NCBI GenBank assembly: GCA_026984045.1
Contig: JALSSV010000098.1
Span: 1 to 64,000, forward strand
Length of the DNA stretch: 64,000 bases
Reading direction: 5' to 3'
Source of the DNA: Chromatiales bacterium
Lineage (GTDB): Bacteria; Pseudomonadota; Gammaproteobacteria; UBA6429; Thiohalophilaceae
In this document: one piece after another, positions 1-64,000 of the stretch
Layout: each line of letters begins with the position of its first letter
How positions within the stretch are numbered: position 1 is the first letter of the stretch
Notes under the pieces: model-generated
Databases searched by the model: none
What the model was told of the DNA's origin: nothing
What the model saw: only the letters and a program-made list of their open reading frames with translations
Made by a program: the position numbers and the translations under genes

Positions 1-312
1 TTGCGGGGGCGATGCCGGCGGAGCGAACAGATCCAGATCCGGGCCGCTGGACGGGGCGGCGGTCCTGCGGGGTTCGGCGGCGGGGGAGGGGGAAGGCGAG
101 GGGCGGGCAGAGGGCGTGGTGGGCGCGGCGGGCCGTTTCGCCGGCGGTGGGCGCGAATCCGTCGGCTGTCGCGTCGGCAGGGTCTCATGCAGATGTTCTC
201 GCGCGTTGAAGATCTGCGAGCAGGTGCCGCAGCGCACCCTGCCCTGGGCCACGGCCAACTGGGCCTTGGTGATCCGGAAACAGGTCTTGCAGTGGGGACA
301 GCAGGTGAACAT
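1..312 (-). CDS. Zinc-ribbon domain protein, N-terminal part (DUF3426/MJ0042-type)
   Basis: The visible 104 residues begin with a compact four-cysteine zinc ribbon: CPHC near residues 5-8, a further Cys in KTCF, then CGTC near residues 35-38. A proline/alanine-rich linker follows and runs off the window edge. This pattern is the MJ0042 finger found at the start of gammaproteobacterial DUF3426 proteins, which usually continue to a membrane segment and a periplasmic domain; here that part is missing. In related genomes this gene directly follows prmA, as it does here, so the neighbourhood supports the call. The role of the family is not established. The start is the ATG at 312, where the family's conserved MFTxCPxC begins. 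Confidence 0.8.
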   Translation of the reverse strand, partial: MFTCCPHCKTCFRITKAQLAVAQGRVRCGTCSQIFNAREHLHETLPTRQPTDSRPPPAKRPAAPTTPSARPSPSPSPAAEPRRTAAPSSGPDLDLFAPPASPPQ

Positions 313-378
313 CCGTCGGGGCGCCGTAAATCCTTGAAAATCAGTGTTCAGTATAAGAATCCCCTGAAGTTTTCACAA

Positions 379-1260
379 TCACGCCGTCCGCTGTCCGGCC
401 AGACACACCCAGTCCTCCTCCTGCCCGCGCACGGCCAGGTCGAAGGCCGGCCGGTAGGCGGCCAGCACCGCTTCGGCCTGTTCGGCGAGGATGCCCGAGA
501 GCACCATGTCCCCGCCGGGACGCACCAGCCGGGTCAGGCGGGGGGCCAGCGAGACGAGCGGCCCGGCCAGGATGTTGGCCAGCAGCAGATCGGCCGGCTC
601 GCCCGGGAAATCGTCGGGCAGCCAGGTGTGGATCCGATCGGCCACGCTGTTGCGCCGGGCGTTGTCGGCGGTGGCCAGCAGGGCCTGGGGATCGGTGTCC
701 ACGGCGTCCACGTGCCGGGCACCGAGACGGGCCGCGGCAAGGGACAGGATGCCGGAACCGCAGCCGTAGTCGATGACCGTGCGCGCCCGGGGCGGGTGGG
801 CATCGAGCCAGCGCAGGCACATGGCGGTGGTGGGATGGGTACCGGTGCCGAAGGCCAGGCCCGGATCGAGACGGATGTTGACGGCCTCCGGATCCGGCGG
901 GGACGCTTCGCCCGGGATGATCCACAGGCGTTCGCCGAAGCGCATCGGCCGGAAGTCGTCCATCCAGGCGCGTACCCAGTCGCGATCTTCCAGCGGGTTC
1001 AGGTGCCAGGCGGGCAGCGGGGCAGGGACCAGGGCCGCCTGCAGTGCCGCCAGCACGGCCTCGATGTCGGCGTCCGCCTCGAACAGGCCCACCACCCGGG
1101 TCGCGCCCCACAGGGGCGTGGCACCGGGCGGCGGCTCGAACAGCGGTTGATCGGCCGCATCCTGCAGAGTCACCGCGCAGGCGCCACTGGCACTCAGCAG
1201 ATCCGACAGGCGCTCCGCGGTATCGGGGGTGGATTCCAGTTCCAGTTGCAGCCAGGGCAT
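379..1260 (-). CDS. prmA: Ribosomal protein L11 methyltransferase PrmA
   Basis: A cytoplasmic SAM-dependent methyltransferase of 293 aa that trimethylates ribosomal protein L11. The N-terminal half is the L11-recognition domain. The catalytic half has the PrmA signature DPGLAFGTGTHPTT (about residue 135), a Rossmann SAM motif (DYGCGSGILSLAA, about residue 164) and the NILAGPL motif. The start is the ATG at 1260 (MPWLQLELE), because upstream codons do not resemble the family. Normally prmA follows accC in one operon; here a divergent TetR gene and a repeat separate them, so prmA probably needs its own promoter between 1261 and 1342. Confidence 0.96.
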   Translation of the reverse strand: MPWLQLELESTPDTAERLSDLLSASGACAVTLQDAADQPLFEPPPGATPLWGATRVVGLFEADADIEAVLAALQAALVPAPLPAWHLNPLEDRDWVRAWMDDFRPMRFGERLWIIPGEASPPDPEAVNIRLDPGLAFGTGTHPTTAMCLRWLDAHPPRARTVIDYGCGSGILSLAAARLGARHVDAVDTDPQALLATADNARRNSVADRIHTWLPDDFPGEPADLLLANILAGPLVSLAPRLTRLVRPGGDMVLSGILAEQAEAVLAAYRPAFDLAVRGQEEDWVCLAGQRTA

Positions 1261-1342
1261 GGGCACACGGTAAGGCCGTCTGCCTGTGAATGCAACGTGG
1301 TGGCGCCGGCTTGACGCCCATATCCACACGAGCTATGTTGGC

Positions 1343-1360
1343 TAGTACCGAACGGTACTA
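1343..1360. promoter_or_regulatory. Predicted TetR-family operator palindrome
   Basis: A perfect inverted repeat TAGTACCG-AA-CGGTACTA, with 8-bp arms and a 2-bp centre, ends three bases before the ATG of the tetR gene. It lies in the 103-bp divergent gap to prmA. TetR-family repressors commonly bind such palindromes and repress their own gene, so this is the likely autoregulatory site. It overlaps where the ribosome binding site would be, so bound repressor would block transcription start or the mRNA would have almost no leader. Confidence 0.7.
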
Positions 1361-1363
1361 ACC

Positions 1364-1927
1364 ATGCAAGACAACCGCGAAAAGGTCATCGAAACCGCCC
1401 AGCGCCTCCTGCGCGAGCAGGGCTACCACGCCACCGGCATCCAGGCGATCCTGGCCGAGAGCCGGGTGTCCCGTTCCAACCTGTACTACCACTTCCGCTC
1501 CAAGCGGGAACTGGCCGAAGCGGTGATCGCCCGCTGGCGGGAAGGGCTCGAGAAACGGTTCGCCAGAACCGTCGCCGGGGAGTCGAGCTACCGGCGCCAG
1601 GTGGAGCGCTTCGTGCAGCTGTTCATCGACATCCAGGAAAGCGATACCTTCGCCGTCTGCCCCTTCGGCCGTCTGGCCATGGAGCTGGGCGACAGCGAGC
1701 CGGAATTGCGCAGGCTGATCAACCAGGTGTTCGACAGCTTCCGCGATGCCCTGGCCGATCTCATCGCCCGGGGCGTGGAGGCCGGTGAGTTCCGGCCGCA
1801 AACCGACCCGCGCGTGCTGGCCAACGCCCTTCTGGTGGCCATCGAGGGCGGCATCGTCCTCAGCCGGGCCCAGGGCCATGCCGAAGCGATGAAGAGCGCC
1901 TGCCGGCTGATTCTGGAATGTGCCTGA
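1364..1927 (+). CDS. TetR/AcrR-family transcriptional regulator
   Basis: A 187-aa one-domain repressor. The N-terminal helix-turn-helix occupies about residues 10-55, with the recognition helix VSRSNLYYHFRSK. The C-terminal ligand-binding part resembles the AefR/YxaF-LmrA group of TetR proteins (CPFGRLAMELG near residue 100), which often respond to small hydrophobic compounds. The effector cannot be read from sequence. It stands alone, convergent to accC and divergent from prmA, in a place where most relatives have accC and prmA adjacent. That suggests insertion into an older operon. Its own palindromic operator overlaps the start region. Confidence 0.88.
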   Translation: MQDNREKVIETAQRLLREQGYHATGIQAILAESRVSRSNLYYHFRSKRELAEAVIARWREGLEKRFARTVAGESSYRRQVERFVQLFIDIQESDTFAVCPFGRLAMELGDSEPELRRLINQVFDSFRDALADLIARGVEAGEFRPQTDPRVLANALLVAIEGGIVLSRAQGHAEAMKSACRLILECA

Positions 1928-2074
1928 AAGTCGTCTTGACCGGTCGCGGGAAAAGCCGGCGATGGGTTCGTCCGGCCGCCCCGTGACCATTCCACGAAGG
2001 CTTGACCTCGCTCGAGGGAGCGGCGAGGACATGACGGTCATGACCGTCTACAAGCCGTGTGGGCGGTGTGTGAT

Positions 2075-2207
2075 GAACACGGAGGACTCGGAGGAACCCA
2101 GAGGGATTGTTGCAAAAATGCCGTTTCCCACGGCCTGACGAGAAAATGCAGAGAAACCACCGAAAACTCCGTGCCTTCCGTGTCTCCGTGTCCTCCGTGT
2201 TCTTTCC
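2075..2207. repeat. Inverted-repeat element, ACACGGAGG-unit arms (tetR-accC gap)
   Basis: Left arm 2075-2094 and right arm 2174-2207 are inverted copies built from short units of the type ACACGGAGG (CCTCCGTGT on the right). They enclose an 80-bp core with no coding potential. The element fills the gap between the convergent tetR and accC genes. Its architecture matches the ACGCAGAGG elements of the trp operon but with a different unit, so it is probably a diverged subfamily. Confidence 0.7.
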
Positions 2208-2227
2208 ACTGAAGCGGCCCGAAGCCT

Positions 2228-3571
2228 CTACCGCTCCTCGAGCTTCTTCTCCAGGTAATGGATATTGGTTCCCCCGGCCTTGAAGGCGGCGTCGGTGACC
2301 AAATCCTGGTGCAGCGGGATGTTGGTCTTGATCCCTTCCACCACCACTTCGTTGAGGGCGTTGCGCATGCGCGCCATGGCGGTGTCGCGATCCTCGCCGT
2401 AGGCGATCAGTTTGCCGATCATGGAATCGTAGTAGGGGGGAACCCGGTAGCCGTTGTAGATGTGGGTGTCCACCCGGATCCCCGGCCCGCCGGGGGCGTG
2501 ATAGGCGGTGATGGTGCCGGGACTCGGCATGAAGGTTTCCGGATCCTCGGCGTTGATCCGGCATTCCATGGCATGGCCGATGATCCGGATGTCCTCCTGC
2601 CGGTAGCGCAGCGGTTCGCCGGCGGCGATCCGGATCTGCTCCTTGACGATGTCCACGTTGGTGATCATCTCGGTCACCGGATGTTCCACCTGCACCCGGG
2701 TGTTCATCTCGATGAAGTAGAACTCGCCGTTCTCGTACAGGAACTCGAAGGTGCCGGCGCTGCGGTAGCCGATCTCGCGGCAGGCGGCGGCACAGCGCTC
2801 GCCGATGAAGCGGCGGGTCTCCTCGTCGATGCCGGGCGCCGGGGCCTCCTCGATCACCTTCTGGTGACGGCGCTGCATGGAGCAGTCGCGCTCGCCCAGG
2901 TGGATGGCGTTGCCGTGTTCGTCGGCCAGGACCTGGATTTCGATGTGGCGCGGGTTCTCGAGGAATTTCTCCATGTACACCATGTCGTTGTTGAAGGCCG
3001 CGCCGGCCTCCGCCCTGGTCAGGGTGATGGCGTTGAGCAGGGCGGCTTCGGTGTGCACCACGCGCATGCCGCGGCCGCCGCCCCCACCGGCCGCCTTGAT
3101 GATGATGGGATAGCCGATCTCCCGTGCCAGGCGGATGTTTTCTTCCGGGTCGTCGCCCAGGGGGCCGTCGGAACCGGGTACGCAGGGCACGCCGGAAGCC
3201 TTCATGGCCCTGATGGCCGCCACCTTGTCGCCCATCATGCGGATGGTTTCGGGGCGCGGGCCGATGAAGATGAAGCCGCTCTCCATCACCCGCTCGGCGA
3301 AATCGGCGTTCTCCGAGAGGAAGCCGTAGCCGGGATGGATGGCCACCGTGTCGGTCACCTCGGCGGCGCTGATCACGGCCGGCACGTTGAGGTAGCTCTC
3401 GGTGGAGGGCGCGGGGCCGATGCACACCGATTCGTCGGCCAGGCGCACGTGCTTCAGATCCCGGTCGGCGTCCGAGTGGACGGCCACGGTCTTGATGCCG
3501 AGTTCGCGGCAGGCGCGCAGGATGCGCAGGGCGATCTCGCCCCGGTTGGCAATCAGGATTTTGTCGATCAT
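2228..3571 (-). CDS. accC: Acetyl-CoA carboxylase, biotin carboxylase subunit
   Basis: A 447-aa ATP-grasp enzyme that carboxylates biotin on AccB, using ATP and bicarbonate, in the first committed step of fatty-acid synthesis. It has the N-terminal [14 protein letters not shown] motif, [10 protein letters not shown] (about residue 79), the glycine-rich ATP loop [12 protein letters not shown] (about residue 159) and the catalytic [14 protein letters not shown] region (about residue 285). The length is typical. It is 25 bases downstream of accB in the usual accB-accC order and is surely co-transcribed with it. Confidence 0.97.
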
Positions 3572-3596
3572 GGTGTTCTGCTTGTGAGTGGCGGGC

Positions 3597-4061
3597 CTAG
3601 TCGATGATGAACAGCGGCTGGTCGTATTCCACTGGCTGGCCGTTCTCCACCAGGATGGCCTTGATGGTGCCTGCCTTGTCGGCCTCGATCTGGTTGAGCA
3701 GCTTCATGGCTTCGATGATGCACAGGGTGTCGCCCACGTTGACCTGCTGGCCCACCTCCACGAAAGGGCTGGCGCCGGGGGAGGGCGCGCGGTAGAAGGT
3801 GCCCACCATGGGGGACTTGACCACGTGGCCCTCGGGCACTTCCGGTTCGGCGGCCGGTGCTTCGGCCGCCGCGGGTTCCGGTGCCTGGGCCGCCGCAGGT
3901 GGGGGCGGGACCGGTGCGGCCACGGGCGCCGGGGGCGGCGGCGGGGCCGACTGGCTGTAGCGGCTGATGCGTACCGATTCTTCGCCTTCCTGAATTTCGA
4001 TTTCCGCCACGCCCGATTCCTCGAGCAGTTCGATGAGTTTCTTGACCTTGCGAATGTCCAT
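3597..4061 (-). CDS. accB: Biotin carboxyl carrier protein of acetyl-CoA carboxylase
   Basis: A 154-aa carrier. The N-terminal region ([16 protein letters not shown]) is followed by a flexible Pro/Ala linker (about residues 38-75) and the biotinyl domain. The biotin-accepting lysine is K120 in the canonical EAMKL motif. The start is the ATG at 4061, because the family begins exactly with MDIRKV. It sits between aroQ and accC in the conserved gammaproteobacterial order. It delivers carboxybiotin from AccC to the AccA/AccD carboxyltransferase, neither of which is in this window. Confidence 0.97.
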
Positions 4062-4086
4062 GGAATTCAACCTGTGTTCTGGGGGG

Positions 4087-4530
4087 TCAGTCTTGCCGCT
4101 GGCGCTCGAGGATGGCCTGCAGCGCCAGCAGGTAACCGTGATGACCCAGGCCGCTGATGACGCCCTCGGCCAGGTCGGAGAAATAGGATTGCCGCCGGAA
4201 CGCCTCCCGGGCGTGCACGTTGGACAGGTGCACCTCGATGAAGGGGATGCCCACGGCGGCCAGCGCGTCGCGCAGGGCCACGCTGGTGTGGGTGAAGGCG
4301 GCGGGGTTGATGATGATCCAGTCGATGCCCTCGGTGGGCGCCTGTTGCACGGCATCCACCAGTTCGTGTTCGGCGTTGCTCTGCAGGGTGGTGAGCGTGT
4401 GGCCGGCCTCTCGCGCCGTGCTCTCCAGCCGGCTGTCGATGTCGGCCAGGGTCGTGTTTCCGTAATGCTGCGGCTCCCGGCTGCCCAGCAGGTTCAGATT
4501 CGGACCGTGGATGACCAGGATTTTTGCCAT
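4087..4530 (-). CDS. aroQ: Type II 3-dehydroquinate dehydratase
   Basis: A 147-aa shikimate-pathway enzyme converting 3-dehydroquinate to 3-dehydroshikimate. It shows the family hallmarks: [17 protein letters not shown] at the start, a catalytic Tyr in [13 protein letters not shown] for substrate binding, and [15 protein letters not shown] carrying the catalytic His and Arg. The ATG at 4530 ([11 protein letters not shown]) gives the standard length. It is the first gene of the aroQ-accB-accC operon, 25 bases before accB. The operon promoter should lie in 4531-4780. Confidence 0.97.
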
Positions 4531-4781
4531 GGAGCGCTGCCGTGTCGGAGGCGTTTTTACTGCCGTTCGCCGAAGTTGCCTGCCGGAAACCCCCCGGTTA
4601 CCGCATGATCCACGAAGGTCATAGGGCGTCTGAGGGCGTTTCCACAAGCGGTTTCCGGCAATTTTGCCCCAGGCGTGTGGTTTTGTCCATAACCCCGATC
4701 ATTCGCAGCAAAATCGCCGCAAATCCACACAAATTGGCATCACGATGGCTGCAAGGAACTGGTTCACGGATTTGAGTTGCT
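4531..4781. other. Non-coding upstream region of aroQ operon
   Basis: This 251-bp stretch lies upstream of aroQ and downstream of the copD-like gene's 3' end. The segment around 4680-4760 is visibly richer in A+T than its surroundings, as expected for a promoter. I could not identify a convincing -35/-10 pair and see no coding sequence. Confidence 0.4.
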
Positions 4782-4847
4782 GGTAGCGGGTGGCGGGTCG
4801 CTGGGAAAAACCGGCAAGCCGTTCCCAGCCACCCGCTACCCGCTACC
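4782..4847. repeat. Inverted repeat, GGTAGCGGGTGGCGGGT family, copy 1
   Basis: Left arm 4782-4810 (GGTAGCGGGTGGCGGGT then GCTGGGAAA) mirrors right arm 4821-4847 (TTCCCAGCCACCCGCTACC). Together they form a strong hairpin just beyond the 3' end of the copD-like gene. Three further copies lie at 5462-5525, 7231-7294 and 17484-17562, always between genes. There is no clear T-tract, so a terminator role is possible but unproven. Confidence 0.7.
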
Positions 4848-4856
4848 TATACGGCC

Positions 4857-5318
4857 TCAGCCGAAGAACCGTCCCCCGCTGGCGATGACGATGACGATCA
4901 CCCCCAGAATGGTGTTGAAGCCCACCAGCTTGCGGATGCTGGCCAGCGCCGCGCCGCCGGCCTTCCAGTCCTCGGCGGCCACGTGCCGTTTCAGCCGCCG
5001 ATAGGGGGCGAAGAACACGTGCAGGAAGATCAGGATCATCACGGTGCCGATCCCGTTCATCAGGTGCACGTAGAGGGGGGGCTGTCCGCCGAACAGCCCG
5101 AAGATCATCAGCCAGCCGGTGGCCGGCAGCAGAATGACGGCCAGCCACACGAAGGGAAAGAAACGGCCGAACACCCCTACCCAGAGCCGCAGGCGTGCGG
5201 GCGGTTCGAGCTGGCCGGCGGCCACCGGCCGCAGGCACTGGTGGGCGAAGAACATCCCGCCCACCCAGACGACCACCGACAGCACGTGCAGGGCGATGTA
5301 GAGACTGTTCAGGGACAT
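4857..5318 (-). CDS. CopD-family small membrane protein
   Basis: A 153-aa integral membrane protein with four predicted transmembrane helices: about residues 5-25, 45-70, 80-105 and 128-150. The opening LHVLSVVVWVGGMFFAH and the conserved R/H-rich turns match the CopD/DUF2269-like family of small four-helix proteins, sometimes implicated in copper or haem handling. The start is the ATG at 5318, because upstream in-frame residues are repeat-derived. No copper genes adjoin it, so the specific function is unknown. It is flanked on both sides by GGTAGCGGGTGG repeats. Confidence 0.8.
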   Translation of the reverse strand: MSLNSLYIALHVLSVVVWVGGMFFAHQCLRPVAAGQLEPPARLRLWVGVFGRFFPFVWLAVILLPATGWLMIFGLFGGQPPLYVHLMNGIGTVMILIFLHVFFAPYRRLKRHVAAEDWKAGGAALASIRKLVGFNTILGVIVIVIASGGRFFG

Positions 5319-5461
5319 GGCATTTCTCCTGGTTGTTGGAATTTGTTGTTTCGAAAGCAGTGAATGGTCTTGCTGGATCTTTTCGCGGCGCAAGCCGCGA
5401 TAAATCGGGTTCTGTTGTCGTTCTGTCACGGCGCCCTCGCCGCGACTCGATGGTGACTGAT

Positions 5462-5525
5462 GCCGGGTAGCGGGTTGCAGGCAACACCATTTGAGGGTTT
5501 TCCCAGCTACCCGCCACCCGCCACC
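5462..5525. repeat. Inverted repeat, GGTAGCGGGTGGCGGGT family, copy 2
   Basis: The arms CCGGGTAGCGGGTTG at the left and CAGCTACCCGCCACCCG at the right, with TTTTCCCAGC before the right arm, match copy 1. It occupies the space between the copD-like and DUF3530 genes. A partial REP-like GGCGCCCTCGCCGCGAC lies just upstream at about 5428-5446. Confidence 0.65.
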
Positions 5526-5527
5526 AC

Positions 5528-6328
5528 TCAGGGCAGCTCCATCCCGTCCGCCCGCCGCTTCAGCCAGCCGCGGATGCGCCGCACCAGGGTTTCCTCGTGA
5601 TCGGTGAAGAAATGATCCGCTCCCGGAATCTCCACCTGGACATAGTGCCGGTTGTTGGCGGCCCGGGCCGCCCGTGCGCGGGCGGGCGCCGCCTGACGCA
5701 CGCTGTCCAGATCCTGGCTGCCGAAGATGTCCAGCACCGGCAGGTGGATCTTCATCAGCGCCGCCACGTTGCTCAGGCGCGGATCGGACCGGGATTCGAT
5801 CATGCTCACGCCCACGTAGGCGCGGATGGCCGGGTCCGGCTTGCCGGCCAGGTAGTCGCTGGCCATGGCGGTGCCGAGGCTGTGGGCGATGAGTGCCTGG
5901 TTGCGGATCCCGCGCTGCTTCAGCCAGTTCACCGCGGCGGCGATGCGCGGCGCCACCTCGTCGAACAGGGGCGGATAGTCGCTTGCCCTGGCCTCGTTGG
6001 GCAGCACCGGCATCTGCAGGGAGAGCGTGGCCCAGCCGAACGCCGGCAGCGCCGTGCGCAGGGGGTGGATCACCTCGGGCCAGTCGGGATGGGCGCCGAT
6101 GCCGTGCAGCAGGATGGCCGCGCCGCGGGTTTCGGGCGCCTCGGCAGGGGTGAAGATGGCCAGGAAGCGCTGGCCGCCGGCCTCGAGCCAGACGGCCTCG
6201 CCGTCGATCAGCGTGTCGACGATTTGCTCCGCCCAGCGTTTTTCCTTGGCCGTGTCGGATCCGGCCAGGGTCAGGGCGGGAAGGAGAAACAGCAGGAAAA
6301 TCAGGGGCCTGATGACGAACCGGGGCAT
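5528..6328 (-). CDS. DUF3530 family alpha/beta-hydrolase-like exported protein
   Basis: A 266-aa protein with an N-terminal signal peptide (RPLIFLLFLLPALTLA, residues 7-22), so it is predicted to be periplasmic. It has an alpha/beta-hydrolase outline: an oxyanion strand ILLHGIGAHPDW (about residue 72), a nucleophile-elbow-like AHSLGTA (about residue 148), an acidic residue in FGSQD, and a C-terminal GADHFF histidine. The elbow has Ala where most hydrolases have Gly. The family matches DUF3530, whose substrate is unknown. It stands alone on the minus strand, divergent from rpe. Confidence 0.82.
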   Translation of the reverse strand: MPRFVIRPLIFLLFLLPALTLAGSDTAKEKRWAEQIVDTLIDGEAVWLEAGGQRFLAIFTPAEAPETRGAAILLHGIGAHPDWPEVIHPLRTALPAFGWATLSLQMPVLPNEARASDYPPLFDEVAPRIAAAVNWLKQRGIRNQALIAHSLGTAMASDYLAGKPDPAIRAYVGVSMIESRSDPRLSNVAALMKIHLPVLDIFGSQDLDSVRQAAPARARAARAANNRHYVQVEIPGADHFFTDHEETLVRRIRGWLKRRADGMELP

Positions 6329-6499
6329 ACATCCTCACCAGGGTTGGGGTGGTTCGGCAAGCATAGCCGGTCTGCTGCGGGCCGTCAAAAGGCTGAAAAA
6401 CCGCCTCCAATCGGGTAGACTGCGCGGTTCATTTTTTCCATGCCCGGTGCCGGAACGTCGCCCGGGCGGACGACAACCCGTTTTCACGAGGCGAAAACC

Positions 6500-7186
6500 A
6501 TGGCGGACTACCAGATTGCTCCCTCCATCCTCTCGGCCGACTTTGCGCGGCTGGGCGAGGAAGTCGACAACGTGCTCAAGTCGGGCGCCGACATCGTGCA
6601 CTTCGACGTGATGGACAACCACTACGTGCCCAACCTGACCATCGGCCCGCTGGTTTGCGAGGCCCTGCGCAAGCACGGCGTCAGCGCGCCCATCGACGTG
6701 CACCTGATGGTCAAGCCGGTGGATCGCATCATTCCCGACTTCGCCAAGGCCGGTGCCACCTACATCACCTTCCACCCGGAAGCCTCCGAGCACATCGATC
6801 GCAGCCTGCAACTGATCCGCAACGAAGGCTGCAAGTCGGGCCTGGTGTTCAACCCGGCCACTCCGCTCGACTACCTCGACTACGTGATGGACAAGGTGGA
6901 CATGATCCTGATCATGTCGGTCAACCCCGGCTTCGGTGGCCAGAGCTTCATTCCCAGTGCGCTGCAGAAGCTGCGTGAGGCGCGCAAGCGCATCGACGCA
7001 TCGGGCCGCGACATCCGCCTGGAGATCGACGGCGGCGTGAAGGTGGACAACATCCGCGAGATCGCCGAGGCCGGTGCCGACACCTTCGTGGCCGGCTCCG
7101 CCGTGTTCGGTGCCCGAAACGCTGCCGATCCCAACGACTACGACACCGTGATCAAGGCCTTCCGCGAGGAACTGGCCAAGGTCTGA
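6500..7186 (+). CDS. rpe: Ribulose-phosphate 3-epimerase
   Basis: A 228-aa TIM-barrel enzyme that interconverts ribulose-5-phosphate and xylulose-5-phosphate. Motifs are [13 protein letters not shown] at the start, the metal-binding [29 protein letters not shown] and EIDGGVK. The start is the ATG at 6500 (MADYQIAPS), with a purine-rich GAGGCGAAAACC ahead of it. It precedes gph, the usual order leading to trpE in many gammaproteobacteria. The gap to gph is filled by nested repeats. Confidence 0.97.
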
Positions 7187-7200
7187 AGGGGGCTCACCAC

Positions 7201-7324
7201 CGTAGGAGCGGCGCCCTCGCCGCGACCATGCGGTAGTCGGTGGCGGCTAGCCAGGAAAACCTGGTATCGGTTCTATCCAGCTACCCGCTACCGCCGTATC
7301 GCGGCGAGGGCGCCGCTCCTGCAG
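7201..7324. repeat. REP pair flanking a GGTAGCGGG inverted repeat (rpe-gph gap)
   Basis: A forward REP (TAGGAGCGGCGCCCTCGCC, about 7201-7226) and its inverted copy (GGCGAGGGCGCCGCTCCTG, about 7298-7324) face each other. A third copy of the GGTAGCGGGTGG hairpin family (7231-7294) lies between them. The complex fills nearly the whole rpe-gph spacer. Opposed REPs form long stems and are the typical substrate of REP-associated transposases, one of which lies at 16117-16689. Confidence 0.8.
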
Positions 7325-7354
7325 GGCCAAAACCGGCCCGAGGAAGGTTTGAAC

Positions 7355-8050
7355 ATGCTCAACAACCCCGAAATGATCCTCATCGACGTGGACGGCACCC
7401 TGGTCGATTCCGTCCCCGATCTGGCCTTCTGCGTCGACGAGATGATGCAGCGCCTCGGCCTGCCGCCCCATGGCGAGGAGAAGGTTCGCCAGTGGGTGGG
7501 CAACGGCGTCGAACGCCTGGTGCGCCGGGCCCTCGTCGGCCAGCTCGAGGGCGAGCCGGATCCGGCCCTGTTCGAGAAGGCCTATCCGATCTTTCTCGAT
7601 CTGTATGCCGAGAACACCAGCAAGCGCAGCCGCCTCTATCCGGGCGTGCACGAAGGGCTCGAATACCTGCAGGGCGCCGGTTACAAGCTCGGCTGCGTGA
7701 CCAACAAGGCCGCCCGGTTCACCGAGCCCCTGCTGCGCGACCTGGGCATCGCCGATTTCTTCGCCATCGTCATCAGCGGTGACACCCTGCCGAAGAAGAA
7801 GCCCGATCCCCTGCCGCTGCTGCACGCCGCCGATTTCTTCGGCGTCGCGCCCAGCGAGTCCCTGATGATCGGCGACTCCATCTCCGACGTGAAGGCCGCC
7901 CGTGCCGCCGGCTTCCGCATCGTCTGCATGAGCTACGGCTACAACCACGGCCAGGACATCCGCGAAGCCCATCCCGACGCGGTCATCGACTCCATGGCCG
8001 AACTGCCGCAACTGCTGCCGGGGCGCAGCGCCCGGGAAGGCGCCGCCTGA
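7355..8050 (+). CDS. gph: Phosphoglycolate phosphatase (HAD family)
   Basis: A 231-aa HAD-superfamily hydrolase. The nucleophile motif DVDGTLVDS lies near residue 10; the cap helices follow. Motif II sits around CVTNKAA, the motif III lysine in PKKKPDP, and motif IV is GDSISDVKAA. This matches Gph, which removes phosphate from 2-phosphoglycolate. The ATG at 7355 is preferred because AGGAAGG lies seven bases ahead; a TTG six bases upstream is less likely. Its place after rpe is the normal one. Confidence 0.93.
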   Translation: MLNNPEMILIDVDGTLVDSVPDLAFCVDEMMQRLGLPPHGEEKVRQWVGNGVERLVRRALVGQLEGEPDPALFEKAYPIFLDLYAENTSKRSRLYPGVHEGLEYLQGAGYKLGCVTNKAARFTEPLLRDLGIADFFAIVISGDTLPKKKPDPLPLLHAADFFGVAPSESLMIGDSISDVKAARAAGFRIVCMSYGYNHGQDIREAHPDAVIDSMAELPQLLPGRSAREGAA

Positions 8051-8185
8051 GCATGGCGGGGATGCCGAAACGGCGCGAATGGGGGACAATGGCCCGGCGA
8101 TGGCGCGGCTGAGCCACGTCGTGTTTCATTGATTCGGTCAGTCACAATCGTTGATCCGGATTCACTGTTGCGCATTTGCACAAAG

Positions 8186-8295
8186 CCCCTGAGGCCGGGC
8201 AGGCCGTCCGTGACCGTCCGCCGCAGGGAGGCGGCGGTCGAGCCTACAGGGAAGTATCAACGGCGTGTCACGGACGGCCTGCCCGGCCTCAGGGG
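8186..8295. repeat. Long cloverleaf-like palindrome, copy 1 (upstream of trpE)
   Basis: Two perfect 29-bp inverted arms (8186-8214 and 8267-8295, starting CCCCTGAGGCCGGGC) enclose a 52-bp centre. The centre holds a second GC-rich hairpin (CCGCC...GGCGG) and a conserved GTCGAGCCTA segment. A second copy lies at 38505-38614 with different arm bases that remain complementary. The rest of the 318-bp gap between gph and trpE (8051-8185 and 8296-8368) has no recognisable gene or Trp-rich leader peptide. Confidence 0.85.
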
Positions 8296-8368
8296 CGAAG
8301 CCGATGCCTGATCGCCCCCGGGAAGCGGTCGGCAATCCGGAACCACATTCAGTCACCGATTCGGCATC

Positions 8369-9853
8369 ATGAACGAACAGGAATTCGCCGCCCTCGCCCG
8401 CGAGGGCTACAACCGCATCCCCCTGATGGACGAGGTCCTCGCCGACCTCGATACCCCCCTGTCCACGTACCTGAAGTTGGCCAACGGTCCGTATTCGTAC
8501 CTGTTCGAATCGGTCCACGGCGGCGAGAAGTGGGGCCGCTATTCCATCATCGGGCTGCCCTGCCGCACCCTGCTGCGCGTGCACGGCCGCCACGTCACCC
8601 TGCACACCGACGGCGAACTGATCGAGGAGACCGTCACCGACGATCCCCTGGCCTGGATCGAACGCTTCCAGGCGCGTTTCAAGGTGTACCAGCCCGAGGG
8701 CCTGCCGCGCTTCACCGGCGGCCTGGTGGGGTACTTCGGCTACGACACGGTGCGCTACATCGAACCGCGCCTCGGAGAGTGCCCGAATCCCGATCCGCTC
8801 AAGCTGCCGGACATCCTGCTGATGGTCTCCGACGAGGTGCTGGTGTTCGACAACCTCTCCGGCAAGCTATACGTGATCCACTACGTGGACCCGGCCGAGG
8901 CAGATGCCTGGGCCCGAGGCCGCCGGCGCTTGCGCGAGGCCGTCGCCCGCCTGCGCAGCGCCACCCCCTATCATGTGCAGGCCCGCGCCGAGCAGGTGGC
9001 CGAGGCCGACTTCGTCTCCGGCTTCACCCGCGAGGGCTTCCTCGCGGCGGTGGAGAAGGCCAAACGCTACATCGTGGACGGCGACATCATGCAGGTGGTG
9101 CTCTCCCAGCGCCTCTCCATTCCCTTTCATGCCCGGCCGCTGGATCTCTACCGCGCCCTGCGCAGCCTCAATCCCTCGCCCTACATGTACTACCTGGATC
9201 TGGGCGGATTTCACGTGGTGGGCTCCTCGCCGGAGATCCTGGTCCACGTGGAAGACGGCAACGTCACCGTGCGCCCCATCGCCGGCACCCGCCCCCGGGG
9301 CCGGGACGAAGCCGAAGACCGGGCCCTGGAAACCGAACTGCTGGCCGATCCCAAGGAGCTGGCCGAACACCTCATGCTCATCGACCTGGGCCGCAACGAC
9401 GTGGGCCGCATCGCCGAGACCGGCAGCGTGCGGGTCACCGAGAAGATGGTCGTGGAGCGTTACTCCCACGTCATGCACATCGTCTCCAACGTGGTCGGCC
9501 GCCTGCGCCCGGGCCTGTCCAACCTCGACGTGCTGCGCGCCACCTTCCCCGCCGGCACCGTCTCCGGCGCGCCCAAGATCCGCGCCATGGAGATCATCGA
9601 CGAACTGGAACCGGTCAAGCGTGGCGTCTACTCCGGCGCCGTCGGCTACCTCGGCTGGTCCGGCAACATGGACACCGCCATCGCCATCCGCACCGCCGTC
9701 ATCCAGGGCAATACCCTGCACATCCAGGCCGGCGCCGGCATCGTCCACGACTCCGTCCCGGAACGGGAATGGGACGAAACCATGAACAAGGGCCGTGCCA
9801 TCTTCCGCGCCGTCACCCTCGCTGCCGCCGGCCTCGACACGGTGCACAAGTAG
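8369..9853 (+). CDS. trpE: Anthranilate synthase component I
   Basis: A 494-aa chorismate-binding enzyme that makes anthranilate from chorismate together with the TrpG amidotransferase. The N-terminal domain (residues 1-180) contains the typical feedback-site region ([11 protein letters not shown]). The catalytic domain has [29 protein letters not shown] and [14 protein letters not shown]. The start is the ATG at 8369; no obvious Shine-Dalgarno is visible. It heads trpE-trpG-trpD-trpC, but 521 bases containing a GxxExxY cassette separate it from trpG. Confidence 0.97.
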
Positions 9854-9860
9854 CCGGCTC

Positions 9861-10360
9861 GGTGGAAGGAACGCAGAGGGCGCAGAGACGCAGAGGACGC
9901 AGAGTTTTTCAAGAAACGATAAGCAGGGAGGCAGCGATGCACGCCGATACAATCACGGAGAAGTTGATTGGCGCGGCAATTGAGGTACACCGCTATCTGG
10001 GGTCGGGTCTGCTGGAATCGGTTTACCAGCGATGTTTGTGCAAGGAGCTATCATCCCTTGGTCTTCGACATGAGACCGAGGTGCCGGTGACGGTCTGTTA
10101 CAAGGGTGAGGTAATCACCGATGCCTATCGGGCGGATCTTCTGGTTGAGGGAACTGTTGTCGTAGAATTGAAGACCGTCGATACGATCAATGAAAAGCAC
10201 AGGGCGCAACTGCTCACATATCTGAAGCTCATGGAAAAGCCCGTGGGACTGCTGATTAATTTCAATGAAACGGTTCTGAGTCGAGGAGTCAAACGAATTG
10301 TCAACCAATATTGATAACCTCTGCGTTCTCTGCGTCTCTGCGCCCTCTGCGTTTTTTGCA
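9861..10360. mobile_element. ACGCAGAGG inverted-repeat cassette carrying a GxxExxY gene
   Basis: The left arm (about 9861-9909) is a run of degenerate units, ACGCAGAGG / GCGCAGAG / ACGCAGAGG / ACGCAGAG, ending in a T-run. The right arm (about 10318-10360) is its inverse: CTCTGCGTT, CTCTGCGTC, TCTGCGCC, CTCTGCGTT. Between the arms lies one complete gene of the GxxExxY family and almost nothing else. The element sits exactly between trpE and trpG. Sister elements without cargo occupy the next three trp-region gaps. No target-site duplication was identified. Confidence 0.7.
9937..10314 (+). CDS. GxxExxY family protein, predicted PD-(D/E)XK nuclease-like
   Basis: A 125-aa protein named after its conserved G24-x-x-E27-x-x-Y30 motif (in LGSGLLESVY), the signature of the GxxExxY family. 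The core shows D67 followed by E77-L-K79, the D-(x)n-ExK arrangement of PD-(D/E)XK nucleases, so a metal-dependent nuclease fold is likely; activity is not shown for this family to my knowledge. The start is the ATG at 9937, with GGGAGG seven bases upstream. Its G+C content is visibly lower than that of trpE or trpG, consistent with horizontal acquisition. It is enclosed by the inverted-repeat arms of a cassette inside the trp operon. Confidence 0.85.
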   Translation: MHADTITEKLIGAAIEVHRYLGSGLLESVYQRCLCKELSSLGLRHETEVPVTVCYKGEVITDAYRADLLVEGTVVVELKTVDTINEKHRAQLLTYLKLMEKPVGLLINFNETVLSRGVKRIVNQY

Positions 10361-10374
10361 GGATAGGTGAATTC

Positions 10375-10956
10375 ATGCTCCTGATGATCGACAACTACGA
10401 CTCCTTCACCTACAACCTCGTCCAGTATTTCGGCGAGTTGGGCGTGGCGGTGGAAGTCCATCGCAATGACCGCATCACGGTGGAGGAGATCGAGGCGAAG
10501 GATCCCGAGTGGATCGTCATCTCCCCCGGCCCCTGCACGCCCAGAGAGGCGGGCGTTTCGGTGGATGCCATCCGCTATTTTGCCGGGCGCAAGCCGATCC
10601 TCGGCGTGTGTCTCGGCCACCAGAGCATCGGCCAGGCCTTCGGCGGCGAGATCGTCCATGCCGGCGCCATCATGCACGGCAAGACCTCCCTGATACACCA
10701 CAACGACAAGGGCCTGTTCCGCGGCATCGCCAACCCCTTCGAGGCCACCCGCTACCACTCGCTGGTGATCGACAAGGCCAGTCTGCCCGAAGCCCTCGAG
10801 ATCACCGCCTGGACCGAAACCCCGGCAGGCGATCTGGACGAAATCATGGGCGTGCGCCACCGCGACTACCCCATCGAAGGCATGCAGTTCCACCCCGAGT
10901 CCATCCTCACCGAACACGGGCACGATCTGCTGAAGAACTTCCTTGAACAATACTAA
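10375..10956 (+). CDS. trpG: Anthranilate synthase component II (glutamine amidotransferase)
   Basis: A 193-aa class I glutamine amidotransferase that supplies ammonia to TrpE; it may also serve PabB. It opens with [18 protein letters not shown]. The nucleophile Cys is in [10 protein letters not shown] (about residue 79), and the catalytic His and Glu are in [12 protein letters not shown] near the C-terminus. It follows the GxxExxY cassette and precedes another cargo-free element before trpD. The length is typical for TrpG/PabA. Confidence 0.96.
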
Positions 10957-11133
10957 GGTGGAAGGAACGCAGAGGGCGCAGAGACGCAGAGATCGAAGAG
11001 GGATTGAAGTATGATGAGGAAACGGATACAGCCCTGTCGCAACAGAATCCTGCTGTCAATGTCAGAATCGGAAATGCATCTGCAACAAACTCCGCGCCCT
11101 CTGCGTCTCTGCGCCCTCTGCGTTATTTCCACC
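10957..11133. repeat. ACGCAGAGG inverted-repeat element, no cargo (trpG-trpD)
   Basis: The left arm 10957-11001 starts immediately at the trpG stop (GGTGGAAGGAACGCAGAGG, then further units). The right arm 11091-11133 (TCTGCGCCCTCTGCG, then TTATTTCCACC) is its inverse. The core of about 90 bp is A+T-richer and non-coding. The outer GGTGGAAGGAA / TTTCCACC ends are shared with the elements at 9861, 12181 and 27639, which helps define the family ends. Confidence 0.8.
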
Positions 11134-11156
11134 GACCCCGAACGGAGCCACCACCG

Positions 11157-12176
11157 ATGAACATGCAAGAAGCCATTCGCACCGTCACCGAGCGCCGGGA
11201 TCTGACTCCCGAGCAGATGACCACCGTGATGCGCCTGATCATGACCGGCGAGGCCACGCCGGCGCAGATTGGCGGGTTCCTGATCGGCCTGCGCATGAAG
11301 GGCGAGACGGTGGACGAGATCGCCGCGGCGGCGCAGGTGATGCGGGAGCTGGCCACCGGGGTGAAGGTGACGGGCGAGCACGTGGTGGACATCGTCGGCA
11401 CCGGCGGTGACGCCACCAACACCTTCAACGTCTCCACCGCCTGCACCTTCGTGGTGGCCGCGGCCGGCGGGCGGGTGGCCAAGCATGGCAACCGCTCGGT
11501 GTCGAGCAGGTCGGGCAGCGCCGATCTGCTGGAAGCCGCCGGCGTGAATCTGGATCTCACCCCGGAACAGGTGGCCGAGTGCATCGAGCGGGTGGGGGTG
11601 GGCTTCATGTTCGCGCCGAAGCACCACAGCGCCATGAAGCACGCCATCGGCCCGCGCCGGGAGATGGGCGTGCGCACCGTCTTCAACGTGCTGGGCCCGC
11701 TCACCAACCCGGCCGGGGCGCCCAACCAGCTGCTGGGCGTGTTCAGCGCCGAGCTGGTCGAGCCCCTGGCCGAGGTGCTGCGCAAGCTCGGCAGCCATCA
11801 CGTGCTGGTGGTCCACGCCGAAGACGGCATGGACGAGATCAGCATCGGTGCCCCTACCCGCGTCGCCGAGCTGCGAGACGGGCGCATCGAGACCTACACC
11901 ATCGCGCCGGAGCAGTTCGATCTGCCCCGCGGCAGCATTGCCGAGCTGCAGGTGCACAGCGCCGAGGAATCCCTGGCCATCATCCGCCGCGTCCTCGACG
12001 ACGAAGCGGGCCCGGCCCGCGACATCGTCCTCCTCAACGCCGGCGCCGCCCTCTGCGCCGCCGACCTGGCCGACACCCTCGACGCCGGCATCCGCCTCGC
12101 CGACACCCAGCTCGCCACCGGCGCCGCCCGCGAAAAACTCGAACAGCTCGTGGCAGTGTCCAACAGCTTCGAATGA
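11157..12176 (+). CDS. trpD: Anthranilate phosphoribosyltransferase
   Basis: A 339-aa enzyme transferring phosphoribose from PRPP to anthranilate. Signature motifs are the PRPP loop [14 protein letters not shown] (about residue 82) and [21 protein letters not shown] (about residue 110), followed by [14 protein letters not shown] and [17 protein letters not shown]. The start is the ATG at 11157, because upstream in-frame codons come from the repeat arm; the next ATG, six bases on, is also possible. It is the third trp gene, isolated from both neighbours by repeat elements. Confidence 0.97.
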
Positions 12177-12180
12177 GGTG

Positions 12181-12380
12181 AGGTGGAAGTAACGCAGAGG
12201 GCGCAGAGGACGCAGAGAGGGGTTGATGAGACAAGTCGGTTACCATGTTCCGTTTCGGCTGGTCAATTCACCAATGGGTCTATTGTTGTTGTCGGTACTC
12301 TGTGCGACGTTAGTATGATGTTCCGGATATAAAAACTCTGCGCCCTCTGCGTCTCTGCGATCTCTGCGTCCTTTCCACCC
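12181..12380. repeat. ACGCAGAGG inverted-repeat element, no cargo (trpD-trpC)
   Basis: The left arm 12181-12222 (AGGTGGAAGTAACGCAGAGG and further units) and right arm 12336-12379 (CTCTGCGCCCTCTGCG, then TCTCTGCGTCCTTTCCACC) are inverted copies. The core of about 110 bp is A+T-rich, differs from the other cores and has no open frame worth naming. It occupies almost the whole trpD-trpC gap. Confidence 0.8.
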
Positions 12381-12401
12381 AAGTCAGACCATTTGAACGA
12401 G

Positions 12402-13199
12402 ATGACCGACACCCCCGACATTCTGAACAAAATCACCGCCCGCAAGGCCGAGGAAGTGGCCGGGCGCATGGCGCGGCATCCGCTGGAGGAGATGATGGAA
12501 CGGGCCGCGCAGGCGATGCCGGTGCGCGGGTTCGTGGCGGCCATAGGGGAGCGGCTGGCGGCGGGGCAGCCGGCCGTGATCGCCGAGATCAAGAAGGCCT
12601 CGCCCAGCAAGGGCGTCCTGCGGGCGGATTTCCATCCGGCCGAGATCGCCCGTTCCTACGAACGGGGCGGGGCGGCCTGCCTGTCGGTGTTGACGGACGT
12701 GGACTTCTTCCAGGGGTCGGATCATTACCTGGTCGAGGCCCGCGAAGCCTGCCGCCTGCCGGTGCTGCGCAAGGACTTCATCATCGACCCCTACCAGATC
12801 TACGAGGCCCGGGCCATCGGTGCCGACTGCATCCTGCTGATCGCCGCCTGCCTGAGCGACGCGCAGATGCGCGAACTGGCCCACCTGGCCGTGAGCCTGG
12901 GCATGGACGTGCTGGTGGAAGTCCACGACGAAGCCGAGCTGCACCGCGTCCTGCCGCTGGAACTGCCCCTGGTGGGCATCAACAACCGCAACCTGCGCAC
13001 CTTCGAAACCCGCCTCGAAACCACCCTCGACCTGCTGCCCCAGATCCCGAAGGACCGCATCGTCGTCACCGAAAGCGGCATCCACACCCGCGACGACGTC
13101 GCCCGCCTGCGCACCCACGGCGTCAACGCCTTCCTCGTCGGCGAAGCCTTCATGAAAGCGGACGAGCCCGGGGAGAAACTGCGGGAGTTGTTCTATTGA
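12402..13199 (+). CDS. trpC: Indole-3-glycerol phosphate synthase
   Basis: A 265-aa TIM-barrel enzyme of tryptophan synthesis that closes the indole ring. Motifs are [11 protein letters not shown] (about residue 59, containing the catalytic Lys), [39 protein letters not shown] and [12 protein letters not shown]. The ATG at 12402 is chosen over an in-frame TTG nine bases upstream; no convincing Shine-Dalgarno is visible for either. It is the last trp gene here; trpF, trpB and trpA are not in the window. Confidence 0.95.
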
Positions 13200-13210
13200 A
13201 CAGGTTGGGC

Positions 13211-13420
13211 TGTAAAGAACGCAGAGGGCGCAGAGACGCGGAGGACGCAGAGTTTTTGGTTTGGTTCGGCCGGCTGGCTATTGAAAAACGCCGTTTTTCA
13301 GTGGCCTGTTAGCGGCGGGAGCATAGTGCAGATCGAGTCTGGCGGGCCAATCATCATAACAGATAACCAACGTGCCATCTCCGCGCCCTCTGCGTCTCTG
13401 GGGCCTCTGCGTTATTTTCC
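13211..13420. repeat. ACGCAGAGG inverted-repeat element, no cargo (trpC-crp)
   Basis: Left arm 13212-13256 (AAGAACGCAGAGGGCGCAG and further units, ending AGTTTTT) and right arm 13380-13420 (GCGCCCTCTGCGTCTCTG, then GCGTTATTTTCC) enclose about 125 bp of A+T-rich non-coding DNA. This is the fourth element of the series in 3.5 kb. It lies between the convergent trpC and crp genes, where it could also terminate transcription from either side. Confidence 0.78.
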
Positions 13421-13441
13421 AGATACGCGAAAAAAGAAGTC

Positions 13442-14086
13442 TCAACGCGCGCCGAAGACGACAATCGTCTTCCCCTTCACCGAAATCAGCCCCGATTCCT
13501 CCATGTTCTTGAGCACCCGCCCCACCATTTCCCGCGAACAGCCGACGATGCGGCCGATTTCCTGGCGGGTGATGCGGATCTGCATGCCTTCGGGGTGGGT
13601 CATGGCGTCGGGCTGCTGGGTCAGGTCGAGGAGGGTGCGGGCCACGCGGCCGGTCACGTCCATGAAGGCCAGGTCGGAAACCTTGCGGGAGGTGTGGCGC
13701 AGGCGGGCGGCCATCTGCTTGGCCAGGGCGAACAGCACGTCCGGGTGTTCCTGGTAGAGCTGGCGGAACTTGGCGTAGGAGATCTCGGCCACCTCGCAGG
13801 CGGTGCGGGCGCGCACCCAGGCGCTGCGGGCCTCTTCCTCGTCGAACAGGCCCATCTCGCCGAAGAAGTCGCCCTTGTTGAGGTAGGCGAGCACGATTTC
13901 GCGGCCTTCCTCGTCCTCGATCAGCACCGAGACGGAGCCTTCGACGATATAATAGAGCACGTCCGGCTTGTCCTCGGCGTAGATGATCACGCTCTTGGCC
14001 GGATAGCTGCGCCGGTGGCTGTGCTCGAGGAACTCGTCCAGCGAGTCGATGCCGGTGGTGTCTTGCGTTTGGTTCACCTGACCCAT
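13442..14086 (-). CDS. crp: Crp/Vfr-type cAMP-dependent transcriptional regulator
   Basis: A 214-aa global regulator highly similar to E. coli CRP and Pseudomonas Vfr. The cyclic-nucleotide domain has [10 protein letters not shown] (G76-E77) and ARSAWVRA (R87-S88), the positions that bind the cAMP ribose and phosphate. The winged helix has [19 protein letters not shown] (about residues 174-192), preserving the Arg and Glu contacts of the TGTGA-recognising helix. It ends with [11 protein letters not shown] as in CRP. All cAMP contacts appear intact, so it should be ligand-responsive. The position between trpC and an OsmC gene matches Pseudomonas vfr. Confidence 0.95.
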
Positions 14087-14296
14087 GATCTTCCCTTCCT
14101 GGTGGCTGACGGTGACAGGCGCCTATGGTATACCACTAACCCTTGAAGTAAACCGGCCGTGGCGACTTCCTTGCGGAAGTGAGAAGGCGGTCACCCCACG
14201 GCACCGATCGGGCACGGTGCCCGGGGGTACCTGCAAAGTATAGTCCCTGCGGCCCCAGTCTGCAGAAACCGGCCGCAAGCGGCCAAAAGGGGAACC

Positions 14297-14725
14297 ATGA
14301 AAGCGCGAATCAAGTGGGTCGAGGACGTCACCTTCGCCGGCGAGTCCGGCAGCGGACACACGGTGGTCATGGACGGCCCCCCGGAGCACGGTGGGCACAA
14401 CCGGGGCGTGCGGCCCATGGAGATGATCCTCCTCGGCCTCGGCGGCTGCACCGCCTTCGACGTCATCCACATCCTCGGCAAGGCCCGCCAGCCGGTCACC
14501 GACTGCGAGGTGGAGCTGAGTGCCGAGCGGGCCGAGACTGAGCCCAGGGTGTTCACGAAGATCCACGTGCACTTCATCGTCACCGGCGAAGGGCTGGACG
14601 AGAAGCGGGTGGCCCGGGCCGTCTCCCTGTCGGCCGAGAAATACTGCTCGGCCTCCATCATGCTGGCCCGGGCCGGGGTCGAGATCACCCACGACTACGA
14701 AATCCGCGAGGCGCCGGCCGGCTGA
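14297..14725 (+). CDS. OsmC family protein
   Basis: A 142-aa OsmC/Ohr-fold protein. The two redox cysteines of the superfamily are present, in GLGGCTAFDV (about residue 55) and SAEKYCSASIM (about residue 117), so peroxide reduction is plausible. The sequence resembles the YhfA-like OsmC subgroup that sits beside crp in many gammaproteobacteria, as here, rather than OsmC or Ohr proper. A purine-rich AAAAGGGG lies just before the ATG at 14297. The physiological substrate is not known. Confidence 0.88.
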   Translation: MKARIKWVEDVTFAGESGSGHTVVMDGPPEHGGHNRGVRPMEMILLGLGGCTAFDVIHILGKARQPVTDCEVELSAERAETEPRVFTKIHVHFIVTGEGLDEKRVARAVSLSAEKYCSASIMLARAGVEITHDYEIREAPAG

Positions 14726-14811
14726 CCGATCTGACGGCTTCCCGAAACCCTCGCGGAACGCCGGAATTTTGCTAGAATACCCGGCCTTTTCCGCCCGGAT
14801 CGAGAACCCCC

Positions 14812-15207
14812 ATGACCCGACCCGCCCCCACCGCCGGCCTGCGCCACGTGGCGCTGTACGTGACCCGCTTCGAGGAGACCGAACGCTTCTACACGGCGCT
14901 GCTGGGCATGCGCGTGGAATGGCGCCCGGACCCCGACAACGTCTATCTCACCTCGGGCCACGACAACCTGGCCCTGCACCGGGCCGCCGAGCCGCCCGCC
15001 GGCCCCCAGCGCCTCGACCACATCGGTTTTATCCTGCGCCGCCCCGAAGACGTGGACGCCTGGCATGCCTACCTGCAGGCGGCCGGTGTGACCCTGCGCT
15101 CGGCACCCCGCACCCACCGCGACGGCGCGCGCAGCTTCTATTGCGAGGATCCGGACGGCAACGTGGTGCAGATGATCCATCATCCGCCGCTGGCGGAAAC
15201 CCCCTGA
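14812..15207 (+). CDS. VOC (glyoxalase/dioxygenase) family protein
   Basis: A 131-aa single-module vicinal-oxygen-chelate protein. It has the paired beta-alpha-beta-beta-beta units: [19 protein letters not shown] with a metal-ligand-type His near residue 12, LDHIGFIL with a His near residue 69, and [14 protein letters not shown] at the end with a Glu ligand candidate. The family includes glyoxalases, fosfomycin-resistance enzymes and dioxygenases, so the reaction cannot be assigned. It ends ten bases before speD and is probably co-transcribed with it. Confidence 0.85.
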
Positions 15208-15217
15208 GGTGGTTCTC

Positions 15218-16027
15218 ATGCCCGGGCGCAGCTACCAGAAGAAACTCAAGCTGAGCGGCTTCAACAACCTTACCAAGACCCTCAGCTTCAACCTCTACGA
15301 CATCAACTACGCCGAAACCACGGCCCAGCAGCAGGCATACATCGAATACATCGACGAGGAATACAACGCCCGCCGCCTCACCGCCATCCTCACCGAGGTC
15401 AGCCACCTGATCGGCGCCAGCATCCTCAACATCGCCCACCAGGACTACGATCCCCAGGGCGCCAGCGTGACCATGCTGATCGCCGAGGAACCGGTGGTCT
15501 CCGAGGAACTGCAGAACGCCGAACGCCCCGGCCCCCTGCCCGAAGCGGTGGTCGGTCACCTCGACAAGAGCCACATTACCGTCCACACCTATCCCGAGAG
15601 CCATCCCGACAACGGGATCAGCACCTTCCGCGCCGACATCGACGTCTCCACCTGCGGCCGCATCTCGCCCCTGCGCGCTCTCAACTACCTGATCCACAGC
15701 TTCGATTCGGACATCGTGATCATGGACTACCGCGTGCGCGGCTTCACCCGTGACATCCGCGGCCGCAAGCACTACATCGATCACAGGATCAACTCCATCC
15801 AGAACTTCATCGCCCGCGACACCAAGGAGCGGTACCAGATGATCGACGTCAACGTCTATCAGGAAAATATCTTCCACACCAAGATGATCCGCAAGGAGTT
15901 CGACCTCGACAACTACCTCTTCAACATCGACGCCGCCGATCTGCCGGAGAAGAAACAGAAACGCATCCGCAAGCAGCTGCAGAAGGAAATGCAGGAGATC
16001 TTCTACGGGCGGAACATTCCGCGCTAG
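15218..16027 (+). CDS. speD: S-adenosylmethionine decarboxylase proenzyme
   Basis: A 269-aa E. coli-type AdoMet decarboxylase that makes decarboxylated AdoMet, the aminopropyl donor for spermidine. The proenzyme self-cleaves at the conserved serine in [14 protein letters not shown] (about residue 114) to form its pyruvoyl cofactor; the motif is intact. The ATG at 15218 is preferred to an in-frame GTG nine bases upstream, because AGGTGG lies five bases ahead of the ATG. The crp-osmC-speD-coq7 order matches Pseudomonas. Confidence 0.95.
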
Positions 16028-16083
16028 GCGGATGGCTGTATGAGCGGCGCCCCCGCCCCGCCTCCGGAAGTCACCACCCCACC

Positions 16084-16109
16084 CCGTAGGAGCGGCGCCC
16101 TCGCCACGA
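16084..16109. repeat. REP sequence 5' of the transposase gene
   Basis: CGTAGGAGCGGCGCCCTCG followed by CCACGAC: a REP palindrome core with one G-to-A change from the other copies. It stands immediately upstream of the REP-associated transposase gene. Four to six related copies follow within 3 kb. Confidence 0.85.
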
Positions 16110-16116
16110 CCAAATC

Positions 16117-16689
16117 TTGTCTTCAGGGAGACATTTTCCTAACATCAAAACATCCCATCCAAGCACAAGGACGTGCCATGCCGAAAAAATCCCCCGCGGC
16201 CACCGCCTGCGCCTCGGCCGCCATTCCGAACCTGGCCGGATCTACCTCGTCACCTTCGTGACCCAGAAACGTGAACCGCTGTTTGCGGACTGGCGGCTGG
16301 GACGGATCGTGGTTCAGGTGCTGCAAGGATCAGCACATCAGGCGAGGACCTGGTGCTATGTGGTCATGCCCGACCACGTTCACTGGCTGATGCAACTGCG
16401 AGAGACAGCCACACTGGAAAACGTGATCCAGAGCGTGAAATCTGTCAGCGCCCATCGACTCAATCGCCGGCTGCGACGGAACGGGAAAGTCTGGCAGGCC
16501 GGTTACCACGACCATGCGTTGAGGCAGGAAGAAGATGTGCAGGCGCTGGCGCGCTATGTGGTCGCCAACCCCTTGCGGGCCGGTCTGGTGAAACGGTTGG
16601 GTGACTATCCGCTGTGGGATGCGGCCTGGCTGGGCACTTGTCGCGGCGAGGGCGCCGCTCCTACAGAACCCGTGCCACTCCCTCCGTAG
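16117..16689 (+). CDS. REP-associated tyrosine transposase (RAYT, TnpA-REP)
   Basis: A Y1/HUH single-strand transposase of the RAYT group that acts on REP hairpins. The HUH motif is MPDHVHW (H87, H89) and the likely nucleophile is Y130 in VWQAGYHDHALR; both are intact. The expected start, ATG at 16178 (MPKKS), is one base out of frame with the conserved RGHRLRLG block. A run of six A and five C lies between, so either a one-base deletion has hit the gene or a TTG at 16117 is used. The last 17 residues (CRGEGAAPTE and onward) are translated from an inverted REP, and the stop codon lies in the next REP. It is flanked by REPs on both sides. Confidence 0.85.
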   Translation: MSSGRHFPNIKTSHPSTRTCHAEKIPRGHRLRLGRHSEPGRIYLVTFVTQKREPLFADWRLGRIVVQVLQGSAHQARTWCYVVMPDHVHWLMQLRETATLENVIQSVKSVSAHRLNRRLRRNGKVWQAGYHDHALRQEEDVQALARYVVANPLRAGLVKRLGDYPLWDAAWLGTCRGEGAAPTEPVPLPP

Positions 16690-16763
16690 GAGCGGCGCCC
16701 TCGCCGCGACCCGTTCCCGGAACCCATCACCCACCCTCGTAGGAGCGGCGCCCTCGCCGCGAC
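16640..16763. repeat. REP cluster 3' of the transposase gene
   Basis: Three copies of the REP: inverted at 16640-16664, direct at 16685-16710 and direct at 16738-16763, all with the GAGCGGCGCCCTCGCCGCG core. The first overlaps the 3' end of the RAYT reading frame. With the copy at 16084 they bracket the transposase, the arrangement expected for a self-mobilising REP source locus. Confidence 0.88.
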
Positions 16764-16782
16764 TCACCCGCGAACCGGACCC

Positions 16783-17427
16783 TCAAACCCAATACGCCGT
16801 CTTTGTCATCACCTTCGCCGTCAGCTTCATCATCAGCTTCACCGGCCCCGGCAGTTCGGCGCCGCCGGCGTGCAGGGCGGTGGTGGCGTGGTGGGCCTCG
16901 TCGATCTTCATCTGCTCGAGGATGGCGCGGGTCTTGCGGTCCTTCTCGCTGATCTTCGCCAGGTGTTCGTCCAGGTGGCGCACCACCTGTTTCTCGGTTT
17001 CGTTCACGAAGCCCAGGCTCCACCGGTCGCCGGCCAGCCCGGCCAGCGCGCCGATGGCCAGGGAGCCGGTGTACCACAGCGGGTTCAGATAGCTCTTGTG
17101 GCTGCCCAGCTCCTCGATGCGCCGCTCGCACCAGTCCAGGTGATCGTTCTCCTCCAGGGCGGCGCGCTCCATCTTTTCGCGCACCTCGGGCAGTTTGGCG
17201 GTGAGGGCCTGGCCTTCGTACAGCCCCTGGGCGGCCACCTCGCCCGAGTGGTTGATGCGCATCAGGCGCCCGGCCAGCTCCCGCTCGGCCTCGCTGAGAT
17301 CGGCCTCGGGAATGTCGGCTGCCGGGTCGTGACGCTCGGTCACGCGGGGTTTGCCGAACAGGGTGCGCAGGCCCGTGTCTAGGTGCATCACGAGGCGATC
17401 AGGCAGGGTGTAGTTGCGTGTGGACAT
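16783..17427 (-). CDS. coq7: Demethoxyubiquinone hydroxylase Coq7
   Basis: A 214-aa diiron monooxygenase that performs the last hydroxylation in ubiquinone synthesis. The ligand motifs of the ferritin-like four-helix fold are visible: RINHSGEVAAQGLYEGQ, EENDHLDW, a third acidic helix (ETEKQVVRHLDEH) and IDEAHHA near residue 186. It is the Coq7-type enzyme used by Pseudomonas-like bacteria rather than the flavoprotein UbiF of E. coli. It is convergent with the REP island; a purine-rich ATACAAG repeat tract lies upstream. Confidence 0.95.
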   Translation of the reverse strand: MSTRNYTLPDRLVMHLDTGLRTLFGKPRVTERHDPAADIPEADLSEAERELAGRLMRINHSGEVAAQGLYEGQALTAKLPEVREKMERAALEENDHLDWCERRIEELGSHKSYLNPLWYTGSLAIGALAGLAGDRWSLGFVNETEKQVVRHLDEHLAKISEKDRKTRAILEQMKIDEAHHATTALHAGGAELPGPVKLMMKLTAKVMTKTAYWV

Positions 17428-17475
17428 GAAGGGAAAGATACAGGATACAAGGGAAAAGATACAAGAAACCCGGCA
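17427..17475. repeat. GATACAAG-unit repeat arm upstream of coq7
   Basis: A purine-rich tract of units GATACAGGATACAAGGG / GATACAAGAAA. The same units form the inverted elements that flank the methyltransferase gene at 29337-29936. Only one arm is evident here. A GGTAGCGGG-family hairpin follows at 17484-17562. Confidence 0.55.
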
Positions 17476-17483
17476 TCGGCGGG

Positions 17484-17562
17484 GCCGGGTGGCGGGTGGC
17501 AGGGAAAAACGTGGATCGGCCGTTTCCAGCTACCCGCTACCCGTCCCCCGCCACCCGCTACC
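17484..17562. repeat. Inverted repeat, GGTAGCGGGTGGCGGGT family, copy 4
   Basis: CCGGGTGGCGGGTGGCAGG at the left and CCAGCTACCCGCTACCC plus a second CCACCCGCTACCC at the right form a hairpin between coq7 and the glcF-like gene, overlapping the latter's 3' end. Same family as the copies at 4782, 5462 and 7231. Confidence 0.65.
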
Positions 17563-18813
17563 CTCGTCGAGCCGCGCTGCCATCACCACCACCGGATGCA
17601 CCACTGGCAGCTCCGGGTCATGTCCCAGCCCGGCATTGAGGAACAGCGCGCAACCGGGGTTGGTGCTGGCCACGACCTCCGGTGCGGTGCGGGCGATGGC
17701 TTCCAGCTTGTCGCTCCGCAGCCGCTCGGCCACCTGCGGGACGCGCAGCATGGCCTCGCCGCCGGCGCCGCAGCAGAGGTCGTTGTCCGCCAGGGGAATC
17801 ACCCGCAGCCCGGGCACATGGCCCAGCAGTTCGCCGGCGGTGTCCTGCTGGCGCAGGCCGTTGATCTGGCTGCAGGGCAGGTGCACGGCCACGGTCAGGG
17901 GCGGATCGTTGGCGCGAAACCGCTCTGCGGGAAAGGGCTGGCGGGCGAGGAAGGCGGTGATCTCTTCCAGCCGCCCCACGAACGCCTCGGCCCGCGGGCG
18001 GTCGCTTTCATCGAGGGGCAGTTCGGCATAGCGTTGCAGATGGGGGCCGCAGCCGGTGGCAAGATAAAGGATCGCCTCCGCCGCCTCGTCGGCGGCCGAA
18101 AGCTGCTGCCGGGCCTGTTCGGTGGCCAGCGCCATCTCGCCCCGGTGCCAGGCCAGCGCCCCGCAACAGCCCGTCTCGAGCCGCCGCACACTGAAACCGA
18201 AGGCCTCCAGCACCCGGATGGCCGCGCGCACCGTCGTCTGCTCCAGCGTGCCGCCCAGGCAGCCGGTGAACAGGGCCACCCGTCTTCGTCCCCTGTCGTC
18301 TGCCGGGTGGGGCAGGGGCGCAGGTGCCGGCAGCGGCGGCAGCAGTCGCGCCGCCCGGGAAAGCCCGGAAAGGCGCAGCAGGCCGCTTGCGCGGGCCAGC
18401 CCCAGCAGCCCGCTGCGCTGCAAAAAGCGCAGACCCCGATGCAGGCGACGCAGGCGGGTCGGCTTTCCCAAAAGGCGCAGGGCGAAGCGTTGCCACCGGC
18501 TCGTGGCCTGCAACCCCGGCAGGCGCCGCCCCAAATCCATCAAGCGCTCGAACTCCACTCCCGCCGGGCAGACCCGCTCGCAGCGCCGGCAGCCCACGCA
18601 TTCGTCGAGGTGTTTGCGCACGCGGGCATCGGGCGCCAGCCGGCCCTCGGTTACCCCCTGCAACAGCGCAATCCGCCCGCGCGGCGAAGCGTTCTCGTCC
18701 GAATGCAGCCCGTAGGTGGGGCAGTGGGGCAGGCACAGTCCACACTTCACGCAGCGATCGGCCAGGGCGAGGATTTGAGAGGAAAGGGACAAGGAGTTCG
18801 GCGCTTGCATCAA
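17530..18813 (-). CDS. glcF: Glycolate oxidase iron-sulfur subunit (GlcF-like)
   Basis: A 427-aa heterodisulfide-reductase-type iron-sulfur protein. Two ferredoxin-like cysteine motifs open it: CVKCGLCLPHCPTYG (about residue 21) and CVGCRRCERVCP (about residue 72), each for a 4Fe-4S cluster. Two CCG domains follow (TGCLGG...GCCGALAWH and LPCSQ...DLCCGAGGEAML). This arrangement is that of GlcF, which transfers electrons from the GlcD/GlcE flavoproteins during glycolate oxidation. No glcD or glcE lies nearby, so a related role, such as with another flavoprotein, is possible. Gph, encoded at 7355, would supply glycolate. Confidence 0.8.
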   Translation of the reverse strand: MMQAPNSLSLSSQILALADRCVKCGLCLPHCPTYGLHSDENASPRGRIALLQGVTEGRLAPDARVRKHLDECVGCRRCERVCPAGVEFERLMDLGRRLPGLQATSRWQRFALRLLGKPTRLRRLHRGLRFLQRSGLLGLARASGLLRLSGLSRAARLLPPLPAPAPLPHPADDRGRRRVALFTGCLGGTLEQTTVRAAIRVLEAFGFSVRRLETGCCGALAWHRGEMALATEQARQQLSAADEAAEAILYLATGCGPHLQRYAELPLDESDRPRAEAFVGRLEEITAFLARQPFPAERFRANDPPLTVAVHLPCSQINGLRQQDTAGELLGHVPGLRVIPLADNDLCCGAGGEAMLRVPQVAERLRSDKLEAIARTAPEVVASTNPGCALFLNAGLGHDPELPVVHPVVVMAARLDEGSGWRGTGSG

Positions 18814-18842
18814 ATATAGGGCTGTTACCCATCTTGCGGTTT

Positions 18843-18915
18843 GTCGCGGCGAGGGCGCCGCTCCTACCCGGCCAATCCATGATCTCTTGGCAGGAGCGGC
18901 GCCCTCGCCGCGACA
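18843..18915. repeat. REP pair between glcF-like and ferredoxin genes
   Basis: An inverted REP at 18843-18867 and a direct REP at 18890-18914 with the GAGCGGCGCCCTCGCCGCG core face each other, separated by about 22 bp. They form a BIME-like hairpin in the divergent intergenic region. Confidence 0.85.
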
Positions 18916-18997
18916 TGCAGGTGCCAGACGGTAGCGAGGATTTCGACGCCTCCCATTCCAGCGTATAATCCGATTCTACCCCATCCCCCGGAAAGCC

Positions 18998-19306
18998 ATG
19001 TCCTTCTACCGTCACCACGTCTTCTTCTGCACCAATCGACGTCCCGATGGCGAGTCCTGCTGCGCCCGTTTCGATGCTCAGGCCATGCGCGACTACACCA
19101 AGCAGCGGCTCAAGGAAGCCGGCCTGCACGGCCCCGGCCAGGTGCGGGTCAACATCGCCGGCTGCCTGGGCCGCTGCGAGGTGGGGCCGGTGGTCGTCGT
19201 CTACCCGGACGAGACCTGGTACACGTACGTGGATCGCATGGATTTGGACGAGATCATCGAAAGCCACCTCAAGCAAGGCAAGGTGGTGGAACGCCTGCGG
19301 ATCTGA
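18998..19306 (+). CDS. Thioredoxin-like 2Fe-2S ferredoxin
   Basis: A 102-aa protein with the pattern of the thioredoxin-fold 2Fe-2S ferredoxins related to the 24-kDa subunit of complex I: a Cys in FFCTNRRPDG (about residue 11), CC about ten residues later, and the C-terminal pair in AGCLGRCEVGPV (about residues 55-59). It is predicted to be a soluble cytoplasmic electron carrier; the partner is unknown. The start is the ATG at 18998. The next gene begins six bases after its stop, indicating a two-gene transcript with the hydrolase. Confidence 0.86.
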   Translation: MSFYRHHVFFCTNRRPDGESCCARFDAQAMRDYTKQRLKEAGLHGPGQVRVNIAGCLGRCEVGPVVVVYPDETWYTYVDRMDLDEIIESHLKQGKVVERLRI

Positions 19307-19311
19307 ACGCC

Positions 19312-19935
19312 TTGTCCACGACCTTTACCATCCCCGGTCCCGCCGGCCTGCTCGAGGCGGTTCTCGACCTGCCCGACGAGTTCCCGGAGACGCCCCCGGC
19401 CATCGCCGTGGTCTGCCATCCCCATTCCCTGCATGGTGGCAGCCTCACCAACAAGGTGGTCTGGATGATTGCCCGGACCTTCGTGGCCCTGGGCGTGCCT
19501 GCCCTGCGTTTCAATTTCCGTGGCGTGGGCCGCTCGGAAGGCGAATTCGACAACGGCCGGGGCGAGCAGGCCGATCTCGCCGCTGCCGCCGGCTGGCTGC
19601 GGGAGCGCCTGCCCGGCGCGCCCCTGTGGCTGGCCGGCTTCTCCTTCGGCAGCTTCGTCGCCTGGCAGGCCCACGCGGCGGTTCAGGCCGCCCGCCTGCT
19701 GCTGGTCGCCCCGCCCGTGGATCTGTTCGACTTCGGCCCGCCGCAGCCGGTCGAAATCCCCTGGTGCGTGATCCAGGGCAGCGACGACGAAATCGTCTCC
19801 CCCGCCGCCGTCCGCGACTGGGTGGCCGCCCAGCCCAACCCGCCCGAATACCGCGAACTGGCCGGCGCCGGCCACTTCTTCCACGGTCGCCTCAACGACC
19901 TGCGCCGCGAAATCGAAACCTGCTTCGAGGTCTGA
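19312..19935 (+). CDS. Alpha/beta hydrolase
   Basis: A 207-aa small alpha/beta hydrolase. The oxyanion segment is CHPHSLHGGS (about residue 35). RFNFRGVGRSEGEFD is typical of the short-hydrolase group (COG2945-like). The nucleophile Ser lies in GFSFGSFVA (about residue 108), an acid in QGSDDEIVS and the His in GAGHFFHGRL. The start is probably the TTG at 19312, since no ATG lies upstream and the conserved fold begins at once. The substrate is unknown. It is translationally close to the upstream ferredoxin gene. Confidence 0.84.
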   Translation: MSTTFTIPGPAGLLEAVLDLPDEFPETPPAIAVVCHPHSLHGGSLTNKVVWMIARTFVALGVPALRFNFRGVGRSEGEFDNGRGEQADLAAAAGWLRERLPGAPLWLAGFSFGSFVAWQAHAAVQAARLLLVAPPVDLFDFGPPQPVEIPWCVIQGSDDEIVSPAAVRDWVAAQPNPPEYRELAGAGHFFHGRLNDLRREIETCFEV

Positions 19936-20053
19936 TTACGTCTCATCGCGGCTCCCCCTGCCCCTGGAGGAGCGTCGCGAGCCGCGATCTACCACCTGAA
20001 AACTTTCGGAAAATCAAAATCTTGAATATTCCAAAAAATTCTCTCACCAAGAC

Positions 20054-20081
20054 TTGACAAAGTATAAGAAACTGCTAATAT
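20054..20081 (+). promoter_or_regulatory. Sigma-70-type promoter for rplM-rpsI
   Basis: A perfect -35 TTGACA (20054-20059) and a -10-like TAATAT (20076-20081) with a 16-bp spacer lie in a locally A+T-rich stretch. Transcription would start near 20088, giving a leader of about 205 nt before rplM. This is the clearest promoter in the window and fits a strongly expressed ribosomal-protein operon. The remaining part of the 358-bp gap (19936-20053) holds only a partial REP-like GAGGAGCGTCGCGAGCCGCG. Confidence 0.75.
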
Positions 20082-20136
20082 AAGCGTCACCTGATTTATT
20101 GTTTTGACTCCTCCATCCTCCTTATGGTGGTATTTC

Positions 20137-20170
20137 GGCGCGGTTGCCCCCTTTACCGCGCCTTTTTTTT
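20137..20170 (+). terminator. Intrinsic terminator inside the rplM leader (possible attenuator)
   Basis: A perfect 8-bp stem GGCGCGGT / ACCGCGCC with a 10-nt loop, followed immediately by eight T (20163-20170). It sits about 50 nt after the predicted transcription start and 124 nt before the rplM ATG. A smaller hairpin (CCAT...ATGG, 20113-20128) precedes it. A terminator in this place would stop rplM-rpsI transcripts early unless it is overcome, so it may be an attenuator. Alternatively it terminates transcripts of the upstream hydrolase and rplM has a second promoter after it. Confidence 0.75.
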
Positions 20171-20293
20171 GCCTGCGATTCGCTGCCGGCGTTCCGCCAG
20201 GCCGGGAGTTCGCGCATCTTGTATCTTCCCGGTGATTCAAGTACCATTCCGCCTCTTTTTTCGAGCCGAATCAATAAAGTCTGGGACACACGC

Positions 20294-20722
20294 ATGAAAA
20301 CCTTCAGCGCAAAGCCGGAAACCGTCAAGCGGGACTGGTACGTCATCGACGCCGAGAACAAGGTGCTGGGGCGTCTGGCTTCCGAAATCGCCCGTCGCCT
20401 GCGGGGCAAGCACAAGCCCGAATACACCCCGCACGTGGACACCGGTGACTACATCGTCGTGATCAACGCCGAAAAGGTCGCCGTTACCGGCAACAAGGAG
20501 TCGGACAAGCTCTACCATCACCACACCGGCTATCCCGGTGGGCTCAAGACCGTCAGCCTGGACAAGCAGCGCCAGAAGCACCCCGAGCGGATCATCGAGG
20601 CCGCCGTCAAGGGCATGCTGCCCAAGAACCGCCTCGGTCGGGCCATGTTCCGCAAGCTCAAGGTCTATGCCGGCCCCGAACACAAGCACACCGCCCAGCA
20701 GCCCAAGCCGCTGGACATCTGA
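20294..20722 (+). CDS. rplM: 50S ribosomal protein L13
   Basis: A 142-aa ribosomal protein, the same length as E. coli L13. It starts [20 protein letters not shown] and includes the conserved [18 protein letters not shown] and [13 protein letters not shown] blocks. The ATG at 20294 is fixed by this N-terminus. It forms the universal rplM-rpsI pair with a 19-base gap. In E. coli L13 represses its own mRNA, which makes the leader terminator upstream of special interest. Confidence 0.98.
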
Positions 20723-20741
20723 ACGTCAGGAAAGCGAAACC

Positions 20742-21131
20742 ATGGCAGATACCTATTACAGTACCGGTCGCCGCAAGAACGCCACCGCGCGCGTCTACCT
20801 GAGCGCCGGCAAGGGCAACATTCTCGTCAACAACCGTCCGCTGGACGAGTACTTCGGCCGTGAGACCGCCCGCATGGTCGTGCGCCAGCCCCTGCAGGTC
20901 ACCGACACCGAAGGCAACTTCGACATCAAGGTCTTCGTCCGGGGCGGCGGCAACACCGGCCAGGCCGGGGCCATCCGTCACGGCATCACCCGCGCCCTCA
21001 TGAAGTATGACGAAGCCCTGCGCCCCATCCTCCGCCGCGCCGGCTACGTCACCCGTGACGCCCGCGAAGTGGAACGCAAGAAGGTCGGTCTGCACAAGGC
21101 ACGCAAGCGGCCTCAATACTCGAAGCGCTAA
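20742..21131 (+). CDS. rpsI: 30S ribosomal protein S9
   Basis: A 129-aa ribosomal protein with the S9 hallmarks: [16 protein letters not shown] near the start, [16 protein letters not shown] in the middle, and the basic tail [11 protein letters not shown] that reaches the ribosomal P site. The ATG at 20742 follows CAGGAAAG. It is the second gene of the rplM operon. A four-helix-bundle cassette has inserted directly after the stop codon. Confidence 0.98.
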
Positions 21132-21560
21132 AAGGCAGAGCAAGGAGACAAGAGGAAAGAGAAAACGGGCATGGATGCCTTCGAGGAACTGGAAGTCTGG
21201 AAACGCAGTTCCCGTCTCTGTTGCGAGGTGTACAAGGCACTGCGGGAATCACGAGAGTGGGGGCTGAAAGATCAGCTGACCAGGTCCGCCCTCTCTGTTC
21301 CCTCCAATATCGCCGAAGGCTACGAGCGGAATTCTCTAAGGGAATTCGTCAGGTTCCTGCAAATCGCCAAGGGGTCCTGCGGTGAACTGCGCACGCAACT
21401 CTACATCGCGCAGGACATCGGCGTGCTGGAAGCAAAGCGTGCCCGGCGTTTCATTCAGGAAAGCACTGAACTGAGCCGCATGCTCCAGACGCTGATTGGT
21501 AGACTGGAAGCCAGGGATAGCGGCTAATCTTGCCTCTGTTCACCTTCCTCTTTACTCTGA
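21132..21560. mobile_element. Purine-rich inverted-repeat cassette carrying a four-helix-bundle gene
   Basis: The left flank 21132-21168 (AAGGCAGAGCAAGGAGACAA, then GAGGAAAGAG) and right flank 21528-21559 (CTTGCCTCTGTTCACC, then TTCCTCTTTACTCTG) are imperfect inverted copies. They begin at the rpsI stop and end seven bases before tRNA-Gln. They enclose a single gene. The layout copies that of the GxxExxY cassette at 9861-10360, although the units are of the GATACAAG/GAGACAAGAG kind. Confidence 0.55.
21171..21527 (+). CDS. Four-helix-bundle protein (23S rRNA intervening-sequence / S23 family)
   Basis: A 118-aa protein of the TIGR02436 family. It shows the family opening FEELEVWKRSSRLC, the central RSALSVPSNIAEGYERNS and the C-terminal LSRMLQTLIGRLEA helix. 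Relatives are encoded inside intervening sequences of 23S rRNA genes in several bacteria, and distant relatives (Avd) assist diversity-generating retroelements. No reverse transcriptase or rRNA lies nearby. Its base composition is less G+C-rich than rpsI, and it is enclosed by inverted flanks, suggesting an acquired cassette. The molecular function is unknown. Confidence 0.88.
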   Translation: MDAFEELEVWKRSSRLCCEVYKALRESREWGLKDQLTRSALSVPSNIAEGYERNSLREFVRFLQIAKGSCGELRTQLYIAQDIGVLEAKRARRFIQESTELSRMLQTLIGRLEARDSG

Positions 21561-21566
21561 TTTCAT

Positions 21567-21640
21567 TGGGGAATCGTCTAACGGCAGGACAGCGGACTCT
21601 GACTCCGTCAATCCAGGTTCGAATCCTGGTTCCCCAGCCA
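21567..21640 (+). tRNA. tRNA-Gln (anticodon CTG)
   Basis: A 74-nt cloverleaf including an encoded CCA end. The acceptor stem is TGGGGAA paired with TTCCCCA (with the weak U1-A72 pair usual for glutaminyl tRNAs). The anticodon stem GCGGA/TCCGT holds the loop CTCTGAC, and the T-loop is GGTTCGAATCC. Since the window encodes GatCAB, this tRNA may be charged by GlnRS directly or by transamidation of Glu-tRNA-Gln; which route the cell uses cannot be seen here. Confidence 0.95.
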
Positions 21641-21857
21641 AATCCTGACCGGTGGCCAACCCGCCAGCGACACCTCCCTGGCCTCCCTGGAGCAGGCGGT
21701 TGAAAAAGTCCGTTTTCAACCGCCGCAGGCGCGGCGCTCTCGCCGCGACCTGCGCGTCTCTGCCAAATCTGTCCTTTTCTTGATCCAGCTCAACAAGACC
21801 CGGTCCAGATTGCCTATCCTACGGGCCGCTTTTTTGCCCCCACTTCATGGAGATGTC

Positions 21858-22628
21858 ATGTCCGAACTGATTTTCGAATCCGGCAAGCACAAGGTCTTTC
21901 TGTTCAGCGATCTGGTCACCGGGGACGGGATCCAGTCCAACCAGCTTTTCATCTACGACGATCACCATTCGGCCCTGTTCGATCCAGGCGGTCAGCTCAC
22001 CTTCCAGCCTCTGCAGATGGCCATCGCCAGGATCTGTCCCATCAAGGAGCTGGACTACGTGATTGCCACCCATCAGGATCCGGACATCATCACCTCGCTG
22101 GATCGCTGGCTGATGTATTCGGAGGCGAAGATTCTGATCTCCCGCCTCTGGGAGCGGTTTCTGCCCCACCTGGTGCCCGGGTACATGAAGGGTGGCGGCA
22201 TGGCGGGCCGGATCGTCGGCATTCCCGACCAGGGTGCCAACATCAAGTTCGGCCACAGCGTGATCAAGGCCCTGCCGGCCCATTTCCTCCATTCGGTGGG
22301 CAACCTGCACTTCTACGATCCGATCAGCAAGATCCTCTTCTCGGGCGACGTGGGCGCCTCGCTGGTGGATGCCGATCACGGCAAGCCGGTGGAGGACTTC
22401 GACGAACACGTCAAGTCCATGCAGGGCTTTCACGAACGCTACATGGGTTCCAACCGCGTCTGCCGCCTGTGGGTGAACATGGTGCGCCATCTGGACATCG
22501 AGATGATCGTGCCCCAGCACGGGCGGATCTTCGTCGGCAGGAAGATGGTGGATCGTTTCCTCGAGTGGTTCAGCCAGCTCGAGTGCGGGATCGATCTGAT
22601 GAATCAGAATTATTATCGGGTGCCCTGA
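21858..22628 (+). CDS. Oxygen-binding diiron (ODP) / metallo-beta-lactamase-fold protein
   Basis: A 256-aa metallo-beta-lactamase-fold protein like the N-terminal domain of flavodiiron proteins and the ODP chemotaxis oxygen sensors. Metal-ligand positions are THQDPD (about residue 73, H-x-Q-x-D instead of H-x-E-x-D), PAHFLHSVGN (about residue 141), FSGDVGA (about residue 163) and PQHGRIF near the C-terminus. No flavodoxin domain is present, so it is not a complete NO/O2 reductase. A sensing or detoxification role for O2 or NO is likely. The start is the ATG at 21858 (MSELIFESGKHKVFLF). Confidence 0.82.
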   Translation: MSELIFESGKHKVFLFSDLVTGDGIQSNQLFIYDDHHSALFDPGGQLTFQPLQMAIARICPIKELDYVIATHQDPDIITSLDRWLMYSEAKILISRLWERFLPHLVPGYMKGGGMAGRIVGIPDQGANIKFGHSVIKALPAHFLHSVGNLHFYDPISKILFSGDVGASLVDADHGKPVEDFDEHVKSMQGFHERYMGSNRVCRLWVNMVRHLDIEMIVPQHGRIFVGRKMVDRFLEWFSQLECGIDLMNQNYYRVP

Positions 22629-22649
22629 CCACAAGGGCCGAGGGGCGAG

Positions 22650-24689
22650 TCAAATCACCAGATCCTCCAACCGGTGCACCGGCGGCTGGCAGGCATTGCC
22701 GCGGCAGATCCAGGCGGTGACGCCGCTCGCGGGCGCGGTGCGCCTGGCGAGGGCGGCCGGCAGATCGTCGCAGCAGGCGGGGATGGGCAGGATCAGGCGG
22801 CGGGGCCGGTAGTCCGCCTGCAGGCGCTCGAGCCAGGCGGGGAAGGCGTGTGCCTCGCCGCGCAGGACGACGATCTCCGGCGGCTGCAGGAATTCTTCCA
22901 GGGCGTCGAGCAGGGCGCCGTGCGCCGAGGCGTACTGGCGCAGGGTCTCCCAGGCACAGTGCAGGGTAGCCTCGGCGGCCTCGAGCCAGCGCGGCTCGCC
23001 GAGCAGGTGGCCGAGGCGCAGCAGGGCCTTGGCGGCGATGCCGTTGCCGGCGGGGAGGGCGTCGTCGGCCACGGGCTTGGGCCGCAGGATCAGGGCCTCG
23101 AGGTCGGACGGGGTGAGGAAGAAGCCGCCGGCCAGATCGTCATGGAAGTCGGCCAGCAGGGTGTCGGCCAGTTCCCGGGCCAGGTGCAGATCGGCGGGCC
23201 GGAAGCGGGCCTGCAGCAGCTCCAGCAGGGCGTCGATCAGGAAGGCGTGATCGTCGAGGAAACGCTGCCGGTTGAGGCGGCCGTCCTTGACGCCGGCATG
23301 GAGGCGCCCGTCGTGGTACAGGTGCGCGCGGATGAAGTTCACTGCCTGCTCGGCCGCCTCGAGGAAGTCGTCGCGGCCGAGCAGGCGCCCGGCGCAGGCC
23401 AGGCCGCGGATCGCCAGGGCGTTCCAGGCGGTGAGGATCTTCTCGTCCCGCCCCGGCGGGGTGCGCCGCCGACGGGCGGCGAAGAGGCCTTGCCGGGCGG
23501 CGTCGCGCCGCGCGCGGGCCCGGGCCTCGGCCAGCCCGAGGGTGTCGGCCACGTCGGCCAGGGCGCGCGCCACCCGCAGGTGCCAGCGGCCCTCGAAGTT
23601 GGCCGGCCCGTCCAGGCCGAAGTGGCTTGCGGCCACGGCGTATTCCTCCTCCGCCAGAACGGCCCGGGCCGCGTCCGGCGTCCACAGGTAGAAAGCGCCT
23701 TCACCTCCCTCGCTGTCGGCGTCCAGGCTGGACCAGAAGCCGCCCTCGGGCGCGCGCATCTCCCGCAACAGCCACTCGCCGGTGCGCTCGGCCACCTCGC
23801 GGAAGGCGGCCTCGCCGGTGGCCTGCCAGGCGCTGGCATAGAGATGCAGCAGCGGGCCGTTGTCGTAGAGCATCTTCTCGAAGTGGGGGATGGTCCAGTG
23901 CGCGTCCACCGAATAGCGGAAGAAGCCCCCGCCGAGCTGATCCTGCAGGCCGCCTTCGGCCATGGCGCGCAGGGTGCGGGTGGCCATCTCCAGCGCCGCG
24001 GTGTCGGGCTGGCCGGCCTCGCGGGTCAGGGCGTGGTGGCGCAGCAGCCGTTCCAGGTTGGTGGGGTGGGGGAACTTGGGGGCCTGGCCGAAGCCGCCGT
24101 GCTCGGCGTCGAACTGGGCGGCCAGTTCCTGGCGGGCCTGATCCAGCGGCGCGGGGTCGAGGCGGGCGGCCTGCGCAGGGCGGGGGTTGAAGGCGGCCAG
24201 GGCGTCGAGCAGGCGGTCGTTCTGTGCGGCGATGGCGTCGCGGTTCTGCCGGTGGAAGTCGGCCACCTGTTCCAGGATGTCGCGGAAGGCGGGCAGGCCG
24301 TGGCGCGGCGTCGGCGGGAAGTAGGTGCCGGCGAAGAAGGGCACGTGGTCGTCGGGGGTGAGGAACACGGTCAGCGGCCAGCCGCCGGGGCGCTGGTTGA
24401 GGAGCTGGAAGGCGTTCTGGTAGATGCGATCCAGGTCCGGGCGTTCCTCGCGATCCACCTTGATGTTCACGAACAGCCGGTTCATCACCTCGGCGGTGGC
24501 CGGATCCGCGAAGGATTCGTGGGCCATCACGTGGCACCAGTGACAGGCGGAATAGCCGATGGAGAGCAGGATGGGCCGCCCCGTTTCGCGGGCCAGGCCC
24601 AGGGCCTCGGGCCCCCAGGGATACCATTGCACCGGGTTGTCGGCGTGTTGCAGGAGATAGGGGCTGGTTTCGCTGGCGAGGGCGTTCAT
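22650..24689 (-). CDS. Thioredoxin-domain / YyaL-like protein (DUF255)
   Basis: A large protein of about 679 aa. The N-terminal thioredoxin-like domain contains [11 protein letters not shown] (about residue 47), a CxxC redox motif. It is followed by a six-hairpin-glycosidase-like all-alpha domain (residues 190 onward). This is the conserved YyaL/spermatogenesis-associated-protein-20 family, found from bacteria to man; its reaction is unknown. The ATG at 24689 ([20 protein letters not shown]) is chosen because the family starts with this segment; an ATG 12 bases upstream is an alternative. It diverges from rlmI. Confidence 0.9.
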
Positions 24690-24784
24690 CGGGGGGCTCA
24701 TTGTTGAGTAAAATGCTTGGGAATTGTAGCGCGCATGGACGGCGGAGGCCATCTCCGGCAGACTATGCGCTTTCTCGCTGACCG

Positions 24785-26002
24785 ATGATACCGCCTGCCG
24801 TGAACCCTGCTGCCGAGTTTCCCGTCCTGCGCCTGAAGAAGCGGGAAGACCGCCGGGTGCGCGCCGGCCACCGCTGGATCTACAGCAACGAGGTGGACAC
24901 CCGCGCCACGCCCCTGACCGCCTTCACTCCCGGCGAGGTGGCGGTGCTGGAGGACGCCCGGGGCAAGCCGCTGGGCATGGTCACGGTCAACCCGGCCACG
25001 CTGATCTGCGCGCGGATCTACAGCCGCAAGGTGCCCCAGCCGCTGGACGTGCCCTTCGTGATCCGGCGCCTGCAGCATGCCCTGGCCCTGCGCGAGATGA
25101 TCTTCGATTCGCCCTTCTACCGCCTCTGCTACGGCGAGAGCGACGGCCTGCCCGGCCTGGTGGTGGATCGCTTCGATCGGGTCCTGGTGGTGCAGATGGC
25201 CACCGCCGGCATGGAACTGGCCCGGCCGGTGATCCTCGAGGCCCTGGAGACGGTGTGCAACCCGGCCGTGGTGCTGCTGCGCAACGACACGCCCGCCCGC
25301 GAGCAGGAGGGGCTGGAGCGCTACGTGGAGACCGTGGTCGGCACGTTGCCGGGCCGGGTGCCGCTGGTGGAGAACGACACCCGCTTCGAGGTGCCCCTGG
25401 CAGGCGGACAGAAGACCGGCTGGTATTACGATCACCGTCTCAACCGCGAGCGCCTGCGCCGCTACGTGGCCGGCAAGCGGGTGCTGGACGTGTTCAGCTA
25501 CGTGGGCGCCTGGGGCGTGCAGGCGCTGACCGCCGGGGCCGCCGAGGTGCTGTGCGTGGACGGCTCGGCCACCTTCCTGGAAATCGCCCTGGAGAACGCC
25601 CGCCTCAACGGCTTCGACGAGCGCCGCCTGCAGCTTCGCCACGGCGACGCCTTCGACACCCTCAAGGCCCTGCGCGCCCAGAGCGAGCGGTTCGACGTGG
25701 TGGTGGTGGATCCCCCGGCCTTCATCAAGCGCCGCAAGGACGTGAAGGAGGGCAGCATCGCCTACCAGCGGCTCAACCGCCTGGCCATGCAGGTGCTGCG
25801 CCCCGGCGGCCTGCTGGTCTCGGCCTCCTGTTCCTGGCACCTGGACCGCGACAGCCTGCGCGACATCCTGCGCAAGGCCGCGGCCATCAACGGCGTGCCC
25901 CTGCAGATCCTCGAGCAGGGCCACCAGGGACCGGATCATCCGGTGCATCCGAGCATGGCCGAGACCGACTATCTCAAGGCCTTCTTCGCGCGGGTGGGCT
26001 GA
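24785..26002 (+). CDS. rlmI: 23S rRNA (cytosine-C5) methyltransferase RlmI-type
   Basis: A 405-aa class I SAM-dependent rRNA methyltransferase. The N-terminal PUA domain (residues 13-90) starts [20 protein letters not shown]. The C-terminal Rossmann domain has [16 protein letters not shown] (about residue 235) and [13 protein letters not shown] (about residue 312). The cysteine in ASCSWHL near residue 350 is the likely catalytic thiol. This matches RlmI (YccW), which modifies 23S rRNA. It is closely followed by lgt. Confidence 0.88.
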
Positions 26003-26006
26003 GACC

Positions 26007-26804
26007 ATGGTCGTCGACTTCGATCCCATTGCCTTTCACGTCTTCGGCTGGCCCGTGCACTGGTACGGCATCATGTACCTGCTCGGTTTCCTCGCCGCCT
26101 GGGGGATCGGCCGCCTGCAGCTCAGGCGCCCCGCCGGGCGTGGCTGGAACGCGCAGATGGTGGACGACATGCTGTTCTACGGCGGCCTGGGGGTGATCCT
26201 CGGCGGGCGGATCGGCTACATGCTGTTCTACAACCTGCCGGTGCTGCTGCACGATCCCCTGTCCCTGTTCCGGATCTGGCAGGGCGGGATGAGTTTCCAC
26301 GGCGGCCTGCTCGGGGTGCTGGCCGGGCTGTGGTACTGCCAGCGCAAGTTCGGCAAGCGCTATTTCGAGATCGTGGACTTCGCCGTGCCCATGATTCCCC
26401 TGGGGCTCGGCTTCGGGCGGATCGGCAATTTCATCAACGGCGAGCTGTGGGGCAAGCCCACGGATCTGCCCTGGGGGATGATCTTCCCGGCCGCCGGCCC
26501 CGAGCCGCGCCATCCCACGCCCCTCTACGAAGCCTTCCTGGAAGGGCTGGTGCTGTTCCTGATCGTCTGGTTCTACTCGGCGAAGCCCCGGCCCGCCATG
26601 GCCGTCTCGGGGGTGTTCGCCATCGGTTACGGCAGCTTCCGCATCCTCATCGAATTCGTGCGCCTGCCCGATCCCCAGCTCGGCTATCTGGCCTTCGGCT
26701 GGGTGACCATGGGCATGCTGCTGTCGCTGCCGCTGGTGCTGACCGGCCTCGTGCTGTTGTGGCTGGCCTACCGCCGGCCGCAGGCGAAGGAAGCGAAGAC
26801 ATGA
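26007..26804 (+). CDS. lgt: Prolipoprotein diacylglyceryl transferase
   Basis: A 265-aa inner-membrane enzyme with about seven transmembrane helices that transfers diacylglycerol to the lipobox cysteine of prolipoproteins. Its signature motif [17 protein letters not shown] (about residue 134) and the essential His in SFHGGLLGV (about residue 99) are present. The ATG at 26007 lies four bases after the rlmI stop. Its TGA overlaps the thyA ATG (ATGA), so lgt and thyA are translationally coupled, a common pairing in proteobacteria. Confidence 0.96.
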
Positions 26805-27634
26805 AGCAATACCTCGAACTCATGCGCCACGTGCGCGACCACGGCGTGCAGAAGGGCGATCGCACCGGCACCGGCACGCGCAGCGTGTTCGGCTACCAGA
26901 TGCGTTTCGACCTGCAGGCCGGCTTTCCGCTGGTGACCACCAAGAAGGTGCACCTGCGCTCCATCATTCACGAGCTGCTGTGGTTTCTGAAGGGCGAGAC
27001 CAACATCGCCTATCTGCACGAGCACAACGTGACCATCTGGGACGAGTGGGCCGACGAACACGGCGATCTGGGTCCCGTGTACGGCCGGCAGTGGCGCGCC
27101 TGGCCCACGCCCACGGGCGAGACGATCGATCAGATCGCCCAGGTCGTCGAGCAGTTGAAGCACAACCCCGACAGCCGCCGGATCATCGTTTCGGCCTGGA
27201 ACGTGGCCGACCTGCCCGACGAGTCGATCTCCCCCCAGGCCAACGTGGCGCAGGGGAAGATGGCGCTCGCCCCCTGCCACGCCTTCTTCCAGTTCTACGT
27301 GGCCGACGGCCGGCTCTCCTGTCAGCTCTATCAGCGCAGCGCCGACATCTTCCTTGGCGTGCCCTTCAACATCGCTTCCTACGCCCTGCTGACCCTGATG
27401 CTGGCCCAGGTGACCGATCTCGAACCCGGCGAATTCATCCACACCCTGGGCGACGCCCACCTGTATTCCAACCACATGCAACAGGTGGAAACCCAGCTCG
27501 CCCGCGAGCCCTACCCGCTGCCGACCATGCGCCTCAACCCCGAGGTGAAGGATCTGTTCGCCTTCCGCTTCGAGGACTTCACCCTCGAAAACTACCAGTG
27601 CCATCCGCCGATCAAGGCGCCGGTGGCGGTTTGA
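26801..27634 (+). CDS. thyA: Thymidylate synthase
   Basis: A 277-aa folate-dependent thymidylate synthase making dTMP from dUMP. The nucleophile Cys lies in [14 protein letters not shown] (about residue 160), with [35 protein letters not shown] and [12 protein letters not shown] as further signatures. A short insertion ([13 protein letters not shown]) precedes the catalytic loop, making it slightly longer than the E. coli enzyme. The start overlaps the lgt stop. folA follows after an inverted-repeat element, keeping the thyA-folA pair functionally linked. Confidence 0.97.
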
Positions 27635-27638
27635 CAGC

Positions 27639-27815
27639 GGTGGAAGGAACGCAGAGGGCGCAGAGACGCGGAGGACGCCGAGAATGGGGGAGTGGGTTGT
27701 CCGTTGTCGTGCCGGTCGGGGGAATTCCATGCCCGGCTCGGGGACAATGTTCCAGAATCACTGTGTGGCCGCAAAATGGCTCGCCGCGCACTCGGCGTCT
27801 CTGCGTCCCTTCCAC
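27639..27815. repeat. ACGCAGAGG inverted-repeat element, no cargo (thyA-folA)
   Basis: Left arm 27640-27684 (GGTGGAAGGAACGCAGAGG, then GCGCAGAGACGCGGAGG) and shorter right arm 27789-27815 (CTCGGCGTCTCTGCGTC, then CCTTCCAC) are inverted. About 100 bp of unrelated core lies between them. The outer ends GGTGGAAGG / CCTTCCAC are the same as in the trp-operon elements. It separates thyA from folA without disrupting either. Confidence 0.78.
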
Positions 27816-27829
27816 AATGGCCTGATTCC

Positions 27830-28330
27830 ATGAAGCAGAGGATATCCCTGATCGCGGCGATGACTGACGACCGGGTGATCGGGATCCGTAATCGTCTGCC
27901 CTGGAAGCTGCCGGCGGACATGCAGTGGTTTCGCCGGCATACGCTGGGCAAGCCCATCGTGATGGGGCGCAACACCTTCGAGTCCTTCGGGGCGAAGCCG
28001 TTGCCGGAGCGGCGGAACATCGTGATCACCCGCGATCCGGACTACCGCGCCGAGGGCGCGGTGGTGGTGCACGACATCGAGGCAGCGCTGCAGGCGGCGG
28101 GCGAGGCGGAGGAGGTGATGATCATCGGCGGCGCCTCCTTCTATGCACAGATGCTGCCCCGCGCCGATCGGCTCTACCTCACCTTCGTGCATGCCGACAT
28201 CGAAGGTGATGCCTGGTTTCCCGAATTCGACCCCGCCGACTGGCAGGAGGTGTACCGGGAGGATCGGCCTGCCGATGCGAAGAACCCCCACGACATCAGT
28301 TTCGTCATCCTGGAACGGAAACGGGCGTAG
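27830..28330 (+). CDS. folA: Dihydrofolate reductase
   Basis: A 166-aa NADPH-dependent reductase that regenerates tetrahydrofolate after the thymidylate synthase reaction. Motifs are ISLIAAMTDDRVIG at the start, LPWKLPADMQWF with the catalytic Asp, VMGRNTFESFG for NADPH, and MIIGGASFY near residue 97. The ATG at 27830 is set by this N-terminus; the upstream bases belong to the repeat. The length is normal for chromosomal FolA. Confidence 0.96.
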   Translation: MKQRISLIAAMTDDRVIGIRNRLPWKLPADMQWFRRHTLGKPIVMGRNTFESFGAKPLPERRNIVITRDPDYRAEGAVVVHDIEAALQAAGEAEEVMIIGGASFYAQMLPRADRLYLTFVHADIEGDAWFPEFDPADWQEVYREDRPADAKNPHDISFVILERKRA

Positions 28331-28341
28331 CCCGGGCCCTG

Positions 28342-28378
28342 AAAATCCAACGCAAAGGCGCCAAGGACTCAAAGGGTC
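28342..28378. repeat. Half element, CGCAAAGGCGCCAAGG-type arm
   Basis: A single arm of units like AACGCAAAGGCGCCAAGG and ACTCAAAGGG lies between the convergent folA and apaH. It is related to the complete element in the gatA-gatB gap. No matching inverted arm is seen, so it is either a remnant or a solo copy. A similar half element lies at 47476-47522. Confidence 0.5.
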
Positions 28379-28426
28379 TTGTTCGTTACAAGCGGGTGGC
28401 CCCGTCGGCCGCCCTGCCACGGCCCC

Positions 28427-29254
28427 TCACCACGGCTTGCGATAGGCCGGGCATTGCACCTGGTGGATTTCGGCGCCGTGGGGTTCGAGCCGGGCGGCGG
28501 TGAGGCGGCCGCCCCAGACGCAGCCGGTGTCGAGGGCGAGGAGGTCGGGGCGTTGCACGAGGCCCAGGGTGGACCAGTGGCCGAAGACGATGCGCCGGCC
28601 GGCCATGGCGCGGCGGGGGAAGTCGAACCAGGGCAGATCGCCTTCGGGCTGGGTGCCGGGGGCGCCGTTGTCGGCCAGGTTGAGGCGGCCGTCGGGGTGC
28701 AGGTAGCGCATGCGGGTGAAGCTGTTGCAGATGAAGCGCAGGCGGTCCCAGCCGCGCAGGCCGGGGTCCCAGCGATCCGGCAGGTTGCTGTACATGCGGT
28801 GCAGGAAGTCGGTCCAGCGCGGGCCGGCGAGGATTTCCTGCAGTTCGGCCGCCCGTGCCTGCGCCTCCTCCAGCGTCCAGGCCGGATGCACGCCGGCATG
28901 GACCAGGGTCGCGTCGAGGCGCGGATCGTGGTGCAGCAGCGGCCGCCGGCGCAGCCAGTCGATCAGGGCGTCGCCGTCTGGCGCCTTGAGGATGGCCTTC
29001 AGGCTCCGGTCGCGGGTCTCGCGCACGCCGGCATGAATGGCCAGCAGATGCAGATCGTGATTGCCCAGCACGCACACGGCCGCCTCGCCCAGGTCGCGCA
29101 CGAAGCGCAGCGTCTCCAGCGATTCGGGACCACGGCTGACCAGATCGCCCACCAGCCACAGCCGATCCCGATCCGGATCGAAACCGATGTGCTCGAGCAG
29201 TTCGCGCAGGGAAGGCTGGCAACCCTGAAGGTCGCCGATGGCGTAGGTGGGCAT
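28427..29254 (-). CDS. apaH: Symmetrical diadenosine tetraphosphatase
   Basis: A 275-aa metallophosphoesterase that hydrolyses Ap4A to two ADP and can decap Np4-RNAs. The calcineurin-like metal motifs are intact: YAIGDLQGC, LVGDLVSRGPES, VLGNHDLHLLAIHAG and VHAGVHPAW. It is the last gene of the ancient surA-pdxA-rsmA-apaG-apaH series. A methyltransferase gene flanked by repeats separates it from apaG, so co-transcription with apaG is uncertain. Confidence 0.96.
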   Translation of the reverse strand: MPTYAIGDLQGCQPSLRELLEHIGFDPDRDRLWLVGDLVSRGPESLETLRFVRDLGEAAVCVLGNHDLHLLAIHAGVRETRDRSLKAILKAPDGDALIDWLRRRPLLHHDPRLDATLVHAGVHPAWTLEEAQARAAELQEILAGPRWTDFLHRMYSNLPDRWDPGLRGWDRLRFICNSFTRMRYLHPDGRLNLADNGAPGTQPEGDLPWFDFPRRAMAGRRIVFGHWSTLGLVQRPDLLALDTGCVWGGRLTAARLEPHGAEIHQVQCPAYRKPW

Positions 29255-29259
29255 GGGGG

Positions 29260-29340
29260 TGAAGATACAAGAGGCAAGCGGAGGGAGACAAGCGCCTGCG
29301 CCCTTGCGCTTGTATCTTTCCCCTTTCCTCTGCCTTTTAC
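29260..29340. repeat. GATACAAG inverted element, apaH side of the methyltransferase gene
   Basis: GAAGATACAAGAGGCAAGCG and following units on the left pair with the inverse TTGCGCTTGTATCTTTCCC, TTTCCTCTGCC on the right, within about 80 bp. A second element of the same family lies on the other side of the methyltransferase gene at 29940-30006, so the gene is bracketed by the pair. Confidence 0.7.
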
Positions 29341-29936
29341 AGGCGCTTGTGCAGTTCGATGTGCCGGAACCAGCCGCCGGGGACGGCGGGCTCGTCGGCC
29401 ATGACCCGCAGGGAGGGGGCCAGCGGCAGCAGGTGTTCGAAGACCACGTCGGTGCGGGTGGCGAGGTGGCGGATGAGGGGGTTGAGCAGGCGGCGCAGGG
29501 GTGCGAGCTGGCCAGGACGCAGGAACTTGTCGAGGATCAGGACGCGGCCGCCGGGCCGGAGCACGCGGGCCGCCTCGCGCAGGGCGTCGGCGGGTTCGGG
29601 CACCACCGCCAGGATCAGGTGCATGAGCGCGATGTCGAAGCACGCATCGGCAAAGGGCAGGGCCATGGCATCGCCCTCCACCAGCTCCACGTGCAGGTTG
29701 AGCGGGATGCGTTGCCGCGCCCGGCGCAGCATGGCGGGCGTGAGATCGAGTCCGGTGTAGTGGGCGCCGGGGGGCAGGTGCGGGAGATCGAGGCCGGTGC
29801 CGATGCCGTCGATCAGGATGGCCTTGCCCTGTACGTCGCCCAGCCGCGCCAGCGAGCGCCGGCGCATGGGCTCGGTGGCCCGGGCGACGATCCGATCATA
29901 GATGGGGGCAAGGACGCGGTAGCTGTGTTTGAGCAT
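29337..29936 (-). CDS. Class I SAM-dependent methyltransferase
   Basis: A 199-aa methyltransferase of the UbiE/phospholipid N-methyltransferase-like type. The SAM site is unusual, ILIDGIGTGLDLPHLPPG (about residue 45; relatives have GxGxG), followed by GLDLTPAMLRRAR, EGDAMALPFADACFD and REAARVLRPGGRVLILD. The substrate, whether lipid, quinone or small molecule, cannot be assigned. The ATG at 29936 is chosen because MLKHSYRVLAPIYDR matches the family start. It is inserted between apaG and apaH and bracketed by two GATACAAG elements. Confidence 0.83.
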   Translation of the reverse strand: MLKHSYRVLAPIYDRIVARATEPMRRRSLARLGDVQGKAILIDGIGTGLDLPHLPPGAHYTGLDLTPAMLRRARQRIPLNLHVELVEGDAMALPFADACFDIALMHLILAVVPEPADALREAARVLRPGGRVLILDKFLRPGQLAPLRRLLNPLIRHLATRTDVVFEHLLPLAPSLRVMADEPAVPGGWFRHIELHKRL

Positions 29937-29939
29937 AGG

Positions 29940-30006
29940 GCAAGGATACAAGAGAAAAAGGGGGGAAGCCTTCCCTTTTGCTCTTGTCTCTTGTCCCTTG
30001 TATCTG
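29940..30006. repeat. GATACAAG inverted element, apaG side of the methyltransferase gene
   Basis: GGATACAAGAGAAAAAGGGG on the left mirrors CTTTTGCTCTTGTCTC and TTGTCCCTTGTATC on the right. It fills the gap between the methyltransferase start and the apaG stop. Same family as 29260-29340. Confidence 0.7.
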
Positions 30007-30009
30007 CCG

Positions 30010-30396
30010 TCAATGCAGGGTGTTGGGGACGGCCAGGTTGAAGGGGGGGATTTCGGCGTCGAACTCGGTGCCGTCGTCGGCGATCATCTGGTAGCTGCCC
30101 TGCATGCTGCCGATGGGGGTTTCGAGGATGGTCCCGCTGGTGTAGCGGAAGCCGTCGCCGGGCTTGAGGTAGGGCTGTTCGCCCACCACGCCTTCGCCGC
30201 GCACTTCCTGCACCTTGCCTTCGGCGTCGGTGATGATCCAGTGGCGGGTGAGCAGTTTGGCCGCCACCGAGCCCTGGTTGACGATGGTGATGGTGTAGGC
30301 GAAGACGTAGCGGTTCTGTGCCGGGTCGGACTGATCGGGGAGGTAGCGGGTTTCCACTTCCACCTGGGTGTTGTAACGGGTCTTGTCGAGGCTCAT
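30010..30396 (-). CDS. apaG: ApaG protein (Co2+/Mg2+ efflux / DUF525 family)
   Basis: A 128-aa beta-sandwich protein of the ApaG/DUF525 family, similar to a domain of some F-box proteins. Conserved segments are [39 protein letters not shown] and [11 protein letters not shown]. The start is the ATG at 30396 (MSLDKTRYN). Genetic work in enterobacteria links it to cobalt resistance, but no biochemical activity is firmly assigned. It belongs to the rsmA-apaG-apaH series, here separated from rsmA by three unrelated genes. Confidence 0.94.
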
Positions 30397-30430
30397 GGGA
30401 TCGGCTTCCGGCTGGGGAGGGAAGAGCATA

Positions 30431-30721
30431 TCAGACCGAGATGGTCTGCGGCCGTTCGTCGTCGCGATGCTGGTTGACGTAGTCGATGGCCGTGCGCACG
30501 GCGCGGGCCACCTCTTCGTCCATGCGTTCGCGTTCTTCTGGGGTCATGTAGAAGATCAGATCCACGTTGTGCCGGACGTAGCGGGCCGGAAGCTGGTTGA
30601 GAGCCACGCAGGCGATGTCGCTGAGGTAGTCGTCGTCGCTGCTCTGCAGGCCCTCGGGGCCGGCCAGCAGGGCTTCGAGAACCCGCTGCTCGTAGTAGTT
30701 GTGAATGCTTTCGAAGGACAT
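30431..30721 (-). CDS. Late-competence-development ComFB family protein
   Basis: A 96-aa ComFB-type protein with the family core [15 protein letters not shown], a central [22 protein letters not shown] and a C-terminal amphipathic helix. ComFB homologues in cyanobacteria bind cyclic dinucleotides, so a signalling role is possible. The ATG at 30721 is preferred because GGAG lies eight bases upstream; the ATG six bases earlier is too close. It lies downstream of the CheW-LysM and HEACH-motif genes, all on the minus strand between rsmA and apaG. Confidence 0.82.
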
Positions 30722-30786
30722 GGGCATTTCTCCAGGCAGGTGCGGGATCTCTATCGGCAGCGGGGCGGACGACTTGAACCGGGGGC

Positions 30787-31284
30787 TCAGGCCTGGCGCA
30801 GGTGGCCGGTGGGGGTGTCTCGTTCGTCGATGAGGCCGTGGTCGCGCAGCCATTGGCGGGCGTCCTCGGCGTCGTTCTCGAACCAGGCGCGGGCCGAGCC
30901 GAGGCGGAAACTGTATCCCCAGCGGTCCATGTCGGTGAGCATGCGCTCACGGCCCATGCCCGGCAGGGCGTCGGCGAGCAGAATCTGCAGATAGCAGACG
31001 CCGTTTTCCTCGTCGTAGCCGCCGCCGGCATCGGTGTGCAACGTTGCGCGGCGTTCGGCATCCATGCAGAGGTAGTGACAGGCCTCGTGCAGGGCCGACT
31101 GCACCGGCGTGACGGGGCGCACGTAGAGGCGATCGCCGATCAGGCCGGCTTCCGGATCGCCCCAGAAGCTGCCGGGCAGGGGTTCCTGGTCGGGGACGGT
31201 GACCACTTCCAGTTTCCACGGGGCCAGCAGTTTGGCCAGGGCGCCCGCGGGCAGATCGCGGCACAGCAGAACGTCGTCGGTCAT
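30787..31284 (-). CDS. Uncharacterised protein with a HEACH (HExxH) motif
   Basis: A 165-aa protein I do not recognise as a named family. It carries HEACHYLCMD (about residue 66), which fits the HExxH zinc-peptidase pattern, followed by DEENGVCYLQILLAD, where an acidic residue could be a further ligand. There is no signal peptide or membrane segment, so it is predicted to be cytoplasmic. Three cysteines lie near the motif. The ATG at 31284 (MTDDVLLCRD) is chosen, since upstream codons come from a repeat. It sits between the CheW-LysM fusion and ComFB genes. Peptidase activity is a hypothesis only. Confidence 0.7.
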   Translation of the reverse strand: MTDDVLLCRDLPAGALAKLLAPWKLEVVTVPDQEPLPGSFWGDPEAGLIGDRLYVRPVTPVQSALHEACHYLCMDAERRATLHTDAGGGYDEENGVCYLQILLADALPGMGRERMLTDMDRWGYSFRLGSARAWFENDAEDARQWLRDHGLIDERDTPTGHLRQA

Positions 31285-31327
31285 GGGGCGGGAGTATTGC
31301 CCGGCCGGGGTCGCGCCGACAAGTCCT

Positions 31328-31393
31328 CGTAGGTCGGCCTTCAGGCCGACATGCAATCGTCACAACCCCTGTCAGCCTTCAGGCCGACCTGCG
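31328..31393. repeat. GTAGGTCGGCCTTCAGGCCGAC repeat pair, copy 1
   Basis: The palindromic core GTCGGCCTTCAGGCCGAC at 31330-31350 and a related AGCCTTCAGGCCGACCTG at 31373-31392 lie between the HEACH-motif and CheW-LysM genes. A second pair is at 34037-34104. This is a separate REP family from the GGAGCGGCGCCC one. Confidence 0.75.
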
Positions 31394-31411
31394 GGAAGGG
31401 CAATGTGCGGG

Positions 31412-32995
31412 TCAGTCCCGCACCACGAGGATCCGCACCCGGTCGCCGGGGTAGATGAGGTCGGGGTTGCGGATCCGGCTCAGGCGCGCCAATTCGGGAT
31501 AGCGGAAGGGGTCGTGCACGTAGCGGGCGGCGATGTCCCAGAGGGTGTCGCCCCTGACCACGATGTGCACGATCTCGCGCTGCACGGGGGCGGCTTCGGG
31601 GGCCCGGCGCGGCGGAGGAGGCGGTGTGGCGGCCTCCGGCGGGGGCGGTGCTTCGGCCGGCGGCGAGGATGGCGGCGCGGTCTCGGCCGCCGGTGCCGAC
31701 GGGCTGGGCGGGCCGGCTTGCGGTTGGCGCGGCTGGTGGAGAACCAGGGTGATGCCCTGGCTGTCCTGGTGGATTTCGGCCCGGTAGGCGGGGCGTGCCG
31801 GGGGCGGGGATTGCGCTGCTGCCGGTTCGGGCGAGTCGGAATTCCCCTCGGCGGGTTGTGCCGGGTCGAGATCCCGGACCTCGGGGGCAGGGACTTCCTG
31901 CCGGGTTTCCGGCAGCGGGGACGGGGCCTCCGGTACGGGCGCAACCGTCGCGGGTGTCGGTAGGGAGAGGGCCACCGTTGGCGGCTCGTCCTTCACCCAG
32001 GCGGCGCGGCCCAGCCAGCCGGCAAGACCGAGGACCAGCAGCAGCGCGCCGCCAAGCAGCCAGCCCGAGGCGCTTTCCGGCGGGGGAGCAGGCTGTCTGC
32101 TCGGCGGCGAAGGGGATGATTGTGAGTGCTTGCTATCAGTATGGGTTCGGGGTGAAGGCGTAATCGTGCCGGTCGGCCGAGGCCGGCTGGCGACAGGGGG
32201 CGACGGGGCCGGCCGCACGGGGGGCGGCCGGTGGGGCACGGCCGGCGCCGGGGTTCGCGGCCGTTCGGGCGGGCGCTGCGGTGCCGGGCGGGCGGTGCGC
32301 TCCCCTCCGGCGGGGGCGCGCGATCGGTTGCGGGTCGGCGCCGGCACGGCGGAGGGGCGGGCTGGTGCCGCAGGGCGCTCGGCAGGGACGGACCGCGGTA
32401 CGGTCGATGGGGCCGGGCGGGCAGCCGCCGGGCGTCTGTCCGCTGCCGTGGCGGAGGGATCGGGAGGCGCGCCTGCCGGGGCGGGCGAGGGGGGCGTGTC
32501 AGCGGCGGCCGCCACCGATGCAGAGGTGGCGGGGCGGTCGAGGCCTTGCAGGTAGCCGTGCAGGATCCCCGGCGCGTCGATGCCGTTCAGGCGGGCGAAT
32601 TCCGTGTAGAGGTACAGCCGGCCCCTGTGTTCGAGGGTGCCGCGGAACAGGCGGCGCGGCACCAGAGGCGGCAGGTTTCCCCAGCCTTCCTCCGGCCAGG
32701 CCAGCACGTCGAGGATTTCGTCCACCGCAAAGCCGCTCGGCGCGCCGGCCACGTCGGCGACGATGATTCGCGAGGCGGCGTTGTCCTCCGCGGGGGTGCC
32801 GAAGCCGATGCGCAGATCCAGCACCCGCACCAGGCCGCTGACATGGCGGAAGACGCCCGGATGGAGGGCGTCGGTGCCCGGCGGCCGGTGCAGGGGCGGC
32901 AGCGTGACCACGGCCGCCACCGGCCGGCTCGGCGCGCAGCAGCACACCGGGCCGACCCGGAACAGCAGCAGGGCGTTGTGGTCGTCGGCATCCAT
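31412..32995 (-). CDS. CheW-like / transmembrane / LysM fusion protein
   Basis: A 527-aa protein with an unusual order of parts. Residues 8-135 look like a CheW fold (LLFRVGPVCCCAPSRPV, VFRHVSGLVRVLDLRIGFG, SRIIVADVAG, GFAVDEILDVLAW), the scaffold that couples chemoreceptors to CheA. Residues 155-308 form a Pro/Ala/Arg-rich linker. A single transmembrane helix follows (about 311-334, GWLLGGALLLVLGLAG). A second Pro-rich linker leads to a C-terminal LysM domain (about 475-526, GDTLWDIAARYVHDPFRYPE) that binds peptidoglycan. The predicted topology is CheW in the cytoplasm and LysM in the periplasm. No cheA or receptor gene adjoins. The CheW assignment rests on pattern, not on a search. Confidence 0.78.
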   Translation of the reverse strand: MDADDHNALLLFRVGPVCCCAPSRPVAAVVTLPPLHRPPGTDALHPGVFRHVSGLVRVLDLRIGFGTPAEDNAASRIIVADVAGAPSGFAVDEILDVLAWPEEGWGNLPPLVPRRLFRGTLEHRGRLYLYTEFARLNGIDAPGILHGYLQGLDRPATSASVAAAADTPPSPAPAGAPPDPSATAADRRPAAARPAPSTVPRSVPAERPAAPARPSAVPAPTRNRSRAPAGGERTARPAPQRPPERPRTPAPAVPHRPPPVRPAPSPPVASRPRPTGTITPSPRTHTDSKHSQSSPSPPSRQPAPPPESASGWLLGGALLLVLGLAGWLGRAAWVKDEPPTVALSLPTPATVAPVPEAPSPLPETRQEVPAPEVRDLDPAQPAEGNSDSPEPAAAQSPPPARPAYRAEIHQDSQGITLVLHQPRQPQAGPPSPSAPAAETAPPSSPPAEAPPPPEAATPPPPPRRAPEAAPVQREIVHIVVRGDTLWDIAARYVHDPFRYPELARLSRIRNPDLIYPGDRVRILVVRD

Positions 32996-33105
32996 GACGG
33001 CGGGATCCGGTATCGGTCGATACCGGTAATAGCGGCCCGGGGGCTGCGGAGTTGAATCCGGGCGTGTGAGGTTGGTCGGGAATCGCGGCGAGGGGGGCGC
33101 TTCTC

Positions 33106-33915
33106 CTACCCTTGTCCCTCGTCCCCCGACCCTCGCTCCTGCCCGTCGAGGGCCCGGGCCAGGGCGGCGAACTGTTCCAGGGTGAGGCGTTCCGGGCGCA
33201 GGCCGGGGTCGATGCCGAGGGCGGCGATGGCCTCGGGTTCGAGGAGGCCGCGCAGGTTGTTGCGCAGGGTCTTGCGCCGGTGGGCAAAGGCCTGGGCCAC
33301 CACCCGTTTCAGGCGCGCCGCGTCCACGTCCACCGGCGGGGTGTCGTGGGGCACCAGCCGCACCACCGCCGATTCCACCTTCGGCGCCGGGCGGAAGGCG
33401 CCGGGGCCCACGGTGAACAGCATCTCGGTGGCGCAGTGGTACTGGACCATGATCGCCAGCCGTCCCCAGGCGTGGCTGCCGGGCCGGGCCACCAGGCGTT
33501 CCACCACTTCCTTCTGCAGCATGAAGTGCATGTCGCGGATGATCTCGATCTGATCGATGAGGTGGAACAGCAGGGGGGTGGAGATGTTGTAGGGCAGGTT
33601 GCCCACCACTCGCAGGGCATGGGGGCCTGGCGCCAGGGGGCGGAAGTCGAACTTCAGGGCGTCGGCTTGGTGGATGCGCAGCTCGCCGAGGCTGCCGCAG
33701 CGCTCGGCCAGGGGGCGGATGAGATCCCGATCCAGCTCCACCACGTCCAGCCTGCCGAGGCGGGGCAGCAGCTCGCAGGTGAGGGCGCCCTGGCCGGGGC
33801 CGATCTCCACCATGGCCTCGCCGGGGCGGGGGGCGATGGCCTCGGTGATGCGCCGGATCACGCCCGGATCGTGCAGGAAGTTCTGGCCGAAGCGCTTGCG
33901 GGGGCGGTGGGACAT
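33106..33915 (-). CDS. rsmA: 16S rRNA dimethyladenosine transferase RsmA (KsgA)
   Basis: A 269-aa enzyme that dimethylates two adjacent adenosines at the 3' end of 16S rRNA. Motifs are RKRFGQNFLHDPGV, the SAM site VEIGPGQGALTCELL (about residue 38), VVELDRDLI and the catalytic VVGNLPYNISTPLL (about residue 106). The start is the ATG at 33915 (MSHRPRKRFGQNF). It is a member of the surA-pdxA-rsmA-apaG-apaH series. Two plus-strand genes now lie between pdxA and rsmA, so it must have its own promoter. Confidence 0.96.
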   Translation of the reverse strand: MSHRPRKRFGQNFLHDPGVIRRITEAIAPRPGEAMVEIGPGQGALTCELLPRLGRLDVVELDRDLIRPLAERCGSLGELRIHQADALKFDFRPLAPGPHALRVVGNLPYNISTPLLFHLIDQIEIIRDMHFMLQKEVVERLVARPGSHAWGRLAIMVQYHCATEMLFTVGPGAFRPAPKVESAVVRLVPHDTPPVDVDAARLKRVVAQAFAHRRKTLRNNLRGLLEPEAIAALGIDPGLRPERLTLEQFAALARALDGQERGSGDEGQG

Positions 33916-34036
33916 GGTGGGAACGGGGATGAAAACGGGGCTACACGATACCGGAGCCGGAGGCAAAAGAGTAGCCGTTGGCGGAGCTCGACCTCCCCCC
34001 GGCGCGGAGGACGGGCAATATTCGGGTTTCCCCCGT

Positions 34037-34104
34037 CGTAGGTCGGCCTTCAGGCCGACAAGGACTCTGCACCGATCGCTAGTCGGCCTGAAGGCCGACC
34101 TACA
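34037..34104. repeat. GTAGGTCGGCCTTCAGGCCGAC repeat pair, copy 2
   Basis: A direct copy (GTAGGTCGGCCTTCAGGCC, 34037-34060) and an inverted copy (GTCGGCCTGAAGGCCGACC, 34081-34104) face each other 20 bp apart. They occupy the divergent gap between rsmA and the DUF1624 gene. With copy 1 they bracket the segment holding the CheW-LysM gene and rsmA. Confidence 0.8.
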
Positions 34105-34152
34105 TTTGGGAGAAGGATTCAGGCTCGCCGCCGACCGCCGGTTTCTGTCAGA

Positions 34153-34887
34153 ATGGCGCTGCCCATGACCGTCAAGACCCGCTATCAGACCATCGACATC
34201 CTGCGCGGCGTCGCCATCGCGCTGATGGTGTATTTCCACTTCAGTTGGGATCTGTGGCATTTCGGCTATGCGAGTTTCGATTTCTACCGGGATCCCTACT
34301 GGCTCAACCTGCGCACGCTGATCGTCAGCCTGTTCCTTTCGTTGGTGGGGGTGTCGCTGGTGCTGGCCTCGCGGGGCGGGATGCGCTGGCCCCGGTATTT
34401 TCGGCGCCTGGGCCTGCTGGTGTTCTTCGCCCTGGCCATCACCGCGGTCAGTTACGTGAGCAATCCGCAGCGGGTCATCCTGTTCGGCATCCTGCACTTC
34501 ATCGCCTTCGCCAGCGTGGCGGCCCTGCCGTTCGTGGATCGGCCGCGCCTGGCCTTGGGGCTGGGGATCGGGCTCATCGTGCTGGATCGGGTATTCAGCC
34601 ATCCGCTGTTCAATCAGCCCTGGCTGCACTGGATTGGCCTGATGACCCACAAGCCCTTCACCGAGGATTACGTGCCGGTGATCCCGTGGCTGGGGGTGGT
34701 GCTGGTCGGGATCTTTCTCGGCCATGGCCTGCGGCGCTGGCCGGCGCTGGCCGGGGTGCGCGAGTGGCGGCGCGACGATCCCTTGAGCCGCGGCCTGGCC
34801 CTGGCGGGCAGGCATGGCCTGGCCATCTACGTGGCGCACCAGCCGATGCTGTTCGGCCTGTTCTGGCTGGTGGGGATGTTCAGGTGA
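34153..34887 (+). CDS. DUF1624 / heparan-alpha-glucosaminide N-acetyltransferase-like membrane protein
   Basis: A 244-aa integral membrane protein with about seven helices. It opens with YQTIDILRGVAIALMVYFHFSWDL, the signature of the DUF1624/acyltransferase-3-like family that moves acyl groups across the membrane onto sugars. Conserved His residues in YFHFSWD and ILHFIAF fit this. The substrate is unknown. The ATG at 34153 is used; the ATG at 34165 is possible. Its TGA overlaps the GTG start of the next glycosyltransferase gene, so the two act together, perhaps modifying a surface polysaccharide. Confidence 0.82.
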   Translation: MALPMTVKTRYQTIDILRGVAIALMVYFHFSWDLWHFGYASFDFYRDPYWLNLRTLIVSLFLSLVGVSLVLASRGGMRWPRYFRRLGLLVFFALAITAVSYVSNPQRVILFGILHFIAFASVAALPFVDRPRLALGLGIGLIVLDRVFSHPLFNQPWLHWIGLMTHKPFTEDYVPVIPWLGVVLVGIFLGHGLRRWPALAGVREWRRDDPLSRGLALAGRHGLAIYVAHQPMLFGLFWLVGMFR

Positions 34888-35927
34888 GCGGAGCGGGGCG
34901 GCGCATCCTGGTGGTGCGCAACGACAAGCTGGGGGACTTCATGCTCACCTGTCCCGCCTTCGCCCTGTTGCGCGCGGCCCTGCCCGGGGCGCGCATCGAT
35001 GCCCTGGTGCAGGACTACACGGCGCCCATGGCGGCCCGCTTCGGCACCATCGACGGCATTGTACGGGATCCGGGGCCCGGCTGGCGCAACACCCTGGCGC
35101 TGGCGAAGCAGTTGCGCGCCGCGCGCTACGAGGCGGCGGTGGTGCTGTTTTCCAGCACCCGCATCGCCATCGCCCTCTGGCTGGCCGGCATTCCCTTGCG
35201 CCTGGCACCGGCCACCAAGCTGGCCCAGATCTTCTTCCACCGCCGGATCCGCCAGCGCCGCTCACGGTCGGAAAAGCCCGAGCACGTTTACAACCGGGAG
35301 CTGGCCGAGGCCTGCCTGGCGGCCATCGGCGTGCCGCTGCCGCCCCTGCCGGCACCGCCCTGCCTGCGTTTTTCCGCAACGGAACGGGCGGCCACGCGCC
35401 GCGCTTTCCTGGCCCGCCATGAGCTCGCGGAAGAGGCCCGGCTGCTGTTCGTGCATCCCGGCCACGGCGGCTCGGCGGCCAACCTGAGCGTGGCCCGGTA
35501 TGCCGAACTGCTGCGCAAGCTGGCGCCCCCGCCCCCCTGGCGGGTGGTGATCACCGCCGGACCCGGCGAGGAGGCGCAGGCCCGGGACCTGGCCGCGCGG
35601 ATCCCGGAACTTGCGCCGGTGGTGCACGTCTCCCGCGAGGGGTTGGAGGCCTTCGCCCGGGTGCTGGACCTCGCCGACCTGTTCATCAGCGGCTCCACCG
35701 GCCCTCTGCACATTGCCGGCGCCCTCGACCGGCCCACCGCCGCCTTCTACACCCGCCGCCGCTCCGCCACCGCCCTGCGCTGGCAGACCCTCAACCGCCC
35801 CGCAAACCGCCTGGCCTTCTGCCCGCCGGAGACGGCCGGGGAGGAGGAGATGACGGCCATCGATCTGGACGCGGCGGCGGGGGCGATCCGGGCGGCGTTC
35901 ATGGGGGCTTCGAAGGATGAGGTGTAA
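34884..35927 (+). CDS. Glycosyltransferase family 9 (heptosyltransferase-like)
   Basis: A 347-aa GT9 enzyme like the ADP-heptose:LPS heptosyltransferases. It opens with RILVVRNDKLGDFMLTCPAF, the conserved GT9 start. The C-terminal donor-binding half has FVHPGHGGSAANLSVARYAEL (about residue 192) and DLFISGSTGPLHIAGAL (about residue 275). It probably adds a sugar to the LPS core on the cytoplasmic face. The start is a GTG at 34884 that overlaps the upstream stop (GTGA). Codon usage matches its neighbours. It is inserted, with its partner, opposite to the pdxA-rsmA direction. Confidence 0.87.
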   Translation: MSGAGRRILVVRNDKLGDFMLTCPAFALLRAALPGARIDALVQDYTAPMAARFGTIDGIVRDPGPGWRNTLALAKQLRAARYEAAVVLFSSTRIAIALWLAGIPLRLAPATKLAQIFFHRRIRQRRSRSEKPEHVYNRELAEACLAAIGVPLPPLPAPPCLRFSATERAATRRAFLARHELAEEARLLFVHPGHGGSAANLSVARYAELLRKLAPPPPWRVVITAGPGEEAQARDLAARIPELAPVVHVSREGLEAFARVLDLADLFISGSTGPLHIAGALDRPTAAFYTRRRSATALRWQTLNRPANRLAFCPPETAGEEEMTAIDLDAAAGAIRAAFMGASKDEV

Positions 35928-36103
35928 GAAACGCAGAGGGCGCGGAGACGCAGAGTACGCCGAGTGGATGGGTGATTTGAGCACCGCAGGGTGCGTTCGC
36001 GAAGCAACGCATCGGGCGGGTGAATCCTGTGCCTGATGGTGCGCTGCGGCGCGAGCGCACCCTACGTCGGCTTTTCTTCTCCGCGCCCTCTGCGTTATTT
36101 CCA
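35928..36103. repeat. ACGCAGAGG inverted-repeat element with an inner palindrome (GT9-pdxA)
   Basis: Outer arms 35928-35964 (AAGAAACGCAGAGGGCGCGG and on) and 36078-36103 (CTCCGCGCCCTCTGCG, then TTATTTCC) are inverted. Inside lies a different inverted pair: CGCAGGGTGCGTTCGCGAAG at about 35987-36006 and the inverse-like GTGCGCTGCGGCGCGAGCGC, then ACCCTAC, at about 36039-36066. The element sits between the convergent GT9 and pdxA genes and overlaps the pdxA 3' end. Confidence 0.7.
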
Positions 36104-37096
36104 GTCCGCCTCACGGTGGCAGGATAGCCCGGTCATGGCAATGGCCGTTTCGATGGCGGCGGTGAGGCTGCCCGGATCGGCGCGGCCGGTGCCGGCCAGT
36201 TCGCAGGCGGTGCCGTGGTCGACGGAGGTGCGCACGAAGGGCAGGCCGAAGGTGATGTTGACGGCCCGGCCGAAGCCCAGGTGCTTGAGCACGGGCAGGC
36301 CCTGGTCGTGGTACATGGCCAGGACGGCGTCGCAGTCGGCGAGGCGGTCGGGGTTGAAGGCGGTGCAGGCGGGGACGGGGCCTTCCAGATCCATGCCGGC
36401 GTTGCGCAGGCGGTCGAGCACCGGCGTGATGATTTCGATCTCTTCGCGGCCCAAGTGGCCGTCCTCGCCGGCGTGAGGGTTGAGGCCGAGTACGCGGATC
36501 CGGGGGCGGTCGATGCCGAAGTGGCGGCGCAGGCCGTCATGCAGCAGTTGCAGGGTGGTGGTCAGGCGATCCGGATCGAGGCTGGCGGCCACTTGGGTCA
36601 GGGGCAGATGGGTGGTGGCCAGGGCCACGCGCAGGCCGGGGGCGGCCAGGACCATCAGCACCTGTTCGGTGCCGGTGAGTTCGGCGAGGAATTCGGTATG
36701 GCCGGTGAAGGGCTGGCCGGCCGCGTTGATCACGCCCTTGTGCACGGGGCCGGTGACCAGGGCGCCGAACACGTGGTTCACGCAGCCGAGGGTGGCGCGG
36801 CGCAGGGTTTCCAGCACGTAGTCGGCGTTGGCCGGATCGGGTTTGCCCGCTTCGGCGGGCACGGCCAGGGGCACGGGGATCACCGGCAGTTCGCCGGCGC
36901 GGTGCTCGCGGCAGTCGCCGTGGAAGTCGGTGAGCCGGATGGACAGTTCGAGTTGCCGGGCGCGGGCCTCGAGCAGTTCGGGATCGGCGATGGCCACCAG
37001 CGGGACGGGCCATTCCCGGGCCGCGACGTTCAGGAGCAAATCGGGTCCCACGCCGGCCGGTTCGCCGGGGGTGACGGCGATGGGCGGCGCGGGCAT
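36095..37096 (-). CDS. pdxA: 4-hydroxythreonine-4-phosphate dehydrogenase
   Basis: A 333-aa metal-dependent NAD enzyme of vitamin B6 (pyridoxal phosphate) synthesis. Motifs are AVTPGEPAGVGPDLLL at the start, TGPVHKGVINAAG, PFTGHTEFLAELTG with a metal-binding His, LGLNPHAGEDGHLGREE and MYHDQGLPVLKHLGFGRAVN. The ATG at 37096 is used; a GTG six bases upstream would overlap the surA stop (GTGA) and is a serious alternative. Either way it is translationally close to surA, the conserved arrangement. Confidence 0.95.
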   Translation of the reverse strand: MPAPPIAVTPGEPAGVGPDLLLNVAAREWPVPLVAIADPELLEARARQLELSIRLTDFHGDCREHRAGELPVIPVPLAVPAEAGKPDPANADYVLETLRRATLGCVNHVFGALVTGPVHKGVINAAGQPFTGHTEFLAELTGTEQVLMVLAAPGLRVALATTHLPLTQVAASLDPDRLTTTLQLLHDGLRRHFGIDRPRIRVLGLNPHAGEDGHLGREEIEIITPVLDRLRNAGMDLEGPVPACTAFNPDRLADCDAVLAMYHDQGLPVLKHLGFGRAVNITFGLPFVRTSVDHGTACELAGTGRADPGSLTAAIETAIAMTGLSCHREADWK

Positions 37097-37098
37097 GG

Positions 37099-38388
37099 TC
37101 ACTGGTTGAGCCGGTATTCCACGTAGGCGGTGCTGCGCAGTTCGCGCAGCCAGTTGTGCAGGGCGATGTCGATCTTGCGCTTGGCGATCAGGCGCCGGGC
37201 CTGCTGCTGCTCCCAGGCCTTGGTGTCGTCGTGCTGACGCCGGGCCATGACCTGCACGATGTGCCAGCCGAAGCGGGTCTGGAAGGGTTCACTGATCTGA
37301 CCGGGCTGGAGCTTGTTCATCTCTTCCTCGAAACGCGGCACCATGGTACCGGGGTTGACCCAGCCGAGGCTGCCACCCTGGGCGGCGGAGGCGGTGTCGT
37401 CGGAGACGGCGCGGGCGATCTCGCCGAAGTCGGCGCCGGCTTCCAGGCGCTCGCGGATGCGCAGCAGTTCGGCGTGGGCGGCTTCGCTGGAGGTCATCTC
37501 GTCGGGCTTGATGAGGATGTGGCGGGCCAGGGTCTGCTGGACCACGTGGCGTTCCTCGCGGCTGCGCCTGTCGAGCAGCTTGACGATATGGAAGCCGGAG
37601 GGGCTGCGGATCACCTCGCTGATCTGGCCCGGCTGCAGTTTGCGCACCACGTCGGCGAACAGGGTCGGCAACTGGCCGGCCTTGCGCCAGCCGAGATCGC
37701 CGCCCTGGAGGGCGTCGGGGGCGTTGGACTCGGCGATGGCGGTCTGGGTGAAGTCGGCGCCGGCCTCGAGCCGCTGGTGGATGGCCTCGGCCTTCCTGCG
37801 CGCCGCGGCGATCTGCTCGGGCGAGGCGGCCTCGGGCAGGGCGATCAGGATGTGGGCCAGATGATAGTCGTCGTCGTGACCCTTGCGGTTGGCCTGGTTG
37901 GTCAGGTAGTTGGCCACTTCCCGTTCACTGACATGGATCCGGCTTTCCACCCGCTGCTTGCGCAGCTGGTTGATGGTGAGGCTGTTGCGGATCTGTTCCC
38001 GGTAGCTGGCGAAGTCGAAGCCGTCGCGGGTCAGCACCTGGCGGAACTGTTCGAGGGTCAGGTTGTTGTCGCGGGCGATGCCGGCGATCACCCGGTTGAC
38101 GGTTTCGTCGTCGATGCGGATGCCGATGCGCGCGGCTTCCTGCAACTGCAACTGTTCCATGATCATCTGGTCGAGCACCTGTTTGCGCAGCACGGGATCC
38201 GGCGGCAGACGGGTCTGCTGGCGTTGCAGGCGGGTCTTGATCATCCGCAGTTGGCGCTCGAGCTCGGTGGCGGTGATCACGTCGTCGTTGACCACGGCCA
38301 CGATGTGGTCGATCTCCTCGACGATCTTCGCCGCCGCCGGCAGGGCCAACAGGGCGAGCAGCAGGACGGAAAACAGGCGTGACATCAT
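37099..38388 (-). CDS. surA: Periplasmic chaperone / peptidyl-prolyl isomerase SurA
   Basis: A 429-aa exported chaperone that escorts unfolded outer-membrane proteins, LptD among them. A signal peptide (residues 1-20, LFSVLLLALLALPAAA) is followed by the N-terminal chaperone domain (IDHIVAVVNDDVITATEL). Two parvulin domains come next, around residues 170-270 (HILIALPEAASPEQIAAARRK, then GGDLGW) and 280-385 (RHILIKPDEMTSSEAAH, then GGSLGWV). The ATG at 38388 is the first of two adjacent ATGs. It lies between lptD and pdxA, but 385 bp of repeats now separate it from lptD. Confidence 0.96.
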   Translation of the reverse strand: MMSRLFSVLLLALLALPAAAKIVEEIDHIVAVVNDDVITATELERQLRMIKTRLQRQQTRLPPDPVLRKQVLDQMIMEQLQLQEAARIGIRIDDETVNRVIAGIARDNNLTLEQFRQVLTRDGFDFASYREQIRNSLTINQLRKQRVESRIHVSEREVANYLTNQANRKGHDDDYHLAHILIALPEAASPEQIAAARRKAEAIHQRLEAGADFTQTAIAESNAPDALQGGDLGWRKAGQLPTLFADVVRKLQPGQISEVIRSPSGFHIVKLLDRRSREERHVVQQTLARHILIKPDEMTSSEAAHAELLRIRERLEAGADFGEIARAVSDDTASAAQGGSLGWVNPGTMVPRFEEEMNKLQPGQISEPFQTRFGWHIVQVMARRQHDDTKAWEQQQARRLIAKRKIDIALHNWLRELRSTAYVEYRLNQ

Positions 38389-38504
38389 GAACGGGCAGGT
38401 GAAAACGAAAGGGTGGTCATCATAGCACAGGGCGTTGCGGGGCCGGCGAAAACCGATTTTGTAGATTGTCCTTTGATTGTTTTCGGCCAATGATTTCGGG
38501 TCCG

Positions 38505-38614
38505 CCCTTGAGGCCGGGGAGGCGTTTCGTGACCGTCGGCCGCAGGGACGCGGCCGTCGAGCCTAGAGGGAGGTATCCACGGCGTGTCACGAAACGTCTC
38601 CCCGGCCTCAAGGG
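38505..38614. repeat. Long cloverleaf-like palindrome, copy 2 (surA-lptD gap)
   Basis: The 29-bp arms 38505-38533 (CCCTTGAGGCCGGGG and on) and 38586-38614 are inverted with one mismatch. They enclose the same 52-bp centre as the copy at 8186-8295, including GTCGAGCCTA and ACGGCGTGTCAC. Arm bases differ from copy 1 at matching places on both sides, keeping the stem. The remaining surA-lptD gap (38615-38773) holds a fragment of the CGCTTGAGCCGGCCTACG repeat and no gene. Confidence 0.85.
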
Positions 38615-38773
38615 CTCCGTGCCGACATCTGATTCATGTGCCAAATTTCAGCATGTCGGGAAGATGCCTTTCGCCGGTTCCGCAACGCTTGAGCCGGCCT
38701 ACGGTGTCGGGGGATGGCGAGCGAAGTTGCGGGATGGCGGCGGAAACGCTTGCGGGCCACCTGCCGTTGCCCC

Positions 38774-40891
38774 TCAGGGACCGGTGCTGACCCCCGCCAG
38801 GCCCTTGAGTTCCACTTCGAAATAGACGCTGCGTTCGGGTTCGACCGAGGTGTTGATGAATCGTTCCCGGCCGCGCAGGCCCAGGGCCCAGCAGCAACTG
38901 TCGTAGCGCACGCCGAGGGTCTTTTCCAGGGCGAGATCGGCACGCAGGTCGTGGAGGTAGCGGCCGTCGAAGCGCCAGCGGGGAGTGAGCCGCCAGACGA
39001 AACCGGTCTCGGCCGTCTCCAGGGTGTCGCGGGTGTTGCGATAGTCCAGGTGCAGGCGGTGTTCGCCGTCGCGGGTCCAGGCCAGGCGCAGGTTGTAGGT
39101 GTCGAAATCGCCGATCTCGGGGTTCCAGGCCAGGTCGCCGGCGGCGTTCCAGTGGGCATCGGGGCGGAAGATGGCGCGGGCGATGAAGTTGGAGCGGCTG
39201 GTGGTGGCTACCGGCTGGCCCGGCAGGGTCACGCGCCGGTCGGCGAAATAGCGGACCTGGCCGAGGCTCACCAGCAGCCGTTCGGCGCCCGTGGCCGCGT
39301 CCAGCCAGCGGCTGGTGAGCAGGGCGGTGAGACGGTTGGCGTCTTCCACCCGATCCACGCCGTCGAAGAAGTCCTCGCGCACCGGTTCGTTGATGCCGAA
39401 GGGCCGGTAGCGGGTATCGAACACCGGCAGATCCGATTGATCCCGGTAGGGGGTGTAGACGTAGAACAGCCGCGGTTCGAGGGTCTGGATGGACTGGCCG
39501 GTGGTGCGTTCGAAGAACAGCCCGCTGTCGAGGCTGAAGGTGGGCAGCGTGCGTGCGATGGCCGTCGGCTGGCCCGGGCTGGCGTTCTCGAGTGTGTAGC
39601 GGGTGTAGCGCCAGCTCAGGCGCGGCACCACGAAGCCGGCATCCTCGCGTACCGGCAGGCTGAGGCTGGGGCGCAGATCGAGGCGATCGCCGCGTACGGC
39701 GGTGTCCAGCGGATGGGCGAAGCGCACCCATTCGCCGGCCAGGCCGAAGTGCAGGCGCCGGTTGCGTTCGGGGTAGTGGCTCTGGATGTGCAGTTGCGGC
39801 AGGCGTTCATAGCTCGGGCTGCCGTTGAGGGTCTGGAAGGCCTGGGCCAGCAGGCCGGCTTCCCAGTTGTGGCCGGCCCAGTCGAGGGCGCCGCGCTGCT
39901 GGAGATGGGAGACGCTGGTCACGTCGAGGCTGGCGCCGAAGTCGTTGAAGTAGTCGGAGTCGGAAACTTCGCTGTAGTCGACGTCGGTGGTCCAGCCGCG
40001 GGCCGGGGTGCCCCGGTGCTGCCAGCGCAGGCCCCAGCGTTCGTTGCCGGTCACCCGATCGGCGCCCAGCCAGTCGGCGTCGAGCCGGCCGCGGTTGCGG
40101 CGGTGCAGATAGCGGAACTGACCACGCAGGAGGGTGCCGCGCTTTTCCATGTACCAGGGCGTGAAGGTGGCATCGTAGTTGGGCGCGATGTTCCAGTAGA
40201 AGGGGGCCTGGACCTGCAGACCGAGCTTGTCCGAGTTGCCGAAGGTGGGGAACAGGAAACCGGTAAGGCGTTCGTCGCCGATGGGAAAGCGGATCCAGGG
40301 CAGCCAGAACACGGGCAGATCGCCGGCCCGCAGCACCACGTTGCGGGCGGTGCCCTGGCGCGTGTCCAGGTTCAGGTGGATGTGGCCGGCGCCCAGTTCC
40401 CAGGCGGGCGAGTCGGGATCGCAGGTGGTGAAGGTGGCGCTCGCCAGGTCGAGCTGGCGCGGGCCGTGGGCCTGCAGCCGTTCGGCCCGGCCGTTGGCCC
40501 GCTCGGTGGTGAAGTAGCGGGCCCGCAGCACGTCGGCTTCCTCTTCGCGCAGGCGGGCCTGGATCCGCTCGCCGGTCACCAGCAGCCGAGGCGCCAGCAG
40601 GCGGATGCGGCCGCGGGCGTCGAGATGGCCGGTGAGGTAGTCGTAGTCGGCCCGATCCGCTTCCAGTTGCAGACGCTCGCGGCGGATCACCACCCGGCCT
40701 TCCAGGTGCGAGACGCCGTCGCGCACCAGGGTGGCGCTGTCGGCGGCGATGTGGATCCGATCGTCCGGGGGCGGCACGATGGCCGGAATCGCCGGATAGC
40801 GGTCGCTGGCGCACAACGGCAGGGTGGCCCCGAAGGCGGGCATGCCGAACAGCAGCAACAGCAGGGACAGGAGACGGAAGGATCCGGGCAT
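38774..40891 (-). CDS. lptD: LPS-assembly outer-membrane protein LptD
   Basis: A 705-aa outer-membrane barrel that inserts lipopolysaccharide into the outer leaflet with LptE. A signal peptide (residues 2-22, FRLLSLLLLLFGMPAFG) leads to the periplasmic OstA/jellyroll domain (about residues 45-150, HIAADSATLVRDGVSHLEG). The C-terminal barrel follows (from about residue 175, ending FEVELKGLAGVST). Cysteines in LCASD, TTCDPDSP and DSCCWAL could form the family's disulfides. The ATG at 40891 is preferred over one at 40930, since a -10 box overlaps the latter. It is upstream of surA, its own chaperone. Confidence 0.94.
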   Translation of the reverse strand: MPGSFRLLSLLLLLFGMPAFGATLPLCASDRYPAIPAIVPPPDDRIHIAADSATLVRDGVSHLEGRVVIRRERLQLEADRADYDYLTGHLDARGRIRLLAPRLLVTGERIQARLREEEADVLRARYFTTERANGRAERLQAHGPRQLDLASATFTTCDPDSPAWELGAGHIHLNLDTRQGTARNVVLRAGDLPVFWLPWIRFPIGDERLTGFLFPTFGNSDKLGLQVQAPFYWNIAPNYDATFTPWYMEKRGTLLRGQFRYLHRRNRGRLDADWLGADRVTGNERWGLRWQHRGTPARGWTTDVDYSEVSDSDYFNDFGASLDVTSVSHLQQRGALDWAGHNWEAGLLAQAFQTLNGSPSYERLPQLHIQSHYPERNRRLHFGLAGEWVRFAHPLDTAVRGDRLDLRPSLSLPVREDAGFVVPRLSWRYTRYTLENASPGQPTAIARTLPTFSLDSGLFFERTTGQSIQTLEPRLFYVYTPYRDQSDLPVFDTRYRPFGINEPVREDFFDGVDRVEDANRLTALLTSRWLDAATGAERLLVSLGQVRYFADRRVTLPGQPVATTSRSNFIARAIFRPDAHWNAAGDLAWNPEIGDFDTYNLRLAWTRDGEHRLHLDYRNTRDTLETAETGFVWRLTPRWRFDGRYLHDLRADLALEKTLGVRYDSCCWALGLRGRERFINTSVEPERSVYFEVELKGLAGVSTGP

Positions 40892-40921
40892 GGACGGGCT
40901 TGTGCGCAGGGTCGTGCGGCG

Positions 40922-40927
40922 ATTATA
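40922..40927 (-). promoter_or_regulatory. Probable -10 box of the lptD promoter
   Basis: On the minus strand TATAAT occupies 40927-40922, which would start transcription near 40915, 24 bases before the chosen ATG at 40891. No good -35 is seen at 17 bp (GAACGA). That hexamer lies within the arm of the large inverted repeat 40935-40962, so the palindrome may be where a regulator acts. Confidence 0.5.
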
Positions 40928-40934
40928 CATGGCG

Positions 40935-41040
40935 GCCTGAAGCGTCGTTCCGAATTCCCGACCCCTTTCGAGATTGCGCCAGCATCAAGCGCGCTGTACT
41001 TTCAAACGAGAGTTCGGGAATTCGGAGCGACGCTTCAGGC
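40935..41040. repeat. 28-bp inverted repeat in the lptD-amgK divergent promoter region
   Basis: The arm 40935-40962 (GCCTGAAGCGTCGTTCCG, then AATTCCCGA) and the inverse at 41013-41040 (TCGGGAATTCGGAGCGAC, then GCTTCAGGC) match at about 26 of 28 positions. A 50-bp centre separates them. Each divergent gene has a TATAAT just outside its arm. The symmetry suggests one protein could contact both promoters, or that the DNA is an inserted palindrome. Confidence 0.75.
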
Positions 41041-41069
41041 GCGGATCGCCCCGCTGGACAATCTGTATA

Positions 41070-44250
<3,181 letters not shown>

Positions 44251-44251
<1 letters not shown>

Positions 44252-45270
44252 TGACGGAACTCTCCCTCACCATCCTCGACGCTCCGCCGCCGGGCCTGTT
44301 CGAGCGCGACGCCACCCGCCTGCACGAAATCCTGCCCGGCCCCGCCCTGCTGCACCTTCCCGGCCAGCGCACGCCGGCGCTGTTCGTCTCGGTCCTGCTG
44401 CACGGCAACGAGACCACCGGCTGGGAAGCGGTGCGCCGGCTGCTGGCCCGGCATGCCGACCGACCCCTGCCCCGGGCCCTGACCCTGTTCATCGGCAACG
44501 TGCAGGCGGCCCGCGAAGGCCGGCGGGTGCTGCCGGGTCAGCAGGACTACAACCGGATCTGGCGCGGGGAGGGGCGCGCTCCCGAACACCAACTGGCCCG
44601 GCAGGTGCTGGCGGAGCTGGATCGGCGCGAATGGTTCGCCGCGGTGGACGTGCACAACAACACCGGCAAGAACCCCCATTACGCCTGTGTCAACCGGCTC
44701 GAGAACCGCTTCCTGCACCTGGCCCGGCTGTTCAGCCGCACGGTGGTGTACTTCATCCGTCCCGACACGGTGCTGTCGCTGGCCATGGCCAGCCGCTGCC
44801 CGGCGGTCACCGTCGAATGCGGCCAGCCGGGGCAGGCCCGTGGCGTGGCCCACGTGAGCGAGTTTCTCGAGGCCTGCCTGCACCTGGATCACTTCCCCGA
44901 ACACCCCCTCACGCACCGCGACGTGGATCTCTTCCACACCGTGGCGACGGTGAAGATCCCGCCTTCGGTGCGTTTCGGCTTCGGCGATCGGGAAGGGGTG
45001 GATCTGTGCCTGCTGCCGGACATCGATCGCTTCAACTTCACCGAGCTGCCGGCCGGCACCGCCTTCGGCCGGGTACTGCGCAACGATCTGCAACCCTTCA
45101 CGGTGACCGACGAGGCCGGCCGGGAAGTGTTTCCCCGCTTCTTCGACATCAATGCCGGCTGGATCCAGACCCGCACGCCGGTGATGCCCTCCATGCTCAC
45201 CCTGGATCGGGAAGTGATCCGGCAGGACTGTCTGTGCTACCTCATGGAACGCCTGCCGCTGCCGGAGTGA
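44251..45270 (+). CDS. M14-type metallopeptidase (succinylglutamate desuccinylase/aspartoacylase family)
   Basis: A 339-aa zinc-dependent amidohydrolase of the AstE/AspA branch of M14. The zinc motif is LLHGNETTGWEAV (H-x-x-E, about residue 50), the third ligand lies in AAVDVHNNTGKNPHY (about residue 130), and the catalytic Glu in PAVTVECGQPG (about residue 188). The start ATG overlaps the TGA of the ligase gene (TGATG). A ligase and an amide hydrolase in tight coupling suggest that they make and break the same gamma-glutamyl or acyl amide. No arginine-succinyl genes are near, so it is not simply AstE. Confidence 0.82.
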
Positions 45271-45440
45271 AGCCGGTGCGCCGGCGGCCGATAACGAAGA
45301 GGGACCATCGATGGAAGCGCTGCTTCAATTCACGATCATGTGTCGCATGTCGATCCGGTCGGCGGGCTCTGTGCTTGCCACCCCAGCCGTCCGGGAATCC
45401 GGAATGGCCTTTACGGCATCTGGCCGACAGACATTCGGTG

Positions 45441-45446
45441 TATGAT
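45441..45446 (+). promoter_or_regulatory. Possible -10 box upstream of the TPR/NTF2-like gene
   Basis: TATGAT lies 40 bases before the ATG at 45486, within a 215-bp gap that otherwise holds no gene. The -35 position (ATCTGG at 17 bp) is poor, so this is a weak assignment. Confidence 0.3.
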
Positions 45447-45485
45447 CGCCACGGCAAGCCCTTCGCATACGCAAAGAGAGAAACC

Positions 45486-46160
45486 ATGACTGCAGAACGC
45501 CGCCTCGCGGGATACAGCCTCATCGCCGGTCTGTTGCTGGCCGCGCTGCCGGCTCGCAGTGAGCCCCTTGCGGAACTCAACAACCGGGCGGTGGCCGCGG
45601 CGCGCGCCGGCCAGCTCAAGGAGGCCTACCGCCTGCTGCAGGAGGCCATCGCCAGCGATCCGCGCTTCGCGGTGGTGCAGGGCAATCTGGCCCGGGTGGT
45701 CGAGGAGATCTCCCGCCGCGATTACGGCAAGGCCCTCGAGGTGGACGCCGCCCCGCGGGAGCTGGCCCTGAAGACCCTCGAGCCCCTTGCGGAGGCGCCT
45801 GCCGGCGCGCCGTCGGCCGGCCCCGATCCGGCCATCCTGACCCTGCTGGCCGACTGGTCCGGCGCGTGGTCGGCGCAGGACGTGGCGGCCTACCTGAACT
45901 GCTATGCCGACGACTTCCAGCCCCCCAACGGGCTGGATCGTTCCGCCTGGGAAGCCCTGCGGCGCGAACGCCTGCGCCGCCCCCGCTGGGTGCAGGTGCG
46001 GATCGGGAACGTGCGGGTGGTGGCCGACGAGGGCGACACGGTGCGGGTGCGCTTCGATCAGGACTACCGTTCCGATCGCTACCGGGATCGCACCCGCAAG
46101 GAGCTGACCCTGGTGCGCACCCCCGAGGGCTGGCGGATCCGGGCGGAGCGGAGCCTGTAG
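45486..46160 (+). CDS. Exported TPR protein with NTF2-like C-terminal domain (Cds6-type)
   Basis: A 224-aa protein with a signal peptide (residues 7-24, AGYSLIAGLLLAALPARS). A TPR-like helical pair follows (about residues 28-65, AELNNRAVAAARAGQLKEAY). An NTF2-like domain completes it (about residues 118-224, starting WSGAWSAQDVAAYLNCYADDF and containing RFDQDYRSDRYRDR). The same C-terminal domain ends the next gene's L,D-transpeptidase. It is predicted to be periplasmic, probably aiding transpeptidation or binding the sacculus. The stop is one base before the next start, so the pair is an operon. Confidence 0.8.
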   Translation: MTAERRLAGYSLIAGLLLAALPARSEPLAELNNRAVAAARAGQLKEAYRLLQEAIASDPRFAVVQGNLARVVEEISRRDYGKALEVDAAPRELALKTLEPLAEAPAGAPSAGPDPAILTLLADWSGAWSAQDVAAYLNCYADDFQPPNGLDRSAWEALRRERLRRPRWVQVRIGNVRVVADEGDTVRVRFDQDYRSDRYRDRTRKELTLVRTPEGWRIRAERSL

Positions 46161-46161
46161 G

Positions 46162-47469
46162 ATGCGTTGGCTGTTCCTGGCATGCTGCGCGCTGCTCGTG
46201 GCCGGGCCGGTCCTGGCCGACGAGACGCCGCTGCGTCTGGCGCGACTCGAGGCGGGCGCGCCGATTGCGCCGACCTCCGACAATGCCCGCATCGAGGCGG
46301 TGCTGGCCCGCCTGACGGACCGCCTCAGCCGCCAGCCGAGCGATCCGGAAGCACGGCTGGTGCACAGCGTGCTGCGCTTTCGCAACGGCGACCGGCAGGG
46401 CGCCCTGGCCGAACTCGACCGGCTGGTGCAGGATGAGCCCGGCTTCAACCTCGCCTGGCTGGTGCGCGGGGATCTGCGCCTGGCCGCGTTGGAACCGGTG
46501 TCTGGCGTGGGGCACAGCCCCCTCAGCCGCCTGTTCCTGGCCCCCGAGCAGCGTGAGCGCCTGGAACGCCTGCGGGAGGAGGCTCGCCTGCGCCTGGCCG
46601 GGATCGGCTTCGACGGCTGGCGCGGACGGCTGCCCGACGCCATCCTCGCCCTCGGCGAGTCGGTGGATAACGCCCTGCTGGTGGACAAGCGCCTGCACCG
46701 CCTGTTCGTCTACGGCCGCGACGCCGACGGCCGTCTGCGGAGGCAGGCCGACTACTACGTGAGTACCGGCAAGCTCGACGGCGACAAGCGCAAGGTCGGC
46801 GATCTGCGCACGCCCGAGGGCGTCTATTTCATCACCTCCCACATCCCCTCCGAGAAACTGCCGGACAAGTACGGGATCGGCGCCTTTCCCGTGAACTACC
46901 CCAACGAACTGGATCGGCGGCTGGGCAAGACCGGCTACGGGATCTGGCTGCACGGCACCGAGAGCCGCTACTACAGCCGCCCGCCCCGTGACAGCGAAGG
47001 CTGCATGGTGCTCACCAATCGCGACCTGCAGCGCCTGCAGGGGGAACTGGCGCCGGGCCAGACGCCGGTGGTGATCAGCCCCGGCGTGGACTGGCTGACG
47101 CCGGCCGAATGGCGCACCCGGCGGCAGGAACTGTTCGCCGCCATCGACGCCTGGCGGCGGGACTGGGAAAGCCTGAACCTCGAGCGTTACCTCGCCCACT
47201 ATGCCGAGGATTTCTGGGCCCCCGGCTTCGACCTCGCCGGCTGGCAACGGCGCAAGCGCCAGGTATTCGCCGGCAAGACCTTCCAGACGATCCGCATCGA
47301 GGATCTCACCCTGCTCGCCTACCCCCGCCGCAACCCCGATGCCCCGGCGGTCGTCGTCGCCCGCTTCACCCAGGACTACCGCTCCAACAACTACCAGAGC
47401 CGCGTGCGCAAGCGCCTCTATCTCAAGCGCATCAATGGCCGCTGGAAGATCTGGTACGAGGGGCGTTGA
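46162..47469 (+). CDS. L,D-transpeptidase (YkuD) with NTF2-like C-terminal domain
   Basis: A 435-aa exported enzyme. A signal peptide (residues 1-19) precedes a helical TPR-like region (residues 40-150). The YkuD catalytic domain spans about residues 168-310 with H264-G265 and the nucleophile C281 in DSEGCMVLTN, the L,D-transpeptidase signature. An NTF2-like domain (about 328-435, containing RFTQDYRSNNYQSR) ends the protein. It would form 3-3 cross-links in peptidoglycan or attach proteins to it. The upstream gene shares the C-terminal domain, suggesting duplication and joint action. Confidence 0.92.
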   Translation: MRWLFLACCALLVAGPVLADETPLRLARLEAGAPIAPTSDNARIEAVLARLTDRLSRQPSDPEARLVHSVLRFRNGDRQGALAELDRLVQDEPGFNLAWLVRGDLRLAALEPVSGVGHSPLSRLFLAPEQRERLERLREEARLRLAGIGFDGWRGRLPDAILALGESVDNALLVDKRLHRLFVYGRDADGRLRRQADYYVSTGKLDGDKRKVGDLRTPEGVYFITSHIPSEKLPDKYGIGAFPVNYPNELDRRLGKTGYGIWLHGTESRYYSRPPRDSEGCMVLTNRDLQRLQGELAPGQTPVVISPGVDWLTPAEWRTRRQELFAAIDAWRRDWESLNLERYLAHYAEDFWAPGFDLAGWQRRKRQVFAGKTFQTIRIEDLTLLAYPRRNPDAPAVVVARFTQDYRSNNYQSRVRKRLYLKRINGRWKIWYEGR

Positions 47470-47475
47470 GGCGCA

Positions 47476-47522
47476 CAGGAAAAATCCAGCGCAAAGGCGC
47501 AGCGCACGCAAAGCAGGAACCG
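47476..47522. repeat. Half element, GCGCAAAGGCGCAG-type arm
   Basis: AAAAATCCAGCGCAAAGGCG, then CAGCGCACGCAAAGC, closely matches the left arm of the gatA-gatB element (AAAAATCCAACGCAAAGGCG). No inverted arm is seen before the YdcF-like gene. A degraded GGTCGGCCTTCAAGCTGAC follows at about 47533. Confidence 0.5.
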
Positions 47523-47673
47523 GTTTGTTCGTGGGTCGGCCTTCAAGCTGACAAGGGCCGCCATCACTTGCCGGCAACCCCTTCCCGAATTGCCCCCGGC
47601 GGGCGCGCTCTGGGCGACCCCGTTTCCTCCGTGAACGCCGTGTTTCTTGTCGGCCCGCTTGTGGCCGGTACGG

Positions 47674-48444
47674 TCAATACCGGATGGCGTACCAGGCCAG
47701 CCCCAGCACCTCGTGAAGAAAGAGGGCGCTGGTCTGGAAGGCATGGCGGCTGGGCAACAGGCGCAGGAGAAGGGGTTCCTCGTGGTCGAGGGCGTGGCGG
47801 TAGCCGGTGGGGGCGGGGATGACGGTGAAGCCGGCCTGCTCGAAGGCGCGCCGGCTGCGGGGCATGTGCCAGGCGTGGGTGACGAGGTAGATCCGCGTGT
47901 GGCCCGCGGCGGACAGAAGGCGGTAACTGTTGATGGCGTTCTCCTGGCTGTTGCGGGATTCGCCCTCCACCCAGCGCACGGGCACGTGAAAATCGTTCTC
48001 CAGCGTCTCGCGCAGCAGTTCGGCCTCGGCGGGGCGCGCGCCGCCGAAGACCTTCCCGCCGGTGACCAGGATCGGCAGCCGGGTCTGGCGATGCAGGAAG
48101 GCGGCATAGCGGGCCCGTTCCAGGGTCCAGCGGCTGACCACGTCGCGTCCGCCGTATTCGGGCGCGGCCGGGGTGCGCCCGCCGCACATCACCACGATGG
48201 CCCCGGCCCGGGGCGGGCGCAGATCGGCCGCGGTCAGCGCCGGCGCGGTTTCCAGCAGGCCGATGGCGAAGTCGGCCACCAGCGGGGTGCTGGCCAGCCA
48301 CAGCAGGGCGAACCCGGCGAAGGCCAGGAACCGACCGGCGAGATCGTGGCGCCGCGCCAGCAGCCAGCCACCGAGCAGCAGCACGATGATCAGTCCCGGC
48401 GGCAGCAGCAGGGTGGCGATCAGCTTGGTGAGAGTGATGTCCAT
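47674..48444 (-). CDS. YdcF/ElyC-family membrane protein (DUF218)
   Basis: A 256-aa inner-membrane protein. Two N-terminal helices (residues 10-30 and 37-60) are followed by a DUF218 domain: AIVVMCGGRTPAAPEYGG (about residue 82), LPILVTGGKVFGG (about residue 122), EGESRNSQENAINS (about residue 158) and VTHAWHMPRSRRAFEQAG. ElyC in E. coli affects envelope integrity and the lipid carrier used for peptidoglycan, and SanA is related. A role in envelope metabolism fits the neighbourhood, but no reaction is known. Confidence 0.87.
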   Translation of the reverse strand: MDITLTKLIATLLLPPGLIIVLLLGGWLLARRHDLAGRFLAFAGFALLWLASTPLVADFAIGLLETAPALTAADLRPPRAGAIVVMCGGRTPAAPEYGGRDVVSRWTLERARYAAFLHRQTRLPILVTGGKVFGGARPAEAELLRETLENDFHVPVRWVEGESRNSQENAINSYRLLSAAGHTRIYLVTHAWHMPRSRRAFEQAGFTVIPAPTGYRHALDHEEPLLLRLLPSRHAFQTSALFLHEVLGLAWYAIRY

Positions 48445-48472
48445 GGCAGATTCAGGGACGAGTGGCGAGGAT

Positions 48473-48555
48473 CGTAGGCCGGCTCAAGCGCAGCGGAGCC
48501 GGCATGGACGGGGTCGCGGTGTTCGCCGGCTCCGCTGCGCTTGAGCCGGCCTACG
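48473..48555. repeat. Perfect 31-bp inverted repeat, CGTAGGCCGGCTCAAGCGC family
   Basis: Arm 48473-48503 and arm 48525-48555 are exact inverse copies separated by 21 bp, forming a very stable hairpin between the YdcF-like and lipA genes. Single arms of the same sequence occur at about 53994-54024 and, partially, at 38690-38705. Confidence 0.9.
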
Positions 48556-48591
48556 CGGGGGCATTGCTCCGTGTTCCCTTCCACCGCGGTT

Positions 48592-49560
48592 TCAGCTCAC
48601 CCGCTCCCCCGCGGCCTGCAGATCGGCATGGTAGGAGGAGCGGACCATGGGGCCGCTGGCCACGTTGTCGAAGCCCAGTTCGTAGCCGATCCGTTCCAGC
48701 TCGGCGAAGGCCTCGGGGGTGACGTAGCGGCGCACCGGCAGGTGATGGCGGCTCGGCTGCAGGTACTGGCCGAGGGTGAGCATGTTGCAGCCGTGGGCGC
48801 GCAGATCGCGCATCACTTCGATCACTTCCTCGTCGGTCTCGCCGAGGCCGAGCATCAGGCCCGACTTGGTGGGCACGTCCGGATGCCGTTCGCCGAAGCG
48901 GCGCAGCAGGGCCAGCGAGCCGGCGTAGTCGGCGCCGGGGCGCGAGGCCCGGTAGAGCCGGGGCACCGTTTCCAGGTTGTGGTTGAACACGTCCGGCGGC
49001 GTCTCGGCGAGGATGTCCAGCGCCCGGTCCACGCGGCCCCGGAAGTCGGGCACCAGGATCTCGATGCCGGTGTCGGGGCTGGTTTCGCGCACGGCGCGGA
49101 TGCAGGCGGCGTAATGGGCGGCGCCGCCGTCGCGCAGATCGTCCCGATCCACCGAGGTGATCACCACGTAGCGCAGGCCCATGGCGGCGATGGTCTCGGC
49201 GAGGTTGGCCGGTTCGTTCGGGTCGGGCGGGGCGGGGCGGCCGTGGGCCACGTCGCAGAAGGGGCAGCGGCGGGTGCAGACGTCGCCCAGGATCATGAAG
49301 GTGGCGGTGCCGTGGCGGAAACATTCGCCGATGTTGGGGCAGGCCGCCTCCTCGCAGACGGTGTGCAGGTTGCGCTCGCGCAGGATCCCCTTCAGCCGCC
49401 CCACCTCGGGGTGGTTCGGGGCTTTCGCCCGGATCCAGCGCGGCTTGGGCAGCGGCGTCTCCGGCTGCACGATCTTCACCGGGATGCGCGCGGTCTTGGA
49501 GGCGCCCTTGAGGGGATTGGGCGCGCGGGGGCGGTCGTCAGGCGGAGCGGGTTTCGACAT
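48592..49560 (-). CDS. lipA: Lipoyl synthase
   Basis: A 322-aa radical-SAM enzyme that inserts two sulfurs into protein-bound octanoyl groups. The auxiliary cluster motif [12 protein letters not shown] (about residue 70) and the radical SAM motif [10 protein letters not shown] (about residue 96) are both intact, and the C-terminal RSSYHAD motif provides the serine ligand. The ATG at 49560 ([11 protein letters not shown]) overlaps the 3' end of lipB by 23 bases, so lipB and lipA are translationally coupled. Confidence 0.97.
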
Positions 49561-50221
49561 GGGGCAGGCGATCTTCGGCGGGCAGGGGCGCATTGTAGCC
49601 CAGAAGCGCCTGCAGGTGCGTGGCCAGCGCCTCGCCCAGGGCGGCCGGGTCGGCCGCGATGCCGAGATCCCGGGTGCGGGTCACGGCCATGCCCGGATAA
49701 CCGCAGGGGTTGATGCGCGAGAAGGGCGCCAGGTCCAGGTCCACGTTCAGGGCCAGGCCGTGGTAACTGCGCCCGCGCCGCACCCGCAGGCCGAGGGCGG
49801 CGATCTTGGCCCCGGCCACGTACACGCCCGGAGCGTCCTCGCGGCCCTCGGCGGCGATGCCGTGCGCCGCCAGCAAATCGATGACGGCCTGTTCCATGCG
49901 CCGCACCAGTTCGCGCACCCCGATCTTCAGCCGGTTCAGATCCAGCAGCGGATAGAGCACGATCTGCCCCGGCCCGTGATAGGTCACCTGCCCGCCCCGA
50001 TCCACGTTCACCACCGGAATGTCGCCGGGGGCGAGCAGGTGTTTCGGTTTGGCATTGAGGCCCAGGGTGAACACCGGTGGATGCTCCACCAGCCACAGCT
50101 CGTCGGCGGTGGTCTCGTCCCGCGCTGCGGTGAAGGCCTGCATGGCGCGCCACACCGGCTCATATGCCAGCATGCCCAGCCGCCGAAGCCGGATGACCCG
50201 TTCCGTCTCGTCCTTCGCCAC
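49538..50221 (-). CDS. lipB: Octanoyl-(acyl carrier protein):protein N-octanoyltransferase
   Basis: A 227-aa acyltransferase that moves octanoate from ACP to lipoyl domains for LipA. Motifs are [20 protein letters not shown], the catalytic Lys in [17 protein letters not shown] and the catalytic Cys in [11 protein letters not shown]. The start is probably the GTG at 50221, since GAGGG lies four to five bases ahead; a TTG at 50239 would overlap the cupin gene but lacks a ribosome site. It continues the conserved dacA-ybeD-lipB-lipA order. Confidence 0.94.
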
Positions 50222-50235
50222 GCGTCCCTCGGCCC

Positions 50236-50706
50236 TCAATAGGGGGTGCCGTCCTTGTGCAGGAAGCGCCAGTGGCCGTCGGCGTCCATCTCCGCCAGCA
50301 GATCCTCGTCGGGATAGACGACCCGGTCGCCGCGCGTGCGATCGCCGATTTCCAGATAGACCACCTCACGATCGGAGCGGTTGACCAGTTGCGCGGCCAC
50401 CCCCGAGCCGGCCGGCAGGCCATGGCAGTCACCCGGCCCCAGCTCGTGGGGCACGCCGTCGAGCAGCAGGGTGGCGGTGCCCGAAAGGATGTAGACGATC
50501 TCGTCCTGCTTCGCATGATGATGGGCCAGGGCCGAGACGGCGCCGGGGGCGAGGGTGGTGTGGTTGATGCCGAAGTTCGTCAGGCCGAAGTGATCGCCCA
50601 GCTTGCGCTTGGTGCGCCCGGCGGTGCGCCCGGCGAATTCCGGCGGATAGAGGCTGCCGGAAGAAGGGGTGACCGCCTCGGCGGCGATGGGGGGCTTCAC
50701 GGACAT
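50236..50706 (-). CDS. Cupin-domain protein
   Basis: A 156-aa single-cupin protein. The first cupin motif is [18 protein letters not shown] (about residue 60), with His and Glu positions for a metal. The second is [15 protein letters not shown], in which the usual metal His is replaced, so metal binding is doubtful. It may be a sugar-binding or regulatory cupin; no substrate can be given. It is an extra gene between ybeD and lipB compared with E. coli. Confidence 0.82.
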
Positions 50707-50719
50707 GGCGGTCTCCTTT

Positions 50720-51001
50720 TCAGAGCGTCATCACCACGCTTTCGTGGGCGTTCAGTGCCAGGTAGATGGCGTCGAGCTGTTCGCGGCTGGTGGCGTTGAC
50801 GGTGAGGGTGATGGCCTGGTAGTTGCCCTTGTCGCTGGCGCGGGTGCGCACGTCCTCCTCGGCGAGATCGGGCGCGTGTTCGCGCACCAGGGCCACGATC
50901 TCGGCTTCGAGATCGGCGTGGGCGCGGCCCATCACCTTGATGGGGAAGCGGCAGGGAAATTCGAGCAGGGACGGGTCGGTCATGTCTTGCGGTTTGTCCA
51001 T
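50720..51001 (-). CDS. ybeD: DUF493 family protein YbeD
   Basis: A 93-aa member of the YbeD/DUF493 family, a small ACT-like ferredoxin fold. Conserved pieces are LLEFPCRFPIKVMG, DLAEEDVRTRASDKGNYQA and ITLTVNATSREQLDAIYLAL. The family may play a regulatory role in lipoate metabolism, by association with lipB and its fold, but proof is lacking. The ATG at 51001 is used, though the ATG at 50983 (MTDPSLLEF) gives a length closer to E. coli YbeD. It lies between the aminotransferase and cupin genes. Confidence 0.88.
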   Translation of the reverse strand: MDKPQDMTDPSLLEFPCRFPIKVMGRAHADLEAEIVALVREHAPDLAEEDVRTRASDKGNYQAITLTVNATSREQLDAIYLALNAHESVVMTL

Positions 51002-51032
51002 CCTGCATTGATGGTGGCCGGGAACCGCGGAT

Positions 51033-51899
51033 TCAAGCACCGCGCCGCAGATCCTCCACGAAGCGCCGGTAGTGGCCGATCATCGTGTGCCAGCGCGGCC
51101 CGGGCCGTCCTTCGCCCACGGCGAGATCGTCCAGGCGGGTGACCGGCAGGATTTCCCGGGTCGAGCTGGTGAGCCAGATCTCCTGCGCGCGGCGCAGTTC
51201 GACTTCGGGGATCGGCCGTTCCTCGCATTCCAGGGCGTGTTCCATGGCCAGTTCCACCACCAGATCGCGGGTGATGCCGGGCAGCAGGCAGTCGCCCTTG
51301 GGCGGGGTGACGATGACCCCCTCGCTGACGATGAAGACGTTGCTGGCCGCGCCTTCGGTCACCTCGCTCTGGCGCAGCAGGATGGCCTCGGCGGCGCCCT
51401 GTTCGACGGCCTGCTGGCGCAGCAGGATGTTGGGCAGCAGGGAGATGCTCTTGATGTGACAGTATTCCCAGCGGATGTCGTTCAGGGTGACGGCGGTCAC
51501 GCCCTCGCGCAGATCGGCCTCGGGCACCGGCCGGAAGGGATTGCTCATCAGGAACACGGTGGGCCGGCCGCCCTCGGGAAAGCGGTGATCCCGGGGCGCG
51601 ATGCCGCGGGTCACCTGCAGGTAGACGGACTGATCGCCGCCGCCGTTGCGTTCGATCAGCTCGGCGATCAGGCCCTGCCATTCCTCTTCGGTGTGCGGAT
51701 CGGCGATGCGCACCGCGGCCAGGCTGTTGGCCAGGCGCTGCAGATGATGGGCGAGCCGGAAGGGCTTGCCGGCGTAGACCGGGATCACCTCGTACACGCC
51801 GTCGCCGAAGATGAAGCCCCGGTCCAGCACCGGCACGCAGGCCTCGGCCAGCGGCAGGAAGCGGCCGTTGAGCCAGGCGATGGACAGGGGCTCGGCCAT
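51033..51899 (-). CDS. D-amino-acid aminotransferase (class IV PLP enzyme)
   Basis: A 288-aa fold-type IV PLP enzyme. The PLP lysine is in REYCHIKSISLLPN-type context (WEYCHIKSISLLP, about residue 145), with FIFGDGVYEVIPVYAGKPFRLAHHLQRL near the start and EVTEGAASNVFIV and LTSSTREILPV later. The GVYEV form and the locus between dacA and ybeD suggest D-alanine:2-oxoglutarate aminotransferase activity rather than branched-chain aminotransferase or aminodeoxychorismate lyase. It could recycle the D-alanine that DacA releases. Its ATG overlaps the dacA stop (TAATG). Confidence 0.85.
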   Translation of the reverse strand: MAEPLSIAWLNGRFLPLAEACVPVLDRGFIFGDGVYEVIPVYAGKPFRLAHHLQRLANSLAAVRIADPHTEEEWQGLIAELIERNGGGDQSVYLQVTRGIAPRDHRFPEGGRPTVFLMSNPFRPVPEADLREGVTAVTLNDIRWEYCHIKSISLLPNILLRQQAVEQGAAEAILLRQSEVTEGAASNVFIVSEGVIVTPPKGDCLLPGITRDLVVELAMEHALECEERPIPEVELRRAQEIWLTSSTREILPVTRLDDLAVGEGRPGPRWHTMIGHYRRFVEDLRRGA

Positions 51900-53041
51900 T
51901 ACTCGAACAGCAGCAGGGCGCTGTCCACCAGCATGCGCCACAGCCCGCCTTCCGGCACGTCTTCCAGGGCGACCAGCGGTTTTTTGGCGATGACCCTGTC
52001 GCCCAGCCGGATGACCACCTCGCCGTGGGGCTCGCCCTTGCGCGCCGGGGCCATCAGTTGGGTGTCCACGCTCATGCTGGCCTTGACCTGCTTGCGCTGG
52101 CCGCGGGGAATGGTGATCCACAGATCTTCGGCCAGACCCAGGGGCAGCATCTCCTTCTCGCCCTTCCAGATCCGCATCTCGGTCAGGGGTTCGTCGGCCC
52201 GGTGCAGGAGGAAGGTTTCATAGAAGCGGAAACCGTAGTTGAGCAGCTTGCGGCTGGCGGTGGCCCGGGCCTTGTCGGAGGCGGTGCCGAGCACCACCGA
52301 GATCAGGCGCATGGCGTTCTGTTTTGCCGAGGCCACCAGGCAATAGCCGGCCGATTCGGTGTGGCCGGTCTTGATGCCGTCCACCCGTTCGTCGATCCAC
52401 AACAGGCGGTTGCGGTTGAACTGGCGGATGTTGTTCCAGGTGTATTCCTTCTCCTTGTACAAGCCGTAATGTTCGGGAAAGTCGCGGATCAGGGCCGCGG
52501 CCAGGCGGGCCAGATCCCGGGCGGTGGTGTAGTGATCGGGATGCGGCCAGCCGGTGGCGTTGGCGAAATGGGTGTGAGTCATGCCCAGGCGCCGGGCGTA
52601 CAGGTTCATGAGATCCACGAAGGCGTCTTCGCTGCCGGCCACGTGTTCGGCCAGGGCCACGCTGGCGTCGTTGCCCGACTGGATCACCATGCCCTTGAGC
52701 AGTTCGTGCAGGGGCACGCGCTTGCCCACCTCGATGAACATCTTCGAGCCCTGCATGCGCCAGGCCTTCTCGCTCACCGGCACTTCGTCGTCCTCGCCGA
52801 CGGTGCCCTTCTCGATTTCGCTGAGCACCACGTAGGCGGTCATCATCTTGGTCAGGCTGGCCGGTTCCACGCGCTCGTCGGCATTGCGCTCGGCCAGCAC
52901 CTGGCCGGAATGGTAGTCGGTGAGCAGCCAGGCCTTGGCCGCGAGGGCCGGCGGCTTGGGCACGAGCCCCGGGGCGGCGGTGGCCAGGGCGGGCAGCAAG
53001 AGCAGGAAGAGAAGCGGCGGGAACAGTCGGGCGATTTTCAT
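51899..53041 (-). CDS. dacA: D-alanyl-D-alanine carboxypeptidase (PBP5/6 type)
   Basis: A 380-aa penicillin-binding protein that trims the terminal D-Ala from peptidoglycan pentapeptides. A signal peptide (residues 1-22) is followed by the catalytic triad motifs S62-LTK65, S122-G-N124 and K224-TG, all intact. The C-terminal beta domain ends with an amphipathic anchor (RMLVDSALLLFE), expected to hold it on the periplasmic face of the inner membrane. It lies in the rlpA-dacA-ybeD series of the rod locus. Confidence 0.97.
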   Translation of the reverse strand: MKIARLFPPLLFLLLLPALATAAPGLVPKPPALAAKAWLLTDYHSGQVLAERNADERVEPASLTKMMTAYVVLSEIEKGTVGEDDEVPVSEKAWRMQGSKMFIEVGKRVPLHELLKGMVIQSGNDASVALAEHVAGSEDAFVDLMNLYARRLGMTHTHFANATGWPHPDHYTTARDLARLAAALIRDFPEHYGLYKEKEYTWNNIRQFNRNRLLWIDERVDGIKTGHTESAGYCLVASAKQNAMRLISVVLGTASDKARATASRKLLNYGFRFYETFLLHRADEPLTEMRIWKGEKEMLPLGLAEDLWITIPRGQRKQVKASMSVDTQLMAPARKGEPHGEVVIRLGDRVIAKKPLVALEDVPEGGLWRMLVDSALLLFE

Positions 53042-53134
53042 GGGGCTATTGTAACCGCTGGTTCGCGAAAAAGTCTGCCGGCGGTCGCAAAAAAGGGGAA
53101 GGCGCGCGGCGCCTTCGCCGCGACAGGACGCGAT

Positions 53135-53941
53135 TCAATCGATCACCACCTGCGGCGCGTCGAAGCCCTGGCGGATCAGGCGCTCGGCCAGGCGGTCGGC
53201 TTCCTCGACGCTGTTCAGTGGGCCGATGCGCACGCGGTAGAAGGGGCTGCGCTTGTGCCCGGCGCGCTGAATGTGAATCGGGCCGATGCCGGCCAGGCGC
53301 CGGCGCAGGTTTTCCGCGTTGGTGCGGCTGCTGAAGGCGCCGACCTGCAGATAGAGACCGTAGCGCACGGAGACGGGATGATCTGCGGCATCGGGAGGGG
53401 AGGGGGCGCGGTGCCAGCTGCGGGGATCGATGGCGCGCACTTCCACCAGCCCGGTGCCGGTCTCCACGATGCCGAGTTTCTTCGCCGCGGCCCAGGAGAG
53501 ATCGATCAGGCGGTTGGGATGAAAGGGCCCGCGATCGTTGACCCGCACCACCACCTTGCGGCCGTTGCGCAGGTTGGTCACCTCCACGTAGGTGGGCAGG
53601 GGCAGGCGGGTGTGGGCGGCGGTCATGCCGTACATGTCGTAGGTTTCGCCGCTGGAGGTGCGGTGGCCGTGGAACTTGCGGCCGTACCAGGAGGCGATGC
53701 CCCGTTCCACGTAGCCGCTGGCATCGTCCATCACCCGGTAGGTGCGGCCGTTGACCGTATAGCGTCTGGGGTTGCCGTAACGGCTGTGCGGTTCGACGCG
53801 GGGCACCGCGTCGGGGATGCGGCTCACGTCGCGGGCGGTCGGCGGCGCGCTGTCGTGTCGCTGGCTGTAACGCGCGCCCGCGCAGGCGGCGAGACTCGCG
53901 ACGCAAAGCAGCAGGGCGAGACGGTGAACGGCCGTTGACAT
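53135..53941 (-). CDS. rlpA: RlpA-like septal-ring lipoprotein (lytic transglycosylase)
   Basis: A 268-aa lipoprotein. The signal sequence ends in the lipobox SLAAC (Cys near residue 20), to be processed by Lgt, encoded at 26007. The double-psi beta-barrel domain has GIASWYGRKFHGHRTSSGE (about residue 81) with the conserved catalytic-type Asp in VRVNDRGPF, and the C-terminal SPOR domain (about residues 190-268) binds denuded glycans. In Pseudomonas RlpA is a lytic transglycosylase acting on such glycans. The ATG at 53941 is used; a GTG 15 bases earlier is possible. Confidence 0.93.
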   Translation of the reverse strand: MSTAVHRLALLLCVASLAACAGARYSQRHDSAPPTARDVSRIPDAVPRVEPHSRYGNPRRYTVNGRTYRVMDDASGYVERGIASWYGRKFHGHRTSSGETYDMYGMTAAHTRLPLPTYVEVTNLRNGRKVVVRVNDRGPFHPNRLIDLSWAAAKKLGIVETGTGLVEVRAIDPRSWHRAPSPPDAADHPVSVRYGLYLQVGAFSSRTNAENLRRRLAGIGPIHIQRAGHKRSPFYRVRIGPLNSVEEADRLAERLIRQGFDAPQVVID

Positions 53942-53993
53942 GAAGACGGTGGACACGATGAATCGGATACTCCGTAATGGCTGCGGCTGAAAC

Positions 53994-54024
53994 GGCGGCT
54001 CCGCTGCGCTTGAGCCGGCCTACG
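53994..54024. repeat. Single CGTAGGCCGGCTCAAGCGC-family arm at the mltB 3' end
   Basis: GGCTCCGCTGCGCTTGAGCC, then GGCCTACG, is nearly identical to the right arm of the 31-bp inverted repeat at 48525-48555. Its CTA supplies the TAG stop codon of mltB (54020-54022), so the repeat arm forms the end of the gene. Confidence 0.75.
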
Positions 54025-55006
54025 AATTTGGTCCCCTCAGATAATGCCGTCGGATCTCCCGGCTCAACTGATACACGGCCATGGCATACAGGGCGCTGCG
54101 GTTGTAACGGCTGATCACGTAGAAGTTGTGCCACACCACCCAGTGCTCGGGACCGTCCGCGCCGTCCAGTTCGATGAGAGCGCCCTTGAGGTGCGGAGGC
54201 AGGCCCTGGGGCAGCACCACGCCCAGGGCCAGCAGATCGTCCTGGCTGTAATGGGGCGCGAGGTTGCCGTCGATCAGTTCCCGCCAGCGCTTGCCGTGCA
54301 CCCGTACCCTGTGAGCGATCGGTTCGCCCGGATGCCAGCGATGGCGGTAGAAATAGTTGGCCACCGAGCCGATGGCGTCGGCCGGATCGTTCCACAGATC
54401 CCGCTTGCCGTCACCATTGAAGTCCACCGCATAATGACGGAAGGAGCTGGGCATGAACTGGGGCAGGCCCATGGCACCGGCGTAGGAGCCGAGCTGCCCT
54501 TGCGGCGGGAGTTTTTCCTCGCGGGTCATGAGCAGGTATTCCTTCAGCTCCTTGCGGAAGAACCCGGCGCGGGGCGGATAGGCGAAGGCCAGGGTGGAGA
54601 GGGCCTCGAGCACGCGAAAGCGGCCGGCGTGGCGGCCATAGCGGGTCTCCACGCCGATGATGGCGACGATGATCTCTTCGGGGACGCCGTAGGTTTCCCG
54701 GGCCCGGGCCAGCAGATCGGCATGCTCGCGCCAGAAGCGCACGCCACCGTCGAGGCGATCGGGGGTGAGGAAGATGGGCCGGTATTCCTTCCAGGGCTTG
54801 CTCTCGGCGGGCCGCGAAATGGCGTCGAGAATCGACTGGTGCAGTTTCACGCCGGCAAACAGGGTTTGCAGTTGCCGGCGATCGAAATCGTGCTGGCGGA
54901 CCATCTCGTCGATGAAGGCGCGCAGGGCTACCGGATCGGGCGCAGGGCGGGCCAGGGCCGAAAGGGGCAGGCACAGGCAGGCGAGCAGGAGCGGGAAAAA
55001 CTTCAT
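54020..55006 (-). CDS. mltB: Membrane-bound lytic murein transglycosylase B
   Basis: A 328-aa SLT-type transglycosylase that cuts glycan strands to 1,6-anhydroMurNAc ends. The signal peptide (residues 3-19, FFPLLLACLCLPLSALA) is followed by the catalytic Glu E120 in IIGVETRYGRHAG and by SYAGAMGLPQFMPSSFRHYAV. An EF-hand-like loop DFNGDGKRDLWN also matches MltB/Slt35. No clear lipobox is seen, so it may be soluble. It lies between rodA and rlpA in the elongation locus. Its products feed the AmgK/MurU recycling route. Confidence 0.94.
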   Translation of the reverse strand: MKFFPLLLACLCLPLSALARPAPDPVALRAFIDEMVRQHDFDRRQLQTLFAGVKLHQSILDAISRPAESKPWKEYRPIFLTPDRLDGGVRFWREHADLLARARETYGVPEEIIVAIIGVETRYGRHAGRFRVLEALSTLAFAYPPRAGFFRKELKEYLLMTREEKLPPQGQLGSYAGAMGLPQFMPSSFRHYAVDFNGDGKRDLWNDPADAIGSVANYFYRHRWHPGEPIAHRVRVHGKRWRELIDGNLAPHYSQDDLLALGVVLPQGLPPHLKGALIELDGADGPEHWVVWHNFYVISRYNRSALYAMAVYQLSREIRRHYLRGPNS

Positions 55007-55020
55007 GTCGCGTCCGGGGA

Positions 55021-56160
55021 TCAGGTGGCGATGAGCTTGCGGTGGGTCTGGATGGACATAAGCATACCGAAGGCGGCCATCAAGGTCACGATGGAAGTGC
55101 CGCCATAGCTGATCAGCGGCAGCGGCACGCCGACCACCGGGAGCAGGCCGCTGACCATGCCGATGTTCACGAACAGATAGACGAAGAAGGTCAGGGTGAG
55201 GCTGCCGGCCAGCAGCCGGCTGTAGGTATCCTGGGCCTGGGCGGCGATGTACAGGCCGCGGCCGATGACGAGCAGATACAGGGTCAGCAGCAGCATGGCG
55301 CCCAGGAAGCCGAATTCCTCCGAGAACACGGCGAAGATGAAGTCGGTGGAGCGTTCGGGCAGGAAGTCCAGGTGGGACTGGGTGCCGTTGAGCCAGCCCT
55401 TGCCGTAGGCCCCCCCCGAGCCGATGGCGATGGTGGACTGGATGATGTGGTAGCCGGCGCCCAGGGGATCGTTCTCGGGGTTGAGGAAGGTCAGCACCCG
55501 GCGGCGCTGATAGTCGTGCAACAGATAGTGCCAGACCACCGGGGCGGCGGCGGAAAGGGTCAGGAACACGCCCAGCACCACGCGCCAGCGCAGGCCGGCC
55601 AACAGCAACACGAACAGACCGGAGCTGGCGATCAGCAGGGCGGTGCCGAGATCCGGCTGCTTGGCCACCAGCAGGGTGGGGAACAGCAGGATCCCGGTGG
55701 CCAGCAGCAGGCGCCGGCGGGTCGGCGGCAGGCCCGACTCGGAGAGGGTCCAGGCCACCATCATGGGCACCGCCAGTTTCATGATCTCCGAAGGCTGGAA
55801 ACGGAACAGCCCCAGATCCAGCCAGCGCTGGGCGCCCTTGCCCACGTCGCCGATGACCAGCACCGCGATCAGCATCGCCAGGCCCACGCCGTACAGCCAC
55901 GGCGACCAGAAGCGCAGGGTATAGGGATCGAACTGGGCGATGGCCAGCATCACGCCGAAGGCCAGCAGCAGGCGCAGGCCCTGGGCGATGACCTTGTCGG
56001 GATTCTGATCGGCGGCGCTGTAGAGCACGAACAGGCCCAGCCCAACCAGGATCAGCAGGCTCAGCAGCAGCGGCAGGTCGATGTGCATCTGCCGCAGCAG
56101 GCGCCGGCCCATGCCCAGGCGGTTGTCGTCGGTATAGGCCGGCGGATCGAGCAGGCTCAT
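55021..56160 (-). CDS. rodA: Rod-shape SEDS peptidoglycan glycosyltransferase RodA
   Basis: A 379-aa membrane protein of about ten helices; the SEDS-family polymerase of the elongasome. Conserved segments are LGLFRFQPSEIMKLAVPM, VAKQPDLGTALLIASSG, FLNPENDPLGAGYHIIQS, IAIGSGGAYGKGWLNGTQ and FLPERSTDFIFAVFSEEFG, the last with the catalytic-loop Asp. The start ATG overlaps the mrdA stop by four bases (ATGA), so RodA and its partner PBP2 are made together. Confidence 0.97.
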   Translation of the reverse strand: MSLLDPPAYTDDNRLGMGRRLLRQMHIDLPLLLSLLILVGLGLFVLYSAADQNPDKVIAQGLRLLLAFGVMLAIAQFDPYTLRFWSPWLYGVGLAMLIAVLVIGDVGKGAQRWLDLGLFRFQPSEIMKLAVPMMVAWTLSESGLPPTRRRLLLATGILLFPTLLVAKQPDLGTALLIASSGLFVLLLAGLRWRVVLGVFLTLSAAAPVVWHYLLHDYQRRRVLTFLNPENDPLGAGYHIIQSTIAIGSGGAYGKGWLNGTQSHLDFLPERSTDFIFAVFSEEFGFLGAMLLLTLYLLVIGRGLYIAAQAQDTYSRLLAGSLTLTFFVYLFVNIGMVSGLLPVVGVPLPLISYGGTSIVTLMAAFGMLMSIQTHRKLIAT

Positions 56161-58019
56161 TCGCTTCTCCCCTGGCGCTGCATCCAGGCGTCGATCAGCT
56201 TGCGCGCGATGGGCGCCGCAGCCGAGCCGCCGTGGCCGCCGTTCTCCACGACCACCGCCACCGCGATGGTGGGTTTCTCCACCGGCGCGAAGGCGATGAA
56301 CAGGGCGTGGTCGCGGAGTTTCCGGTGCACTTCTTCCTCCTTGTATTCCTCGTCCTGCTTGATGCCGAAGACCTGGGCGGTGCCGGTCTTGCCGGCCAGG
56401 GTGTAGGTCAGTCCCCGGGCGATGCGGCGTGCAGTGCCATGGGGGCTGTTGACGACCTGGCGCATGGCGTCGATGATCGTATCCCAGTCGCTGCGGCGCA
56501 CGATGGGCACCGGCGCCTGGGGCAGGGGCGCCACCGCTTGTCGCTCGGCGTTGTCCGGATCCTGGATGGCCATCACCATGCGCGGGGTCATGCGCTGGCC
56601 GTGGTTGGCCAGGGTGGCGGTGATGGTGGCCAGTTGCAGCGGCGTGGTGAGCATGAAGCCCTGGCCGATGCCGGCGATCAGGGTCTCGCCCGGATACCAG
56701 ACGGTGCGATAGGTGCGCCGTTTCCAGCTTGATGAGGGCAGCAGGCCCGACAGTTCCCCGCGAATGTCGATGCCCGTGCGCTTGCCGAGACCGAAGCGGG
56801 CCAGGTAGTCGTGGATGCGGTCGATGCCCAGACGCATGGCCAGATCGTAGAAGTACACGTCGCAGGACTCGACGATGGCCTTGGTCAGATCGGTCTCGCC
56901 GTGACCGGTCTTCTTCCAGTCCCGGTAGCGGCGCGGATCGTTCTTGAGCATGAACCAGCCGGGACAGTTGAGCGGTTCGTCGGCGCGAATTTCATCCAGT
57001 TCCAGGCCGGCCAGGCCGATGAAGGGCTTGATGGTGGAGCCGGGCGGATACTGCCCGCGCAGGGCGCGGTTGAACAGCGGCCGTTCCGGCGATTCACGCA
57101 GCTGCTTGAAGGTGAGGGTGTCGAGGCCGTTGACGAACAGGTTGGGATCGTAGGTGGGCATGCTCACCAGCGCCAGCACCCCGCCATTGCGGGGATCGAT
57201 GGCCACCAGCGCCCCGTTGCGCTCGCCGAAGGCCTGCTCGGCCACCCGCTGCAGGCGCACGTCCAGGTTCAGGTAGAGGTTGCGCCCCGGCTCGGGCAGG
57301 GTGCGTTCCAGCACCTTCAGGGTACGGCCCTGGGCGTTGGTCTCCACCTGCTGGAAACCCACGTGACCGTGCAGCAGTTCCTCGTAGGCCCGCTCGATGC
57401 CCACCTTGCCGATGTGGCTGGTGCCCAGATAGTCGGAGGTGTCGAGGCGTTGCAGTTCCCGCTCGTTGATCCGGCCCACGTAGCCGATGGCATGGGCGGC
57501 CAGCTTGCCGAGGGGATAGTGGCGGGTCAGCTCGGCGCGGATCTGCACGCCCGGCAGGCGATACTGGTTGACCGCCAGGCGCGCCACTTCCGCGTCGCTG
57601 AGCCGAAAGCGCAGGGGCACGCCCTCGAAGCGCCGCTTCTTCCTGCGGTTGCGATGGAAGCGCAGCACGTCCTCGTCGCTGAGGGCGACCAGTTTCGCCA
57701 GTTCGTCGAGGGTTTTCGCCAGGTCGTCGATGTGCTCCGGCACCAGCTCCAGGGTGAAGCTCGGCAGATTCTGGGCCAGCAGCACGCCGTTGCGATCGTA
57801 GATGAGGCCGCGGGTGGGCGGGATGGGCAGCACGTTGACGCGGTTGTTCTCCGACAGGGTCGCGTAGTGATCCTGGTTGACGATCTGCAGCCAGAACAGG
57901 CGCGCCACCAGCCCCAGGACCAGCACGCCGATCATCACCATCGCCACCACCAGGCGCTGCTGGAAGATGTGACTTTCGCGGAGATGATCCTTGAGCGCGA
58001 GTCCGGCAAGCTGGCCCAT
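56157..58019 (-). CDS. mrdA: Penicillin-binding protein 2 (elongasome transpeptidase)
   Basis: A 620-aa class B PBP that cross-links the glycan strands made by RodA. It has a short cytoplasmic tail, one transmembrane helix (residues 22-46) and a pedestal domain (RGLIYDRNGVLLAQN). In the transpeptidase domain S328-TIK331 is the acylated serine motif, SCDVYFYDLAMRLG holds the second and LAGKTGTAQVFG the third; all are intact. The ATG at 58019 lies five bases after the mreD stop. It forms the mreBCD-mrdA-rodA cluster. Confidence 0.97.
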   Translation of the reverse strand: MGQLAGLALKDHLRESHIFQQRLVVAMVMIGVLVLGLVARLFWLQIVNQDHYATLSENNRVNVLPIPPTRGLIYDRNGVLLAQNLPSFTLELVPEHIDDLAKTLDELAKLVALSDEDVLRFHRNRRKKRRFEGVPLRFRLSDAEVARLAVNQYRLPGVQIRAELTRHYPLGKLAAHAIGYVGRINERELQRLDTSDYLGTSHIGKVGIERAYEELLHGHVGFQQVETNAQGRTLKVLERTLPEPGRNLYLNLDVRLQRVAEQAFGERNGALVAIDPRNGGVLALVSMPTYDPNLFVNGLDTLTFKQLRESPERPLFNRALRGQYPPGSTIKPFIGLAGLELDEIRADEPLNCPGWFMLKNDPRRYRDWKKTGHGETDLTKAIVESCDVYFYDLAMRLGIDRIHDYLARFGLGKRTGIDIRGELSGLLPSSSWKRRTYRTVWYPGETLIAGIGQGFMLTTPLQLATITATLANHGQRMTPRMVMAIQDPDNAERQAVAPLPQAPVPIVRRSDWDTIIDAMRQVVNSPHGTARRIARGLTYTLAGKTGTAQVFGIKQDEEYKEEEVHRKLRDHALFIAFAPVEKPTIAVAVVVENGGHGGSAAAPIARKLIDAWMQRQGRSE

Positions 58020-58023
58020 GACG

Positions 58024-58512
58024 TCAGGCAACCTGGTGACGGCGGCGGAGATGGCGCAGATAGAGATACACGGCCGGCCAGACCAGGCCACTGGTGAGCG
58101 CCGGCGCGATCACCGCCCACAGCCCCGGCGACTGGCCAATGAGCCCCTTGATCCAGATCACCACCAGCCCCTGCAGCATCACCAGCACGAACACGCTGAC
58201 CCCCTGCTGCCAGAGGGGAAAGACCCGCAGGCGCTGGTGCAGGTGCAGGGTGAGGAAGGCCACCAGCGCCAGGGCCAGGGCATACTGGCCGAGCAGGGTG
58301 TCGCGCAGCACGTCCAGCAGCAGGCCGGTGATCCAGCCGATGGCCACGCCCACCCGCGCCGGCATGGCCATGGCCCAGTAGATCAGGGTCAGGGTCACCC
58401 ACTCGGGCCGATAGATTTCCAGCGCCCCCGGCAGGGGCAGGATGGCCAGGGCGAAAGCGCCGATGAAGGTCAGCGCGATCACGCCGCCGCCCTGATGGCG
58501 AGTCAGGCTCAT
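58024..58512 (-). CDS. mreD: Rod-shape-determining membrane protein MreD
   Basis: A 162-aa integral membrane protein with five to six helices, including PEWVTLTLIYWAMAMPARVG and GITGLLLDVL-like segments (GWITGLLLDVLRDTLLGQYA) conserved in MreD. It links MreC to the MreB/RodA/PBP2 machine. The ATG at 58512 overlaps the mreC stop (ATGA) and the stop is four bases before mrdA, so all of these are translated in series. Confidence 0.93.
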   Translation of the reverse strand: MSLTRHQGGGVIALTFIGAFALAILPLPGALEIYRPEWVTLTLIYWAMAMPARVGVAIGWITGLLLDVLRDTLLGQYALALALVAFLTLHLHQRLRVFPLWQQGVSVFVLVMLQGLVVIWIKGLIGQSPGLWAVIAPALTSGLVWPAVYLYLRHLRRRHQVA

Positions 58513-59384
58513 CCCTCGTCCTCCGGCTTGCCAAAGGCGCAGGGATTGCCCGGCCGCTCGCTCAGGCCCGGCCACACCAGCAGCACTTCGCGGCTGCGGG
58601 TCAGGCGGGCGGACGGGGCCACCACGATATGGGCGAAGGGCAGGCGTGGATTGACCTCCACGCGAATCACCTTGCCCACCGGATAGCCGGCGGGGAACAC
58701 GCAGCCCAGGCCCGAGGTGACCAGCAGATCGCCTTCCCGCACGTCGGCGTTGTTGGGCAGGTGCAACAGTTCCAGGTGATCCTCGGTGCCGCTGCCCACG
58801 GCGATGGCCCGCAGGCCGTTGCGGGCCACCTGCACCGGCAGGGCGTGATTGGGATCGGTGATCAGCATCGCGGTGCTGGACCAGGGGTTGACGTGGATCA
58901 GCTTGCCCATCACGCCGTCGGCATCGACCAGGGGCTGGCCGGGATACAGGGTGTCGTCGCGGCTGCCCTTGTTGATGACCACCGCCTTCCGATAGGGATC
59001 GAGATCCACCGCCAGCAACTCGGCGATCAGTACCCGGTCGCCCACCCGCTTGGCCGACTGCAGCAGTTCCCGCAACTGGCGGTTCTCGGTTTCGATGAAG
59101 GTCAGCTTCTGGAGCTGGCTGCGCAGGGCGGCGTTTTCGCGGCGCAGGGCTTCGTTCTCTTCCTGCAGGTGTTCGCGGCTGGTGAAGCTGTCGCCGGCCC
59201 AGTCGAGCAACTGGGCGGGAATGTTCACGGCGTACTGCAACGGATAGACCAGCACCGCCAGCCCGCCCCGCACTTGGCGGATGGCGTCGGTGCGCTGGTC
59301 GAGGGTCATGAGGGTGATCGACAGGGCAGCCAGCAGCAGCAGGCGGGTGCCGATCGAGGGGCCCTGGACGAACAGCAGTTTAAC
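58509..59384 (-). CDS. mreC: Rod-shape-determining protein MreC
   Basis: A protein of about 291 aa: cytoplasmic tail, one transmembrane helix (TRLLLLAALSITLMTLD, about residues 12-28), a coiled coil (about 65-95, EENEALRRENAALRSQLQKL) and the periplasmic beta domains that contact PBP2. The start is problematic. The family opening KLLFVQGPS is preceded in frame by GTT at 59384-59382, six bases after a perfect GGAGG (59395-59391). There is no ATG, GTG or TTG at that place; the nearest in-frame start is a TTG at 59468. Either GTT is used, or a GTG has mutated or been misread. Confidence 0.93.
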   Translation of the reverse strand, partial: VKLLFVQGPSIGTRLLLLAALSITLMTLDQRTDAIRQVRGGLAVLVYPLQYAVNIPAQLLDWAGDSFTSREHLQEENEALRRENAALRSQLQKLTFIETENRQLRELLQSAKRVGDRVLIAELLAVDLDPYRKAVVINKGSRDDTLYPGQPLVDADGVMGKLIHVNPWSSTAMLITDPNHALPVQVARNGLRAIAVGSGTEDHLELLHLPNNADVREGDLLVTSGLGCVFPAGYPVGKVIRVEVNPRLPFAHIVVAPSARLTRSREVLLVWPGLSERPGNPCAFGKPEDEG

Positions 59385-59426
59385 GGCGAACCTCCGGGAG
59401 CGCAGGGACGAGGGACGCGGGACGAC

Positions 59427-59444
59427 GCCTGCATGGATGCAGGC
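59427..59444. repeat. Small perfect palindrome between mreB and mreC
   Basis: GCCTGCAT-GG-ATGCAGGC (8-bp arms, 2-bp loop) lies in the 161-bp mreB-mreC gap, within a tract of GGGACGAGGGACGCGGGAC units. There is no T-run, so simple termination is unlikely. It may be an mRNA processing hairpin that lets mreB be expressed above mreC. Confidence 0.55.
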
Positions 59445-59545
59445 GGTAGAGCGACGCAGGACGCCCAAGCCGAGGGGCGACGAGCGGAATCGCCTTGTCC
59501 CGTTTCATGGGACCGACGGGAGCGGGGTTCGTTCCGGCGAGGCGG

Positions 59546-61086
<1,541 letters not shown>

Positions 61087-61110
61087 ACCCGCAGCCGGAA
61101 TCCCCGAATC

Positions 61111-62565
61111 ATGCATGACAAGAACCTGACCGAACTGGCGGCCGGCCTGCGCGCCGGCGACTTCTCCAGCGAGGAGCTGACCCGCGCCTGCCTGGAGCGC
61201 ATCGCCGCCCATGACGGCGAGCTCAACAGCTTCATCACCGTGGACGAGGAGCGGGCCCTGGAACAGGCCCAGGCCGCCGACCGCAGGCTGGCCGCCGGCG
61301 AGGCCGGCCCGCTCACCGGCATTCCGGTGGCGCAGAAGGACATCTTCTGCACCGACGGCGTGCTCACCACCTGCGCCTCGCGCATGCTGGAGAACTTCGT
61401 GGCGCCCTACAGCGCCACGGTGGTGGAGAAGTTCGATGCCGCCGGCGCGGTGATGATCGGCAAGACCAACATGGACGAGTTCGCCATGGGCTCGTCCAAC
61501 GAAACCAGTTACTACGGTCCGGTGCGCAATCCCTGGAACCCGGACACGGTGCCGGGCGGCTCCTCCGGCGGTTCGGCCGCGGCGGTGGCCGCGCGCCTGG
61601 TGCCGGCGGCCACCGGCACCGACACCGGCGGCTCGATCCGCCAGCCGGCGGCCCTGTGCGGCGTCACCGGCCTCAAGCCCACCTACGGCCGGGTCTCGCG
61701 CTGGGGCATGATCGCCTTCGCCTCGAGCCTCGACCAGGGCGGTCCCATCGCCCGCAGCGCCGAGGACGCGGCCCTGCTGCTGGGCGTGATGGCCGGCTTC
61801 GACGAGCGGGACTCCACCGCCATCGACCGGCCGGTGCCCGACTACACGGCCACCCTGGACGACGATATCCGGGGCTTGAAGATCGGCCTGCCGAAGGAAT
61901 ACTTCGGCGAAGGGCTGGAGGCGGGCGTGGCCCGTGCGGTGGAGGCGGCGCTCGACGAATACCGCCGGCTCGGCGCAGAGGTGGTCGAGATCAGCCTGCC
62001 CCACACCCACCTGGCGGTGCCGGCCTACTACGTGGTGGCGCCGGCCGAGTGTTCCTCCAACCTGTCGCGCTTCGACGGCGTGCGCTTCGGCCATCGCTGC
62101 GAGAACCCCGAGGATCTCGAGGATCTCTACAAACGCTCCCGGGGCGAGGGCTTCGGCGACGAAGTCAAGCGGCGCATCATGATCGGCACCTATGCCCTCT
62201 CGGCCGGCTATTACGACGCCTACTATCTCAAGGCCCAGAAGGTACGGCGCCTGATCCGCGACGACTTTGCCCGGGCCTTCGAACAGGTGGACGTGATCAT
62301 GGGGCCCACCACCCCTTCGCCGGCCTTCCGCCTCGGCGAGAAGACCGACGATCCCATCACCATGTACCTGTCCGACATCTACACCATCGCCGTCAACCTG
62401 GCCGGCCTGCCGGGCCTCTCCCTCCCCGCCGGCTTCGTCGACGGCCTGCCCGTGGGGCTGCAGATCATCGGCAACGACTTCGAGGAAGCCCGCCTGCTCA
62501 ACGTGGCGCACCAATACCAGCAGGTGACCGATCATCACAAATGCATTCCTTCGGGCTTTGAATGA
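61111..62565 (+). CDS. gatA: Asp-tRNA(Asn)/Glu-tRNA(Gln) amidotransferase subunit A
   Basis: A 484-aa amidase-signature enzyme that releases ammonia from glutamine for GatB. The Ser-cisSer-Lys triad is visible: Lys in [11 protein letters not shown] (about residue 75), the cis-Ser in [12 protein letters not shown] (about residue 150) and the nucleophile Ser in [12 protein letters not shown] (about residue 174). The length is typical. gatB follows, but a hairpin element fills the 111-base gap between them. Confidence 0.97.
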
Positions 62566-62566
62566 A

Positions 62567-62670
62567 CGGAAAAATCCAACGCAAAGGCGCAAAGACGCAG
62601 AGAGCGCGAAGGAAATCATGTCATCCTCTCTGCGTTCTTTGCGCCTTTGCGGCTTTGCGTTGACATTTTC
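62567..62670. repeat. Compact GCAAAGGCGCAAAG hairpin element (gatA-gatB)
   Basis: Left arm 62567-62611 (AAAAATCCAACGCAAAGGCG and on, ending ACGCAGAGAGCGCGAAGG) and right arm 62625-62670 (CCTCTCTGCGTTCTTTGCGC and on, ending CGTTGACATTTTC) are inverted over nearly their whole length. Only 13 bp lie between them. It is the smallest complete element and links the GCAAAGG and ACGCAGAGG subfamilies, since both units occur in one arm. Confidence 0.8.
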
Positions 62671-62676
62671 AGGAAC

Positions 62677-64000
62677 ATGAATATGGAATGGGAAACCGTC
62701 ATCGGGCTGGAGATCCATACCCAGCTCGCCACCAGGTCCAAGATCTTCTCCGGCGCCGCCACCGCCTATGGGGCGGCGCCCAACACCCAGGCCTGTGCGG
62801 TCGATCTGGGCCTGCCAGGGGTGCTGCCGGTGCTCAACAAGGCGGTGGTGGAGATGGCCATCCGTTTCGGCCTGGCCATCGAGGCGCAGATCGCGCCCCT
62901 GTCGGTGTTCGCGCGCAAGAACTACTTCTACCCGGATCTGCCCAAAGGCTACCAGATCAGCCAGTACGAGCTGCCCATCGTCGGGCTCGGCCGGATCACC
63001 ATCGAGCTGGAGGACGGCCACAGCAAGGTCATCGGCATCACCCGCGCGCACCTCGAGGAGGATGCCGGCAAGTCGCTGCACGAGGACTACCACGGCATGA
63101 CCGGCATCGATCTCAACCGCGCCGGCACGCCGCTGCTGGAGATCGTCTCCGAGCCGGATCTGCGCTCGCCCGCCGAGGCGGTGGCCTACATGAAGAAGAT
63201 CCACGCCCTGGTGCGCTATCTCGAGATCTCCGATGGCAACATGCAGGAAGGTTCCTTCCGCTGCGACGCCAACGTCTCGGTGCGGCCGAAGGGTTCCCAC
63301 GAGTTCGGCACCCGCACCGAGCTGAAGAACATCAATTCCTTCCGCTTCGTGGAGAAGGCCATCGAATACGAGGTGGAACGCCAGATCGAGATCCTCGAGT
63401 CGGGCGGCGCCGTGGTCCAGGAGACCCGCCTGTTCGATCCGGACAAGGGCGAGACCCGGCCCATGCGCTCCAAGGAAGAGGCGATGGACTACCGCTACTT
63501 CCCCGATCCGGATCTGCTGCCGGTGGAAATCACCCCGGAGATGATCGAGAAAGTGCGCGCCGAAATGCCGGAGTTGCCCGACGCCAAGCGTCAGCGCTTC
63601 ATGGCCGACCATGGCCTCTCCGAATACGATGCCGGCATCCTCACCGCCTCCCGCGAGCTGGCCGACTACTTCGAGGCCGTGGCGCGGGTGGCCGGCGATG
63701 CCAAGCTGGCCGCCAACTGGGTGATGGGTGAACTCACCGGCTATCTCAATCGTGAGAATCTCGAGATCGACCAGGCGAAGGTGAGTGCCGAACGGCTCGG
63801 CGGCCTGCTCAAGCGGATCCTCGACAACACCATCTCGGGCAAGATCGCCAAGGAGGTGTTCGAGGCCATGTGGGCGGGGGAAGGCGATGCCGACGAGATC
63901 ATCGAGCGCCGCGGCCTCAAGCAGATCACCGACACCTCGGCCCTCGAGGCCATGGTGGACGAGGTGATCGCCGCCAACCCCAAACAGGTGGAACAGTTCC
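62677..64000 (+). CDS. gatB: Asp-tRNA(Asn)/Glu-tRNA(Gln) amidotransferase subunit B, 5' part
   Basis: The first 441 codons of GatB, cut by the window end; full-length relatives have about 475. It activates the misacylated tRNA and transfers ammonia to it. Motifs are [22 protein letters not shown] at the start, [51 protein letters not shown] and [11 protein letters not shown], with the helical YqeY-like tail beginning near residue 300. The ATG at 62677, preceded by CAGGA, is used; an ATG two codons later is possible. Confidence 0.97.

Follow-up and report, generated by a model that had tools for sequence, protein, structure and literature searches.

A GxxExxY nuclease-like gene enclosed by inverted heptamer arrays and its likeness to REPIN/RAYT systems

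RAYT enzymes are distinctive, are found as a single copy per genome and have their own type of repeat at their flanks, and the corresponding REPINs are dispersed, non-autonomous inverted doublets that are extragenic, have a variable spacer, form hairpins and possess a left end (LE) and a right end (RE) (PMC3116915). The GxxExxY gene analyzed here lies between trpE and trpG in a 64,000-nucleotide stretch of DNA from a Chromatiales bacterium (the window) and resembles these systems in several respects. It is distinctive, present as one copy in the whole 2.98-Mb genome and flanked by a cognate repeat, and its arrays are dispersed inverted hairpin doublets with a variable interior, an LE and an RE, adjacent arrays being convergent in 44 of 44 cases in this genome. 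It differs from them in its predicted enzyme class, a PD-(D/E)XK nuclease with a QxxxY motif, whereas RAYT is an HUH/Y1 enzyme, and in its arms, which are tandem 7-mers with 8-9 nt spacing and carry no GTAG (or CGTC) tag.

TIRtrons and TIRYTs (PMC3733652) are similar to this locus in that an enzyme gene is located within terminal inverted repeats that are also dispersed as a family. TIRYTs, however, are tyrosine transposases, and the GxxExxY protein lacks the HUH motif as well as the fold of these enzymes. Cas4 (SSO0001) and the lambda-type exonucleases (PDB 4ic1, 1avq) are the closest in fold and share the motif set D...ExK...QxxxY. The GxxExxY protein is shorter and lacks the conserved Fe-S cysteine set, only C33 being nearly invariant among 50 sequences; at this locus it is associated with inverted arrays and not with a recombination or CRISPR operon. 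The locus also recalls MITEs and their autonomous parent, as short gene-less copies share their ends with the gene-bearing copy, but the interiors are unrelated to the gene, the parent is single copy and no clear target-site duplication (TSD) was seen. In the literature searched, GxxExxY, PDDEXK_3, TIGR04256 and PF13366 received only incidental mentions that gave no function, a description of a GxxExxY-array system was not found, and searching by the repeat letters retrieved no paper. A GxxExxY gene is listed for Chrysochromulina parva virus BQ1 (PMC12085832).

The GxxExxY gene, its arms and the cargo-free copies

The gene (9937..10314, plus strand) is located between the trpE stop at 9853 and the trpG start at 10375, begins with ATG preceded by GGGAGG, and encodes a PD-(D/E)XK nuclease-like protein of 125 aa. 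In profile searches this protein scored 147.5 bits against TIGR04256 (cut-off 35) and 146.1 bits against PF13366 (PDDEXK_3; cut-off 22), exceeding both curated cut-offs and thus belonging to the GxxExxY family. Residues D67, E77 and K79 did not vary among 24 aligned relatives or among 50 proteins drawn from many phyla, confirming the complete gene with an intact catalytic core reported by the initial annotation. H88, Q91 and Y95 were likewise invariant, as were the GxxExxY residues in the 50 sequences from many phyla, and Q91-x3-Y95 forms a QxxxY motif downstream of D67...E77xK79. The structure of the protein was predicted with a pLDDT of 94.5, and the PDB folds closest to the model were SSO0001 (Cas4), AdnAB, LHK-Exo and lambda exonuclease. 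The conserved motif and the predicted fold assign GxxExxY to the QxxxY class of PD-(D/E)XK enzymes, with RecB, Cas4 and lambda exonuclease. A sequence search of the PDB with the protein gave no match, and Cas4 profiles matched it weakly, under the Pfam and NCBIfam cut-offs.

GxxExxY is annotated across many phyla, in bacteria and some archaea. A phage search gave no match, and only 8 of 72,556 plasmids carried the gene. Distant GxxExxY genes were observed on large viral contigs of IMG/VR (L182-L185) with other inverted repeats at their flanks, which in L184 and L185 were ACTTAAAATTTT arrays.

The LE arm of the gene-bearing element (9862..9904, plus strand) consists of GTGGAAGGAA and four CGCAGAG units with 9-8-9 nt spacing. 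The RE arm (10319..10361, minus strand) is its mirror image, with CTGCAAAAAA and four CGCAGAG units on the minus strand, and the two arms are 88% complementary. The array unit is a degenerate 7-mer, C[AG]CN[AG][AC]G (CRCNRMG), repeated with 8-9 nt spacing, and the arrays converge around the gene. An alignment of 83 arms revealed a conserved block of 43 bp, formed by TGSAANNAA and four units, and the information content fell to about zero on either side of this block, outward as well as inward. With at most one mismatch allowed, the 2.98-Mb genome contained 129 occurrences of GCAGAGRNGCAGAG and 9 of the reversed pattern.

The two ends of one element differ (GTGGAAGgAA in one and cTGcAAAtAA in the other), and left/right pairs were observed in 27 of 34 cases against 16.9 expected (p = 3.5e-4). 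LE and RE are thus distinct, and this handedness of the unit speaks for an element moving as a pair. The idea that one arm converts the other through the hairpin was rejected, because the arms within an element were less alike than shuffled arms at LE/RE positions. As single-stranded DNA the elements folded into strong hairpins (z = -7.7 and -7.3), and an Rfam search with them gave no match.

About 60 cargo-free element pairs carrying the 43-bp ends of the gene-bearing element were found genome-wide. The gene does belong to the repeat family, as initially annotated. The accompanying statement that this copy differs from its sisters only by holding the gene proved wrong: the sisters share only the 43-bp ends, and their interiors (40-200 bp) are unlike the gene and rarely alike. 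An all-against-all comparison of 54 interiors revealed no gene remnant, and only 7 pairs of interiors were related, several of them being neighbours or nested other repeats. As the interiors are mostly unrelated, recent copying of whole elements is rarely visible.

Cargo-free elements of the window are located at the trpG/trpD junction (10957..11133; DNA hairpin z = -7.7), which in the sister genome G001 holds a CACGGAG-type element, at the trpD/trpC junction (12182..12379) and downstream of trpC (13209..13422). Two further elements have a degenerate (27639..27825) or a shortened (35921..36105) right arm. A degenerate element at 2070..2210 is of the CACGGAG unit type, the majority type of G001, and a third unit type, CGCAAAG with the outer end AAAATCCAA, for which this genome encodes no cognate GxxExxY gene, is present at 62571..62660. 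CGCAAAG-type arrays with the same outer end were also observed at 28342 and 47481 and are possibly relics of a lost nuclease.

Arrays, unit letters and gene content in other genomes

Convergent arrays were found on both sides of 28 of the 33 intact GxxExxY genes in relatives and on one side of 3 more, and the opposite-polarity control gave 1 of 33. A wide sample was formed by the 80 loci most similar to the GxxExxY gene of the window, 73 of which were testable, and covered Bacteroidota, Planctomycetota, Verrucomicrobiota, Acidobacteriota, Chloroflexota, Cyanobacteria, Proteobacteria and Methanosarcinales. In these phyla 48 of the 73 loci had convergent arrays on both sides and 16 on one side, against 5 in the opposite-polarity control. 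Shifted positions gave 1 of 191 for the relatives and the wide sample together. In a blind inverted-repeat score, 40 of 79 GxxExxY loci were positive compared to 3 of 289 shifted positions. Many loci that failed the strict pattern still had arms, for example with CACAGAT units or 10-nt spacing, and some Bacteroidota loci lacked a clear second arm. Four chromid or plasmid copies were examined; the copy of B. finegoldii had complete arms, the other three had one-sided or degenerate arrays, and at least three of the four were located between co-directional genes. Enclosure of the GxxExxY gene by inverted arrays is a general architecture, and the association pointed out at this locus by the initial annotation is found around most of the genes analyzed.

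The heptamer varied by genome (CGCAGAG, CACGGAG, CGCAAAG, CACCAAG and CACAGAG). When the dispersed arrays of a gene's own genome were compared with the arm flanking the gene, their mean rank was 2.05 of 12, where 6.5 was expected (19 loci, 12 genomes), and none of 10000 permutations gave such a match. Arm sequence and gene are therefore correlated, and cargo-free copies resembling the arms of the resident gene are present in other carrier genomes as well. In G000, CGCAGAG was found both in the dispersed arrays and at the arms of the gene. In its sister genome G001, whose three corresponding trp junctions hold elements of the same architecture with CACGGAG units, this unit was present in most dispersed copies and in the arms of its GxxExxY gene. 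In both genomes a minority of elements is of the other unit type, which makes turnover of populations a likelier explanation than in-place mutation. G031 has two GxxExxY copies with different unit orders, and each order is also dispersed.

The number of arrays was determined in 58 related genomes, which are not phylogenetically independent. The control-corrected array excess had a median of 105.5 in genomes with the gene (n = 24) and 0 in those without it (n = 34; MWU p = 4e-10, phylogeny ignored), and within the family alone the medians were 109 and 0 (p = 7e-7, phylogeny ignored). In an Acidobacteriota order the values were 35 with and 13 without the gene (p = 9e-4), and gene copies correlated with arrays (Spearman 0.49), phylogeny being ignored in both comparisons. 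The link between gene presence and array number is thus strong but uncorrected for phylogeny. The gene is absent from G057 and G011, which keep some arrays; such genomes, together with unit types that have no cognate gene, indicate that relics or other routes exist.

A RAYT/Y1 enzyme as mover of the arrays was rejected, since Y1 presence was uncorrelated with array number: gene-positive/Y1-negative genomes had a median of 68 arrays and gene-negative/Y1-positive genomes a median of 0. A RAYT-type gene is also present in the window (16086-16763; Y1_Tnp match at 16243-16563); it has its own ordinary GTAG-tagged REPs (GTAGGAGCGGCGCCCTCGCCGCGAC) and no heptamer arrays at its flanks and offers a useful yardstick. 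More GTAG REP copies were observed near 5429, 7204, 7290, 18844 and 18890.

A proposed mode of action and its alternatives

Since the architecture agrees with that of REPIN/RAYT in every point but enzyme class and tag, we propose that GxxExxY maintains and spreads the hairpin elements in trans. The best reading of the data, and in our judgement a fairly probable one, is a system of the REPIN/RAYT kind in which an unrelated PD-(D/E)XK nuclease takes the place of the transposase. The nuclease activity of GxxExxY, its substrate, the place where it cuts and the way in which insertion proceeds are inferred, and we propose the following course. The protein would act in trans on dispersed cargo-free LE and RE pairs of its own unit type. 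Where DNA is single-stranded during replication or repair, such a pair would fold into a long hairpin, and it is on this single-stranded hairpin that GxxExxY probably acts. The nuclease would recognize the tandem 7-mers and the end motif in the stem and cut at or near its base, after which the freed or broken DNA could either be copied to a new intergenic position or be repaired with a further copy as template. The outcome would be that one unit type spreads and displaces the others within a genome.

Mobilization of the cargo-free copies by GxxExxY is plausible. If it takes place, a lifestyle of the REPIN/RAYT kind has at least two origins, in unrelated enzymes, and a nuclease resembling Cas4 functions in mobility without CRISPR. 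The placement of the gene in cognate arrays and its match to them in number and letters provide the GxxExxY family with a first testable function, and a large class of intergenic repeats, of the CACAGAG, CGCAGAG and CACGAAG types, with a candidate owner. A broader proposal is that these elements form a new class among the mobile DNAs of bacteria and archaea, namely hairpins with tandem-heptamer ends that are propagated by a stand-alone Cas4-like nuclease without an HUH, DDE, serine or tyrosine recombinase, the nuclease and its heptamer letters co-evolving and the dominant element type of an entire genome being able to turn over within a genus. We regard the case for this proposal as evenly balanced.

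The main rival is a homing-type nuclease, in which GxxExxY would colonize hairpin repeats moved by something else, cutting empty or foreign arrays and being copied into them by repair. The gene does stay at conserved junctions, recurring at trpE|G, pth|ychF, thiG|trmB, cbbM|Q and cusF|A (gene names assigned by reading the adjacent coding sequence rather than by annotation), and in the protein tree the copies group largely by insertion site rather than by genome, with site groups that span genera. The two unrelated gene types found at cbbM|Q also agree with homing, and so does the cus site, where L055 (G019) and L058 (G002) carry different GxxExxY genes and arms within near-identical host flanks, which indicates that elements can replace each other. 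On the other hand, genomes without the gene rarely have arrays, and few of them, and the letters of the dispersed arrays track those in the arms beside the resident gene; both observations speak against homing. The obvious other mover, RAYT/Y1, is moreover uncorrelated with the arrays, and we consider homing unlikely. When G002 and G019 were compared, most sites held other repeats or another unit type rather than a clean empty site, in a classification made noisy by the T allowed at unit position 2, since a GAG-type unit then also matches its own opposite strand.

The initial annotation had favored a classical autonomous transposon accompanied by MITE deletion derivatives. The part of this claim that concerns shared ends was borne out: the same two ends, LE and RE being distinct, are found on the gene-bearing and the gene-less copies. 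The filled and empty sites also fit a transposon, as the trpE|G spacing was 8-54 bp in most gene-less relatives compared to 473-551 bp with the gene, and within genus g11 the junction was filled in G022, G028 and G033, while G011 had an empty site with the trpE stop overlapping the trpG start. Derivation of the short copies by deletion, however, was not supported, since the gene-bearing form is single copy in its genome, no cargo-free interior keeps any part of the gene, and the gene copies are grouped by site across genera. Pseudogenes and remnants of GxxExxY were found among the loci of relatives. No clear TSD was found at the filled and empty trpE|G alleles; the other sites were too diverged, intergenic DNA diverging too fast to define most insertion edges. 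We consider this explanation very unlikely.

An equally modest place is given to the possibility that the arrays are host regulatory hairpins, acting as terminators or mRNA stabilizers, with the nuclease as their RNA- or DNA-processing factor. The hairpins are strong, and the elements, being located between co-directional genes of operons, would be transcribed. The letters, however, are replaced wholesale from one species to another within a genus, sites have been both acquired and lost, and relatives lacking GxxExxY run the same operons without the elements. In addition, a terminator needs no LE/RE asymmetry, and Rfam held no match, so that a regulatory role appears highly improbable. Chance, or an artefact of a genome family full of unrelated palindromic repeats, is refuted by the flank counts, the same architecture being present in many phyla and in archaea with shifted and opposite-polarity controls near zero.

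Palindromic repeats of other families were observed beside the heptamer arrays. In the genus of G002 and G019, nested palindromes of different families recur; at G002:C1:698137 CGCAGAG arms surround an unrelated palindrome that is armless at the orthologous position of the sister species (G019:C3:707340), a difference that may reflect either gain or loss. Within the window, a second palindromic family (TCGTAGGTCGGCCTTCAGGCCGAC) was present at 31327-31363, 34036-34112 and 47529-47565, and another (CGTAGGCCGGCTCAAGCGCAGCGGAGCCGGC), with perfect 31-bp arms, at 38670-38703, 48472-48555 and 53991-54025.
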